From assembly GCA_002796835.1 (NCBI GenBank), contig LUGL01000004.1:25298-70963 (forward strand): a stretch of DNA of 45,666 nucleotides, written 5' to 3'. This document shows positions 1 through 45,666 of this stretch, one piece after another. Origin of the DNA: Elainella saxicola E1 (GTDB lineage: Bacteria > Cyanobacteriota > Cyanobacteriia > Elainellales > Elainellaceae). The notes under the pieces are model-generated. The model did not search any database, had not been told where the DNA came from, and saw only the letters and a program-made list of their open reading frames with translations. Each line of letters starts with the position of its first letter. Within the stretch, counting starts at the first letter, position 1. A program made the translations under genes and the position numbers.

Positions 1-957
1 CTCAGCACTTACGAGCGCCAACAAAAAGAATTAGAGAAACAGCAGGCGTTTGTCGATCGATTTCGGGCTAGCGCGACCCGCAGCACCCAGGCCAAGAGCC
101 GCGAAAAACAGTTGGAAAAAATCGAATTGGTAGAAGCCCCAACTGCCGGTTTGAAAACCCTGCGATTTCACTTTCCTCCGGCTCCCCGCAGTGGCCGCGA
201 AGTGGTTTCGATCGAAGACATCACCCATGTCTATGAAGACAACATTCTGTTCTTGGGCGCAAATTTATTGATAGAACGGGGTGATCGAATCGCCATCTTG
301 GGTCCCAACGGGGCGGGCAAGTCTACCTTACTGAGATTGATGACGGGCCTCGAAGCCCCTACTGAAGGGCAAGTAAAGTTGGGGGATCATAACGTGCTGC
401 CTAGTTATTTTGAGCAAAACCAGGCAGAAGCGCTCGACTTGAACAAGACCGTTATGGCCACCATTCATGACGAAGTGCCCAACTGGAAAAATGAAGAGGT
501 GCGAACATTACTGGGCCGCTTTTTGTTCAGCGAAGATACCGTCTTTAAAGCAGTTGCGACATTAAGTGGGGGCGAAAAAGCTCGACTTGCGCTGGCAAAA
601 ATGTTGTTGCAGCCCGCTAACTTTCTGATCCTGGATGAGCCGACCAATCATTTGGATATTCCAGCTAAGGAAATGTTAGAAGAAGCTTTACAAAACTACG
701 ACGGTACGGTCATTGTTGTTTCTCATGATCGCTACTTTATTTCACAAGTCGCAAACAAAATTGTTGAAATTCGAGAAGGTGAATTGCGGCTCTATCGGGG
801 AAACTACCATTACTATCTTGAAAAAGTTGAAGAAGAGAAGGAACGGGCCCGACTAGAGGCAATTGAGGCTGAGAAGGCTGCAAAAGCGGCTGAGAAACGA
901 GCGAAACAGCGAGAAAAGCAAAAGCAAAAACAGGAAGCTAAAAAAGCGAAAGTTTAA
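1..957 (+). CDS. ABC-F family ATP-binding protein, 3' part (5' end outside window)
   Basis: The frame is open from base 1, so this is the C-terminal 318 residues of a longer gene. ABC-F proteins are soluble tandem ATPases that act on ribosomes and are not transporters. Visible here are the tail of the inter-domain linker (charged helix, LEKQQAFVDRF), then one complete ABC domain. That domain has Walker A (GPNGAGKST), the signature LSGGEKARLALAK, and Walker B with the ABC-F hallmark LDEPTNHLD, followed by the switch histidine in VVSHDR. The last 50 residues are Lys/Glu/Ala-rich, a likely charged helix. A TTG near 112 lies within the linker and is not the start. The subfamily (Uup, EttA, YfmR-like) cannot be fixed without the N-terminal domain. 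Confidence 0.93.
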   Translation, partial: LSTYERQQKELEKQQAFVDRFRASATRSTQAKSREKQLEKIELVEAPTAGLKTLRFHFPPAPRSGREVVSIEDITHVYEDNILFLGANLLIERGDRIAILGPNGAGKSTLLRLMTGLEAPTEGQVKLGDHNVLPSYFEQNQAEALDLNKTVMATIHDEVPNWKNEEVRTLLGRFLFSEDTVFKAVATLSGGEKARLALAKMLLQPANFLILDEPTNHLDIPAKEMLEEALQNYDGTVIVVSHDRYFISQVANKIVEIREGELRLYRGNYHYYLEKVEEEKERARLEAIEAEKAAKAAEKRAKQREKQKQKQEAKKAKV

Positions 958-1083
958 ACTTACTAAAGCAATTCAAGAAATTGGTCATTTATGTCTTAAA
1001 TCCTTCCGGTTTTAGGTCACGCAAATTGAAAGTTTGAATGATATTATTGCTGAGAAATTGCTGATTTGAAGGGCTACTCAAAT

Positions 1084-2682
1084 ATGGCGCAAGTGCCAGT
1101 GTCTCCGGTCGTGCTAATCATCTTGGATGGATGGGGTTATCGAGAGGAAACCGACGGTAATGCCATTGCCGTTGCCAACACGCCTGTCATGGATAGCCTC
1201 TGGGAGGTTTATCCCAAGACCTTGATTCGGGCTTCAGCGAAAAGTGTTGGTTTGCCTGACGGACAGATGGGCAACTCGGAAGTGGGACACCTGAATTTAG
1301 GGGCCGGTCGAGTTGTTCCTCAAGAATTGGTGCGAATCAGCGATGCGGTTGAAGATGGGACTCTGTTGAGCAATTCGGCCTTGCTGCGAGTTTGTGAAGA
1401 TGTGCGGCAGCGCAACAGCAAATTACACCTGATTGGCCTTTGTTCAGAAGGAGGAGTGCATTCCCATCTGAATCATCTGGCGGGTTTGCTGGAGCTGGCC
1501 AAAGAACAAGGATTAACTCAGGTTTGCATTCATGCCATTACTGATGGTCGCGATACAAAACCTACCGATGGTTTAGCCGCACTGCAGAAAATTCAGGCTG
1601 ACATCGAACAGTTTGGTGTGGGGCAAATTGTCACGCTGAGTGGCCGCTACTATGCGATGGATCGGGATCGTCGCTGGGATCGGGTGCAAAAAGCCTATGA
1701 TGTCATGACGCAAAATGGCGAAGGGGATGGTCGATCGGCCATTGAAGTACTGAAGGACTCCTATGCTGTTGATATCACCGATGAATTTGTCCTGCCAACT
1801 CGGATTGCCCCTGGTGCGATCGCTGAGGGAGATGGCATTATTTTCTTCAACTTCCGGCCCGATCGAGCCCGACAGCTCACGCAAGCCCTGATTGATCCAG
1901 ACTTTAATGGGTTTGAGCGCAAGCTGATTACGCCGCTCACCTTTGTCACCTTCACCCAATATGATCCCAGTTTTCCGGTTCTGGTGGCATTTGAGCCGCA
2001 AAACCTGAACAACATTCTGGGACAGGTGATCGCTCAGCACGGGCTGCGCCAGTTCCGCACGGCTGAAACCGAGAAATATGCTCATGTCACTTATTTCTTT
2101 AATGGCGGCATTGAAGATCCGCTAGAAGGAGAAGATCGACAATTGGTGCCCAGTCCCATGGTCGCAACCTACGATCGAGCTCCGGCCATGTCTGCCGCCC
2201 AGGTAACAGAAGGCGCGATCGCAGGTGTTGAAAAAGGCGTGTACTCGCTGATCGTGATCAATTACGCTAATCCAGACATGGTGGGCCATACGGGCAATAT
2301 GGAAGCGACAATTCAGGCAGTCGAAACCGTGGACAGCTGCCTGGGTCGGTTGCTGGAAAGCATTGGTAAAGCGGGTGGCACGGCGATTATCATTGCGGAT
2401 CACGGCAATGCCGAGATGATGTGGGATGAGCACGGCAATCCCTGGACTGCCCATACGACGAATCCAGTCCCCTTTATCTTGATCGAGGGCGAAAAGCGCA
2501 AACTGCCGGGGTATGGCACGGATGTGACGCTGCGCTCGGATGGCTGTTTAGCCGATGTGGCCCCTACCATTCTGCAAATTCTCAACTTGCCGCAGCCGCC
2601 TGAAATGACGGGCCGATCGATGATTCAACCCAGCGAATATGAGGTGCGAGCCAATCGAACCCCGGTTAGAGTTTCCTTATAA
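1084..2682 (+). CDS. gpmI: 2,3-bisphosphoglycerate-independent phosphoglycerate mutase
   Basis: Interconverts 3- and 2-phosphoglycerate in glycolysis, in the cytosol, as a metal-dependent enzyme of the alkaline phosphatase superfamily. The 532-residue product has the usual family length. It shows LILDGWG near the N-terminus (metal Asp15), the phosphoserine motif MGNSEVGH with Ser65, the ITDGRDT and SGRYYAMDRD motifs, FFNFRPDRARQ, and the C-terminal metal site IIADHGNAE. A TTG six codons upstream (1066) is possible, but ATG at 1084 gives the usual short N-terminus before the first strand. Neither start has a strong Shine-Dalgarno. secG follows in the same direction about 160 bp downstream. Confidence 0.97.
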   Translation: MAQVPVSPVVLIILDGWGYREETDGNAIAVANTPVMDSLWEVYPKTLIRASAKSVGLPDGQMGNSEVGHLNLGAGRVVPQELVRISDAVEDGTLLSNSALLRVCEDVRQRNSKLHLIGLCSEGGVHSHLNHLAGLLELAKEQGLTQVCIHAITDGRDTKPTDGLAALQKIQADIEQFGVGQIVTLSGRYYAMDRDRRWDRVQKAYDVMTQNGEGDGRSAIEVLKDSYAVDITDEFVLPTRIAPGAIAEGDGIIFFNFRPDRARQLTQALIDPDFNGFERKLITPLTFVTFTQYDPSFPVLVAFEPQNLNNILGQVIAQHGLRQFRTAETEKYAHVTYFFNGGIEDPLEGEDRQLVPSPMVATYDRAPAMSAAQVTEGAIAGVEKGVYSLIVINYANPDMVGHTGNMEATIQAVETVDSCLGRLLESIGKAGGTAIIIADHGNAEMMWDEHGNPWTAHTTNPVPFILIEGEKRKLPGYGTDVTLRSDGCLADVAPTILQILNLPQPPEMTGRSMIQPSEYEVRANRTPVRVSL

Positions 2683-2844
2683 AAAGCGGGGAATTTTGGC
2701 AGTCCGGCTGAAAATCCATGGAGCCAAAATCCTAAGGGGCCGGATCCTAAGGTATAAAAGAGATGGGAACGCATGGGCCTGGTTTTGGGATCCATCCTGA
2801 ACCGAACGAGCCTCTGCAAAATCATGTGGAATGGATTTGCTGAT

Positions 2845-3096
2845 ATGACGCTGACTGGCATTGTAACGATTCTATGGGCGATCTCAGCAGTAGGACTGAT
2901 TGTTTTAGTGTTGCTGCATAGCCCCAAAGGCGATGGTTTAGGGGGTTTGGGAGGACAAGCCCAGCTTTTTACGAGCACCAAAAGTGCCGAAACCACGCTC
3001 AATCGAGTCACCTGGACCTTAACCGCTCTGTTTATGGGATTGACGATCGTCCTGAGTGCTGGTTGGCTCAATGCGCCCCCTCCTCCTCCGGCCTAG
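2845..3096 (+). CDS. secG: preprotein translocase subunit SecG
   Basis: Small subunit of the SecYEG channel in the plasma or thylakoid membrane. The product has two hydrophobic segments (residues about 5-25 and 52-72) around the conserved loop LLHSPKGDGLGGLGGQAQ, which is diagnostic of cyanobacterial SecG. The ATG at 2845 gives 83 residues and places the first membrane helix at the N-terminus, as in relatives. In-frame starts at 2824 (ATG) and 2773 (ATG) would add poorly conserved residues. The C-terminus is a short proline run. The next gene starts within 20 bp of the stop, suggesting cotranscription. Confidence 0.93.
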   Translation: MTLTGIVTILWAISAVGLIVLVLLHSPKGDGLGGLGGQAQLFTSTKSAETTLNRVTWTLTALFMGLTIVLSAGWLNAPPPPPA

Positions 3097-3113
3097 ATGC
3101 TTGCCTCACTTCA

Positions 3114-3980
3114 ATGAATAGATGGTTTTGTCAGTTTAGGTTGCTATATCGGCAGCCTATTTTGTTTTTGTCCAGATTTTTAGTTGGATGGGTTGGTTTA
3201 TTGACGATCGCCCTGGTAATCGGATTGGTCGCTTCTCCTACTCTGGGGCAAGACTCTAAGCCGTCCATGCTGCAATTGCCGCCGTCCCAAATTCATCCAC
3301 TGCCTGAAAGCCTGGAAAAGTGGCAAGATTCTGCCCAGCAGGGAGACTATTTCGATGCAGTTGAGTCTACGCCAGTTGGTTATCTGATCTGGTCACAATT
3401 CCCGGTCCAGGTCTACATCCAGTTGTCGGATGAGACTGATTTGACTGGCCGATCGCAAGCCTGGTATGCCGCAGTGCAGCAGGCCGTTCAGGAATGGAGT
3501 GTCTATTTACCATTAGTTGAAGTTGATACTGAAGAAAATGCAGATATTCGAATTCTGCGATCGGCTCCTGCACTTCAAGCTCTGCCTCAACCTTCTGAAA
3601 GAAACGCTGCCAGCGACCAACCCCAGGCTCTTGTCGATCGATTTCCACGAGTGCGATCGGCAGAAACCCACTATGAAATCTTGGTTCGTCAAGCAGCTAG
3701 TCCTCAGGCACCCAGTTCTGAGGTAACCCATCAGGCAGCCACCCTCATCCACCGCTTCACGATTCAACTGACGCCTAATCAAACTGAGCGCTATACCCTG
3801 GCAACGGCTCGCCATGAGTTGGGGCATGCTCTCGGCATTTGGGGTCATAGCCCTTTAGCAACCGATGCCCTTTACTTTTCTCAGGTGCGCCAATCGGCAA
3901 CAATCTCTGTGAGAGATGTAAATACTCTCAAAAGGATTTACCAGCAGCCGACTCGGCTAGGCTGGCCGTTGCCGGAATAG
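3114..3980 (+). CDS. secreted matrixin-like zinc metalloprotease
   Basis: 288 residues with a basic N-terminus and a hydrophobic segment (about 20-42) ending near SPTLGQD, so probably exported or membrane-anchored. The middle resembles the Pro-rich linker plus propeptide-like part of cyanobacterial M10-type proteins. Near the C-terminus is the zinc motif HELGHALGIWGH (His234, Glu235, His238, third His at 245), spaced one residue longer than the classic matrixin motif. At the position expected for the Met-turn the sequence reads TDALYF, with Leu253 instead of Met. ATG 3114 was preferred to a TTG at 3063 because it starts right before the signal sequence and avoids overlapping secG. The substrate is unknown. 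Confidence 0.8.
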   Translation: MNRWFCQFRLLYRQPILFLSRFLVGWVGLLTIALVIGLVASPTLGQDSKPSMLQLPPSQIHPLPESLEKWQDSAQQGDYFDAVESTPVGYLIWSQFPVQVYIQLSDETDLTGRSQAWYAAVQQAVQEWSVYLPLVEVDTEENADIRILRSAPALQALPQPSERNAASDQPQALVDRFPRVRSAETHYEILVRQAASPQAPSSEVTHQAATLIHRFTIQLTPNQTERYTLATARHELGHALGIWGHSPLATDALYFSQVRQSATISVRDVNTLKRIYQQPTRLGWPLPE

Positions 3981-4066
3981 CAAGTCTCCTCAACTAGGTA
4001 CGAATCCACTGCAAATCGCGACCTCATCCTCGGTAGGATAAAAAAGAACTTTCACTTCAAAGTGCT

Positions 4067-4420
4067 ATGACTTCTCCTCAGCTGCGGTTGAATTTGGCAG
4101 ATGGGTCTGTCTCGTTTAGTTTTAGTCCAGATGCGGCTCGTGAACTGAAAGGAGCGATCGGTCAGTTGATGGATCATCTCAAAGCTGCTGCCGCGCAAAG
4201 CAGCAGTAGTGGCACTAAACCCACGCCCCAGCAGCCCATGGAGTATTACTACACTGGAGAAGTCTTCCTGGAAGTCTTCTGTAACCCGAATATTTGGGCG
4301 ACCCCATTTGCTGCAAAAGTGTTAATTACACTGAGGGACGATCGGATTCGGCTAAACACAGAAGCAGAGCTGACCAGATTAGTCGAAGATTTGCAAGAAT
4401 TTTTAGACCAACATGGCTAA
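4067..4420 (+). CDS. conserved hypothetical protein
   Basis: 117-residue soluble protein with no signal peptide or membrane segment. I do not recognise a named domain. The N-terminal half (residues 1-45) has alternating strand-like residues and an amphipathic helix. A Ser/Ala/Pro-rich linker (46-60) leads to a C-terminal half with EYYYTGEVFLEVFCNPNIW and an acidic helix at the end. It starts with ATG, is preceded by about 85 bp of non-coding sequence and reads in the same direction as its neighbours. Codon use is like the rest of the window, so it is probably real and ancestral rather than acquired. Confidence 0.7.
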   Translation: MTSPQLRLNLADGSVSFSFSPDAARELKGAIGQLMDHLKAAAAQSSSSGTKPTPQQPMEYYYTGEVFLEVFCNPNIWATPFAAKVLITLRDDRIRLNTEAELTRLVEDLQEFLDQHG

Positions 4421-4536
4421 TTCGCTGCATCTTAGTGATGCCCCGAACGATGCATCGATAGCGCTTGAGCTAATCTAGTGAAATAGGTGCTGAGAAATCT
4501 CGCTCCTTGATACCGATCTTATTTTGAGTGATTGCT

Positions 4537-4911
4537 ATGAATTCCGATACTCTGGCCCAGCTACTGCAAAAAGGATTTCATGTCACGTTGGGAGCAACTG
4601 CCACTTTAGTTGAAGCCCTGCAAGATCCGCAGCGCCGTGAAGCCAACGTCTCAAAGCTTTCTAACGAACTTAGCCAGCTCGCAGAGGAATGGGAAGCCAA
4701 AGGAGCGACAACGGAGGTGGAAGCCCGTAATTTCGTGAGTAATTTATGGCAGCAAAGCCCAGTCACCCCTCCTGCACCCCCAACACCTTCATCCTCTGCT
4801 CCCGTCACTACACCAATGGATGACGTGCAACAGGATTTACAGGACTTGACGGCACAAATTTCGGCAATTCGGGCAGAAATTGAGCGTCTACGGTCGGAAG
4901 ATAACACTTAG
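4537..4911 (+). CDS. conserved hypothetical protein, predicted helical (phasin-like layout)
   Basis: 124 residues. The N-terminal 65 residues are predicted helical (DTLAQLLQKGFHVTLGATATL and following). A Pro/Ser/Thr linker (residues about 75-95) follows, then a C-terminal coiled coil (QQDLQDLTAQISAIRAEIERLR). This helix-linker-coiled-coil layout resembles small phasin-like or scaffold proteins, but that is only a shape comparison. A GTG three codons upstream (4528) is an alternative start. A rho-independent terminator follows 40 bp after the stop, closing the + strand group. Confidence 0.72.
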   Translation: MNSDTLAQLLQKGFHVTLGATATLVEALQDPQRREANVSKLSNELSQLAEEWEAKGATTEVEARNFVSNLWQQSPVTPPAPPTPSSSAPVTTPMDDVQQDLQDLTAQISAIRAEIERLRSEDNT

Positions 4912-4950
4912 TTGAATGTTTTCAGGTCTTCGTTAAGGCAAATTGGCAGA

Positions 4951-4990
4951 AAGGGAAGGATGGCTGAGCTACCCTTCCCTTCAACTTTTT
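4951..4990 (+). terminator. rho-independent terminator after the 4537-4911 gene
   Basis: Nine-base perfect inverted repeat AAGGGAAGG (4951-4959) and CCTTCCCTT (4973-4981), with a 13-base loop and five T at 4986-4990. It lies 40 bp after the stop codon and on the correct strand. Confidence 0.8.
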
Positions 4991-5287
4991 AAGCTGATTT
5001 AATGGTTCATTCGAGGGTTGATATATAGGGTTGTCTTTTGAGCTGTAAGTTACTTCAAAAGAGCTAGGCAGAACAGCCAGGGCAGATCGACCGGGTGCAA
5101 CCCATCAAGTTCAAACCCTATTTTGTTAAATTGTCCTAGGTCTTTCTCAATCATTTCAATAGAAATAGAATTCAGCACTGTGTTTTAGGACAACGAGTTC
5201 TCACTCAAGGCAATCAGCTTTGCTCGTTGAACTGTACCCATCCGAATTAACGCAAAAGCATTAGCGCAAAAACTGATCTCTATTGGG
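4991..5287. other. non-coding interval between convergent genes
   Basis: With the terminator before it, this forms a 376-bp interval without a gene. It contains an eight-base inverted repeat TCTTTTGA (5034-5041) and TCAAAAGA (5055-5062) but no T-tract that would make it a second clear terminator. No RNA gene was recognised. Confidence 0.5.
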
Positions 5288-5509
5288 TTAGTCGTTTTCC
5301 CATTCCTCTCGGCCTAGTAGGTCGCCGATGCGATCGCGCAATAGAAAGTCATTGTCTTCTAAAACATGCTCTACACCGGCCCATTCCCGCGCAGGAATAT
5401 ATTGGCAGAGCACATAAATTGGCTGATGACGGCTGACTACCCCTTTTTGCACAAGTTGAGTCGCTTCGTCTTTGAGCAGATCCATAGAACATTGAACAGA
5501 CTGAATCAT
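5288..5509 (-). CDS. DUF4327 family protein
   Basis: 73 residues. The sequence matches my memory of the small cyanobacterial DUF4327 family: an N-terminal SMDLLKDEA helix, the block VVSRHQPIYVLCQYIPAREW and the C-terminal LLRDRIGDLLGREEW. The function is unknown. The ATG is preceded by a good Shine-Dalgarno (GAGGGTG, about 8 bases upstream on the minus strand). It stands alone, divergent from the 5.6-6.0 kb intergenic region, which includes an NtcA-like site 126 bp upstream of the start. Confidence 0.82.
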   Translation of the reverse strand: MIQSVQCSMDLLKDEATQLVQKGVVSRHQPIYVLCQYIPAREWAGVEHVLEDNDFLLRDRIGDLLGREEWEND

Positions 5510-6064
5510 GATTCACCCTCTGCTATTGAATTCACAGTTGATTTGGTCGTTGACGAAATGTGGCGAGAAGAAAAGCTGTGAAAGAGAAAAGTGATTGTAA
5601 AAGTGGACCTAAAGTAGTTCAAAGCAAATCTCTTGTAGTCCGGTATACTGAATGATTTCTATTTTCACGCTAGTGCCACATTGATTATATTAATAAAGAT
5701 TACGGAAGTCAGCAAACTCTGACAGTTCACCCATCGAACGCCTAGATCCTGAAAAAGTCACTCTTACGGTTGATGTAAACGAAACCCAATCGCTACTTAC
5801 ACAGAGATGCAAGTAGGCTGAAGGAGGGACTGATAGAAAAATGAAGTGAACGGCAGGGAACGTCAAAAAAGGCTAGATCCATTCCAGGATGCCCATTTCT
5901 GCTTGATTTGACTTAACCTCTTTCAAGCATCAGCAAATATTACCTCCTCCTTAGCCTAGAACGATGAGTAGGCCGAAAGGAAGACTTAGCATTATTCTTT
6001 AGAGTTTCGTAAACTTCTTAGATGTTTCTTAGCGTTCCGTTAATACTGGTGGCGATTTCTGCGC
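5510..6064. other. 555-bp intergenic region with possible structured RNA
   Basis: No convincing protein gene. On + it contains the NtcA-like site, an AT-rich stretch (TATATTAATAAAG, 5686-5698), then GTTCACCC (5725-5732) and AAGTAGGCTGAAGGA (5811-5825). These last two recall the conserved segments of cyanobacterial glutamine (glnA / Downstream-peptide) aptamers as I remember them. CAGTTC (5723-5728) can pair with GGGACTG (5826-5832). A second AGTAGGCCGAAAGGAAG occurs near 5967. Only very short reading frames follow on +, such as 12 codons from 5964. Confidence 0.3.
5635..5648. promoter_or_regulatory. NtcA-type palindrome GTA-N8-TAC
   Basis: GTA at 5635-5637 and TAC at 5646-5648 with exactly eight bases between them, the consensus of the nitrogen regulator NtcA. 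It is 126 bp upstream of the DUF4327 start (minus strand). No TAN3T box at the canonical 22-23-base spacing is visible in either direction. About ten such sites are expected by chance in a window of this size, so this is only a candidate. Confidence 0.3.
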
Positions 6065-7192
6065 TTATGAAGCCACTGAATTAGCCTGAAAGCGTTGCTG
6101 CACAAGCTCTACAGCGATTGCGATCGCCGCCTTAAAGCTTGCTGCCTCTGCAAGTCCTTTACCAGCAATATCAAACGCCGTGCCATGGTCGGGAGAAGTC
6201 CGGACAAAAGGTAATCCGATCGTCGTGTTGACAGCTCGATCAAAGGCCATCAGCTTCACCGGAATTAACCCCTGATCGTGATAGAGCGCTAAATAGGCAT
6301 CATGGCTCTGACCTGTATGATTGATCCGATCAGTCTGACTAGTCTGACCAACCTGACTATTCCTGCCATACCAGGCTTGACCCGGACGGACCCATAGCGT
6401 ATCGGGTGGGATCGGACCCTCTAACTTTACGGCGGGAAACCGATCGGCCATTGCTTCTAGCCAGGGAATCAGCCACTTCTGCTCCTCTTGTCCCAATTGA
6501 CCTTGTTCGCCGCTGTGGGGATTTAAACCAGCCACCGCAATGCGAGGGTGGGTAATGCCAAAATCTCGCTGTAAACAGTCAATTAGCAAATCCAGCTTGC
6601 GGGTCATCAAATCAGGAGTGAGGGCATCAGGCACCTGGCGCAGCGGAATGTGAGTGGTGGCTAAGAGGGTGCGTAAGGTCCAGCTCGTGTGGGGCGATCG
6701 GGCCACAAACAGCATGCCAAAGCGATCGGTAGCCGCCCGTTGCGCTAGTAATTCGGTTTGACCGGGGTAATCATGGCCCGCAGCTTTCCAGGCCGATTTA
6801 GCGATTGGGGCCGTCACAATGCCTTGAAATTCACCTGCAAGCGTTTTCGAAATGGCAGTATCCAGACATTGAAAACTGGCTGCACCACTGGCTGCATTGC
6901 CGACACCCATTTGCATCTGATCGACCAAGGAAGTCGAGAGGGGTACCTCTAAAATTGAAAGGCTATCTGGATCGGCCAATTGAGCCGTTGCTGCTGCGCA
7001 AAGTTGCTGATAGGTTTGCTGCAACAACGATCGGTTACCTACGATCGTCAAATCACAAACTTCGGTCAAATGGCGATCGGCCAAAGCTTTCAAAATGACT
7101 TCTGGCCCAATTCCTGCCGGATCTCCCATGGCAATGGCAAGGCGAGGGCGAAATGGGTGGCCGGACGACCCAGCAGACGCAAAAATCACCAT
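6065..7192 (-). CDS. pdxA: 4-hydroxythreonine-4-phosphate dehydrogenase
   Basis: NAD-dependent, metal-dependent oxidative decarboxylation of 4-phosphohydroxy-L-threonine in pyridoxal phosphate synthesis. The 375 residues include [19 protein letters not shown] (N-terminal), [50 protein letters not shown] and the C-terminal [19 protein letters not shown] at 7192 was chosen over a TTG at 7216. The family strand normally begins just after it, and GGAG is present upstream. An unusual Gln/Thr/Ser-rich stretch ([17 protein letters not shown]) replaces the usual short loop before the YHDQG motif. The gene stands alone on the minus strand. Confidence 0.95.
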
Positions 7193-7327
7193 AAATCCAG
7201 AACTCCACTGTGGCAATTCATTTCAGATTGACTACCAAACTGCTTTAAGATCTTCTAAGGGTTGTGAACTTTCTCACAAAGCTTCCACAACACGATCATT
7301 TTTATTTATTGAGGAGAACAAAATCGC

Positions 7328-7432
7328 ATGGGGAGCGAGTTTTATAATGCAATCTTCTTATCCTCCAGCCTGATCCTGGTTGGGCTGGCACTAGGATTTT
7401 TGATGCTGAAATTGCAGGGCGGTGAAGAATAG
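7328..7432 (+). CDS. petM: cytochrome b6-f complex subunit PetM (subunit VII)
   Basis: A 34-residue single-span membrane protein, MGSEFYNAIFL then SSSLILVGLALGFLMLKLQGGEE. One hydrophobic helix is flanked by an acidic N-terminus and a KLQGGEE tail, as in PetM of other cyanobacteria. It is a small subunit of the b6f complex in thylakoids. The ATG has GAGGAGA about 10 bases upstream. The following gene on the same strand is ycf39, an arrangement I recall from other cyanobacteria. The gene is short enough to be missed by most length cut-offs. Confidence 0.88.
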   Translation: MGSEFYNAIFLSSSLILVGLALGFLMLKLQGGEE

Positions 7433-7960
7433 TTTGACTCAATCCTCAGTCTAGTGCGTCTGATTGGTTGACCGTCTTCCCGTTTGACAGCTTTGCTGTA
7501 GCGATCGGTAGCAGGACTATCCTTCAGGTAATAAAACATATTTCGCCCCTACATGGGGTATTAGATATCGTAGACTCGCAGAGTTTGGAGTTGTTGGACA
7601 CCGTTAGCTCAGCCATTTTCACGTTTGGCTCGGAGGTTCCTAGATACAACTCCTGCTCTGCGGTTGGCCTTATCTGGTCTATGAACGATCGACCCTTTTT
7701 AACTATTGCTTTGTAATTACTCTGGGCGTAAGGATCTATCTGCAAACAAGTTAAATCTTGATCAAAAAGCTGGATAACCGTACCAGTTAGAGCCTGAAAG
7801 CTTGGTGTGATTCAAGATTTGTCATGTTAGGCATACGTTGACATTGCACGATTTATTTTCTGTTTCAAGAGTTTTTGTTCTCTCTAACAAGATCTGGAGA
7901 AAGGATTCAGTTTAGGCTATCTTAAACTAAGAAAGTTAATAAATTGTTACGGAATCCCTC
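7433..7960. other. 528-bp interval between petM and ycf39
   Basis: No gene is supported. Close to ycf39 there is a six-base inverted repeat AGTTTA (7909-7914) and TAAACT (7923-7928), with TATCTT between the arms that could serve as a -10 element for ycf39. No clear terminator was found for petM. Confidence 0.45.
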
Positions 7961-8974
7961 ATGAATTTACTGATTGTTGGTGCCACTGGGACCTTAGGTA
8001 GACAAATTACCCGCCGCGCCCTAGATGAGGGATATAAGGTGCGTTGCTTGGTGCGCAGCCTGCGTAAAGCGTCTTTTTTGAAGGAATGGGGTGCTGAGCT
8101 GATCCAGGGTGATCTTTGTGAACCAGACACCTTACCATCCGCGCTGGATGGGATGACAGTTGTGATTGATGCCGCCACAACCCGGCCTACAGATTCCCTG
8201 AGCATCCGACAGGTGGATTGGGACGGTAAATTGGCACTGATTCAGGCCGCTAAGGCAGCAGGAATAGAGCGCTTCATCTTTGTTTCGATCCTCGATGCCG
8301 AGCAATATCCTGATGTGCCCCTGATGGATATCAAAAATTGCACTGAAAAATTCCTGGCAGAATCTGGCTTAAACTACACTATCCTGCGGACCTGTGGGTT
8401 TATGCAGGGCCTGATCGGCCAATATGCAATTCCGATTCTTGAGAAGCAAGCAGTTTGGGTCATGGGTGACAGTTCGCCGATCGCCTATATGGACACCCAA
8501 GATATTGCTCGCTTTGTGATTACCGCGCTTCAGAAACCAGAAACAGTTAACCGCAGCTTCCCGGTGGTGGGGCCAAAAGCCTGGGGAGGTTATGAAATCA
8601 TCCGGCTTTGCGAGCGGCTTTCCGGCAGAGAAGCAAAAATTTCCCGCATGCCGATCGGTCTCCTGCGGGCAGTCCAAAAAACGGCTCGGTTCTTCCAGTG
8701 GGGCTGGAATTTGGCCGATCGACTTGCCTTTACCGAAGTCGTAGCTTCTGGAAAACCGCTCACCGCTGATATGAGTGAAACCTATCAGGTGTTTGGCATC
8801 GAGCCAAAAGAGATCACCACGCTCGAAGACTATATGCAGGAGTACTTCAGTCGCATTATGAAGAAGCTGAAGGAACTGGAATATGAGCGCGAAAAAGCTA
8901 AAGAAAAAGCTCGTAAAAAGCGCAGTCCCTTTAAGTCTGCTCAAACTTCTGCAGTGACGAAAAAGCCAGAGTAG
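7961..8974 (+). CDS. ycf39: photosystem II assembly factor Ycf39 (atypical SDR / NmrA-like)
   Basis: 337 residues. The N-terminal dinucleotide-binding glycine motif (VGATGTLGRQITRRAL) and the SDR-like core (VSILDAEQYPDVPLMDIKN, TILRTCGFMQGLIGQY) match Ycf39/HCF244. That protein assists synthesis and assembly of the photosystem II D1 protein with high-light-inducible proteins and lacks the classic SDR catalytic tetrad. The last 35 residues form a strongly basic Lys/Arg/Glu helix and tail. It lies about 530 bp downstream of petM on the same strand, consistent with the photosynthetic assignment. The start is ATG with no strong Shine-Dalgarno. Confidence 0.9.
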   Translation: MNLLIVGATGTLGRQITRRALDEGYKVRCLVRSLRKASFLKEWGAELIQGDLCEPDTLPSALDGMTVVIDAATTRPTDSLSIRQVDWDGKLALIQAAKAAGIERFIFVSILDAEQYPDVPLMDIKNCTEKFLAESGLNYTILRTCGFMQGLIGQYAIPILEKQAVWVMGDSSPIAYMDTQDIARFVITALQKPETVNRSFPVVGPKAWGGYEIIRLCERLSGREAKISRMPIGLLRAVQKTARFFQWGWNLADRLAFTEVVASGKPLTADMSETYQVFGIEPKEITTLEDYMQEYFSRIMKKLKELEYEREKAKEKARKKRSPFKSAQTSAVTKKPE

Positions 8975-9009
8975 CAACAAATCTTTGGGAAAAGTGCTGA
9001 AAAAGAAAA

Positions 9010-9033
9010 GTTGAAGGCGGTTAAACCTTCAAC
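9010..9033 (-). terminator. terminator hairpin between convergent genes
   Basis: Inverted repeat GTTGAAGG (9010-9017) and CCTTCAAC (9026-9033). Read on the minus strand it is followed by a T-rich tract (complement of gaaaaagaaaa, 8998-9009), so it best serves the DUF4278 gene at 9103-9504. It may also limit ycf39 transcripts. Confidence 0.65.
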
Positions 9034-9102
9034 CTCTAGTTGCGCAAAGTCTATGCAGAGTTTGTGCAATTTTGTGCAGAATCTGTGCAATTAACGCTCG
9101 GG

Positions 9103-9504
9103 TTAGCCAGCTTGCTGCATTTCACGCTCTAATAAAAGCAGAAGCCTTTGATCGCCTCTAGCTTTCGCTGCTTCAATGCGTTGTTGCAAACGGCGTTGAA
9201 TGTTCAATTTATGAACGCTATCATAGGATCCTTTCTGCAAAGAATGGGGAATCCGGATGGTTGAGGTTGGGATGGATTTCACCGCAGGCTTAGGAGCAAC
9301 CGCAGGTTCAGCTCCACTCATTGCGTTTGTCTGATAGGCCACGCCTCGATAAACAAGGTTATGGGCTGGTTGTGCAACCGGAATATGGCGCGGATAGGTC
9401 AAAGAATAAGTGCGTCCTCGGTAAGAGGCTGTCATGCCACTGTCAACCATGTCTACAGGTGTGACATTCTGGTTGTAGGAAGTACCGCGATAAGAAAGCT
9501 GCAT
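9103..9504 (-). CDS. DUF4278 domain protein
   Basis: 133 residues. Three copies of a YRG-x-x-Y motif (YRGTSY near residue 5, YRGRTY near 29, YRGVAY near 51) and strand-like spacing define the DUF4278 family of cyanobacteria, whose function is unknown. The C-terminal 50 residues are predicted helical and basic (LNIQRRLQQRIEAAKARGDQ). No signal peptide. The ATG is preceded by GGAG about 11 bases upstream. It is a single gene on the minus strand between + strand genes, with its own terminator. Confidence 0.85.
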   Translation of the reverse strand: MQLSYRGTSYNQNVTPVDMVDSGMTASYRGRTYSLTYPRHIPVAQPAHNLVYRGVAYQTNAMSGAEPAVAPKPAVKSIPTSTIRIPHSLQKGSYDSVHKLNIQRRLQQRIEAAKARGDQRLLLLLEREMQQAG

Positions 9505-9955
9505 AATTTGTGAACTCCTGAAATGCGTCGTTATGGAGGGTGGAGAATTAAGCGCGTTCCTTCAGGAATTTTTCCTTACTTCCGTCTCGCCTCGTCTTTC
9601 GTTAGCCAGATTCAGTGTCTGGAGCAAATAGTGCCTAAAGCAAATTCGGTCTAGAAACCACCGGCTGAATCGAGTAGAGATGAACGAAATCAAGTTTATT
9701 TCTGTATCTTATTTTACCAATTGCCAATTGAAAAGGCAAATTTATCAAATGTAACTCTAGAGAGATCTCTGACTTTTTCGGACAAACTCAGTCTTTAGCT
9801 GTATTTCTGAAGTCACATGATTCCCTGAGTCTGATTTCCCTGCAATAGTTAGAAACATCGATAAAACTAAAGATTCCTAAAAAAAACTCTTAGACCAGCC
9901 GTTTTCACTAGAAGATAGACGGCAGCTTATTGACACCTAAATTTGAATCAGCTGT
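9505..9955. other. 451-bp divergent intergenic region
   Basis: Should hold promoters for the DUF4278 gene (minus) and for the TRAP receptor gene (plus). AT-rich with an A8 run (9879-9886), but I could not identify a specific operator, riboswitch or small gene. Confidence 0.45.
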
Positions 9956-11104
9956 ATGGAACGTCGCAAAATATTAACGGCTTTAGCCCAGGGCGGCATC
10001 GCTGCTACAACGATCGGAATTGTTGGCGGTTGCAACAAAACTACTTCCACGGCTTCTAGTGGTACGGCTTCTAATGGCACGGCTGGCACCAATGCTGCTT
10101 TACCCAATCTCGAATGGCAAATGGCGACTAGCTGGCCGACCTCACTCGATACCTTATTTGGGGGGGCAAAACTATTTGCCGATCGCGTTTCTGAGATGAC
10201 TAACGGCAAGTTTAAGATCACAGCCCGCGCTGCCGGTGAGCTGGCTCCTGGGTTGGAAGTGCTGAATGTCGTTTCTCAGGGGGCGGTTCCCTGCGGGCAC
10301 ACGGCTTCCTATTACTATGTGGGGAAAAGCCCAGTGATGGGATTCGGATCCAGCTTGCCCTTCGGCTTCACGGCTCAGCAGCAAAACGCTTGGCTGTATG
10401 AAGGGGGCGGATTGAAACGGCTCCAGGAATTCTATGCCGGAAAGTTCAATGTGATTCAGTTCCCCGCAGGCAACACTGGCGCTCAGATGGGCGGCTGGTT
10501 CCGCAAAGAAATTGCCAGTTTGAACGATCTGCAAGGACTCAAGATGCGGATTCCTGGGTTGGGCGGTCAAGTCATGGGTAAATTGGGCGTCACGGTGCAA
10601 ACGCTTCCTGGTGGTGAAATTTTTCAGGCACTGCAAACAGGTGCGATCGATGCTGCCGAATGGGTGGGGCCTTACGATGACGAAAAACTGGGGTTAAACA
10701 AAGTCGCCAATTTTTACTACTATCCAGGCTGGTGGGAGCCGGGTACCACTTTAGAAGTCCAAATTAACCTCAACGAGTGGAAGAAACTGCCACCCGAATA
10801 TCAAGCGGTGATTCAAACAGCGGCGGCTGAAGCCAACATGTCCATCTTGTCTCGCTATGAATCGCAGAACAATGAGGCATTACAGCGATTAGTTCAGGGT
10901 GGGGTGCAATTACGGCAGTATAGTGATGAGATTATGAAAGCCGCAGAACAAGCATCGTTTGCTATTTATGACGAGTTTGCTGCTAAAGATGCTGACTTCA
11001 AAGGCATTTGGGACGAGTGGAAGCAGTTTCGCGATCGGGTGTATGCCTGGAACAAGTTGAACGAAGGCGGTTTCGAGCGATTCAGCTATTCCCAGCTCCA
11101 GTAG
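9956..11104 (+). CDS. TRAP transporter solute-binding lipoprotein (DctP / TakP-like)
   Basis: 382 residues of the DctP family (periplasmic receptor of tripartite ATP-independent transporters). The N-terminus reads [10 protein letters not shown], with a hydrophobic stretch and a lipobox (VGGC, Cys26), so a twin-arginine-like lipoprotein signal. A Gly/Ala/Thr/Ser linker is followed by [26 protein letters not shown], typical of the TakP branch that binds 2-oxo acids or related organic anions. [16 protein letters not shown] and [18 protein letters not shown] contain the conserved anion-binding Arg and the C-lobe sites. No DctQ or DctM membrane subunits occur nearby, so partners must be encoded elsewhere. 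The ligand is not certain. Confidence 0.9.
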
Positions 11105-11124
11105 CATCCTATTATTTGGTCAAA

Positions 11125-12708
11125 TTATTTGGCCAACCAGAGCCGTTGCTCCACCTCAGTTGGATCGCTGCGATCTTCATACACAACCGTTAGCGCATAG
11201 CCTCGTCGGATCATAATGCGCTGGAGCTGTTTGGATGGGTTCAATAAATAAATAGGGGTATAGCCTTGGGCAATCTTCAATTGTCGCGGTTCTTGCAGCA
11301 ACTGGAGTTTGACCTCAGGCCCTAACCAAGCACTAAAAGCCAGGGTATCGGTGACAGGACCATCACTGATCACCAATGGATTTTCGGTTTGGTTAATCAA
11401 TGCGGCAACGGGCGGATAGTAGCTGCTGCGGGTCAGGCTCTTGTTCCACCACACCACCGCTTGAGAACTGGCGATGCTGGCGGCTAATCCACCTGCAATC
11501 AAAACAACCGCTAAGACACGCAACAACTGTTGTCGCCAGGTTTTGGCCCAAACTGCCTGATTAGCAAACCAGTAGGCAAAGGCCAATTGAATGCCAAACC
11601 AGCAAGGAAATAAGTAACGAATTCGCAACGATCGCTGTCCGCCAACCATCAGATCCGGTAAGGCCAGCCCCAGAAAAGGGATGCCGATCAGCAATAAAAC
11701 GAATAACCAGGTACGTTTCGGAGCATGACGACACAAGTAATAAAACGCGATCAGCGTCAAAATCATCAGGATCAAGTTAAACCCTCCTGACTCTCGGCTG
11801 AGGAAAGCCAAATTCAGGTTTAAAGACCAGCGATCGACCATGAAATTCGCGGCCCGGCTCTCATTCAACGAAACGGTCGATTGTTGCACTTTCTGCCAGT
11901 TGCGTCCCAACAGCAGCAGCCAGGGGATGAGGCTCAGTCCGGCCAGTCCGGCTGTGAGCAAATAAGCACGCGATTGCCGCCAGCCTTGCATCAGCAACAC
12001 ATAAATGCCTTGAGCCAAGGCCACTAAGCTAAACAACAGCTGGGTGTAGAGGCCCGCAACCATGGATAGCCCATAAAGTAGCCAGCTTCGGGGAGTTTGC
12101 AGGCGCATGGCTCGCAGCAGCAGCACACTCGACAGCAAAATCAAGACCGATAGCAAGCTGTAAGGACGAGCCTCCTGGGCGTATAAGACATGAGTTGGCA
12201 TCACGGCAGCCAGCGTCATAGCGATCCAACCCACGGTGGTAGACCCAAAGAGTTCGCGGCATAACCAATACAGACAAGGCAAAACCAGTACGCTAAACAG
12301 AGCCGTCAAAAATCGCATGGAGGCGATCGAATGCCCAGCCATGCCGACCCAGGCGCGAGCCATTAGGAAATAGAGCGGCGTATGTTCGGCAGTGCCAGTC
12401 AGGGATTTCCAAGTATCCGGCCAACCTCGATCGGGACTGAGCCGCTGAAATTGCTGGAGCTGGTCGGCGCTAACTACCTCACCCGTAAACATCGTGGCAA
12501 TGAATTCGGTCTTGGTATAGCCCAGCGTGCGCAGTGAAGAGTTGGTTTCGTCGATCCAGTAGACCTTTTTATCCAGGTTATAGAACCGTAAGAAAACCCC
12601 AATCAGAATCAGCGCGATCGCCGTGTACTTTAACCAGCGTGGTGTCGATCGCTGTTTTTCAGCATAGGGACCTTCTTGAACTTCTTCAAGCTTGCTCTTA
12701 CTATTCAT
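11125..12708 (-). CDS. membrane glycosyltransferase, GT39/PMT-like (GT-C fold)
   Basis: 527 residues with about ten or more hydrophobic spans from residue 26 on. After the first span comes YWIDETNSS (Asp53, Glu54), the acidic motif in the first periplasmic loop of GT-C enzymes that use polyprenyl-phosphate sugars. PTHVLYAQEARPYSLL matches the conserved region of the PMT / ArnT-like family (EARxY). It probably transfers a sugar from a lipid carrier at the outer face of the plasma membrane; donor and acceptor are unknown. It diverges from the membrane gene at 12779 with only 70 bp between them. Confidence 0.82.
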   Translation of the reverse strand: MNSKSKLEEVQEGPYAEKQRSTPRWLKYTAIALILIGVFLRFYNLDKKVYWIDETNSSLRTLGYTKTEFIATMFTGEVVSADQLQQFQRLSPDRGWPDTWKSLTGTAEHTPLYFLMARAWVGMAGHSIASMRFLTALFSVLVLPCLYWLCRELFGSTTVGWIAMTLAAVMPTHVLYAQEARPYSLLSVLILLSSVLLLRAMRLQTPRSWLLYGLSMVAGLYTQLLFSLVALAQGIYVLLMQGWRQSRAYLLTAGLAGLSLIPWLLLLGRNWQKVQQSTVSLNESRAANFMVDRWSLNLNLAFLSRESGGFNLILMILTLIAFYYLCRHAPKRTWLFVLLLIGIPFLGLALPDLMVGGQRSLRIRYLFPCWFGIQLAFAYWFANQAVWAKTWRQQLLRVLAVVLIAGGLAASIASSQAVVWWNKSLTRSSYYPPVAALINQTENPLVISDGPVTDTLAFSAWLGPEVKLQLLQEPRQLKIAQGYTPIYLLNPSKQLQRIMIRRGYALTVVYEDRSDPTEVEQRLWLAK

Positions 12709-12778
12709 TGCGACAAGCCTAACTCTGGCGAAACAAAGCGGTTAAAATCCACAAAAGTTTACAGGATTCTGACTCACG

Positions 12779-14521
12779 GTGCAAAACATTCATCCTGCAA
12801 CACAGCAAGTCTTCCACCCGTTAGCGGTCCGTCTTCACAGCATCCTTCTGCACAGATCATCCCAGCAAGTCAGATTTTGGTTTGGCAGCAGCTTAGTGGT
12901 TGCCATCCTCTCTGGTTTGTGGGGAATTTCACCCGTATGGCGATCGCCCTACACCATTAATGACGATGCGCGGCAGCATGTGGTTTGGCTGGAGCAGTTT
13001 ATTGATCCGGCCCTATTTTCGCAGGATCCGATCGCCAACTATTTCCAGTCAGTCGCCCCTTGGGGATATATCCACTTCTACTATTTGTTTGCCGGATTGG
13101 GCGTTTCCCCCTTGGACCTGAGTCGAGTGTTGCCCCTCGTCCTGGGCATGTTAACAACCATCTATGGGTTTAAGGTTTGCCGTCAACTGTTGCCCATTCC
13201 ATTTGCTGGCTTTTTAGCGTCGGTGCTGTTGAATCAGCTATTTTGGTCGCATGATGATTTGGCTTCAGCAACTCCGCGTGCTTTTATGCCATTGTTCTTC
13301 TTAATGTTCCTATATTACTTCATGCGGCGCAAACTATGGTTGTGTGCTGGAACGATCGTCCTAGAAGGGCTATTTTATCCTCAGTATGTGCTGGTATTTG
13401 CAGGAATTCTTAGCTTGCAGCTCGTGCAATGGTATAAGGGGCGATTCAGACTGGCTCCACCGCAGGATATTCAGTTCTGCTTGACTGGACTTGCAACGGC
13501 TTGTGTTGTGCTTTTACCTTGTCTTCATATCTATTCGGATCATGGCCCTGTGATGAGTGGAGCGATCGCCAAACAATTACCAGAGTTTTCGGCCAAAGGA
13601 GATACTCGTTTTTTCCTGGCCGATCCGTTTCTGTACTGGTTATCAGGCAATCGTAGCGGCGTTTTTCCAACCTTCAAGCCTCCATTGATGGGAATGGGAT
13701 TGCTCTTGCCAATTCTGCTGAGATTGCCACACCGCTTTCGACTCGCCAAAGAAGTGACACCCCAGCTTGGCATTCTCTTTCGAATTATTCCTGTTGCATT
13801 GACGCTATTTTTCGCGGCTCATCTGTTTTTGTTTAAGCTTCATCTTCCCAGTCGCTATACGACTTATACCCTCAGATTTGTTCTCGTATTTGCCGCTGCG
13901 TTGAGTTTAACCCTATTGTTGGAAGCGGGCTTATGGTGGCTTCAGCGCTTAGAAAAGTTGCCCCAACGAATTTTGATCTGGAGCGGAATGGCTAGTTTGG
14001 TTGGCCTTTTGTTGCTGTATCCACTCTATTCTGAGAATTTTCCGAATGCTGGTTATGAACAGGGTCGGGCGATCGAGCTCTACAAATATTTAGCCCAACA
14101 ACCCAAAGATAGTTTGATCGCTTCTTTGCTGCCAGAAGCCGATAATATTCCAACGTTTGCTCAGCGATCGGTCTTAGTTGCGCCAGAGTATGCTGTTCCC
14201 TACCACATGGGCTATGCGAATCTATTCCGCGAACGGGCGCAGGAATTAATTCAGGCCCAATATACACTGGACCCTGCTGCGCTCAAACAATTTGTCCAAC
14301 GTTATGGCATCGACTTCTGGTTGATCGATCGCCAATCTTTTAAGGCAGCTTCTCTACAAGATGAATGGATTCGTCAATATCCCCAGGCCTTAGCTGCTGC
14401 CATTGCTCATCTTCAACAAGGTAGCCCGATCGTACAGCGGCGAAGTAAGCAATGCACTGTTCTGCAAGATCAAAATTGGCGACTCCTCAAAGCCGATTGT
14501 TTACTGCGCTCTAAGTCTTAA
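12779..14521 (+). CDS. polytopic membrane protein, GT-C glycosyltransferase-like
   Basis: 580 residues, GTG start, with about ten hydrophobic segments. The first loop after the first span contains SPYTINDDARQHVVW (Asp62-Asp63), resembling the acidic catalytic loop of GT-C enzymes. A C-terminal soluble part (residues about 430-580) contains YLAQQPKDSLIASLLPEADNI and YGIDFWLIDR. I recall similar proteins as uncharacterised in cyanobacteria. Its divergent neighbour is a GT39-like enzyme, which supports a role in envelope glycan synthesis, though this is inference. Confidence 0.75.
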   Translation: MQNIHPATQQVFHPLAVRLHSILLHRSSQQVRFWFGSSLVVAILSGLWGISPVWRSPYTINDDARQHVVWLEQFIDPALFSQDPIANYFQSVAPWGYIHFYYLFAGLGVSPLDLSRVLPLVLGMLTTIYGFKVCRQLLPIPFAGFLASVLLNQLFWSHDDLASATPRAFMPLFFLMFLYYFMRRKLWLCAGTIVLEGLFYPQYVLVFAGILSLQLVQWYKGRFRLAPPQDIQFCLTGLATACVVLLPCLHIYSDHGPVMSGAIAKQLPEFSAKGDTRFFLADPFLYWLSGNRSGVFPTFKPPLMGMGLLLPILLRLPHRFRLAKEVTPQLGILFRIIPVALTLFFAAHLFLFKLHLPSRYTTYTLRFVLVFAAALSLTLLLEAGLWWLQRLEKLPQRILIWSGMASLVGLLLLYPLYSENFPNAGYEQGRAIELYKYLAQQPKDSLIASLLPEADNIPTFAQRSVLVAPEYAVPYHMGYANLFRERAQELIQAQYTLDPAALKQFVQRYGIDFWLIDRQSFKAASLQDEWIRQYPQALAAAIAHLQQGSPIVQRRSKQCTVLQDQNWRLLKADCLLRSKS

Positions 14522-14533
14522 ATGCAAAACTAA

Positions 14534-14560
14534 AGAGGGACTGAGTTGATCAATCCCTCT
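14534..14560 (-). terminator. hairpin between convergent genes, terminator for the giant gene
   Basis: Inverted repeat AGAGGGA (14534-14540) and TCCCTCT (14554-14560). On the minus strand it is followed by TTTAGTTTTGC, a T-rich tail, about 40 bp past the stop of the 4238-residue gene. It may also work weakly for the + strand gene ending at 14521. Confidence 0.6.
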
Positions 14561-14598
14561 GATTCGGCCATGTATCAATGTTCCAGATGAATGCTGCT

Positions 14599-17500
14599 CT
14601 AGAAAGTAAAATGGCGTGAGCCTAGCGTATCGCTATTCACATCTTGGAGCAGGGCAAGGTTACGCCAGCCACTGACATCCACTTGAACCAGGGTGTCTTT
14701 ACCCCGCTGTTTGAACCGTACATCTTCCATTGATCCAGCTGAACCTTTAAACAACTGCTTCAAGTTAAAGTGGTCCTTGAGAATTTCAAAATCAGTGATG
14801 ACATCACTCATATCCTTGACAGAACTGTAGATGTACTGATCGCGGCCTTGTCCTCCTGTAATTCGGTCTTTACCGAAACCACCCACGATTCGATCGTTCC
14901 CTCGATCGCCAATCAGTGTGTCATTCCCCTCGCCGCCCAGCAACAGATCATTCTCTTCATTGCCGGTGATGCGATCGTTCCCCTGGCCACCGTCAAGATA
15001 GTCTTTGCCACGACCACCATTTAGGATATCGTCTCCCTCCTCACCCAACATTCTGTCATTACCTGTTCCACCGTTGAGGATATCGTTTTCTGTACCACCT
15101 TTCATATCATCATCGTTGCTGCCGCCATGAATGATGTCATCTCCTGCGTCACCCCGCAGAACATCTTTATCACTGCCGCCGTTGATGATATCGTTGCCGT
15201 TGCCACCGCTTAAGATGTCTAGATCACTATATCCGTTTAGAATATCGTTTTCATCACCACCGGTGACGCGATCGGACCCTTGACTTGCATTGCCATGCTT
15301 GGGAGGTTCAAGGTAATCCGCGATGCCGTTGCTATCTTGATCAGGAGAAGCGGGCAGGGGTTTACCAGCGCTGCCAAACCGATTGGAATTCTGATCGATC
15401 GTATCGATTAAGCCATCTCTGTCTTGATCGTCACCGTCAACAATGCCGTCTCCATTTTGATCAAAAACCTGATTGCCATATTCTTGAATATCGGGAATGC
15501 CATCATTGTCACTGTCGAGATCTCGATAGTTGGGGATGCGATCGCCATCAGTATCGGGTGGAGTCAGCGGATTGCCGCCGATTGCTCGATCGATTGAATC
15601 TTCAATGCCGTTGTGATTGGTATCTACAGGTGTACCGTTACCGATAATGCCATCTCGATCCGGATCGCTACCGCCTGCTTCAATCACATCAGGAATGCTG
15701 TCGTTATCAGAATCCAGATCGCGGTAGTCAGGTACTTGATCGCCATCGGTATCGGGAATGGATAAAGGATTACCGTTCTGCTTAGGCTCGACCACATCTG
15801 GTAAACCATTGCCGTCAGTGTCGGTGGGCGTTCCTGTTCCAATTACTCCATCGCCATCTGGATCGCTACCGTTTGCCTCAATCACATCCAGAATGCCGTC
15901 ATTGTCGCTATCTCGATCCTGGAAGTCGCGCTTGCCGTCTCCATCAGTGTCGAACAGAGGCAGTGGGATACCGCCTAAGTTCAGGTCAATGCGATCGGAC
16001 AAACCATCATGATTCTGGTCGATGAAGTTGTCAATAATGCCATCGCCGTTCAGATCGGTGCCGCCGCCTTCTTTAACATCCGGAATCCCATCATTGTCGC
16101 TGTCTAGATCGAGTGTATCTGGGATGCCATCCTGATCTGTATCATTGTTGCCTTCATCGATATCCGGAATGCCGTCATTGTCATCGTCGAGGTCGTTGGA
16201 GTTGGGAATGCCATCTCCATCAGTATCTGTGATGTCGAAATTGAAGCTACCAAAGACTCCCTTCTTGCTGTCAATACTATCGGCAATACCATCGCGATCG
16301 AGATCGGTAGGATCATCAATCCGACCATCTGAGTTGGCATCGGGAGTATTCGGACCAGCGGGCAGCTTCGCTTCTAAGCGATCGGGCACGCCATTGTTAT
16401 TGCGGTCAAGTTCCTGGTAGTCAGGAATAGAATCCTGATCTGTATCGGGTAATTGAGTCTTGTTGGGACCATTGTTGTCCCCAAATTGATTGGGAGAACC
16501 ATCAACTAAATCTCGGATGCCATCTTGATCGGTATCTCCTGGATCCACAACCCCATCGCGATCCTTGTCAATCTGATCTGGATTGAAGCCTGCCTCTGTC
16601 AGATCGGATAAGCCATCATTGTCGGTATCCAGATCTCGGAAGTCTGCGGCCCCATCACTATCGGTGTCGGGAACGAGAAGCGGCGTACCGTTCTTGGGCT
16701 CAACCGTATCTGCTAAACCATTACTATTACTGTCAACTCCATCAACAAACCCGTTGCCATCTGCATCGATCCCTCCAGCTTCAATGACATCGTTAATCCC
16801 ATCGTTGTCAGAATCCAGATCCTGGAAGTCCCGAACGCCGTCCTTGTCTGTGTCAACAATGATGTAGTTGAGTTGGCCGCTATCTGCCGAGGTTTCGACT
16901 GCATTTGCTAAGCCATTTGTGCCAAAAGCATTTGTAGAATCAATTACCCCATCATTATTAGTGTCGAGTGCTGCAACTTGAGCGAAGGTGAGACCGCTTT
17001 CCTTCAAGTCGGTGATGCCGTCATTATCGGAATCCAAATCGAGAGAATCAATAATTCCATCACCATCGGTATCACGGTTAGGATTGCCGCTCAATTCATC
17101 AACGTCACGAATTCCATCATTGTCGCTGTCCAAATCGTTAACATCGGCAATACCGTCTCCGTCAGTATCGACACTGCTGTGGAAAATGGTTCGAGTCGCT
17201 TGGATCGCTGGATTGCCTGCTAAATCCTGAACATCTGCGGTGATGATTTCGCTGGACTGTAGGGCTTGAGCATCAGTCGGAGAAATATCTAATGTCCAGC
17301 TATTGTTGGTGACGTTTGCGTTGTAGGTGTTGCCATTCAGAACGATTGTAACGACTTGTCCGTTTTCTACTCCGGTGGTTGTGCCGTTGATTGTGACAGG
17401 TGAGTCATCCTCTAAAGCATCAACAATGTCGTCAACTGCAACTAGATTAATCGCGATCGTTGGAATTGCTGTATCAACGGTTAGAGTTGCTGTGTTATTC

Positions 17501-20500
17501 GCATCTGCCCCGTCACTGTTTTGATTACCAGCGGCATCCGAGAACTTGCTGTTGTCAACATGGATAACGCCATTCGTGGTACTATTGGCAGTTGGCGTGA
17601 AGGTTGCAGTATAAGTTGTGCCGCTACCTGTAAAGTTACTGAGCGCCCCCCCTGTGACATCAATATCGGTTGCGTTAAAGTCTGTGGAAGCTTCAGAGAG
17701 GGTGAAGGTGATGGTTGCAGTGTCACCAGCCTTCAGAGCAGATTTGTCAGAAGTAATGGCGATCGTCGGAAGAATAGTATCAACGGTCAGAGTAGCTTTG
17801 TTGTTGGCATCCGCACCATCGATATTTTGATTGCCTGCTGCATCTGAGAACTTGTTACTGGCGACGCTGATAACTCCATTAGTGCTGCTGTTTGCTGTAG
17901 GAGTGAACGTTGCAGTATAGGTTGTGCCTTTACCCACAAAGTTGCTGAGTGTTCCACCTGTTACTGCAATATCAGATGCATCAAAATCGGTGGAAGCTTC
18001 AGAGAGGGTGAAGGTAATCGTTGCAGTATCGCCATCTTTAAGAGCAGACTTGTCAGAAGTAATGGCGATCGTGGGGAGTACAGTATTGACGGTTAGAGTT
18101 GCTGTGTTATTCGTGTCAGCCCCGTCATTGTTCTGATTGTCAGCAGCATCTGAGAATTTGCTGTTGTCAACGTGAATTACGCCATTGGTGGTGCTGTTTG
18201 CATCTGGAGTGAAGATTGCAGTATAGGTTGTACCACTCCCTGTGAAGTTAGAGAGAGTGCCACCTGTAACAGCGATATCAGACACATCAAAATCCGTAGA
18301 GGATTCAGAGATTGTAAAAGTGAGAGTTGCGGTATCACCTGCTTTGAGATTGGACTTGTCGCTAGTGATGGCGATCTTCGGAAGAACCGTATCAACGGTC
18401 AGAGTCGCTGTATTATTAGCATCAGCGCCATCATTGTTCTGGTTGCCAGCAGCATCTGAAAATTTATTGCTGGCAACGCTAATCACGCCATTGGTAGTGC
18501 TGTTAGTTGTGGGAGTGAATGTTGCAGTGTAGGTCGTGCCACTACCTGAGAAGTTGCTGAGTGTTCCGCCTGTTACTGCAATATCGGACGCATCAAAGTT
18601 AGAGGAGGATTCAGATAAGGTGAAGGTGATCGTCGCTGTATCACCTGCTTTGAGATTGGACTTATTGCTAGTGATGGCGATCTTCGGAAGAACCGTATCG
18701 ATCGAGAGTGTTGTCGAATTATCAGCATCAGATCCATCTGCATTTTGATTGCCAGCAGCATCGGAGAACTTGTTACTAGCAACGCTAATGACGCCACTGG
18801 TCGTGCTGTTGACAGTCGGAGTGAACGTAGCGGTATAAGTTGTACCATTTCCTGTAAAGCTGCTGAGGGTGCCACCTGTCACAACGATATCAGAAGCATC
18901 AAAATTGTTGGAGGATTCAGAAAGGGTGAAGGTGAGGGTTGCAGTGTCACCTGCTTTGAGATTGGACTTATCGCTAGTGATGGCGATCTTGGGCAGAACA
19001 GTATCAACGGTCAGAGTAGCAGTATTATTGGTATCCGCACCATCGTTGTTCTGGTTGCCAGCAGCATCAGAGAATTTGTTACTGGCAACGCTGATTACGC
19101 CATCGGCAGTGCTGTTAGCTGTTGGACTGAAGGTCGCAGTGTAAGTTGTGCCACTGCCTGAGAAGTTGCTGAGTGTTCCGCCTGTGACAACCACATCGGT
19201 TGCGTCAAAATTCGTGGAGGATTCAGAGAGGGTGAAAGTGAGAGTTGCAATATCGCCAGCTTTCAGAGAAGTTTTATCAGAAGTAATGGCGATCGTTGGC
19301 AGAACAGTATCAATGGTCAGAGTAGCTTTGTTGTTAGCATCCGCACCATCATTGTTTTGATTGCCTGCTGCATCCGAGAACTTGTTGCTAGCAACGCTAA
19401 CTACTCCGCTCGTAGTGCTATTGGCGGTCGGAGTAAACGTTGCAGTATAAGTTGTACCACTTCCTGAGAAGTTGCTGAGTGTGCCACCTGTTACTGCAAT
19501 ATCGGACGCGTCAAAATCGGTAGAGGATTCAGAAAGCGTAAAGGTGAGTGCTGCTGTTTCCCCTGCTTTGAGAGCGGATTTGTCAGAACTAATGGCGATC
19601 GTCGGCCTTAATGTATCAACAGTGATAGTTGCAGTATTGTCTACATCAGTTCCGTCATTGTTTTGATCGCCATTAGCATTAGAGAATTTATTGCTTGCAA
19701 CACTAATGACGCCATCAGTAGTACTATCAGCCGTTGGAGTGAAGGTTGCAGTATAAGTTGTGCCACTCCCAGAGAAACCACTCAGCGTTCCACCTGTCAC
19801 AGTGACATCATCTACCGTGAAGTCTGTGGATGATTGAGAGAGGGTGAAAGTAACGGTCGATGTTTCTCCGATTTTTAGCGTATTGTCTGAAACGGTGATT
19901 GCAATTGTTGGGGTGGCAGCAACAGTGATCGTGCTGGTTGCTGTGTTGCTGTTTACCGTACTATCATTGGCGATGATGCTAATCGTCCGATCGCCTATTG
20001 TGACCGCTCCAGCAGTGTTCTGATAGGTGATGCCGCGTAACAGGGTTTGCAGGTCAGCATTCGGGATGTCTCCTCCTCCCTGTTTTGTGATGGTGACGAC
20101 CCCATTGTTCGCATTGATTGCAAAAGTAGTGGCACCGATCGTCGCTGTATCTGTTACAGAGCCACTAAGGGCGATCGTTTTACCGCCAATCGCGAGTTTT
20201 TCGTTAGTGCCGTCTTGTAGCCCAGTAATGTTTAGCGTCAGGGTATTGATGTCAGTTCCATCAGGATCTGCAATCGTGGCAACTGTGGTATCTGCAATTC
20301 CGACGGCTGAGCCATTCTGTGTAAAGAGGTTGCTGTAACCAGTACCAGAGTTTGCCCCATTCAGGTCGATGGCAGGTGGATCATTGGTTGCTACTACGGC
20401 AATCGTACTTGTGGCTGTGTTGCTATCGACATTGCCATCATTCACAACAACAGTGATCGTTCGATCGGTTGTATCTGGATTATCTAAGCTATTGCTAAAG

Positions 20501-23500
20501 GTGATAGCTTTAATGGCAGAGTCGTAGTTTGCCTTAGTCGCCGACCCAGTTAGGGTAACAGTAATTTGTCCTGCGACTGAAGTGTCAACGTTGGAGACAA
20601 TACCAGAAGGTAATGACCCAACAGACAGTAAATCTCCTGCTTTAGCATTTGTGAGGACAATGGTTGCAGACTCAATATTGGTGTCATCTGCATCGGTAAT
20701 GAGAGTATCAGTATCGGCGATCGCGACAGCGCTATTTCCTTCAGTCAAGGAGGTCTTGTAGTCGAAACCTGCAATGGTGCTGTTGTTGGCATCCAGGTCA
20801 AGCCCAGGCAGATCGTTCGCTGCTGTGATATTGACAGTGAAGATTGCTGTGTTGCTATTTGCTATGCCATCATTAGCGACGACTGAAAAAGCACGACTAC
20901 CGCTGGGTGTATCGGATGTGTTGTTGTATTTCAACGCATCAAGCAACGTTTCATAATCAGCTAATGGAGCAGCGCCTCCCCCGTTCTTACTGAAAGTTAA
21001 GGTTCGTGTATTACCACTATCGACAATGCTGTATGTAAAGATTGTTCCACCATAATTGATAGTTCCGGTTGCGGTAGTTCCTGTAATGTCGATGCTAGTT
21101 GCGCCCAGCAAGAGTTGATCGCCTGATTGTAAGGTCGTTTTATCGATGCTGACCTTCAAGTTTGCCAGATTGATGCTGTCAGCATCACTGAGGTTGATGA
21201 CTCCCTTGGCGAAATTAACGGCATTGGCTCCTGTATCTGAACCAACGACTTCTGTAAATGTCGCGGGATTGTTAGCACTGGTGGTGATCGGATCGGTTGA
21301 GTCTAGGTCCACAGCCGGTGGAGCAAGAATCGTAACTGCGATCGCCCCTGTTCCAGTCAATGCCCCTCCAGTTCCTTGAGCTCCCGCATTACCATCGTTG
21401 ATTGTATAGTTGATGGTTACAGAACCAGCAGGATTGGCTTCACTGTTCGAATAGGCAATTTGTTGAATGGCTGATTGAACTAAGCTGTTTGTCGCAGCAG
21501 CATTGAAGGTGAGCACTAAACGACCACTACTGTTGGTTGTGACTGTACCGATCGTCGTACCACCAACGACTAGACTTGCCCCTTCGACTAAGCTTGCTAA
21601 TGTTCCACTGTTGGTGAAGCTATCTCCACTGTTCGCACCACCATTTCTTACTAAAGTGAGAGTTGCTCCATTCCAGTTGCCGATCGCATCCAATTCTGGA
21701 TCGCTGATGGTAACCGTGTTGTCTAGGGCAATTGCTGAACCACCTCTGATAAATGTAGGTGTGTTATTGAGGCTAGTCGAGAAGCTTGGCGCATCATTAA
21801 CAGGTGTAACGGTTAGGTCTAAGGTGCTTGTAGCGGAACCGCCATCACCATCGCTGACAGTATAGGTGACTTGCGGAATGGGGCCATAGTAGTTGGCAAC
21901 GGGAGTGAAGCTATAGTCTCCATTGCTGCTAATCACCAAGGTTCCTTTACCGGCAATTGTGGCTGTATTATTTCCGCCTGCGCTTACGGTAAAGCTCTCC
22001 TGTGTGCTGTTACCATCTGTGTCTACCGTAAACTGGGTTACGGTAAGCGTTGCATTGTCAATGTCCGTGTCATATAGGAGTACATTCCCATTGATAGGTG
22101 TCTCCTCTGGAGTACTGCCAGTGTCTGGCCTGGAAACGGGAGCGTCATTCGTTCCGTTAATCGTAATGGTGACAGTTGCGGTTGCGGTTCCACCCTTACC
22201 ATCACTAATCGTGTAGTTAAACGTCTCTGTCGCTGATTGACCGACTCCAAGCTGATCAAATTTGTTGTTCGTGTTGTACGAATAGCTGCCGTTTGGGCTA
22301 ATTGTCAGAATTGCACCAGAAGGCAGAGTAATGGCAGTATTTGCACCAGAGACTGCGATACTACTGGATGTGCCAGCAGGAGTGACCGAGACAACCGTTA
22401 ACGGATCGCTATTCGCATCAGAATCTGCAATTGCATCCGTGATAATATTGCCTGTTCTTGTTGCATTCTCGGAGACAGTATAGGTATTCGGATTCGCGAC
22501 AGGTGCAGTATTGCTTGGTACTGGAACGCTAATGCTGTCACTACTTGTATCTACAGCATCGTCATTGTCAACATAATTCGCGTTTAATAGCGTGCCCTGC
22601 TGCAAGTTTAGAAAAGCACTATTTTGCAGAGATAAATCTGCCTCGAAAATGCCTGTATTATTTCCTGTTTCTGTTAACGTCACAGTGATCCCATTCACGA
22701 TCGCTGTAACAGTCTCTACAGCAGTAGGATTGGCATTTTCGTCGAGATCGGTAACGCGCAGAAAAGCTTCATCGTTGACGGCATAAGTATTACCTGCAAC
22801 AGCGCCACCTAAAGCAGTAATAAATTCTGTCTTAGAAGGAGTTCCTAGATCTTGGGCTGTGATATTAAAAGTAGAATTAGCGTTAGCTGTAATACTCTCG
22901 TATCCTTCTTGAGCAACAACGCTAATGTTGTAATCTCCAGTCGTGTAGACTGTGTTCCAAGCAAATTCGTAGGTCTTAAAGGCATCATTTGCCGTGTCCC
23001 CACTCGGATTGATTACGTTGGCATTGGTCAATGTGACAGATCTATCTCCACTGGTGCCGGGTCCGTCAATGTTGATCGTTAGCCCAGTAATATCGTAATC
23101 TCCAAACGGATCAGACACTCGAACTCGAATGTAGACCGTTTCGCCTGCGTTCGCACTATTGCTGGAGAGTAAGGTGCCACCGTTGGCAAAAGAGTTGTTG
23201 TAGAACCCAATCAACTGAGTCCCATTACCGCTATTATTGTCAGCATCATTTACTTTGATGACAGTAGTAGTTGGCAGTTCTATGCGGGAAGGCGTGGTAC
23301 TGCTATCATAATCGGCTTTAAAGCTAAGTCCGTTCTGATTGTTAGTTACGACTAATTTAACCGCTTGACCTGCTGGAATGGTGACACCACTGGGTATAGT
23401 GCCTGTCCAAGTTAGATATCCTGTGGTTCCAGTTAGAGAAGTATATGTAAAGCTGCTCAGCGTAATAATCGAATTACCGGAGCCGTAAGATAGAGCAGCG

Positions 23501-26500
23501 GTCACATTGCCGGACGTTGGCGTTCCACCGGAAAGTCCACTAATGTAAGTGACAACCTTAACCTGTCCACTCGCTGGAATGACAAAAGCGTCAGCCATTG
23601 GGATAGATTGAATGAACGTGGCGGGTGTGGCAACAGCAGTAGATGTGATTGAGATGTCATCAATATAGATCGCATCGCTAGTTGGGCGATTAGCACTATA
23701 GCTAAAGCGAATTTTTGATGTTCCGCTAAGAACGGCGCTTGAATTTGTAACAACCGTAGTTGAAGAAGCGGTGGAGTAAGTTGTGAAAGCACTATCAATA
23801 CCAACGCCGCCACCATCAGCACTCTTTCCTTGAATCGTGCCAATTGTGTACCAAGTACTACCGTTCCACCCTTCAATTGTAAGTGTGTCAATTTGTGGGG
23901 AAGTAGTCCCCATACCAGCATTTTTATATTTGAAAGATAGGGTTGCATTGCTGGCTAACGCTGCTGAGAACGATCGCTCAACAGAAGCTGAAACGCTACT
24001 TGTAGAGGTTGTACCAAATTGTAATCCAAAGCCACTACTTCCAGCAGTAGTTGTTAATTGTATTTCTCCAGTTGTAGGGCTAGATGTACCATCACCACTT
24101 TCTGTCCAACTGCCGGACCAGCCTGTACCTGTTGCATAGCTTGCGCTGCCTGAGCCGAAATCATCAGAGATAGATGTAGACCCTCCCCCTGAAGTGATTG
24201 CTCCAGTGCTTAAGGTCGTTGTGTCGTTTGTTCCAACTGGATCGATCCGATCCAAGTCTCCTGTGCTATCACCGCTAGCCGCATCAGCAGAAAGGTAGAG
24301 AACTTTTGTTTTAGTTGGAGCAGGTACTGTCGCTGTTGTTTGGTTCGCATTTCCGGTAGCAGTGTTACCATCAGCATCAGTAGGGGTTCCGGGCTTAGTT
24401 GGATTGTCAAAAACGCTGCCAAAAATGGGATCAACATATTCCACTTTAATGGAATCGCCTTGTACCATTTGCAGTGTACCGCTGTTGCTGCCGCCATTCG
24501 TGTTGAGGATGGAAGTGGCTAATGTGTTCTGGAAAATGCCAGTATTGGTTCCTGTCTCCGTCAGGGTAACCGTTTCTTCTTCTCCAGTGGTGACATTCAT
24601 CACCTTAACAGTCAGTGTTTCTGCAACACCTGTATTTTTGTTAGGATCCGCATCAACGACTCGAATGCCGATCGCCTGACCTTCCTGATAGGTAGATACA
24701 GTCGCAGAAAATGCCGAATCATAGAAAAAAACACCCCCATCTGAACTGTTAACTGTGACGATGGTTGGATTAGAGACCGTTTTTGTAACGGACTGAGTGT
24801 CTCCTGCAGGTGTTCCTGAGAAGGAGGCATCATTTGTGATCTTGAAATTTGCGTCTGCTAGAGCTTGGTTGATATCGCCTCTTACTTGAGCGCGATAGGT
24901 GAGGATTGCTTTGTCCCCTCGTGCTAAACCTTGAATACCGGGAGTATTGGGATCAGTATCTCCAATAATATAACCATCGTTCAGGGGAGAGAGCGGGAAG
25001 GCAGTCCCTGTTACATCATCTGGAATGGCGATCGTCCGTGATGTTCCATCTGCTTTGATGATGGTTAACGTTGTGCTGTTTGGGACATAAGTTGCACTGC
25101 TGGAAGGACTGAGCGTGTCGGTAACCTTGATATTGAATAATTCAATAACTGCTTTGTTCGTGACGCTAACCTTATACTCAATTTGTTCGCTGAGTTCAAC
25201 TAAACTGTTGTTATTGCTGACCCCAGTGCCATAATCGACTGTGCTTGCTTCTTTGGAGACTTTATTAAATACGTAATCTGGGAACGGTAAAACGGTAGTT
25301 CCCATGTCCAGGTAAGGAGTTCCAGGGGCGGCGACGCTGGGATCTTCCCCCCAAGCTGCGGTTAGTAATGTGCCGTCGGTCGTAAAGATTGTCAAGCCTG
25401 ATTGATTGTTATCGCTGGCATCGCGGACACGATAGGATTCTAAGGCTTTGATATTATAAGTTGTGTCAACCGTTCCATCACCGTTGTAGTCAATATACAA
25501 GGTGGTATCTGCTGTGGCGGTAACCCAGACAGGGCTACCATTGTTTGCAGTTTTGGGATCAGCATTACCGTTTCCAGGTCCCCAACCCACAACAACTTTA
25601 TTGGTTAAATTGCTTTCAGGAACTAGAGCATATCCCCAGTCAAAAGATTGATTATTCGTTGGGCCTGAATCTAACGTTCCGACTGCGAAAAACCTACTAT
25701 TATCTGCCGTGTAGAAATGAGCCCCAGAATTAGGCATTGCTACGTAGGCTGATCCTTTAGGACCAACTGTAATTGATTGGCCTAAGTTGCCTTGGGTATC
25801 GTACTTGACGGTGATTGCTGTAGCATTAGGGTTATAGAGGAAAACATAGGCCGGGTTGGCAGTTGTTACCGTTGCCACAGGAGCATAGTAGCTACTGCTC
25901 CATTGATCTTTAGCAGACAGAGCAAACCACCGGTTTTCATAGCTAGAGCCAATATCACCCGTGATCATGTTCACTGAGATGGGCTTTTTAGCAGTTCCTC
26001 CTGTGGCATCTTGGGCCACAACGGTGGCTCCTTGAGATACGCCACCATTCACAAGGTAGGTTTGCCCTTCGTTTAATGTGATGGTAATATCAGTCGTCCC
26101 ATCGCCATTTTTATCGATCAGCAGCCTTGTATTATTTTGAGTTGCCAGAATGTGAAGTGAAGTATACTCAAACAGACGATTGGCTGTGTCACCAGGGTTC
26201 GCATTGTTGGTGACAGTATTGACCCCTACTGGGATTTCATAAGTGGTTCCCAGATTGCCTGCATCATAAACTTCGATCGCCCCAGCTAAGACCGTTCCTG
26301 GCGTTGCTGACCAGCCTGCTTTCGTCACAGAAATGGCTTTGTTCGAACCAATCTTGTCCCGCCCATCATAGTCAATTGCGAGAGGGGTGGTTGTATTGAT
26401 GTCGTTGCTGAGAACAATGGTCTGGCCGATGTTAAATAAGTCATTGACAGTTCCCGGCGCAATTCCATTAGTGAGATCTCCATCTCCCCAAATTTGGGTA

Positions 26501-27315
26501 GTGCTTTGGGTGGGATTGCTGAGGTCAGTTTCGTAGCCATCTTCCCAGTGATCATAAACAATCACTGTGCCATTGCTGGTCGCACTCAGCGCAATTGTCG
26601 TTTTGATTGCGCCTGTGACTGCTGCATTAATTGCTTTCAGGGAAGTTTGAATATCTGCTTCTGGCAGGGGCAGATAAAAAATCTGAGCAACAGCATAGGG
26701 TGACGCTGCTTCAATCGCCACTGGATTTCCGTTCAGATTGATAATGCCATGATCGTCCTGCTGCAGCAAGGCTGCTAAGTTCGTGCTTCGGTTGAGCACC
26801 AGATTTGCGAAAATCTCCCCTTCATCCCCGATGCTATCTATATTACCGTTGATACGATGGTCCAAATCATGACCCAGTTCTTCCAAGAGAACCGCTTGAA
26901 TCTTTTCAGAAGAGGCGGTCGTCAACCAATCTCCATTCAGATAAATTGTAGGTTGGTTGGTTGTTCCGATCGCACTATAGGCCCCAGCAACACCTGCAAG
27001 CTCACTGTTATCCAAGATTTCTACTTTGATGGAATAGGTGCCATTGAGAATGGCTTCTTGTAGAAATAAAGCATTGTCAGTCCAGCTACTGCCATCCGCT
27101 GTTGCACTAAAGGGGATAGCAAGCTTTGTCAGGAAGTCATCTTGCGCAAAGAAATTGAGTAAGGTTTCACGAACGATGGCCTGCGAGGTATCGAGAATAC
27201 CAACGTAAGCTGCTGAAGAATCGGCTAACTCAAAGTTGAACATGGGATGAGAGGCAGTCATGTTGATATAGGTAGAATTAGATGGATAGAAATGGGCAAT
27301 AGAGATTGGCGGCAT
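14599..27315 (-). CDS. giant RTX / TSP3 / Ig-repeat surface or secreted protein (4238 aa)
   Basis: No classical signal peptide at the N-terminus. Order of parts (approximate residues): metalloprotease-like fold with EELGHDLDH at 145-153 (first zinc His replaced by Glu); a large beta-rich region, 200-690, with YDHWEDGYETDL; a DUF11-like domain, 690-845; two TETGxNTGIF modules near 850-945 and 1500-1590; a jelly-roll carbohydrate-binding-like domain, 1045-1235; cadherin/VCBS-like repeats, 1590-2465 (NGTNDAPV, ISDGKGGTATATV); eight Ig-like repeats, 2469-3284; one further Ig-like module; thrombospondin type-3-like Ca2+ repeats, 3380-4005; about 16 RTX nonapeptides (GGxGxDxxx), 4016-4160; and a C-terminal export-type tail. 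The RTX end suggests type I secretion and Ca2+-dependent folding. An adhesin or matrix role is inferred. ATGs at 27261 or 27243 could be the true start; none has a Shine-Dalgarno. It follows the inverse autotransporter gene by 62 bp. Confidence 0.93.
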   Translation of the reverse strand: MPPISIAHFYPSNSTYINMTASHPMFNFELADSSAAYVGILDTSQAIVRETLLNFFAQDDFLTKLAIPFSATADGSSWTDNALFLQEAILNGTYSIKVEILDNSELAGVAGAYSAIGTTNQPTIYLNGDWLTTASSEKIQAVLLEELGHDLDHRINGNIDSIGDEGEIFANLVLNRSTNLAALLQQDDHGIINLNGNPVAIEAASPYAVAQIFYLPLPEADIQTSLKAINAAVTGAIKTTIALSATSNGTVIVYDHWEDGYETDLSNPTQSTTQIWGDGDLTNGIAPGTVNDLFNIGQTIVLSNDINTTTPLAIDYDGRDKIGSNKAISVTKAGWSATPGTVLAGAIEVYDAGNLGTTYEIPVGVNTVTNNANPGDTANRLFEYTSLHILATQNNTRLLIDKNGDGTTDITITLNEGQTYLVNGGVSQGATVVAQDATGGTAKKPISVNMITGDIGSSYENRWFALSAKDQWSSSYYAPVATVTTANPAYVFLYNPNATAITVKYDTQGNLGQSITVGPKGSAYVAMPNSGAHFYTADNSRFFAVGTLDSGPTNNQSFDWGYALVPESNLTNKVVVGWGPGNGNADPKTANNGSPVWVTATADTTLYIDYNGDGTVDTTYNIKALESYRVRDASDNNQSGLTIFTTDGTLLTAAWGEDPSVAAPGTPYLDMGTTVLPFPDYVFNKVSKEASTVDYGTGVSNNNSLVELSEQIEYKVSVTNKAVIELFNIKVTDTLSPSSSATYVPNSTTLTIIKADGTSRTIAIPDDVTGTAFPLSPLNDGYIIGDTDPNTPGIQGLARGDKAILTYRAQVRGDINQALADANFKITNDASFSGTPAGDTQSVTKTVSNPTIVTVNSSDGGVFFYDSAFSATVSTYQEGQAIGIRVVDADPNKNTGVAETLTVKVMNVTTGEEETVTLTETGTNTGIFQNTLATSILNTNGGSNSGTLQMVQGDSIKVEYVDPIFGSVFDNPTKPGTPTDADGNTATGNANQTTATVPAPTKTKVLYLSADAASGDSTGDLDRIDPVGTNDTTTLSTGAITSGGGSTSISDDFGSGSASYATGTGWSGSWTESGDGTSSPTTGEIQLTTTAGSSGFGLQFGTTSTSSVSASVERSFSAALASNATLSFKYKNAGMGTTSPQIDTLTIEGWNGSTWYTIGTIQGKSADGGGVGIDSAFTTYSTASSTTVVTNSSAVLSGTSKIRFSYSANRPTSDAIYIDDISITSTAVATPATFIQSIPMADAFVIPASGQVKVVTYISGLSGGTPTSGNVTAALSYGSGNSIITLSSFTYTSLTGTTGYLTWTGTIPSGVTIPAGQAVKLVVTNNQNGLSFKADYDSSTTPSRIELPTTTVIKVNDADNNSGNGTQLIGFYNNSFANGGTLLSSNSANAGETVYIRVRVSDPFGDYDITGLTINIDGPGTSGDRSVTLTNANVINPSGDTANDAFKTYEFAWNTVYTTGDYNISVVAQEGYESITANANSTFNITAQDLGTPSKTEFITALGGAVAGNTYAVNDEAFLRVTDLDENANPTAVETVTAIVNGITVTLTETGNNTGIFEADLSLQNSAFLNLQQGTLLNANYVDNDDAVDTSSDSISVPVPSNTAPVANPNTYTVSENATRTGNIITDAIADSDANSDPLTVVSVTPAGTSSSIAVSGANTAITLPSGAILTISPNGSYSYNTNNKFDQLGVGQSATETFNYTISDGKGGTATATVTITINGTNDAPVSRPDTGSTPEETPINGNVLLYDTDIDNATLTVTQFTVDTDGNSTQESFTVSAGGNNTATIAGKGTLVISSNGDYSFTPVANYYGPIPQVTYTVSDGDGGSATSTLDLTVTPVNDAPSFSTSLNNTPTFIRGGSAIALDNTVTISDPELDAIGNWNGATLTLVRNGGANSGDSFTNSGTLASLVEGASLVVGGTTIGTVTTNSSGRLVLTFNAAATNSLVQSAIQQIAYSNSEANPAGSVTINYTINDGNAGAQGTGGALTGTGAIAVTILAPPAVDLDSTDPITTSANNPATFTEVVGSDTGANAVNFAKGVINLSDADSINLANLKVSIDKTTLQSGDQLLLGATSIDITGTTATGTINYGGTIFTYSIVDSGNTRTLTFSKNGGGAAPLADYETLLDALKYNNTSDTPSGSRAFSVVANDGIANSNTAIFTVNITAANDLPGLDLDANNSTIAGFDYKTSLTEGNSAVAIADTDTLITDADDTNIESATIVLTNAKAGDLLSVGSLPSGIVSNVDTSVAGQITVTLTGSATKANYDSAIKAITFSNSLDNPDTTDRTITVVVNDGNVDSNTATSTIAVVATNDPPAIDLNGANSGTGYSNLFTQNGSAVGIADTTVATIADPDGTDINTLTLNITGLQDGTNEKLAIGGKTIALSGSVTDTATIGATTFAINANNGVVTITKQGGGDIPNADLQTLLRGITYQNTAGAVTIGDRTISIIANDSTVNSNTATSTITVAATPTIAITVSDNTLKIGETSTVTFTLSQSSTDFTVDDVTVTGGTLSGFSGSGTTYTATFTPTADSTTDGVISVASNKFSNANGDQNNDGTDVDNTATITVDTLRPTIAISSDKSALKAGETAALTFTLSESSTDFDASDIAVTGGTLSNFSGSGTTYTATFTPTANSTTSGVVSVASNKFSDAAGNQNNDGADANNKATLTIDTVLPTIAITSDKTSLKAGDIATLTFTLSESSTNFDATDVVVTGGTLSNFSGSGTTYTATFSPTANSTADGVISVASNKFSDAAGNQNNDGADTNNTATLTVDTVLPKIAITSDKSNLKAGDTATLTFTLSESSNNFDASDIVVTGGTLSSFTGNGTTYTATFTPTVNSTTSGVISVASNKFSDAAGNQNADGSDADNSTTLSIDTVLPKIAITSNKSNLKAGDTATITFTLSESSSNFDASDIAVTGGTLSNFSGSGTTYTATFTPTTNSTTNGVISVASNKFSDAAGNQNNDGADANNTATLTVDTVLPKIAITSDKSNLKAGDTATLTFTISESSTDFDVSDIAVTGGTLSNFTGSGTTYTAIFTPDANSTTNGVIHVDNSKFSDAADNQNNDGADTNNTATLTVNTVLPTIAITSDKSALKDGDTATITFTLSEASTDFDASDIAVTGGTLSNFVGKGTTYTATFTPTANSSTNGVISVASNKFSDAAGNQNIDGADANNKATLTVDTILPTIAITSDKSALKAGDTATITFTLSEASTDFNATDIDVTGGALSNFTGSGTTYTATFTPTANSTTNGVIHVDNSKFSDAAGNQNSDGADANNTATLTVDTAIPTIAINLVAVDDIVDALEDDSPVTINGTTTGVENGQVVTIVLNGNTYNANVTNNSWTLDISPTDAQALQSSEIITADVQDLAGNPAIQATRTIFHSSVDTDGDGIADVNDLDSDNDGIRDVDELSGNPNRDTDGDGIIDSLDLDSDNDGITDLKESGLTFAQVAALDTNNDGVIDSTNAFGTNGLANAVETSADSGQLNYIIVDTDKDGVRDFQDLDSDNDGINDVIEAGGIDADGNGFVDGVDSNSNGLADTVEPKNGTPLLVPDTDSDGAADFRDLDTDNDGLSDLTEAGFNPDQIDKDRDGVVDPGDTDQDGIRDLVDGSPNQFGDNNGPNKTQLPDTDQDSIPDYQELDRNNNGVPDRLEAKLPAGPNTPDANSDGRIDDPTDLDRDGIADSIDSKKGVFGSFNFDITDTDGDGIPNSNDLDDDNDGIPDIDEGNNDTDQDGIPDTLDLDSDNDGIPDVKEGGGTDLNGDGIIDNFIDQNHDGLSDRIDLNLGGIPLPLFDTDGDGKRDFQDRDSDNDGILDVIEANGSDPDGDGVIGTGTPTDTDGNGLPDVVEPKQNGNPLSIPDTDGDQVPDYRDLDSDNDSIPDVIEAGGSDPDRDGIIGNGTPVDTNHNGIEDSIDRAIGGNPLTPPDTDGDRIPNYRDLDSDNDGIPDIQEYGNQVFDQNGDGIVDGDDQDRDGLIDTIDQNSNRFGSAGKPLPASPDQDSNGIADYLEPPKHGNASQGSDRVTGGDENDILNGYSDLDILSGGNGNDIINGGSDKDVLRGDAGDDIIHGGSNDDDMKGGTENDILNGGTGNDRMLGEEGDDILNGGRGKDYLDGGQGNDRITGNEENDLLLGGEGNDTLIGDRGNDRIVGGFGKDRITGGQGRDQYIYSSVKDMSDVITDFEILKDHFNLKQLFKGSAGSMEDVRFKQRGKDTLVQVDVSGWRNLALLQDVNSDTLGSRHFTF
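14836..15268 (-). repeat. RTX nonapeptide (Ca2+-binding) repeat block
   Basis: About 16 tandem 27-bp units encoding GGxGxDxUx-type nonapeptides (for example GGNGNDIIN, GGTGNDRML, GGRGKDYLD). It sits at the C-terminal end of the giant protein, as usual for type I secreted RTX proteins. Edges are approximate. Confidence 0.92.
15300..17176 (-). repeat. thrombospondin type-3-like calcium repeat region
   Basis: About 620 residues dominated by DxDxDGxxD motifs (DTDGDGIPD, DLDSDNDGI). They are organised into a higher-order unit of about 70 residues in which a DFQDLDSDNDGI block is followed by DVIEAGG and then a PKxNGxPL-type linker. Edges are approximate. Confidence 0.9.
17464..19911 (-). repeat. 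eight perfect-length 306-bp tandem repeats (Ig-like domains)
   Basis: Units begin, on the minus strand, at 19911, 19605, 19299, 18993, 18687, 18381, 18075 and 17769, each exactly 306 bp (102 residues) with no indel. Each starts P(T/K)IAI and contains VTGGTLSNFSGSGTTYTATF and a SNKFSDAAGNQNNDGAD-type segment. The fold resembles bacterial Ig-like domains of RTX adhesins. Units 4 to 6 share a SNLKAGDTA variant and look most recently duplicated. Confidence 0.93.
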
Positions 27316-27377
27316 ATTTAAGCGGTATGCTGCCTATTCATTGGATGCAGTTTCAAATGAGCTAGAGCTGGGTTGAA

Positions 27378-29885
27378 TTATTCAAAACAAGAACGTGCCC
27401 CTGGTTTATTGGTAAAGGCAGTTGTATTCGGTAAAAACTCAACTTGACCAATATTGCGAGTAGAGACTGTGCTGAGATCGCCAACTTCAAATAAGCCTGC
27501 TACACCGAGAATGCTGTTATTATCTAAACGAATTCCAGAAGGAACAGAATTGTTGTTAACTACAACGCAAATATCAGTGTTATTACTGCTGCTAGTTACG
27601 TCTATATCAGGACGACCACCTGTTTGATTATTCTCTGATCGGTTATCTTTGATGTCGGCAATGATGGTACCTCGATTGTTAGCATTCAGGTCGATTCCTT
27701 GATCGCCATTGCCAGTGATAATGTTGTTGCTAATTCCGTTGGAATTATTGTCTGCATCGGTAACATACTCCAGGAACGAAACGTTGTTAGAAGTTCCGCG
27801 AATGCCTGCTCCCCGGTTATTTTGAATTTGATTGCCGTCAATTCCAGCTTCTTGGGCAACAACTTCATTACCAATAATTCGAATGCCATCTCCACCATTT
27901 TCACTAATGGTATTGTTGCGAATATAGGCTTCTTGCGCTGCCGTTCCAGAACCATTCAGCACCCCGCCTTCCATCCGAATCCCGTCACTACCATTTTGGC
28001 TAATTGTGCTTTGTTCGATCGTGACTTCTTGCGAGCCTGAGTTGACTGCCTGGATTTGTACCCCTTGTGAGCCATTGTTGCGAATCGTACCATTTTGGAA
28101 ACTAACAACCTGGTTACCGAAATTCTCAGCGCTGAGCTGCAGACCTTGTTCATGGTTATTTTCGATCGTGCTACCGGTAATCGAAACGGTTTGGGAAGAA
28201 CCTTGTTGTTGAGTTATTTCGCCAGATGCTGCAATCTCAAGGCCGACACGGTTATTGCGCAACTGCTGCCGTTCCATCGTGACTTCTACGGAATCATTGA
28301 TGCTGTCTTGAATCAGAATCCCTTGCCCAGAACCAGCTCCGCCGGTTGAATTGACGATCGTATTGTCAAAGAGAATGACACTATCTGAAACATCTTCCAG
28401 AAAGATGCCTCGTCCAGCATTGCGAATCGTATTATCTCGCAACTCCACATCTGCGATATTCTGACCGATGATTCCATTTTCTGTCGCATTGCTTAGATGA
28501 AAACCGGCAAGGGTGGTGCGATCGCCCAACGTCACAAGATTTGTAGCTCCAGCCTCGCGGATGTTTGGAAAGCGTCCGTCATTGGAGAGCGGCAGACGCA
28601 CCAGAATCCCGTTGTTGAAATTCTCAGTGGGCGAAAAAGGCAGACGCACTGGACGACTTGGAAAACCAGGAAATGGCATACCGGCCAATACTTGCACCGG
28701 AGCCTGGGAAAGTACTTGCACGCGATTGGGAATGGTAAATGCCGGAATATCAGAATTATTGCCGCGATCGATATAAACGACATCGTTACCATCAGAACGA
28801 GTTGCATCAAGTGCTGCTTGCACTGATCCGAAAGGCCGTTCAAACGTGCCATCCCCACCTTTTCTCCCCAGTGTGACATGCTGGAAGCGATAAGGCCGCT
28901 CTTCTTCAGGGTTCATCAAAGGCCGTTCAGTTCGATCGGTTTGTGTATCTACTTCTTGCTCTTGATTGACAATGATGTTCGGATTCCGCACGGTCGGTTC
29001 ACCCAGACGGAGTGCAACCGTTTCTTGTTCAGGAGTTTGGGCACGAGGATGAATCCGGGGCCAAGTGACGCCCACAGAGACAGAGACATTCGTGCCAAAT
29101 AGGTCATCGTTCTGGATCGCGGCCCCAAGATGGAGATGGTCATTTGGATTTGCTTCCAGACGTAGTCGCCAACCAAAAGCGTCATCTGAATGGGCACCCC
29201 CATAGTAATAAACACCACCAAACGCCCGCAGATCCCCATCCTTCCAACGGGCAACCCTTGCACCGACTTCCGCATCAAATCCCCCCAAGGCACTTTCCCA
29301 CAGTTGGGTAGTTTGTCTTGTTCGCTCATTGGTCAACATTAGCTGATGCCCTTGAAAGCCAGTCGAAATCTGGTTGCCTGAGTCAAAAGTCTGCTCAGAG
29401 AGTAAGTTGCTCGTGTCTCCGATCGGCAGATATCCATTGATACGAAAATCAACGACTTCACCCAGACTCTCAAGTCCCACCCCTAATTGGTAAAAGCTAC
29501 TGTCATCTGTTTGACGATGATCGGCTGCGAGGTATCCCCCCCAAATCCGATCGTTCTGTTCATCGTAAATACGGTGACCTAGAGCTAAGCTCCCCCCCCA
29601 ATGACCACCATTATCAACACGGAGATCGCCTTCCAGAAAAGTGAGGTTTTCACCTGGGGTTTGCCTCAATGGAATGAACCCTTCGAGTTGAGTCACTCCA
29701 TCATATCCTCCGCCTGAGCTGTGATGGCTGACACCGAGGCGCGGACTGATACGGAGATCGGCAGCTGAGCCATTCGTACCTGAGATGGGCTGAGTCTGAT
29801 CAGATCCTGTAGTCTGTGCAGCGGCGGGGTGAATCGTTCCTGCACTGAGCAGCACGATCATCATGAGCAACTTTGAGCTTTTCAT
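27378..29885 (-). CDS. inverse-autotransporter-type outer membrane barrel with parallel beta-helix passenger
   Basis: 835 residues. Signal peptide at 1-23 (LLMMIVLLSAGTIHPAAAQ). Residues about 40-290 look like the inverse autotransporter (intimin/invasin-type) beta-barrel: alternating aromatic and Gly strands (LEGFIPLRQTP, WGGSLALGHRIYDEQNDRIWGGYLAADHR, GGFDAEVGARVARWKDG, FGGVYYYGGAH). After a Gln/Glu-rich linker, residues 335-380 (GGDGTFERPFGSVQAALDA) begin a right-handed parallel beta-helix. Its rungs, such as IRNNGSQGVQIQAVNSGSQEVTIEQSTISQNGSDGIRM, resemble PbH1 repeats. The passenger is expected to be C-terminal to the barrel and displayed at the cell surface. It is the first gene of a likely operon with the giant RTX gene 62 bp downstream. 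Ligand unknown. Confidence 0.87.
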   Translation of the reverse strand: MKSSKLLMMIVLLSAGTIHPAAAQTTGSDQTQPISGTNGSAADLRISPRLGVSHHSSGGGYDGVTQLEGFIPLRQTPGENLTFLEGDLRVDNGGHWGGSLALGHRIYDEQNDRIWGGYLAADHRQTDDSSFYQLGVGLESLGEVVDFRINGYLPIGDTSNLLSEQTFDSGNQISTGFQGHQLMLTNERTRQTTQLWESALGGFDAEVGARVARWKDGDLRAFGGVYYYGGAHSDDAFGWRLRLEANPNDHLHLGAAIQNDDLFGTNVSVSVGVTWPRIHPRAQTPEQETVALRLGEPTVRNPNIIVNQEQEVDTQTDRTERPLMNPEEERPYRFQHVTLGRKGGDGTFERPFGSVQAALDATRSDGNDVVYIDRGNNSDIPAFTIPNRVQVLSQAPVQVLAGMPFPGFPSRPVRLPFSPTENFNNGILVRLPLSNDGRFPNIREAGATNLVTLGDRTTLAGFHLSNATENGIIGQNIADVELRDNTIRNAGRGIFLEDVSDSVILFDNTIVNSTGGAGSGQGILIQDSINDSVEVTMERQQLRNNRVGLEIAASGEITQQQGSSQTVSITGSTIENNHEQGLQLSAENFGNQVVSFQNGTIRNNGSQGVQIQAVNSGSQEVTIEQSTISQNGSDGIRMEGGVLNGSGTAAQEAYIRNNTISENGGDGIRIIGNEVVAQEAGIDGNQIQNNRGAGIRGTSNNVSFLEYVTDADNNSNGISNNIITGNGDQGIDLNANNRGTIIADIKDNRSENNQTGGRPDIDVTSSSNNTDICVVVNNNSVPSGIRLDNNSILGVAGLFEVGDLSTVSTRNIGQVEFLPNTTAFTNKPGARSCFE

Positions 29886-29909
29886 ACTGGGGATTTTCGT
29901 GTCTGGGTG

Positions 29910-29927
29910 TATCTGTTAATACAGATA
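29910..29927. promoter_or_regulatory. 18-bp inverted repeat in the adhesin operon promoter
   Basis: TATCTGT and ACAGATA arms with a four-base centre, 25 bp upstream of the ATG at 29885. It could be an operator, overlap a -10 element, or form a leader hairpin. Confidence 0.45.
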
Positions 29928-29972
29928 GATCCAGTTTTCCCGGAGTTGGAAAAGTCTAACATCAGTGGTGCC

Positions 29973-30035
29973 GAGTTACCCAAGCATTTGTAGAGCTACT
30001 TAAGTATTTGTCAGGAGAGCTACTTAAGTATTTGT
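29973..30035. promoter_or_regulatory. three tandem 19-bp repeats upstream of the adhesin operon
   Basis: GAGCTACTTAAGTATTTGT occurs perfectly at 29993-30011 and 30017-30035, with a degenerate copy (GAGTTACCCAAGCATTTGT) at 29973-29991. Spacing is 20 and 24 bp, close to two helical turns. Each perfect copy contains the palindrome TACTTAAGTA. The array ends 88 bp upstream of the inverse autotransporter ATG, where an activator or repressor array would be expected. The binding factor is unknown. Confidence 0.6.
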
Positions 30036-30234
30036 AGAGAAATACACTTATTCCGAAACCTGGATTTTCACCTATCGTGGCAAAACCAATCAGAATGAGG
30101 TCAACGAGATGTTGAGACAGCAGGTAGGTGAACGCTTCAGAATTTAATTGTGTTAATCAGCGAGCAGCAAAAGCATTCACCCATCACGCTTTTATATTTT
30201 CTCCTGCATGTTCTATTTACAATGCAATAAGCGT

Positions 30235-30882
30235 TTATTGCGAGGCCTCTAGCGGTGGGCGCAAACAAAGATAAGTCAAGGGCCCGAATAAGGGAAAGAG
30301 AGCAACTGCCCAGAAGCGCCACGGGCTGTAAATGTTGCGTCGTGCCATGTCATCATCCAATAGCGGCGTGATCGGAAAGATGAGACACATCAAGCAGAAG
30401 TCTAACGAAATGAGATGAACAAAAGGTTGCGTTTGAAACTGCTGTACATAATCTCCCCAATTCCCTGCTATAACAGCATAACCAATCAGAGCGATCGCAC
30501 TAACTAACAGGGTTATCCCTGTCGATCGGCTATCAAGCAGTTGGAGCCACGGATCTTTTTTGCCATCAAAGGACTGGTTACGACGACGAAACAATAGGTA
30601 GGGCAACAAGCAAATCACGCCTGTAAAATTTGAGCCCGCGAAATAAGTCCAGGCCCGAAATTTTTGCATCCGCCCATCCGCAAACATCAGGCAAGCATAG
30701 ACCATTGGTAACACTCCCATTAAGCTGAAGAGGGCTGGAATGTATGCATTCAGATCGCCCCATTGCAGGGTCATCAACTTATGCCCGATATACCAGGTAT
30801 AAGTGCGATCGAGCGGGGCCAACCACAGAGTGTAAGCAACAAAGCTGATCCAGATGCCCCAAAGTACAGCTTGCCTGCCCAT
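30235..30882 (-). CDS. conserved multi-pass membrane protein
   Basis: 215 residues with about six hydrophobic segments (roughly 8-24, 45-66, 78-97, 118-138, 152-170, 187-206). Conserved-looking blocks are MGVLPMVYACLMFADGR, WLQLLDSRSTG, LISLDFCLMCLIFP and LLDDDMARRN. I recall similar proteins in cyanobacteria and plastid-bearing organisms, but no function. Start is ATG without a clear Shine-Dalgarno. It may share a divergent promoter region with the 31163 gene. Confidence 0.8.
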   Translation of the reverse strand: MGRQAVLWGIWISFVAYTLWLAPLDRTYTWYIGHKLMTLQWGDLNAYIPALFSLMGVLPMVYACLMFADGRMQKFRAWTYFAGSNFTGVICLLPYLLFRRRNQSFDGKKDPWLQLLDSRSTGITLLVSAIALIGYAVIAGNWGDYVQQFQTQPFVHLISLDFCLMCLIFPITPLLDDDMARRNIYSPWRFWAVALFPLFGPLTYLCLRPPLEASQ

Positions 30883-31162
30883 GAGAGGTGCTCTTTAACA
30901 TCTGTTTATCAGCTTCTAAGTCACTTGCTGAAAGAACCTCTATCCATAGAGTGGTATCCATTTAGCGAACATCACCAGCGAATGTCACAGGCGAACATGG
31001 CGATCGCTGTTACGCTCATAAGTAGCAGACGCAGAGATGGCTCCCATGCTGCCAAAGCGTTGCAAAAATGGCTTAACGCACTTGATGCAACAGCAACTTA
31101 CGACAATCTGGTTCTAACAGAAGCCCAAAGGCGATCGAAAAGGCGAAACAGGAGAAAAACGA

Positions 31163-31573
31163 ATGAAACCTATCTTCCAATGGAGCCAAGGTATTCTGTC
31201 ATTTACAGGCAGTTCGCTACTCATGACTACGATCGTACTGAGTGCTGTTCCACCGACGCAGGTTGGGCAATGCTCGGATACATCTATTCAGCAAATTAGT
31301 ACAAGGTTAGTGGATGGGCAGACTGGAGAGCCCATTCCTGGCAGTGGCACCAGCATTAACCTGACGAATGGCATCTACCTGGTGTCCTATGAAGAAATAC
31401 CGATGCTGAGTCAGGACAGCCAACCGGGGGATAAAGTCAAGCTTTGCCTGCTCTCCATTCCGCAAAATTGTCCTCCGGGAGACAATCGAGGTCGCATCTA
31501 TAGTTTGCTGAACTATCGCACGAACGGTTCGGTTGAGCTGCCGGATTCTGAACACTTTTGCGGTGGGGCATAG
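31163..31573 (+). CDS. secreted hypothetical protein, cysteine-containing
   Basis: 136 residues with a Sec-type signal peptide (residues 1 to about 36, ending near VGQC). The mature part has four Cys (QCSD, KLCLL, QNCPP, HFCGGA), probably forming disulfides outside the cytoplasm. It has a predicted beta-sandwich-like body (STRLVDGQTGEPIPGSGTSI, NGIYLVSYEEI, GRIYSLLNYRTNGSVELP). The strong Shine-Dalgarno GGAG about 8 bases before ATG supports this start. No function is known to me. A longer overlapping frame on the same strand was rejected in its favour. Confidence 0.75.
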   Translation: MKPIFQWSQGILSFTGSSLLMTTIVLSAVPPTQVGQCSDTSIQQISTRLVDGQTGEPIPGSGTSINLTNGIYLVSYEEIPMLSQDSQPGDKVKLCLLSIPQNCPPGDNRGRIYSLLNYRTNGSVELPDSEHFCGGA

Positions 31574-31743
31574 AGTGATGAAGCACAGGAGAGCGATCGG
31601 ACAAGGGTAGCGTTAGATTCTCGGCCTAGATGGCTTTGCTCAATTGAGTTCAATCGCTCCTGCACCAATGGGATTTTTTTAAAGTGACTAAGGAAACTGC
31701 TAAGCACTAAGATAAAGAAGGTGAAGCAAGAACGACGGCATTC

Positions 31744-32298
31744 ATGGACATTCAAGCGCTATTTGAACGAAGCACAGGCAAGTGGGTATCGCAGCGGACG
31801 AGCCATCATCTAGTAGAGAACCGATCGGAGAGTGCTCGATCGGATCTGATGGTTGAAGCATTGACGAAAGATGATCCTGCTGTAGTACAGCTTTGTCAGC
31901 AGCAAGGATTTGATCCAGACCTGGCCGTCAGTGGACTCAAAATGAGCTGGAAAAGCATTGTTGTCAGCAGTCCTAGCCCCCAAGTCGGCACCAGTTTGTT
32001 GGTGGCGATCGCTGATGCCGATCATCCGAACCAGGGCAATCTAGTTAGTCAGGTGAAAACGGGGCAACCCACGAAGGGGCGCTACAGCATGGGGGATGAT
32101 GAAGTACTGACGTTGATTACCGAAACTGACGCTCTCTATGCCGAAGAGCGGATTTGGTTTGCAGGCCCCAACTTTCGGCTCCGCACAGGGGTTGTGAAGC
32201 GATCGGGCGGGTTTGAAGTGGCTTCGTTCTGCTCTGAAATTCGTCTGGGCGATGTGCCATCAGCGGCTACGACCGGAACTGCAGAAGCGAAAAGCTAA
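31744..32298 (+). CDS. cpcS: phycobiliprotein lyase, CpcS/CpeS family
   Basis: 184 residues. Attaches a bilin (usually phycocyanobilin to Cys84-type sites of phycobiliproteins) in phycobilisome assembly. The lipocalin-like family signature is clear: FERSTGKWVSQRTSHHL at the N-terminus, SGLKMSWKS, GRYSMGDDEVLTLITETDALYAEERIWFAGPNFRLRTGVVKRSGGFEVASFCSEIR. Paralogues CpcS, CpcU and CpeS are hard to separate by eye, so the symbol marks the family. A rho-independent terminator follows the gene directly. Confidence 0.9.
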   Translation: MDIQALFERSTGKWVSQRTSHHLVENRSESARSDLMVEALTKDDPAVVQLCQQQGFDPDLAVSGLKMSWKSIVVSSPSPQVGTSLLVAIADADHPNQGNLVSQVKTGQPTKGRYSMGDDEVLTLITETDALYAEERIWFAGPNFRLRTGVVKRSGGFEVASFCSEIRLGDVPSAATTGTAEAKS

Positions 32299-32333
32299 AG
32301 GGCTGAATTTTAGAATTTAATTGATATCAGAAA

Positions 32334-32365
32334 GGACAGGAGATTGAGCTCTACCTGTCCCTTTT
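32334..32365 (+). terminator. terminator after cpcS
   Basis: GGACAGG (32334-32340) pairs with CCTGTCC (32354-32360), and the stem extends with A/T pairs. CTTTT follows. It lies about 35 bp past the cpcS stop. Confidence 0.72.
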
Positions 32366-32429
32366 GGTCAGACGCATGACTGAATTAAAATCGCTTCCGA
32401 AATTTTTTGGGCTTAGTTGGAGATAGTTG

Positions 32430-32449
32430 GGACACAGCATGCTGTGTCC
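32430..32449. repeat. 20-bp perfect palindrome, probable dispersed intergenic repeat
   Basis: GGACACAGCATGCTGTGTCC, perfect over 20 bp, between cpcS and gatB and flanked by TTG and GTAC. Similar G/C-rich palindromes followed by GTAC are, as I recall, scattered in cyanobacterial intergenic regions. There is no T-tract, so it is not a typical terminator. Confidence 0.55.
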
Positions 32450-32472
32450 GTACAGTAATTCCTTTACTTCGG

Positions 32473-33981
32473 TTAGCCTTCTAGTTTCTTTTGCAGGAGC
32501 TGGTTGGTCAGCTTTGGATCGGCTTTGCCGCCTGTTGCTTTCATCACTTGACCTACAAAGAAACCGAGCAGATTCTTCTTGCCGCTGCGATATTTCTCCA
32601 ATTCGCCCGGATTCGCCTCGATGACTTTGTCGATCGCCGCTTCGATCACTTTGGGATCGGAAATTTGCAGCAACCCTTTCTTTTCCACCAAGGCTTTGGC
32701 AGAGCCACCGTTGGCCAATAGTTCCGGCAAAATATCCTTGGCGATTTTGTTGCTGATCGTATTGGCTTCAATCAGCTGAATCATTTCAGCCAGCGAGTCG
32801 GGTTTGAGCGGAATATCCGTGATGCTGAGCTTCTCGTTATTTAGATGGCCACTAATGTCTCCCATGATCCAGTTGGCCGCTGGTTTGGCGCTGCCACCTG
32901 CTGCAATCACCGCTTCGAAATATTCGGCGATCGCCCGATCGTCTGTGAGTACTCTAGCATCGTAGGCGGATAGTCCCAGTTCGCTCTCATAACGGTGACG
33001 CTTTGCTGCAGGCAGTTCTGGCAGTTCGCCTTTCCAGGCTGTTAACTGGTCGGTTGAAACTTCGATCGGTCCCAAGTCTGGTTCGGGAAAGTAGCGATAA
33101 TCGCTGGAGCCTTCTTTGACCCGCATGGTGAATGTGCGTTGCGAGGCTTCATCCCATAGGCGCGTTTCCTGGACGATCCGTTCGCCCGATTCGATCGCTT
33201 CAATTTGCCGTTCAATTTCAAAGTCGATCGCTTTTTGAATGGCGCTGAAGGAGTTCATGTTTTTGATTTCTACCTTCGTGCCAAATTTTTCAGTGCCAAC
33301 GGGACGCACCGAGATATTCACGTCGCAGCGCAGCGAGCCTTCCTGCATGTTGCCATCGCTCACGCCTAAGTAGCGCATAATCCGCCGCAGCTCTTGAGCA
33401 TATTCCGCAGCTTCTTGGCCAGTCCGCAGATCTGGCTCCGAGACGATTTCGACCAGCGGCACGCCAGCCCGGTTATAGTCCACCAAGGAGTAAGCTGAAC
33501 CTGCCAGCCGATCGCTGCCCGCATGCACTAGCTTCCCGGCATCTTCTTCCATGTGCAGGCGCGTAATGCCAATTCGCTTCGTCTGGGCTTTACCCGATCC
33601 ATCCAGCAGGGGCTTGCCGCGTTCGTCGGTTAGCTCAATTTCTAGCCAACCATGTTCCGCGATCGGCAGATCGTACTGCGAGATCTGATAGTTTTTAGGC
33701 AGATCGGGATAAAAATACTGTTTGCGATCGAACTTGCTGTAGGGGGCAATCTGACAGTTCAAAGCCAACCCAGCCTTCACCGCATACTCCAACACCTTTT
33801 CGTTCAGAACGGGCAGCGTTCCCGGTAGACCCATGCAAACTGGATCGATGTTGGTATTGGGATCGGAGCCAAATTGGGTTGAGCTGTTGGAAAAGATTTT
33901 GGTTTCGGTACTGAGCTGACAGTGGGTTTCTAGACCAATGATTGCTTCGTATTTTGTCTTAGTTGGGGTTGCAGTGGTCAT
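32473..33981 (-). CDS. gatB: Asp/Glu-tRNA amidotransferase subunit B
   Basis: 502 residues, the usual length. GatB with GatA and GatC amidates Glu-tRNA(Gln) and Asp-tRNA(Asn) in organisms lacking a complete glutaminyl-tRNA synthetase set. Motifs: [99 protein letters not shown] and the C-terminal YqeY-like tail ([21 protein letters not shown]). gatA and gatC are not adjacent, as is common in cyanobacteria. Confidence 0.98.
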
Positions 33982-34079
33982 GGAACTTGGTTTTCGCGTC
34001 GATCGAATGGCTTTATTTTAGCGATAAGTCGGTTCAGTCAGGCGATCGGCTCCATTTTCGCCCTGATCCACTCTCGCCA

Positions 34080-34460
34080 TCATCCACTTGTACAGCCAGT
34101 TTGTTCATGTGGGTTAAGCAACAGCTCTCGCCGCCACAGACCGACCCGACAGACTGTTGGACAATATTGGCAGATCAAACTTTGCTGATAGGCATTTGGC
34201 AGAACTGCCATCACGTCATACTTTGCTACTGCCCGCGCAATTCGTTTGGCTTCTCGGATGGGGATTCCGGCGCGATTCAGACGCCGCCAGTAAACCCACA
34301 TCAACCGTTTTGCAATTAGCGTCATGGCGATCGATCGAGCTTCTTCAGGCGTAACACCTAGGGCTGTAAGCTCTCGCCAGTTGAACGCCAACACATTTTC
34401 AGCATGGATCGGTTCTGGCTGGGGCTGAAAGGGAGTTTTGATGAGAGTGTTGGTTTGCAT
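34080..34460 (-). CDS. hypothetical protein with duplicated helical motif
   Basis: 126 residues, not recognised. Two similar helical segments follow each other: NWRELTALGVTPEEARSIA (about residues 27-45) and YWRRLNRAGIPIREAKRIA (about 57-75), sharing W-R-x-L-x-x-x-G-[VI]-x-x-x-E-A-[RK]-x-I-A. The C-terminal third has three Cys (CQYCPTVC). It starts with ATG and is followed by about 100 bp to gatB. Codon use is like the neighbours. Probably a real but lineage-restricted gene. Confidence 0.6.
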   Translation of the reverse strand: MQTNTLIKTPFQPQPEPIHAENVLAFNWRELTALGVTPEEARSIAMTLIAKRLMWVYWRRLNRAGIPIREAKRIARAVAKYDVMAVLPNAYQQSLICQYCPTVCRVGLWRRELLLNPHEQTGCTSG

Positions 34461-34897
34461 AGGACAGGGGGCTTGGAGGACAACGGGGATTAATTCAGTC
34501 CTTCAACATATCGTTTTAAAATTCCTGTGACCTGCCAGTGATGTTGCGCACAGGGTGGCAATGATCTAATTCCATTAGCGCATGGATTAAGAGTAGCTGT
34601 CTGTAATTGATACCAGTCTTCATGAAATCGTTCAGTAAGATCCCTGAGATTTATTGCGATCTTGTTACATTGCTGGTCTCAGTGTCAAGCCAAATTTTGA
34701 AATCAGAAAACCGTCTCCAGGAAAGTTTAAACTTGTTAACATTTCAGGAGATAATAGGGGACTAGCTAGATTAGGTATCGGATTGACTCAATACCAGTGA
34801 GGTTGAGGCCAATCAGGGAGGTTAATCAGACCGATCGCTTGTCTAGTTTGTCCTTTTGAATCTATTCTTCCTGCTCGTTGGGGCTGAGTAACGCATT
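34461..34897. other. 437-bp divergent intergenic region
   Basis: Lies between the minus-strand hypothetical gene and ccmP on plus. An ATAATAGGGG segment (34751-34760) could be part of a promoter, and CTAGCTAG occurs near 34763. No gene or RNA was recognised. Confidence 0.4.
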
Positions 34898-35539
34898 TTG
34901 GGTATTGATCTCCGCAGCTACGTCTATCTCGACAGTTTGCAACCGCAACATGCGGCTTATTTGGGCACCCAAGCGCTTGGATTTTTGCCCTTGCCCGGTG
35001 ACTCTTCTCTGTGGATTGAAATTTCACCTGGCATTGAGATTAACCGACTGATGGATGTGGCTTTAAAGGCAGCAGTCGTACGTCCCGGCGTGTTGGTGAT
35101 TGAGCGGCTCTATGGCCTGTTGGAAGTGCATTCCAGTCGGCAAAGCGACACCCAGGCGGCAGGACGCGCCATCCTAGAGTCTCTTGGTACCACTCGGCAA
35201 AATAGCCTCAAGCCCCGGATTATTTCCAGCCAGATCATCCGTAATGTGGACGCGCATCATACGCAGTTGATCAACCGGACTCGCAGAGGCAATATGTTGC
35301 TAGCAGGGCAAACCCTCTATGTCTTTGAGGTAGAACCGGCAGCCTATGCAGCACTGGCAGCGAATGAAGCGGAGAAAGCGGCGTTGATTAATATTCTGCA
35401 TATTTCCGCAGTCGGCAGTTTTGGTCGCTTGTATTTGGGTGGACAGGAACGAGACATCATTGCTGCATCGCAGGCCGTATTGGGATCGATCGAAAGTGTG
35501 GCGGGTCGAGCAGACGGATTTAACGATCGGAATGAGTAA
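34898..35539 (+). CDS. ccmP: carboxysome shell protein CcmP (tandem BMC domains)
   Basis: 213 residues, the length of known CcmP. Two BMC-type halves (about 1-105 and 106-213) form a trimer that stacks into a gated double layer in the beta-carboxysome shell. Recognisable blocks: [79 protein letters not shown] and [24 protein letters not shown]. The frame is closed by TAA at 34889, so initiation must be the TTG at 34898 (or ATT 34895); TTG yields the family N-terminus. The stop codon overlaps the ATG of the pentapeptide gene by one base. Confidence 0.92.
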
Positions 35540-36426
35540 TGGAGTTGGAGGCGCAGCAGACGAGGGAGCCCAAGATGGCAAACGGAGAGCATCTGGCAGT
35601 CCTACATTGGAATCATTACCGCTGGCAAGAGTGGCGATCGCACCATCCTCAGCTTGAGCCTGATTTGAGCGAAGCCGACTTTCGCAGCAAAGATCTCAGC
35701 AATTTGAACTTGAATGGCGTTAATTTGCATCGGGCCTATTTGTCAGAAGCTAATTTAACAGCGGCCTCGCTAACGGGTGCAAGCCTGACCAAAGCGAATT
35801 GCTATGAAGCCAATCTGACAAATGCGAATCTGAATGAAGCCAATTTGACAGATGCAAATTTGATTGGGGCAACGTTGAGGGGCGCTGACCTGCAAGGCGC
35901 GATTTTGCGCACTGCCGATTTGCGAGAAGCCATTCTGATCAACACCAACCTCAGCTATGCCGATTTGATCGGGTCAGATTTGCGGCGCGCTAACTTACGA
36001 GGAGCCGACTTGAGTGATGCCAATCTGATGCGGGCTGATTTGAGCCGAGCCAACCTCAAGGGTGTGATGGCCTACCAGACCAATCTGAGTCGAGTGAATC
36101 TCTTGGAAGCCGATCTGATCGCCGCTAATCTGAGCAAGGCCAGCCTGTTTAAAGCGATTTTGACTGCAGCCTACCTCACTCACAGCAACCTGATTGCGGC
36201 CACTCTGATCGAAGCCAATTTCGATCGGGCCAACTTGAACTGGGCGAATTTAAGCCGCGCCAATTTAAGCAATGCCAGCCTGCGGGGGGCTAATCTACGG
36301 GGAGCCAACTTGAGCCGCACGAATTTGAAAAATGCCGATTTGACTGGGGCAGACCTGCGCCGCAGTAAGTTGTTCAAAGCTGATCTGACTGGAGCCTGTT
36401 TAGAAGCGGCCCTATTGCCTGAGTAG
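35539..36426 (+). CDS. pentapeptide-repeat protein
   Basis: 295 residues. After a 40-residue N-terminal part (NGEHLAVLHWNHYRWQEWR), almost the whole protein (about 43-290) consists of A(D/N)LxX pentapeptides, some 48 units, expected to form a right-handed quadrilateral beta-helix. Such proteins are cytosolic or lumenal and mostly of unknown role in cyanobacteria. The ATG overlaps the ccmP stop (TAATG), suggesting translational coupling. An internal ATG at 35575 is possible. Association with the carboxysome is suggested only by the coupling. Confidence 0.9.
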   Translation: MELEAQQTREPKMANGEHLAVLHWNHYRWQEWRSHHPQLEPDLSEADFRSKDLSNLNLNGVNLHRAYLSEANLTAASLTGASLTKANCYEANLTNANLNEANLTDANLIGATLRGADLQGAILRTADLREAILINTNLSYADLIGSDLRRANLRGADLSDANLMRADLSRANLKGVMAYQTNLSRVNLLEADLIAANLSKASLFKAILTAAYLTHSNLIAATLIEANFDRANLNWANLSRANLSNASLRGANLRGANLSRTNLKNADLTGADLRRSKLFKADLTGACLEAALLPE

Positions 36427-36569
36427 AAGTTGCCTGAGTAGAAAATGGCCAGCGTAGAAACAGCCATTCCTCGTTCGGTTTCCCCCCATTGGGATTCCTA
36501 AGTTCCCCATTCCTGCGGTTGACTATTTGCGCTAGCGTTGAAGGGAAGCAAGTTGCAAGGGAGCTACCT

Positions 36570-37898
36570 GTGTTGCGCTACAAGCTATCGATTCTGAGTT
36601 TGCTCGCGATCGGCCTACTGCCCCTCGGTTCGTGCGCCAATACGCCCTGGGCTGCCCAATTGCAGCAATCCCTGGCTGCCGATCCGCAACTGCAAGCCAA
36701 TTCAGATGCGGTGGTCATTGAATCGCCAACTTCAACGACGACACAACTGCCTGCTAACTTTCCGGCTGAAATTCCTCGCTATGCCAATGCCACCTTGCTA
36801 GCAGTAACGGGGGTTGAGCAGACCAATAGCCCGATCGACAACAATCAGCCTGTGAAAACCCGCTGGCAGACTGAGGATACGGCGGAACAAGTGCAGCAGT
36901 TTTATCGCGATCGCTTCCAGGCAGAAGGGTGGCAAATCACGCCTGCTACTGATGCAGATGCTCCTCTACAGGCCAGTCGGGATGGCTTACAGGTGGCAAT
37001 TTCGACAACCGCCGCTGATGGACAAACCAAATTTTCGATCGATTATCAGTTCGGAGAGGGCGCTGTCAGTACGGCCTCGCCCAGTTCAACAGGCAGCACT
37101 CAACCTGGAGACCCCAATTTTATTGGTCCGGTTTGGCCAAGCGATCGGGTGGCTCAGACTGGCTCCGCTTCACCCAGTCCTAGCGGCAGTCCGGGCGATG
37201 TGCAGCAGGCTCCTACCGAATTGCAGTCCTATATTCAAGATTTAGCAAAACTGGGTGTCTTTGCTGGCGGTAGCGAATTCAAACCGAATGCGGAAATTTC
37301 TCGACGGGACTATGCTCGCTGGCTGGTAACAGCCAATAATCTGATTTACAGCGATCAGGCTGCCCGTAAAATTCGGCTGGCATCGGGCAGTGAGAAACCC
37401 GTTTTTCAGGATGTGTCCGCCACCGATCCAGATTTTGATGTGATTCAAGGATTGGCTAATGCTGGATTGATTCCTAGCCCCTTGTCTGGCAGTGCCGATC
37501 AGGTGAATTTCAAGCCTGATGCGCCCTTGACCCGCGAAGAATTGATTCTCTGGAAAGTGCCGGTAGATACCCGCCAAGCGTTGCCTAATGCGGCGATCGA
37601 TACAATTCAGCAAACCTGGGGCTTCCAAGATGGAGCCAAAATTGCGCCCTATGCGATGCGGGCCGTTGCTGCCGATTATCAGAATGGCGATCTCTCCAAT
37701 ATTCGCCGCGCTTTTGGTTACACCACCCTATTTCAACCCAAGAAATCTGTGAGTCGAGCAGAAGCCGCTGCTGTGCTCTGGCAGTTTGGCACACAGGGCA
37801 ACAACCTATCCGCCAAAGATGCGCTGCAAACCAGCCAAACCCCTACTCAATCTCCTCTGCCATCTCCTGCTGCGCCATCTCCTGCTCAAGGGGGTTAA
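36570..37898 (+). CDS. SLH-domain lipoprotein
   Basis: 442 residues from a GTG start with GGGAG five bases upstream. The signal peptide begins at once (LRYKLSILSLLAIGLLPLG) and ends at a lipobox Cys (LGSC). Residues about 55-160 form a domain with LPANFPAEIPRYANATLLAV and a TRWQTEDTAEQVQQFYRDRF helix. A Ser/Pro/Gly linker follows. The C-terminal half has S-layer-homology-like segments (IQDLAKLGVFAGGSEFKPNAEISRRDYARWL, FKPDAPLTREELI, FQPKKSVSRAEAAAVLW), which bind cell-wall polysaccharide. A TTG at 36489 would add 27 residues before the signal and is less likely. Pro/Ser-rich C-terminus. Confidence 0.87.
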   Translation: MLRYKLSILSLLAIGLLPLGSCANTPWAAQLQQSLAADPQLQANSDAVVIESPTSTTTQLPANFPAEIPRYANATLLAVTGVEQTNSPIDNNQPVKTRWQTEDTAEQVQQFYRDRFQAEGWQITPATDADAPLQASRDGLQVAISTTAADGQTKFSIDYQFGEGAVSTASPSSTGSTQPGDPNFIGPVWPSDRVAQTGSASPSPSGSPGDVQQAPTELQSYIQDLAKLGVFAGGSEFKPNAEISRRDYARWLVTANNLIYSDQAARKIRLASGSEKPVFQDVSATDPDFDVIQGLANAGLIPSPLSGSADQVNFKPDAPLTREELILWKVPVDTRQALPNAAIDTIQQTWGFQDGAKIAPYAMRAVAADYQNGDLSNIRRAFGYTTLFQPKKSVSRAEAAAVLWQFGTQGNNLSAKDALQTSQTPTQSPLPSPAAPSPAQGG

Positions 37899-37904
37899 TC
37901 GCAA

Positions 37905-37926
37905 CAAAAAAGGCGCGATCGCGCCC
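37905..37926 (-). terminator. HIP1-containing rho-independent terminator
   Basis: GGCGCGATCGCGCC (37912-37925), a perfect palindrome built around GCGATCGC. On the minus strand it is followed by a T6 run (complement of 37906-37911). It lies about 50 bp past the stop of the 37978-38490 gene. Confidence 0.75.
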
Positions 37927-37977
37927 CTGGTCTGATGAAGTGAACGTGAACAGTCTGAAGGACGACCTGAAGGACGG

Positions 37978-38490
37978 CTAGGCCAAGACAAAATCGGCTT
38001 CGTCGCTCCCTTTTAAGGCTCCTTTGCCCGTGGTGATTTTCTGACCTGCCACTTCCACGGCAAACGGCGTCTCATCCAGGTTGATGTTGTAGTCGGTCAT
38101 TTCGCTGGTGTAACCGACGCTAGCCAGCATTTTGCGGCCCTCTGGCGTGTAGATAAAGGCCAGCATTTGATTTTTATTTTTCTTAGTATCTGTGGCCCAA
38201 ACCACCATGTATTGCTTGCCCTGATAGTCAAACACTTTGGCAGGACGAGAAGGCACATAGCGACCGACCTCTCCAAAGCTGACATCCAAGAACTTCTGGA
38301 GTGAAGCATCTTCCACTTTGGCAAAGCTGACTTCTTCCGCAGAAGCGGCAGTTCGATCGCCCTGACTTTCGCTGGGTGCTTCTTCTTCTCCCCGATTTTT
38401 GAAGTAGTCCACGGCGGCTTTAGTGCCGATCGCGCCTACGGTAGCAATGCCTGCCCCAATCAGGACGTTGCGAAGCATGTTGTTGCTCAT
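37978..38490 (-). CDS. hypothetical protein with N-terminal hydrophobic segment
   Basis: 170 residues. A hydrophobic stretch (residues about 5-24, LRNVLIGAGIATVGAIGTKA) suggests one membrane anchor or glycine-rich helix. An acidic linker leads to a beta-rich C-terminal domain (KVFDYQGKQYMVVWATDTKKNKNQMLAFIYTPEGRKML, TPFAVEVAGQKITTGKG). I recall similar uncharacterised proteins in cyanobacteria. ATG start; convergent with the SLH gene, with a shared terminator region. Confidence 0.78.
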   Translation of the reverse strand: MSNNMLRNVLIGAGIATVGAIGTKAAVDYFKNRGEEEAPSESQGDRTAASAEEVSFAKVEDASLQKFLDVSFGEVGRYVPSRPAKVFDYQGKQYMVVWATDTKKNKNQMLAFIYTPEGRKMLASVGYTSEMTDYNINLDETPFAVEVAGQKITTGKGALKGSDEADFVLA

Positions 38491-38585
38491 GGTTACATCT
38501 CGAAATCTTTTGTAACGTCATAGACTTTATCGGAAGTTACTAAAAATTCCTGATGACTTTAACAAAAACTTAAGTTTTGCTGCTG

Positions 38586-39449
38586 CTAACCGAGCAGTTC
38601 GTTCGGATCAATTCCTCTAGCCCGCAGGCGTTCCAGCAACTGTTCTCGCTGTTGCCGCTCTTGTTCTAGTTGCATCTCTGCCTGTTCTGCGCGTTGACGC
38701 TCTCGTTCAGCCCGTCGCCGTTCCCGTTCTGCGCGTTGACGTTCTTGTTCGGCCCGTTGTTGCTCCTGTTGAGCTCTTTCCGCTTCAGTTGGTACCCAGC
38801 AGCCCCGATCGTCATACCAGCGCAGCCAGTCGCGATTGATCCCCTGGTAGCTTCCCTGCCAAACCCCTAATCCTAGGTTGAGATCCGGAATCCAGAGTTT
38901 CTGTTCGGGTAGAGACAGTTCCTCATAGCGCCCCTGATTTAAACCAAAAGCCTGGAAGCGATTGGTATAGCGATCGAAAACAATGTAGTAGGGCACTCGC
39001 AGAATTTGTTCATAGACCTGCCATTTCGTCGGAGGCTGGTTATCTTCTCGTTCAGCTTGGCCCAGATCCTGGGTTTCAGTTCCAGGAGAGAGCAATTCAA
39101 CTACCACAAAGGGACTCACGCCTTCTTGCCAGAGAACGTAGCTGAGGCGGAGGTCAGTGCCATCGTAGAGGCGAGAAACACCTAAGATCAAGAACCAATC
39201 GGGGCGTTTATACCAGAGGGGATGGCGGATATCGTAATAAAGATTGAGGTCAGTCCCAGTAAAAAAGTTGTTTGAATCGTAGATGCTGAAGCGAAGAGTC
39301 GCACTCAAGAGCTGGGGTTGCAGGTCATGAAATTCATCAGGCAAGCCAGACCCCTCTAGATCTTCACTGGGAAGATCGTACATAGTAGGCAGGGTTTGTC
39401 TTGGCGGCAGCGGTGGATCAGTTTGGGGCGGAGGCAGATGAATAACCAT
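38586..39449 (-). CDS. Uma2-family (DUF820) protein with coiled-coil tail
   Basis: 287 residues. The N-terminal 190 residues have the Uma2 / PD-(D/E)XK-like fold: LYYDIRHPLWYKRPDWFLILGV, VVELLSPGTETQDLG and YEQILRVPYYIVFDRYTNRFQAF. The D-x(n)-E-L-x-S core resembles the nuclease motif. Whether these abundant cyanobacterial proteins cut DNA is not established. Residues about 215-280 are a Gln/Glu/Arg-rich heptad coiled coil (RAERERRRAERERQRAEQ) ending with LLERLRARGIDPNELLG, the usual end of this subgroup. A small inverted repeat AGCAGTA / TACTGCT (39453-39474) lies immediately upstream. Confidence 0.88.
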   Translation of the reverse strand: MVIHLPPPQTDPPLPPRQTLPTMYDLPSEDLEGSGLPDEFHDLQPQLLSATLRFSIYDSNNFFTGTDLNLYYDIRHPLWYKRPDWFLILGVSRLYDGTDLRLSYVLWQEGVSPFVVVELLSPGTETQDLGQAEREDNQPPTKWQVYEQILRVPYYIVFDRYTNRFQAFGLNQGRYEELSLPEQKLWIPDLNLGLGVWQGSYQGINRDWLRWYDDRGCWVPTEAERAQQEQQRAEQERQRAERERRRAERERQRAEQAEMQLEQERQQREQLLERLRARGIDPNELLG

Positions 39450-39585
39450 AGCAGCAGTACAGGGAATTACTGCTATCTTAATCTCGAAAGCTGCCGATCA
39501 AGAGTTTGACGATGCCATCCCCAAAAAACATCGGTCACTACTCACAAGATTGATCATTCCCGCCCCCCTACTCCTCTGCTTCCCC

Positions 39586-40632
39586 ATGCCCATTTCCTTC
39601 GATCGCCTCTTCGCCACTATTACTGAACTCGTGCTTTGCCATTCCCCCAGCGGGGCTGAAGCTGAAATCGATTGCTGGCTGCTCCAAAAGTTTCAGCAAA
39701 TCGGACGGGAGGCGTATTTGGATGCGGCTGGCAACTGTGTCGCCAAAATTGCTGGACGAGATTCCAGTCGATCGATCGCAATTACGGCCCATAAAGATGA
39801 GATTGGCGGCATCGTCAAGACCATCAAGGACAACGGCAATCTGGAGGTGCGGCGCTTGGGTGGTGCTTTTCCCTGGGTCTATGGTGAAGGAGTCGTGGAT
39901 TTGTTGGGCGATCGACAGACCATCAGCGGTATTCTCAGCTTTGGTTCACGGCATGTTTCGCATGAATCTCCCCAGAAGTCACTGCAAGAGGATCAGCCGG
40001 TGAAATGGGAAGATGCCTGGGTGGAAACGAAATGTACGGCAGAAGAATTAGAGGCAGCAGGCGTTCGGCCTGGAACGCGAATGGTGGTAGGCAAGCACCG
40101 TAAACATCCGTTTCGGCTGAAAGATTACATTGCCAGCTATACTCTCGATAACAAAGCGTCAGTTGCAATTTTGCTGGCCCTGGCTGAACAGATACAGCAG
40201 CCCGCTTTTGATTTGTATCTGGTGGCCTCTTCCAAAGAAGAAGTAGGGGCGATCGGCGCTTTGTATTTTTCTCAACGTCAGCTTCTGGATGGCCTGATCG
40301 CCTTAGAAATCTGTCCGCTTTCTGCGGAATATCCGATCGAAGCAGGTCCAGTCCCGGTTCTACTGTCTCAGGATGGCTATGGTCTTTATGACGAAGACTT
40401 GAATGCGGAACTGCGGCAGGTGGCAGCGGCTCAGAATATTCCGCTTCAGTTAGCCACAATTAGCGGATTTGGCAGCGATGGATCGATCGCCATGAAGAAT
40501 GGCCATGTCCCCAAAGCTGCCTGCCTCAGCTTTCCCACCCAAAATACGCATGGATACGAAATTGCTCACTTGGGCGCGATCATTCATTGTATTGAGCTGC
40601 TCAAAGCATTCTGCAAAGGCGCAAATCGATGA
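39586..40632 (+). CDS. M42-family aminopeptidase / glutamyl aminopeptidase-like
   Basis: 348 residues, cytosolic. Motifs of metal-dependent M42 peptidases (FrvX-like): HSPSGAEAEID, ITAHKDEIGGIVKTI (metal His and Asp), YIASYTLDNKASVAILLAL (bridging Asp), ASSKEEVGAIGAL (catalytic Glu pair), LEICPLS and FPTQNTHGYEIAHLG (metal His). ATG at 39586 was chosen; an upstream TTG at 39550 would add a short Leu/Pro-rich stretch. The gene converges on the DMT transporter gene with only two bases between the stop codons. Confidence 0.9.
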   Translation: MPISFDRLFATITELVLCHSPSGAEAEIDCWLLQKFQQIGREAYLDAAGNCVAKIAGRDSSRSIAITAHKDEIGGIVKTIKDNGNLEVRRLGGAFPWVYGEGVVDLLGDRQTISGILSFGSRHVSHESPQKSLQEDQPVKWEDAWVETKCTAEELEAAGVRPGTRMVVGKHRKHPFRLKDYIASYTLDNKASVAILLALAEQIQQPAFDLYLVASSKEEVGAIGALYFSQRQLLDGLIALEICPLSAEYPIEAGPVPVLLSQDGYGLYDEDLNAELRQVAAAQNIPLQLATISGFGSDGSIAMKNGHVPKAACLSFPTQNTHGYEIAHLGAIIHCIELLKAFCKGANR

Positions 40633-40634
40633 GG

Positions 40635-42572
40635 TTAACTTGCTAGTTCCTGTTCGCGTTGCTTGGCTTGACGGATCGCTTTGTTGTGCAGCATCAGACG
40701 TTCTAAGCTCAATGCTGTGCCGCTTAAGGTCACCAGCAACACACCCAGAATTTGAACAAAATTCAGCGTTGTTAAGGTTCCAGGCACCAGGAAGAAAGCC
40801 AGCAGTGCTGTAATGACAGGGGTACTGGCGGCAATAATCGCCGATCGAGCTGCTCCCAGGGCGCGGATGCCGTAATGGTTGAGGGTATAGCTGCCCACGG
40901 TGAACAGTCCTAACAATCCACCACTGATCAGCAAACTGGTCCAGCTAGTTGGTTTGCCGCTTAAGCCAAACACAATCAGGCTAATGCTGCTGAGCACAAA
41001 CATGGTGGCAAATTGCAGAAGACTGACGGGAATCGGGTGCACTTTCCGTGCCCCGAGCTGCATCGCAATCAGGTAGAGCGTAAATGTCACAGCTGAAATG
41101 ATTCCAGCGATGATGCCGCCTGTGGGGGGATTGTCGATCGACAACAGCGGATAAACCGCCAGACCCGTGCCCACTAAAATGCCTAAGATGATGCCCAGGC
41201 GCTTGAGGGAGAGTTTTTCGGCAAACAGCAGGAAGCCAAACACTAAACTGCCAATCGGGTACATAAATAGCAGGGTGACTGCCACACCAGGACCCGTCTG
41301 ACCGATCGCAATATAGAGGAACACCTGAGAGAGGAACAGGAAAACGCCGCTCACCACAATGCCAATCAGGGCTCGCCGATCTTGCGATCGAGACAACGTG
41401 CGCACCTCACGTAGAGTCGGCGGATAGAGATAGGTCGAAAGCCAAACCATGATCGGCACAACCACCAGCATGCGGATCCATAGCAGCAAGGCCGAGTTGC
41501 TGAACGTATTCAAGCTGAGATAGCCGCCGATCGCCTGTTGACCGAAAAGCTGACTGGCATTGCCGATGATGCCCACCGTGACATAGTGGAGCGAAATCAC
41601 CAGGGTTGACAGAAAAACAAAGCCCAGACCCAACTTCAGATTGCTGATGCGACGAGTGCGGCTGGGTCGGATGGGGGCTGCCTCGGCTGCCACTTCTTCG
41701 TCATCTGGATCGATCGCTTCATCCACCTCTTCTAACTGAGGCCGATTGGGAATCAGCGAATCCATCCAGCTTGAGGAGCTCGCTGGCGGATTGAAGGCTG
41801 CACTTGGAGTGGGAGACGTGGATGCACTGGGAGGGATAGCAGGCCGAGTATTGCCCAACGAAAAGTTTTCCGGCAGGGGCAGCGCCATATTGGTCGGCGG
41901 ACTAATTTCTCGTGGGGGAAAGCTGGGTTCCAGATATTGCCCACTCTGTTGTCCACCATACTGTCCACCTTGACGGGCTTCTACCTGAAGCTGCTGGCTC
42001 AGGCGCTTGACCAATACTTCCAGAATCGCTTCACCTTGCTGTCCCAGCGTATGCATCCGCTCTAACTGTTGGGCTAAAGAGCTTTGATAGCTGTTGATGT
42101 CGTGGCGGAGGGAGGCAAAGGTGCGATTGACGGTGTCATCCAAAGACGAGGCCAACCGATAGGACTGATCGGACGCCATGTTTGCCCCGGTAATTTGTGG
42201 CGGATTCGCCGATTGGTAGGCCCCCAGTGTCTGGTTGAGGCGATCGTTCAAGGCGGTCTGCAAATGGTTCGCCAAGACTAATGCGAGCTGCTTTGCCCAG
42301 GCTTGCTGCTGCGCCAACTGCTGTCGCGATAAATCAATTTCGTGCTGAGATTGCAATGCCTGCTGCTGATTTTGCAGCTTCTCAATGTCGTTAATCAGAC
42401 GCGATTTTTCAGCCTGAAGCCGATTCACATCTTGATTCAGCTGCATCAGCACATCTTGCTGTAAGCTCCGCAAGTCTTGCGTGACCGATCGCAACAAACT
42501 TTCAGCCGTCTGAGTTTCGTCGGGTGACATATTAGCCCCGTTTTGTTCTGGTAAGTTATCCAGCCGCCCCAT
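40635..42572 (-). CDS. DMT/EamA-family transporter fused to N-terminal coiled coil
   Basis: 645 residues. Residues about 18-110 and 150-195 are long predicted coiled coils (LRSLQQDVLMQLNQDVNRLQAEKSRL). Residues 200-310 are a Gly/Pro/Ser- and acidic-rich linker. From about 312 to 625 there are ten hydrophobic segments in two five-helix EamA halves (ending GILVGTGLAVYP and LGVLLVTLSGTALSLE), typical of drug/metabolite exporters. Residues 1-310 are therefore a large extra-membrane extension about as long as the transporter itself. ATG at 42530 is an alternative start. Substrate unknown. Confidence 0.88.
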   Translation of the reverse strand: MGRLDNLPEQNGANMSPDETQTAESLLRSVTQDLRSLQQDVLMQLNQDVNRLQAEKSRLINDIEKLQNQQQALQSQHEIDLSRQQLAQQQAWAKQLALVLANHLQTALNDRLNQTLGAYQSANPPQITGANMASDQSYRLASSLDDTVNRTFASLRHDINSYQSSLAQQLERMHTLGQQGEAILEVLVKRLSQQLQVEARQGGQYGGQQSGQYLEPSFPPREISPPTNMALPLPENFSLGNTRPAIPPSASTSPTPSAAFNPPASSSSWMDSLIPNRPQLEEVDEAIDPDDEEVAAEAAPIRPSRTRRISNLKLGLGFVFLSTLVISLHYVTVGIIGNASQLFGQQAIGGYLSLNTFSNSALLLWIRMLVVVPIMVWLSTYLYPPTLREVRTLSRSQDRRALIGIVVSGVFLFLSQVFLYIAIGQTGPGVAVTLLFMYPIGSLVFGFLLFAEKLSLKRLGIILGILVGTGLAVYPLLSIDNPPTGGIIAGIISAVTFTLYLIAMQLGARKVHPIPVSLLQFATMFVLSSISLIVFGLSGKPTSWTSLLISGGLLGLFTVGSYTLNHYGIRALGAARSAIIAASTPVITALLAFFLVPGTLTTLNFVQILGVLLVTLSGTALSLERLMLHNKAIRQAKQREQELAS

Positions 42573-42886
42573 GGATGTGCAACCTCTCGCCTGTTAAAAT
42601 TAGCCGCTCTTACGATCGTTCGCACCTAAGAAGCAAACAGCGAGAAGCAACAAAGCTTTCGCTCCAGCAACCCATTCCTGCTGATTGCTATGCGCAGAAA
42701 TTGTCAGAGTCGGCTGACAGTGATGATATCTCTAAAGTTAAAAGATGGAGTCCCAATTTGGGAATTTCTCGATCGGGATGTCTATACTCTCCATGCCTAG
42801 CGTCCCAATTTCAGGAGACTCTCAGAGCTCCTTACAAATTTGGCTAGATTGCTGCATAGGGATGCTGGACGAAGACAGAATTGGCC
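42573..42886. other. 314-bp region between cysE and the DMT gene
   Basis: Promoter region of the minus-strand DMT gene. It contains TCCCAATTTGGGA (42751-42763), a 13-bp palindrome, and a second GTCCCAATTT at 42802-42811. A frame on + (42575-42847) has no recognisable features and was not called. Confidence 0.4.
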
Positions 42887-43648
42887 CTAAATGCCTGCGC
42901 CATCCAAAAACTGCTCGATGATGCGATCGTTCAAACGGCAGCTCGTGGGATGATGCGCCAAGGCTTCTTCTACGATTTCCGGTTCGACGGCGGGCTCCAG
43001 GGTGGGTTGCTGCAGGGCCTGCATTTGTTGCTCTAAGATTTCGATGCGATCGAGCAAAGCCCGGATGACTTGAGCTTCTGAGTCAGGCAGTTGCCCGTGA
43101 TCGAGAGGGCCAACCCGCTCACCCGCCCGATAAACAATTCGGCCAGGAATGCCGACCACCGTGCAGTCAGACGGCACATCGCGCAGCACGACTGATCCAG
43201 CTCCAATCCGCACATTATCGCCAATTAATAGATTGCCAAGCACCTTCGCACCCGCACCAACAACGACGTTTTCCCCTAAGGTTGGATGGCGTTTGCCGCT
43301 TTCCTTCCCCGTGCCGCCGAGGGTGACACCTTGATAGATTAGGGCATAGTTGCCAACAATTGCGGTTTCGCCAATCACGACGCCCATACCGTGATCGATG
43401 AAAACACCGCGTCCGATTGTCGCGCCGGGGTGAATCTCAATGCCAGTCAAGAACCGGGCGATATGGGAGATCAGGCGAGGAATGAAAGGGACGCGCAGGC
43501 GATAAAGCTGGTGGGCAAAACGGTGCAGCAAAAGCGCCTGGAGACCGGGGTAACAGAATAAAACTTCCAGCCAGTTACGCGCAGCTGGGTCACGGTCGAA
43601 AATGATGCGAAAGTCAGCCCTGAAAGTTTCTAGAACGGTTTTCAGCAC
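42887..43648 (-). CDS. cysE: serine O-acetyltransferase
   Basis: Transfers acetyl from acetyl-CoA to serine, the first step of cysteine synthesis. 253 residues from GTG. N-terminal helices (FRADFRIIFDRDPAARNWLEVLFCYPGLQALLLHR) precede a left-handed beta-helix of hexapeptides. That helix has the catalytic region GIEIHPGATIGRGVFIDHGMGVVIGETAIVG and NYALIYQGVTLGGTGKESGKRHPTLGENVVVGAGAKVLG. The GTG at 43648 was preferred over TTG at 43681 because it lies closest to the family N-terminus. The C-terminal 80 residues extend past the usual end, with a predicted coiled coil (LLDRIEILEQQMQALQQP). Confidence 0.95.
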   Translation of the reverse strand: MLKTVLETFRADFRIIFDRDPAARNWLEVLFCYPGLQALLLHRFAHQLYRLRVPFIPRLISHIARFLTGIEIHPGATIGRGVFIDHGMGVVIGETAIVGNYALIYQGVTLGGTGKESGKRHPTLGENVVVGAGAKVLGNLLIGDNVRIGAGSVVLRDVPSDCTVVGIPGRIVYRAGERVGPLDHGQLPDSEAQVIRALLDRIEILEQQMQALQQPTLEPAVEPEIVEEALAHHPTSCRLNDRIIEQFLDGAGI

Positions 43649-43786
43649 AAGCCCATTACCCCGGTAAGGATAAACTACCAACTTACAGGCTAATACATTT
43701 TTTGTACCGCAAGATGAGAAGAAGCTGAAAGTCAGGTTAAGAGCCGCAAAGGATGAAATTCTCTCACCAATTGCTATTCCAAATCG

Positions 43787-44131
43787 TTATCCTTTTTCGC
43801 GCAAAAGCTGATGAATACTTTGTAGCTCTGCCAGGATCGATCGCAATAGTTCATGGGTGACGGTTTCAGTCGGCTGTTGCACTTCGATCGTCACTTGTTT
43901 AATCCGCAGCACATCCTGGGCAAAACGGGCTACTTCATTTGGGTGAAACAGCAAGGGATCATCTTTATCGACTCGCAGTTCGGGATTGAGCCGCGTCGGA
44001 TCATAAGATGGATTCAGCGTATTCGGATCTGTGTTGGCATAGCGATAGACCGAGGCTCTGGACCGATTCAGCGCTTTTTCGACGGCTTCAACAGTCATGA
44101 GGCTCGGAGCAGGTTTGCTGGTTTCTAACAT
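43787..44131 (-). CDS. small HTH-type DNA-binding-like protein
   Basis: 114 residues. Residues 12-35 (MTVEAVEKALNRSRASVYRYANTD) form a helix-turn-helix-like segment with the SRASVYRYA recognition-helix pattern. The middle (PSYDPTRLNPELRVDKDDPLLFHPNEVARFAQDVL) is conserved in similar cyanobacterial proteins as I recall. The C-terminus is a predicted coiled coil (LLRSILAELQSIHQLLREKG), suggesting dimerisation. Targets unknown. ATG start. Confidence 0.77.
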   Translation of the reverse strand: MLETSKPAPSLMTVEAVEKALNRSRASVYRYANTDPNTLNPSYDPTRLNPELRVDKDDPLLFHPNEVARFAQDVLRIKQVTIEVQQPTETVTHELLRSILAELQSIHQLLREKG

Positions 44132-44311
44132 CGTGAATTGCAGCCTGGAAGAGAATTGCGATCGTCTATTGTAGTCCTAGATTGGGATTAAATTGTCTCA
44201 GTTCAAGAATGTACCTTTTTGAAGAAGCCACTAGCGTCGTCCCAAACTACCATAGGGAGCAAATCAGGGAAGCCTATCAAGGGCTGAAAGTCAGGCTAGG
44301 AGAAAAAGATT

Positions 44312-45004
44312 ATGTGTGGCAGATTTACCCTCACGCAGTCCGCTGAAGCGATCGCCGAAACCTTCGAACTCGATGAAATTCCTCGCTTCGCACCGGGCTA
44401 TAACATTGCGCCCAGTCAGCCCGTTCCGGTGGTGCGCCTGAACAATGAGACCCAAAAACGCGAGTTCGACTATTTGTATTGGGGTCTGATTCCATCCTGG
44501 TCCAAAGAGATGTCGATCGGCGCAAAGCTGATTAATGCTCGCTCTGAAACTGTCACCGAAAAAGCTTCCTTTCGGACTGCGTTTAAGCGGCGGCGTTGTT
44601 TGATTGCATCTGACGGATTTTATGAATGGCAACGTCAGGGTTCCAAGAAGCAGCCCTACTATTTCCATTTAGACGATCAGCAGCTCTTTGCCTTTGCGGG
44701 TCTCTGGGAATATTGGCACAGCGCCGAAGGAGACGAGATTCAATCTTGCACGATTCTCACCACGGCAGCGAATGAAAAAATGCGGCCAATCCACAATCGG
44801 ATGCCCGTCATTTTAGACAAAACGAATTATGATCTGTGGTTGGATTCAACGATCCAATCTGCCGATCGGCTTTTGCCCCTATTGCGACCTTACCCGGATG
44901 CTGGGCTACACTTTTATCCGGTGAGTCTCCAAGTCAATAGTCCACGCAATGACAGTCCGGCCTGTATTGAACCGTTGCCAGAAGTAACTTCATCGACCCA
45001 TTAG
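44312..45004 (+). CDS. yedK: SOS response-associated peptidase (SRAP / YedK / HMCES family)
   Basis: 230 residues. Binds abasic sites in single-stranded DNA and forms a thiazolidine crosslink through Cys2. Visible residues: MCGRFTLTQ (Cys2 after Met removal), APGYNIAPSQPVPVV, WGLIPSWSKE, LINARSETVTEKASFRTAF (Asn of the active site), RRCLIASDGFYEWQ (active-site Glu) and RPIHNRMPVIL (active-site His). The Shine-Dalgarno AGGAGA sits 8 bases before ATG. No SOS box was recognised upstream. Confidence 0.95.
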   Translation: MCGRFTLTQSAEAIAETFELDEIPRFAPGYNIAPSQPVPVVRLNNETQKREFDYLYWGLIPSWSKEMSIGAKLINARSETVTEKASFRTAFKRRRCLIASDGFYEWQRQGSKKQPYYFHLDDQQLFAFAGLWEYWHSAEGDEIQSCTILTTAANEKMRPIHNRMPVILDKTNYDLWLDSTIQSADRLLPLLRPYPDAGLHFYPVSLQVNSPRNDSPACIEPLPEVTSSTH

Positions 45005-45031
45005 GGGGACATTAAAAGGTAACTGTCGAGT

Positions 45032-45666
45032 GTGAGATTGAGAACCAGTGAGACAACCGGAATCTTCAAGTTAGTCACTGCTTGGCAAAAGACGATCGCA
45101 GCGGAACTGAGCCGCCACCAACCTCCTATTCCACTAGCTACACAGCATCAAATCGCGATTCGGTTGATCATCATAATTCTGGCCTTACAAATTGATCAAT
45201 CTCATCCCGCTTCCTTTGTCCAAATTACCGCAAATTCACTCCGCACAATCTGTCACCAACCAGATACCTATTCCAGGCTACTCCAGCTCTGGCAAAATCG
45301 TTTCGATTTGTTGCAGATAAATGGGTTGGCGCTACCTGCCGATCTGCAACTAAAGGATGCGCTGATTCAGTCGATTCTGAGTAGCTTATTTTATCCCGAT
45401 CCTGTCCCGTTCCGGAGGTTGCCGATCGCGATTTTAGGTCAAGTCTATGAAGTGTTACTGGGAACCGATCGCAATGCTGCATGTGCGCCAGAAAATTCCA
45501 GTCAACCCAATGTGAAAAAAGTAGGAGGGGTCTACTATACGCCTGAGCCGATCGTGCGATCGATGGTTGAGGCCGCAATCAGCCAATATTCCTTGTCGAA
45601 TTTCTCAGAGGATGCCTCACAATATTCCTTGCCGAATTTTCTGGATCCAGCCTGCGGTGGCGGCTC
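45032..45666 (+). CDS. restriction-modification N6-adenine methyltransferase, 5' part (cut by window end)
   Basis: An open frame starts after a TAA at 45020 and runs off the window end. GTG at 45032 is the likely start (TTG 45038 is also possible), giving at least 211 residues. The N-terminal 150 residues are predicted mostly helical. Then VGGVYYTPEPIVRSMVEAAI is the sequence that precedes motif I in Eco57I-type / type IIG or N6-methylase subunits, and FLDPACGGGS is motif I (SAM binding) at the very end. Between them a 36-bp duplication encodes QYSLxNF twice. It probably methylates adenine in a host-protection or type II system; the remainder is not visible. Confidence 0.8.
   Translation, partial: MRLRTSETTGIFKLVTAWQKTIAAELSRHQPPIPLATQHQIAIRLIIIILALQIDQSHPASFVQITANSLRTICHQPDTYSRLLQLWQNRFDLLQINGLALPADLQLKDALIQSILSSLFYPDPVPFRRLPIAILGQVYEVLLGTDRNAACAPENSSQPNVKKVGGVYYTPEPIVRSMVEAAISQYSLSNFSEDASQYSLPNFLDPACGGG
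45584..45651 (+). repeat. 36-bp-offset direct repeat inside the methyltransferase gene
   Basis: CAATATTCCTTG at 45584-45595 recurs at 45620-45631, each followed by (T/C)CGAATTT. The offset of 36 bases preserves the frame. It encodes QYSLSNF and QYSLPNF between the GVYYTP and DPACGGG motifs. Confidence 0.7.

What the first reader, a model, noticed from the sequence alone, without database searches (positions are those of the whole stretch)
14599..29885. Two-gene locus: inverse autotransporter plus 4238-residue RTX/TSP3/Ig protein as a candidate surface adhesion system
An outer-membrane inverse-autotransporter barrel with a beta-helix passenger is encoded 62 bp upstream of a giant protein with calcium-binding repeats and an RTX C-terminus. 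One protein is expected to be membrane-anchored and the other secreted, so the first could tether or act beside the second. The 62-bp spacing and common strand suggest one operon. I do not recall a described system of this composition.
Basis: partly seen in the sequence, partly recalled or inferred. Interest (0 to 1): 0.72.

Follow-up and report, generated by a model that had tools for sequence, protein, structure and literature searches.

The report
Outer-membrane anchor paired with giant protein
Certain filamentous cyanobacteria keep two genes together, one for a protein that appears to sit in the outer membrane and one for a giant calcium-binding protein that appears to be secreted; the genes have stayed side by side and changed in step even where their order flipped, which suggests that the two products work together at the cell surface.

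Summary
An 835-residue barrel/beta-helix gene and a 4238-residue Ig/TSP3/RTX gene lie 62 bp apart on the minus strand. The window's barrel protein itself misses the Pfam inverse-autotransporter model; 21 of 28 family members match it (E<=0.1).

The pairing is conserved. I read 74 barrel neighbourhoods; of 68 in a tree, 31 have an adjacent same-strand giant and form two clades (26 and 5), and 37 have none. Gene order changed at least twice without breaking adjacency. In 36 genomes of the host's order, the giant's C-terminal RTX type occurs in 15 of 17 with the barrel and 0 of 19 without.

Partner giants share little beyond this C-terminus and, in 14 of 14 scanned relatives, an N-terminal DUF4347, which the window's giant lacks. 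Barrel and C-terminus co-diverge (r 0.92; 0.84 corrected by a species marker). All 26 main-clade barrels have a ~21-residue passenger insert that the other 42 lack.

Best reading: an inverse-autotransporter-like barrel tethers a type I-secreted giant by its RTX end. Docking and adhesion are inferred. My searches found no description.

The parts
27378..29885 (-). 835-aa protein: N-terminal hydrophobic leader (by eye), barrel, linker, right-handed beta-helix passenger
   Evidence: ORF, Pfam Beta_helix/NosD, IAT_beta in 21 of 28 family members, not in P0001 itself
29058..29753 (-). barrel region, residues about 45-276 (divergent IAT_beta; boundaries approximate)
   Evidence: family matches to PF11924; alignment A1
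28521..28880 (-). N-terminal cap of the passenger, residues 336-455; holds 22 of the 47 positions invariant only in main-clade paired barrels (9 of the 22 lie in the insert)
28602..28664 (-). ~21-residue insert, residues about 408-428, in 26 of 26 main-clade paired barrels, 0 of 5 second-clade, 0 of 37 unpaired; candidate docking loop
   Evidence: alignment; residue counts over all columns
27621..28520 (-). beta-helix passenger, residues about 456-755
   Evidence: Pfam PF13229; model pLDDT block means mostly 60-87 to residue ~700
27316..27377 (-). 62-bp gap between the two genes
14599..27315 (-). 4238-aa giant: N-terminal EE[LI]GH domain, Ig/cadherin-like domains, Big_12 array, TSP3-like repeats, RTX, C-terminal tail
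   Evidence: ORF, Pfam, NCBIfam
26671..27315 (-). N-terminal domain (residues 1-215) with VLLEE[LI]GH...D...GDEG motif, no Pfam match; stands where scanned partner giants have DUF4347
17448..19776 (-). Big_12 Ig-like array, 306-bp period, 7.6 copies
15331..17418 (-). TSP3-like calcium-binding repeat region, about residues 3300-3995 (boundaries approximate)
   Evidence: motif counts, partial conservation
14602..15303 (-). C-terminal RTX block and tail, residues 4005-4238: conserved in the 22 of 26 main-clade partner giants whose end was available

Best explanation
A two-gene surface system. The barrel protein is exported by Sec, inserts in the outer membrane and displays a beta-helix passenger. 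The giant has no obvious signal peptide and is exported by a type I secretion system encoded elsewhere, C-terminus first; its RTX end folds with calcium outside. The conserved RTX C-terminus then docks on the partner's passenger, probably on the cap and its pair-specific insert next to the membrane, so that the long variable body projects outward as an adhesin or surface fibre. Shown here: conserved adjacency, co-occurrence, co-divergence, the conserved C-terminus, the pair-specific cap. Inferred: secretion routes, direct docking, adhesion.
For: Adjacency in two barrel clades, 26 of 26 and 5 of 5 tree rows, and in 0 of 37 other rows (neighbourhoods). Gene order changed at least twice with adjacency kept. 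C-terminal type in 15 of 17 barrel-bearing and 0 of 19 barrel-less genomes of the order, with 8 changes on the best GatB tree (at least 5 on supported branches) and concordant independent contrasts. C-termini of 22 main-clade giants form one clade (92/91) apart from 15 non-partner RTX ends. Distance correlation 0.916, partial 0.839. By BLAST only 5-32% of the window's giant aligns to a partner giant, while the C-terminal 170 residues keep 43-66% identity in the main clade. Pair-specific positions concentrate in the cap, 22 of 120 against 25 of 715, and still 13 of 99 with the insert left out (p 0.0002). Precedent for an operon-encoded outer-membrane partner binding an RTX protein: FrpD/FrpC (PMC5233953, outline with abstract and part of the introduction seen).
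Against: No direct evidence of binding, surface location or adhesion. Co-divergence is also expected of any cassette inherited as a unit. The cap insert is a single event on the tree (a clade marker), so its link to pairing has an effective n of 1. The second paired clade has neither the insert nor the same RTX end, so one docking mode cannot explain all pairs. In FrpD/FrpC it is the N-terminal part of the RTX protein, not its C-terminus, that binds the outer-membrane partner. One barrel-bearing genome of the order (G014) has no giant beside it. The independent-contrast test cannot reach 0.05 with five pairs (median p 0.0625). Support for the C-terminal clade is moderate (92/91), and its comparison rows are 15 selected RTX ends, none from a genome that gave a partner end.
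Confidence: 0.5

Rival explanations
1. Two independent surface proteins that share regulation and function (for example both act in attachment or sheath building) but never touch; the pair is kept as a co-regulated cassette.
For: Explains adjacency, co-loss and co-divergence; gaps vary from 38 to 711 bp in the host's order.
Against: Does not by itself explain why the RTX end is the most steadily conserved part of the giant while its body turns over, nor the cap-specific conservation in main-clade paired barrels.
Confidence: 0.27
2. The beta-helix passenger is a polysaccharide-acting enzyme or lectin that works on the sheath or slime to which the giant binds; the barrel displays the enzyme and is not a tether.
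For: Profile match of the helix to an alpha-1,3-glucanase (2.8e-8); weak Foldseek matches to tailspikes and polysaccharide lyases (best E 0.01).
Against: Such matches are generic to beta helices; none reached E 0.001 in the fold search; no catalytic residues were tested.
Confidence: 0.13
3. The barrel is a dedicated outer-membrane exit pore or chaperone for the giant, in the manner of two-partner secretion.
For: Same-strand gene pair with an outer-membrane-type barrel.
Against: No POTRA or Omp85 family among the Pfam matches of P0001 or of the 28 family members; the barrel has its own passenger; the giant carries RTX repeats typical of type I export.
Confidence: 0.06
4. Coincidental neighbours in the window.
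For: Barrels of this family without a giant beside them, and RTX ends of other types, occur in many genomes.
Against: 31 of 68 tree barrels are paired, in two clean clades (2 changes, shuffled mean about 23); 15 of 17 against 0 of 19 co-occurrence.
Confidence: 0.01

Closest known systems
Inverse autotransporters, type Ve (intimin, invasin, YeeJ)
   Same: N-terminal barrel, C-terminal passenger; PF11924 matches 21 of 28 family members
   Different: Beta-helix passenger instead of the Ig- or lectin-like domains called typical (PMC6555100 and PMC6604945, passages seen); a dedicated giant partner gene
RTX adhesins of type I secretion (LapA, BapP and relatives)
   Same: Giant, repeat-rich, calcium-binding Ig/cadherin/Big_9 body; LapA-type proteins share the RTX C-terminus
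   Different: LapA is held by an N-terminal retention module and BapP is encoded beside its own type I genes (PMC12153261, passages seen); here the neighbour is an outer-membrane-type barrel and no type I genes were among the 16 of 58 window ORFs scanned
FrpD/FrpC of Neisseria meningitidis
   Same: One operon encodes an outer-membrane protein and a type I-secreted RTX protein, which bind (PMC5233953, outline with abstract and part of the introduction seen)
   Different: [quoted passage not shown] here the partner is a barrel with a beta helix and the conserved module is the C-terminus
Two-partner secretion (type Vb)
   Same: Barrel gene plus giant exoprotein gene
   Different: No POTRA/Omp85 match; the giant has RTX repeats; the barrel carries its own passenger

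Membership tests
Inverse autotransporter (type Ve) | IAT_beta barrel (PF11924) | tested here: inconclusive
   P0001 itself no match; 21 of 28 family members at E<=0.1, best 1.4e-8; of nine scanned singly, five above the curated cut-off, three below, one without match
Inverse autotransporter (type Ve) | barrel N-terminal to passenger | tested here: met
   IAT_beta match precedes Beta_helix match in 8 of 9 relatives scanned singly; the ninth had no IAT_beta match
Inverse autotransporter (type Ve) | Ig-like or lectin-like passenger (typical, not strictly required) | tested here: not met
   Pfam Beta_helix in 27 of 28; no Ig-like family among the five families listed
Inverse autotransporter (type Ve) | passenger displayed outside, exported through hairpin intermediate | not testable with these tools
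   needs experiment
RTX protein of type I secretion | GGxGxD nonapeptide repeats near the C-terminus | tested here: met
   PF00353, 6.5e-27, 7 stretches
RTX protein of type I secretion | uncleaved C-terminal secretion signal, export by ABC/MFP/TolC | not testable with these tools
   conserved C-terminal tail seen; no type I target-domain model among the five NCBIfam families listed
LapA-type retained adhesin | N-terminal retention module with LapG cleavage motif [TP]AAG in about the first 150 residues (motif as given in PMC8286594, passages seen) | tested here: not met
   no AAG in the first 150 residues of P0002, read by eye; no profile of the module was applied
Two-partner secretion (TpsB) | POTRA plus Omp85-type barrel | tested here: not met
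   no such Pfam match in P0001 or among the families listed for the 28 members
FrpD-like anchor | outer-membrane lipoprotein | tested here: not met
   no cysteine in the N-terminal leader of P0001 (sequence)

The most novel reading that the evidence does not exclude
A hybrid type V/type I surface system: a beta-helix inverse autotransporter acts as a dedicated receptor that catches the C-terminal RTX end of a type I-secreted giant as it emerges, anchoring it at the end opposite to LapA-type adhesins and leaving the fast-changing body and N-terminal domain free; different clades have re-matched barrels with different RTX ends.
Probability: 0.4. Interest if true: 0.8.

Novelty: new variant of a known kind. 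Interest (0 to 1): 0.62.

Why it matters
How giant RTX proteins of cyanobacteria are held on the cell is open, as far as I know; a survey of fibrillar adhesins found no known anchor in nearly half of its proteins and expected new anchors (PMC8286594, passages seen). A conserved, co-diverging gene pair gives a concrete, testable anchor with a mapped candidate site (cap and insert) and a mapped ligand (RTX end). It would link two secretion pathways in one surface structure and give a handle on attachment in filamentous cyanobacteria.

Tried and rejected
PDB profile search found no outer-membrane barrel; its best matches were a beta-helix glucanase (2.8e-8), a leucine-rich-repeat protein (0.003) and a xylosidase (0.009). 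Promoter/terminator scan over the gap and upstream: no promoter-like site; two terminator-like sites, both on the strand opposite to the genes. RNA fold at the giant's start: z -0.81, not unusual. The first 766 residues of the giant as a marker of the pair failed: outside the own genome only the N-terminal EE[LI]GH domain matches (31-66 bits, 7 places in 6 genomes). Another order tried (that of G320) holds only one genome. A frame error made the translation useless; the right stretch was used.

What was not examined. Neighbourhoods were read for 74 barrels, not for every barrel listed: 17 of those, 20 places of those and 20 of those, chosen mostly from the top of each list, so the unread ones are mostly more distant barrels. 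In one search only two candidates per genome were scored, so its 19 of 386 is a lower bound. Some barrel-less genomes of the order are incomplete, which could hide a barrel or an RTX end. Dropped from the 68-row tree: G245b (fragment, unpaired), G516 (frameshift; a giant-end fragment lies upstream), G527 (contig end, pairing unknown), G412, G320, G208 (long branches, unpaired). Dropped from the distance test: 3 of 15 genomes without a GatB row. GatB tree: 30 of 36 genomes. The 76-bit limit of the C-terminal class was set after seeing the gap in the scores. In the C-terminal tree the rows for G463 and G423 come from the second, upstream giant and not from the one next to the barrel (noticed on re-reading). 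Main-clade C-termini were available for 22 of 26 (not G028, G515, G524, G529).

Full report
What is there. The window lies in a genome of 8.7 Mb in 284 contigs. The one named relative found by the barrel protein is a cyanobacterium, Elainella sp. Prado103, 70% identity. On the minus strand, 27378-29885 encodes 835 residues and 14599-27315 encodes 4238 residues, 62 bp apart. The first has a hydrophobic leader (by eye), a barrel-like region, and a right-handed beta helix (PF13229). The giant has Big_12, Big_9, cadherin-like and RTX domains, TSP3-like motifs, and a 306-bp tandem array. No type I secretion genes were among the window ORFs scanned (16 of 58 listed ORFs).

Is the barrel an inverse autotransporter? 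Alone, P0001 misses PF11924. Of 28 aligned family members, 21 match at E<=0.1. Of nine scanned singly, five exceed the curated cut-off, three fall below it, one has no match; matches cover only part of the profile. A two-sequence structure model leaves the barrel unresolved and folds the helix (pLDDT block means 56-87 over residues 441-700). I take the barrel as a divergent IAT_beta with a beta-helix passenger. Reviews describe type Ve passengers as Ig- or lectin-like (PMC6555100, PMC6604945; passages seen).

Conservation of the pair. In 36 genomes of the host's order, 17 hold the barrel. I read all 17 neighbourhoods, the window included. In all but one (G014) a giant ORF, or a piece of one where the contig ends, lies directly beside the barrel on the same strand, with gaps of 38-711 bp. 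In the window, G010, G012, G013 and G028 the giant is downstream; in eleven others it is upstream. I then read 17 loci from a phylum-wide draw (19 of 386 genomes with a match, a lower bound), 20 from the order of G096 (24 of 148 genomes with a match) and 20 from the order of G249 (36 of 63). That makes 74 neighbourhoods, chosen mostly from the top of each list. A tree of 68 barrels puts the 31 paired ones in two clades, 26 of 26 and 5 of 5 (both SH-aLRT 100), with 37 unpaired outside; two changes are needed against a shuffled mean of about 23. Of the six rows left out, four are unpaired, one (G516) is frameshifted with a giant-end fragment beside it, and one (G527) ends at a contig edge. Gene order needs at least two changes among the paired (23 giant upstream, 8 downstream).

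Specific co-occurrence. Every genome of the order has RTX C-termini of the general kind (36 of 36). The last 92 residues of the giant find a high-scoring class (76 bits or more, a limit set after seeing the scores) in 15 genomes, all with the barrel. The best match in the 19 genomes without it is 52.1 bits. The two barrel-bearing genomes lacking the class are G014 (no giant) and G028 (giant cut by the contig end). In G012 and G013 the class sits on another contig, while the barrel's giant lies at a contig end. By my own arithmetic the one-sided Fisher probability is about 2e-8, which ignores kinship. On a GatB tree (30 of 36 genomes) the barrel and the class each need 8 changes (at least 5 forced by supported branches for the barrel); five independent contrasts on supported branches go the same way in 4.8 of 5 on average and never the other way (sign test median p 0.0625, the limit for five pairs).

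Co-divergence and the conserved end. Barrel and C-terminal distances correlate at 0.916, and 0.839 with GatB distances held constant (12 of 15 genomes, permutation p 0.0002). C-termini of 22 main-clade giants (of 26; the others' ends were not in reach) form one group (92/91) apart from 15 non-partner RTX ends; those of the second paired clade form their own (100/100) next to it, with one non-partner row beside them, and two of those five rows come from a tandem second giant. Along the window's giant, partner giants align by BLAST over 5-32% of its length: scattered Ig regions, TSP3 repeats in some, and the RTX end. DUF4347 opens 14 of 14 partner giants whose start was scanned (9, 5). The window's giant is the exception: it has a domain with a VLLEE[LI]GH...GDEG motif and no Pfam match.

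A candidate site. In main-clade barrels 47 positions are at least 95% invariant there but not shared by the unpaired; 22 of them lie in the 120-residue cap at the start of the passenger, 25 in the other 715 residues (Fisher 3e-8). Nine of the 22 lie in an insert that other barrels lack; without the insert it is still 13 of 99 (p 0.0002). The insert is about 21 residues long: between fixed alignment columns the 26 main-clade barrels have 33-41 residues, the 5 second-clade ones 11-12 and the 37 unpaired ones 7-17. This is one event on the tree, so it is a pointer and not proof.

Mechanism. The most likely reading is an outer-membrane anchor that captures the calcium-folded RTX end of a type I-secreted giant. 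Shown: adjacency, co-occurrence, co-divergence, conserved end, pair-specific cap. Inferred: export routes, docking, adhesion. A precedent for an operon-encoded outer-membrane partner of an RTX protein is FrpD/FrpC, where the N-terminal part of the RTX protein binds (PMC5233953, outline with abstract and part of the introduction seen). Against the reading: cassette inheritance also yields co-divergence, and the second clade pairs without the insert and with another RTX end.

Novelty. Searches for inverse autotransporters with cyanobacteria, beta-helix, right-handed or RTX; for RTX adhesin gene pairs; for DUF4347; for giant RTX/cadherin proteins of cyanobacteria; for Elainella; for FrpD/FrpC; and for intimin with hemolysin-type calcium-binding proteins in cyanobacteria listed no paper that, from title and start of abstract, describes such a pair; lists were cut at 6 of 11 and 10 of 27. 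The passages seen of PMC12153261, PMC6604945, PMC6555100 and PMC8286594 mention none. Most subscription papers are not held, and the main genomic survey of the family (Heinz 2016, named) was not available.

Noticed in passing
window 26671-27315 (-); L021-L027: N-terminal domain with VLLEE[LI]GH...D...GDEG motif, no Pfam match, in 7 of 36 genomes of the order counting the own genome; resembles a metallopeptidase motif with the first His replaced (my reading).
   Followed up: partly
L073:6813-9164, L153:11420-13807, L081:11973-14129: Unpaired barrels in three genomes (G076, G431, G208) sit beside a PhoX alkaline phosphatase gene on the same strand: perhaps another partnership.
   Followed up: partly
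L071:8715-16196: In G098 the barrel is followed by a LanM-like lanthipeptide synthetase and a C39-peptidase ABC transporter.
   Followed up: no
L072, L149, L150, L151: In four of the five second-clade loci a second RTX ORF lies upstream of the first giant on the same strand; in three of them its C-terminus looks like the first one's.
   Followed up: no
window 27308-27334: An 11-pair inverted repeat covers the annotated start codon of the giant; the fold is not stronger than shuffles (z -0.81).
   Followed up: partly
G032:C3:469897-470166: A second RTX C-terminus scoring between the partner class and the rest (60.7 bits), not beside the barrel.
   Followed up: no
L030:14308-15756: In G010 a 482-aa RTX ORF on the same strand lies upstream of the barrel, with three ORFs between.
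   Followed up: no
L043:6901-7725: In G014, the one unpaired barrel of the host's order, a 274-aa ORF with an RTX-like match lies about 1.4 kb upstream.
   Followed up: no
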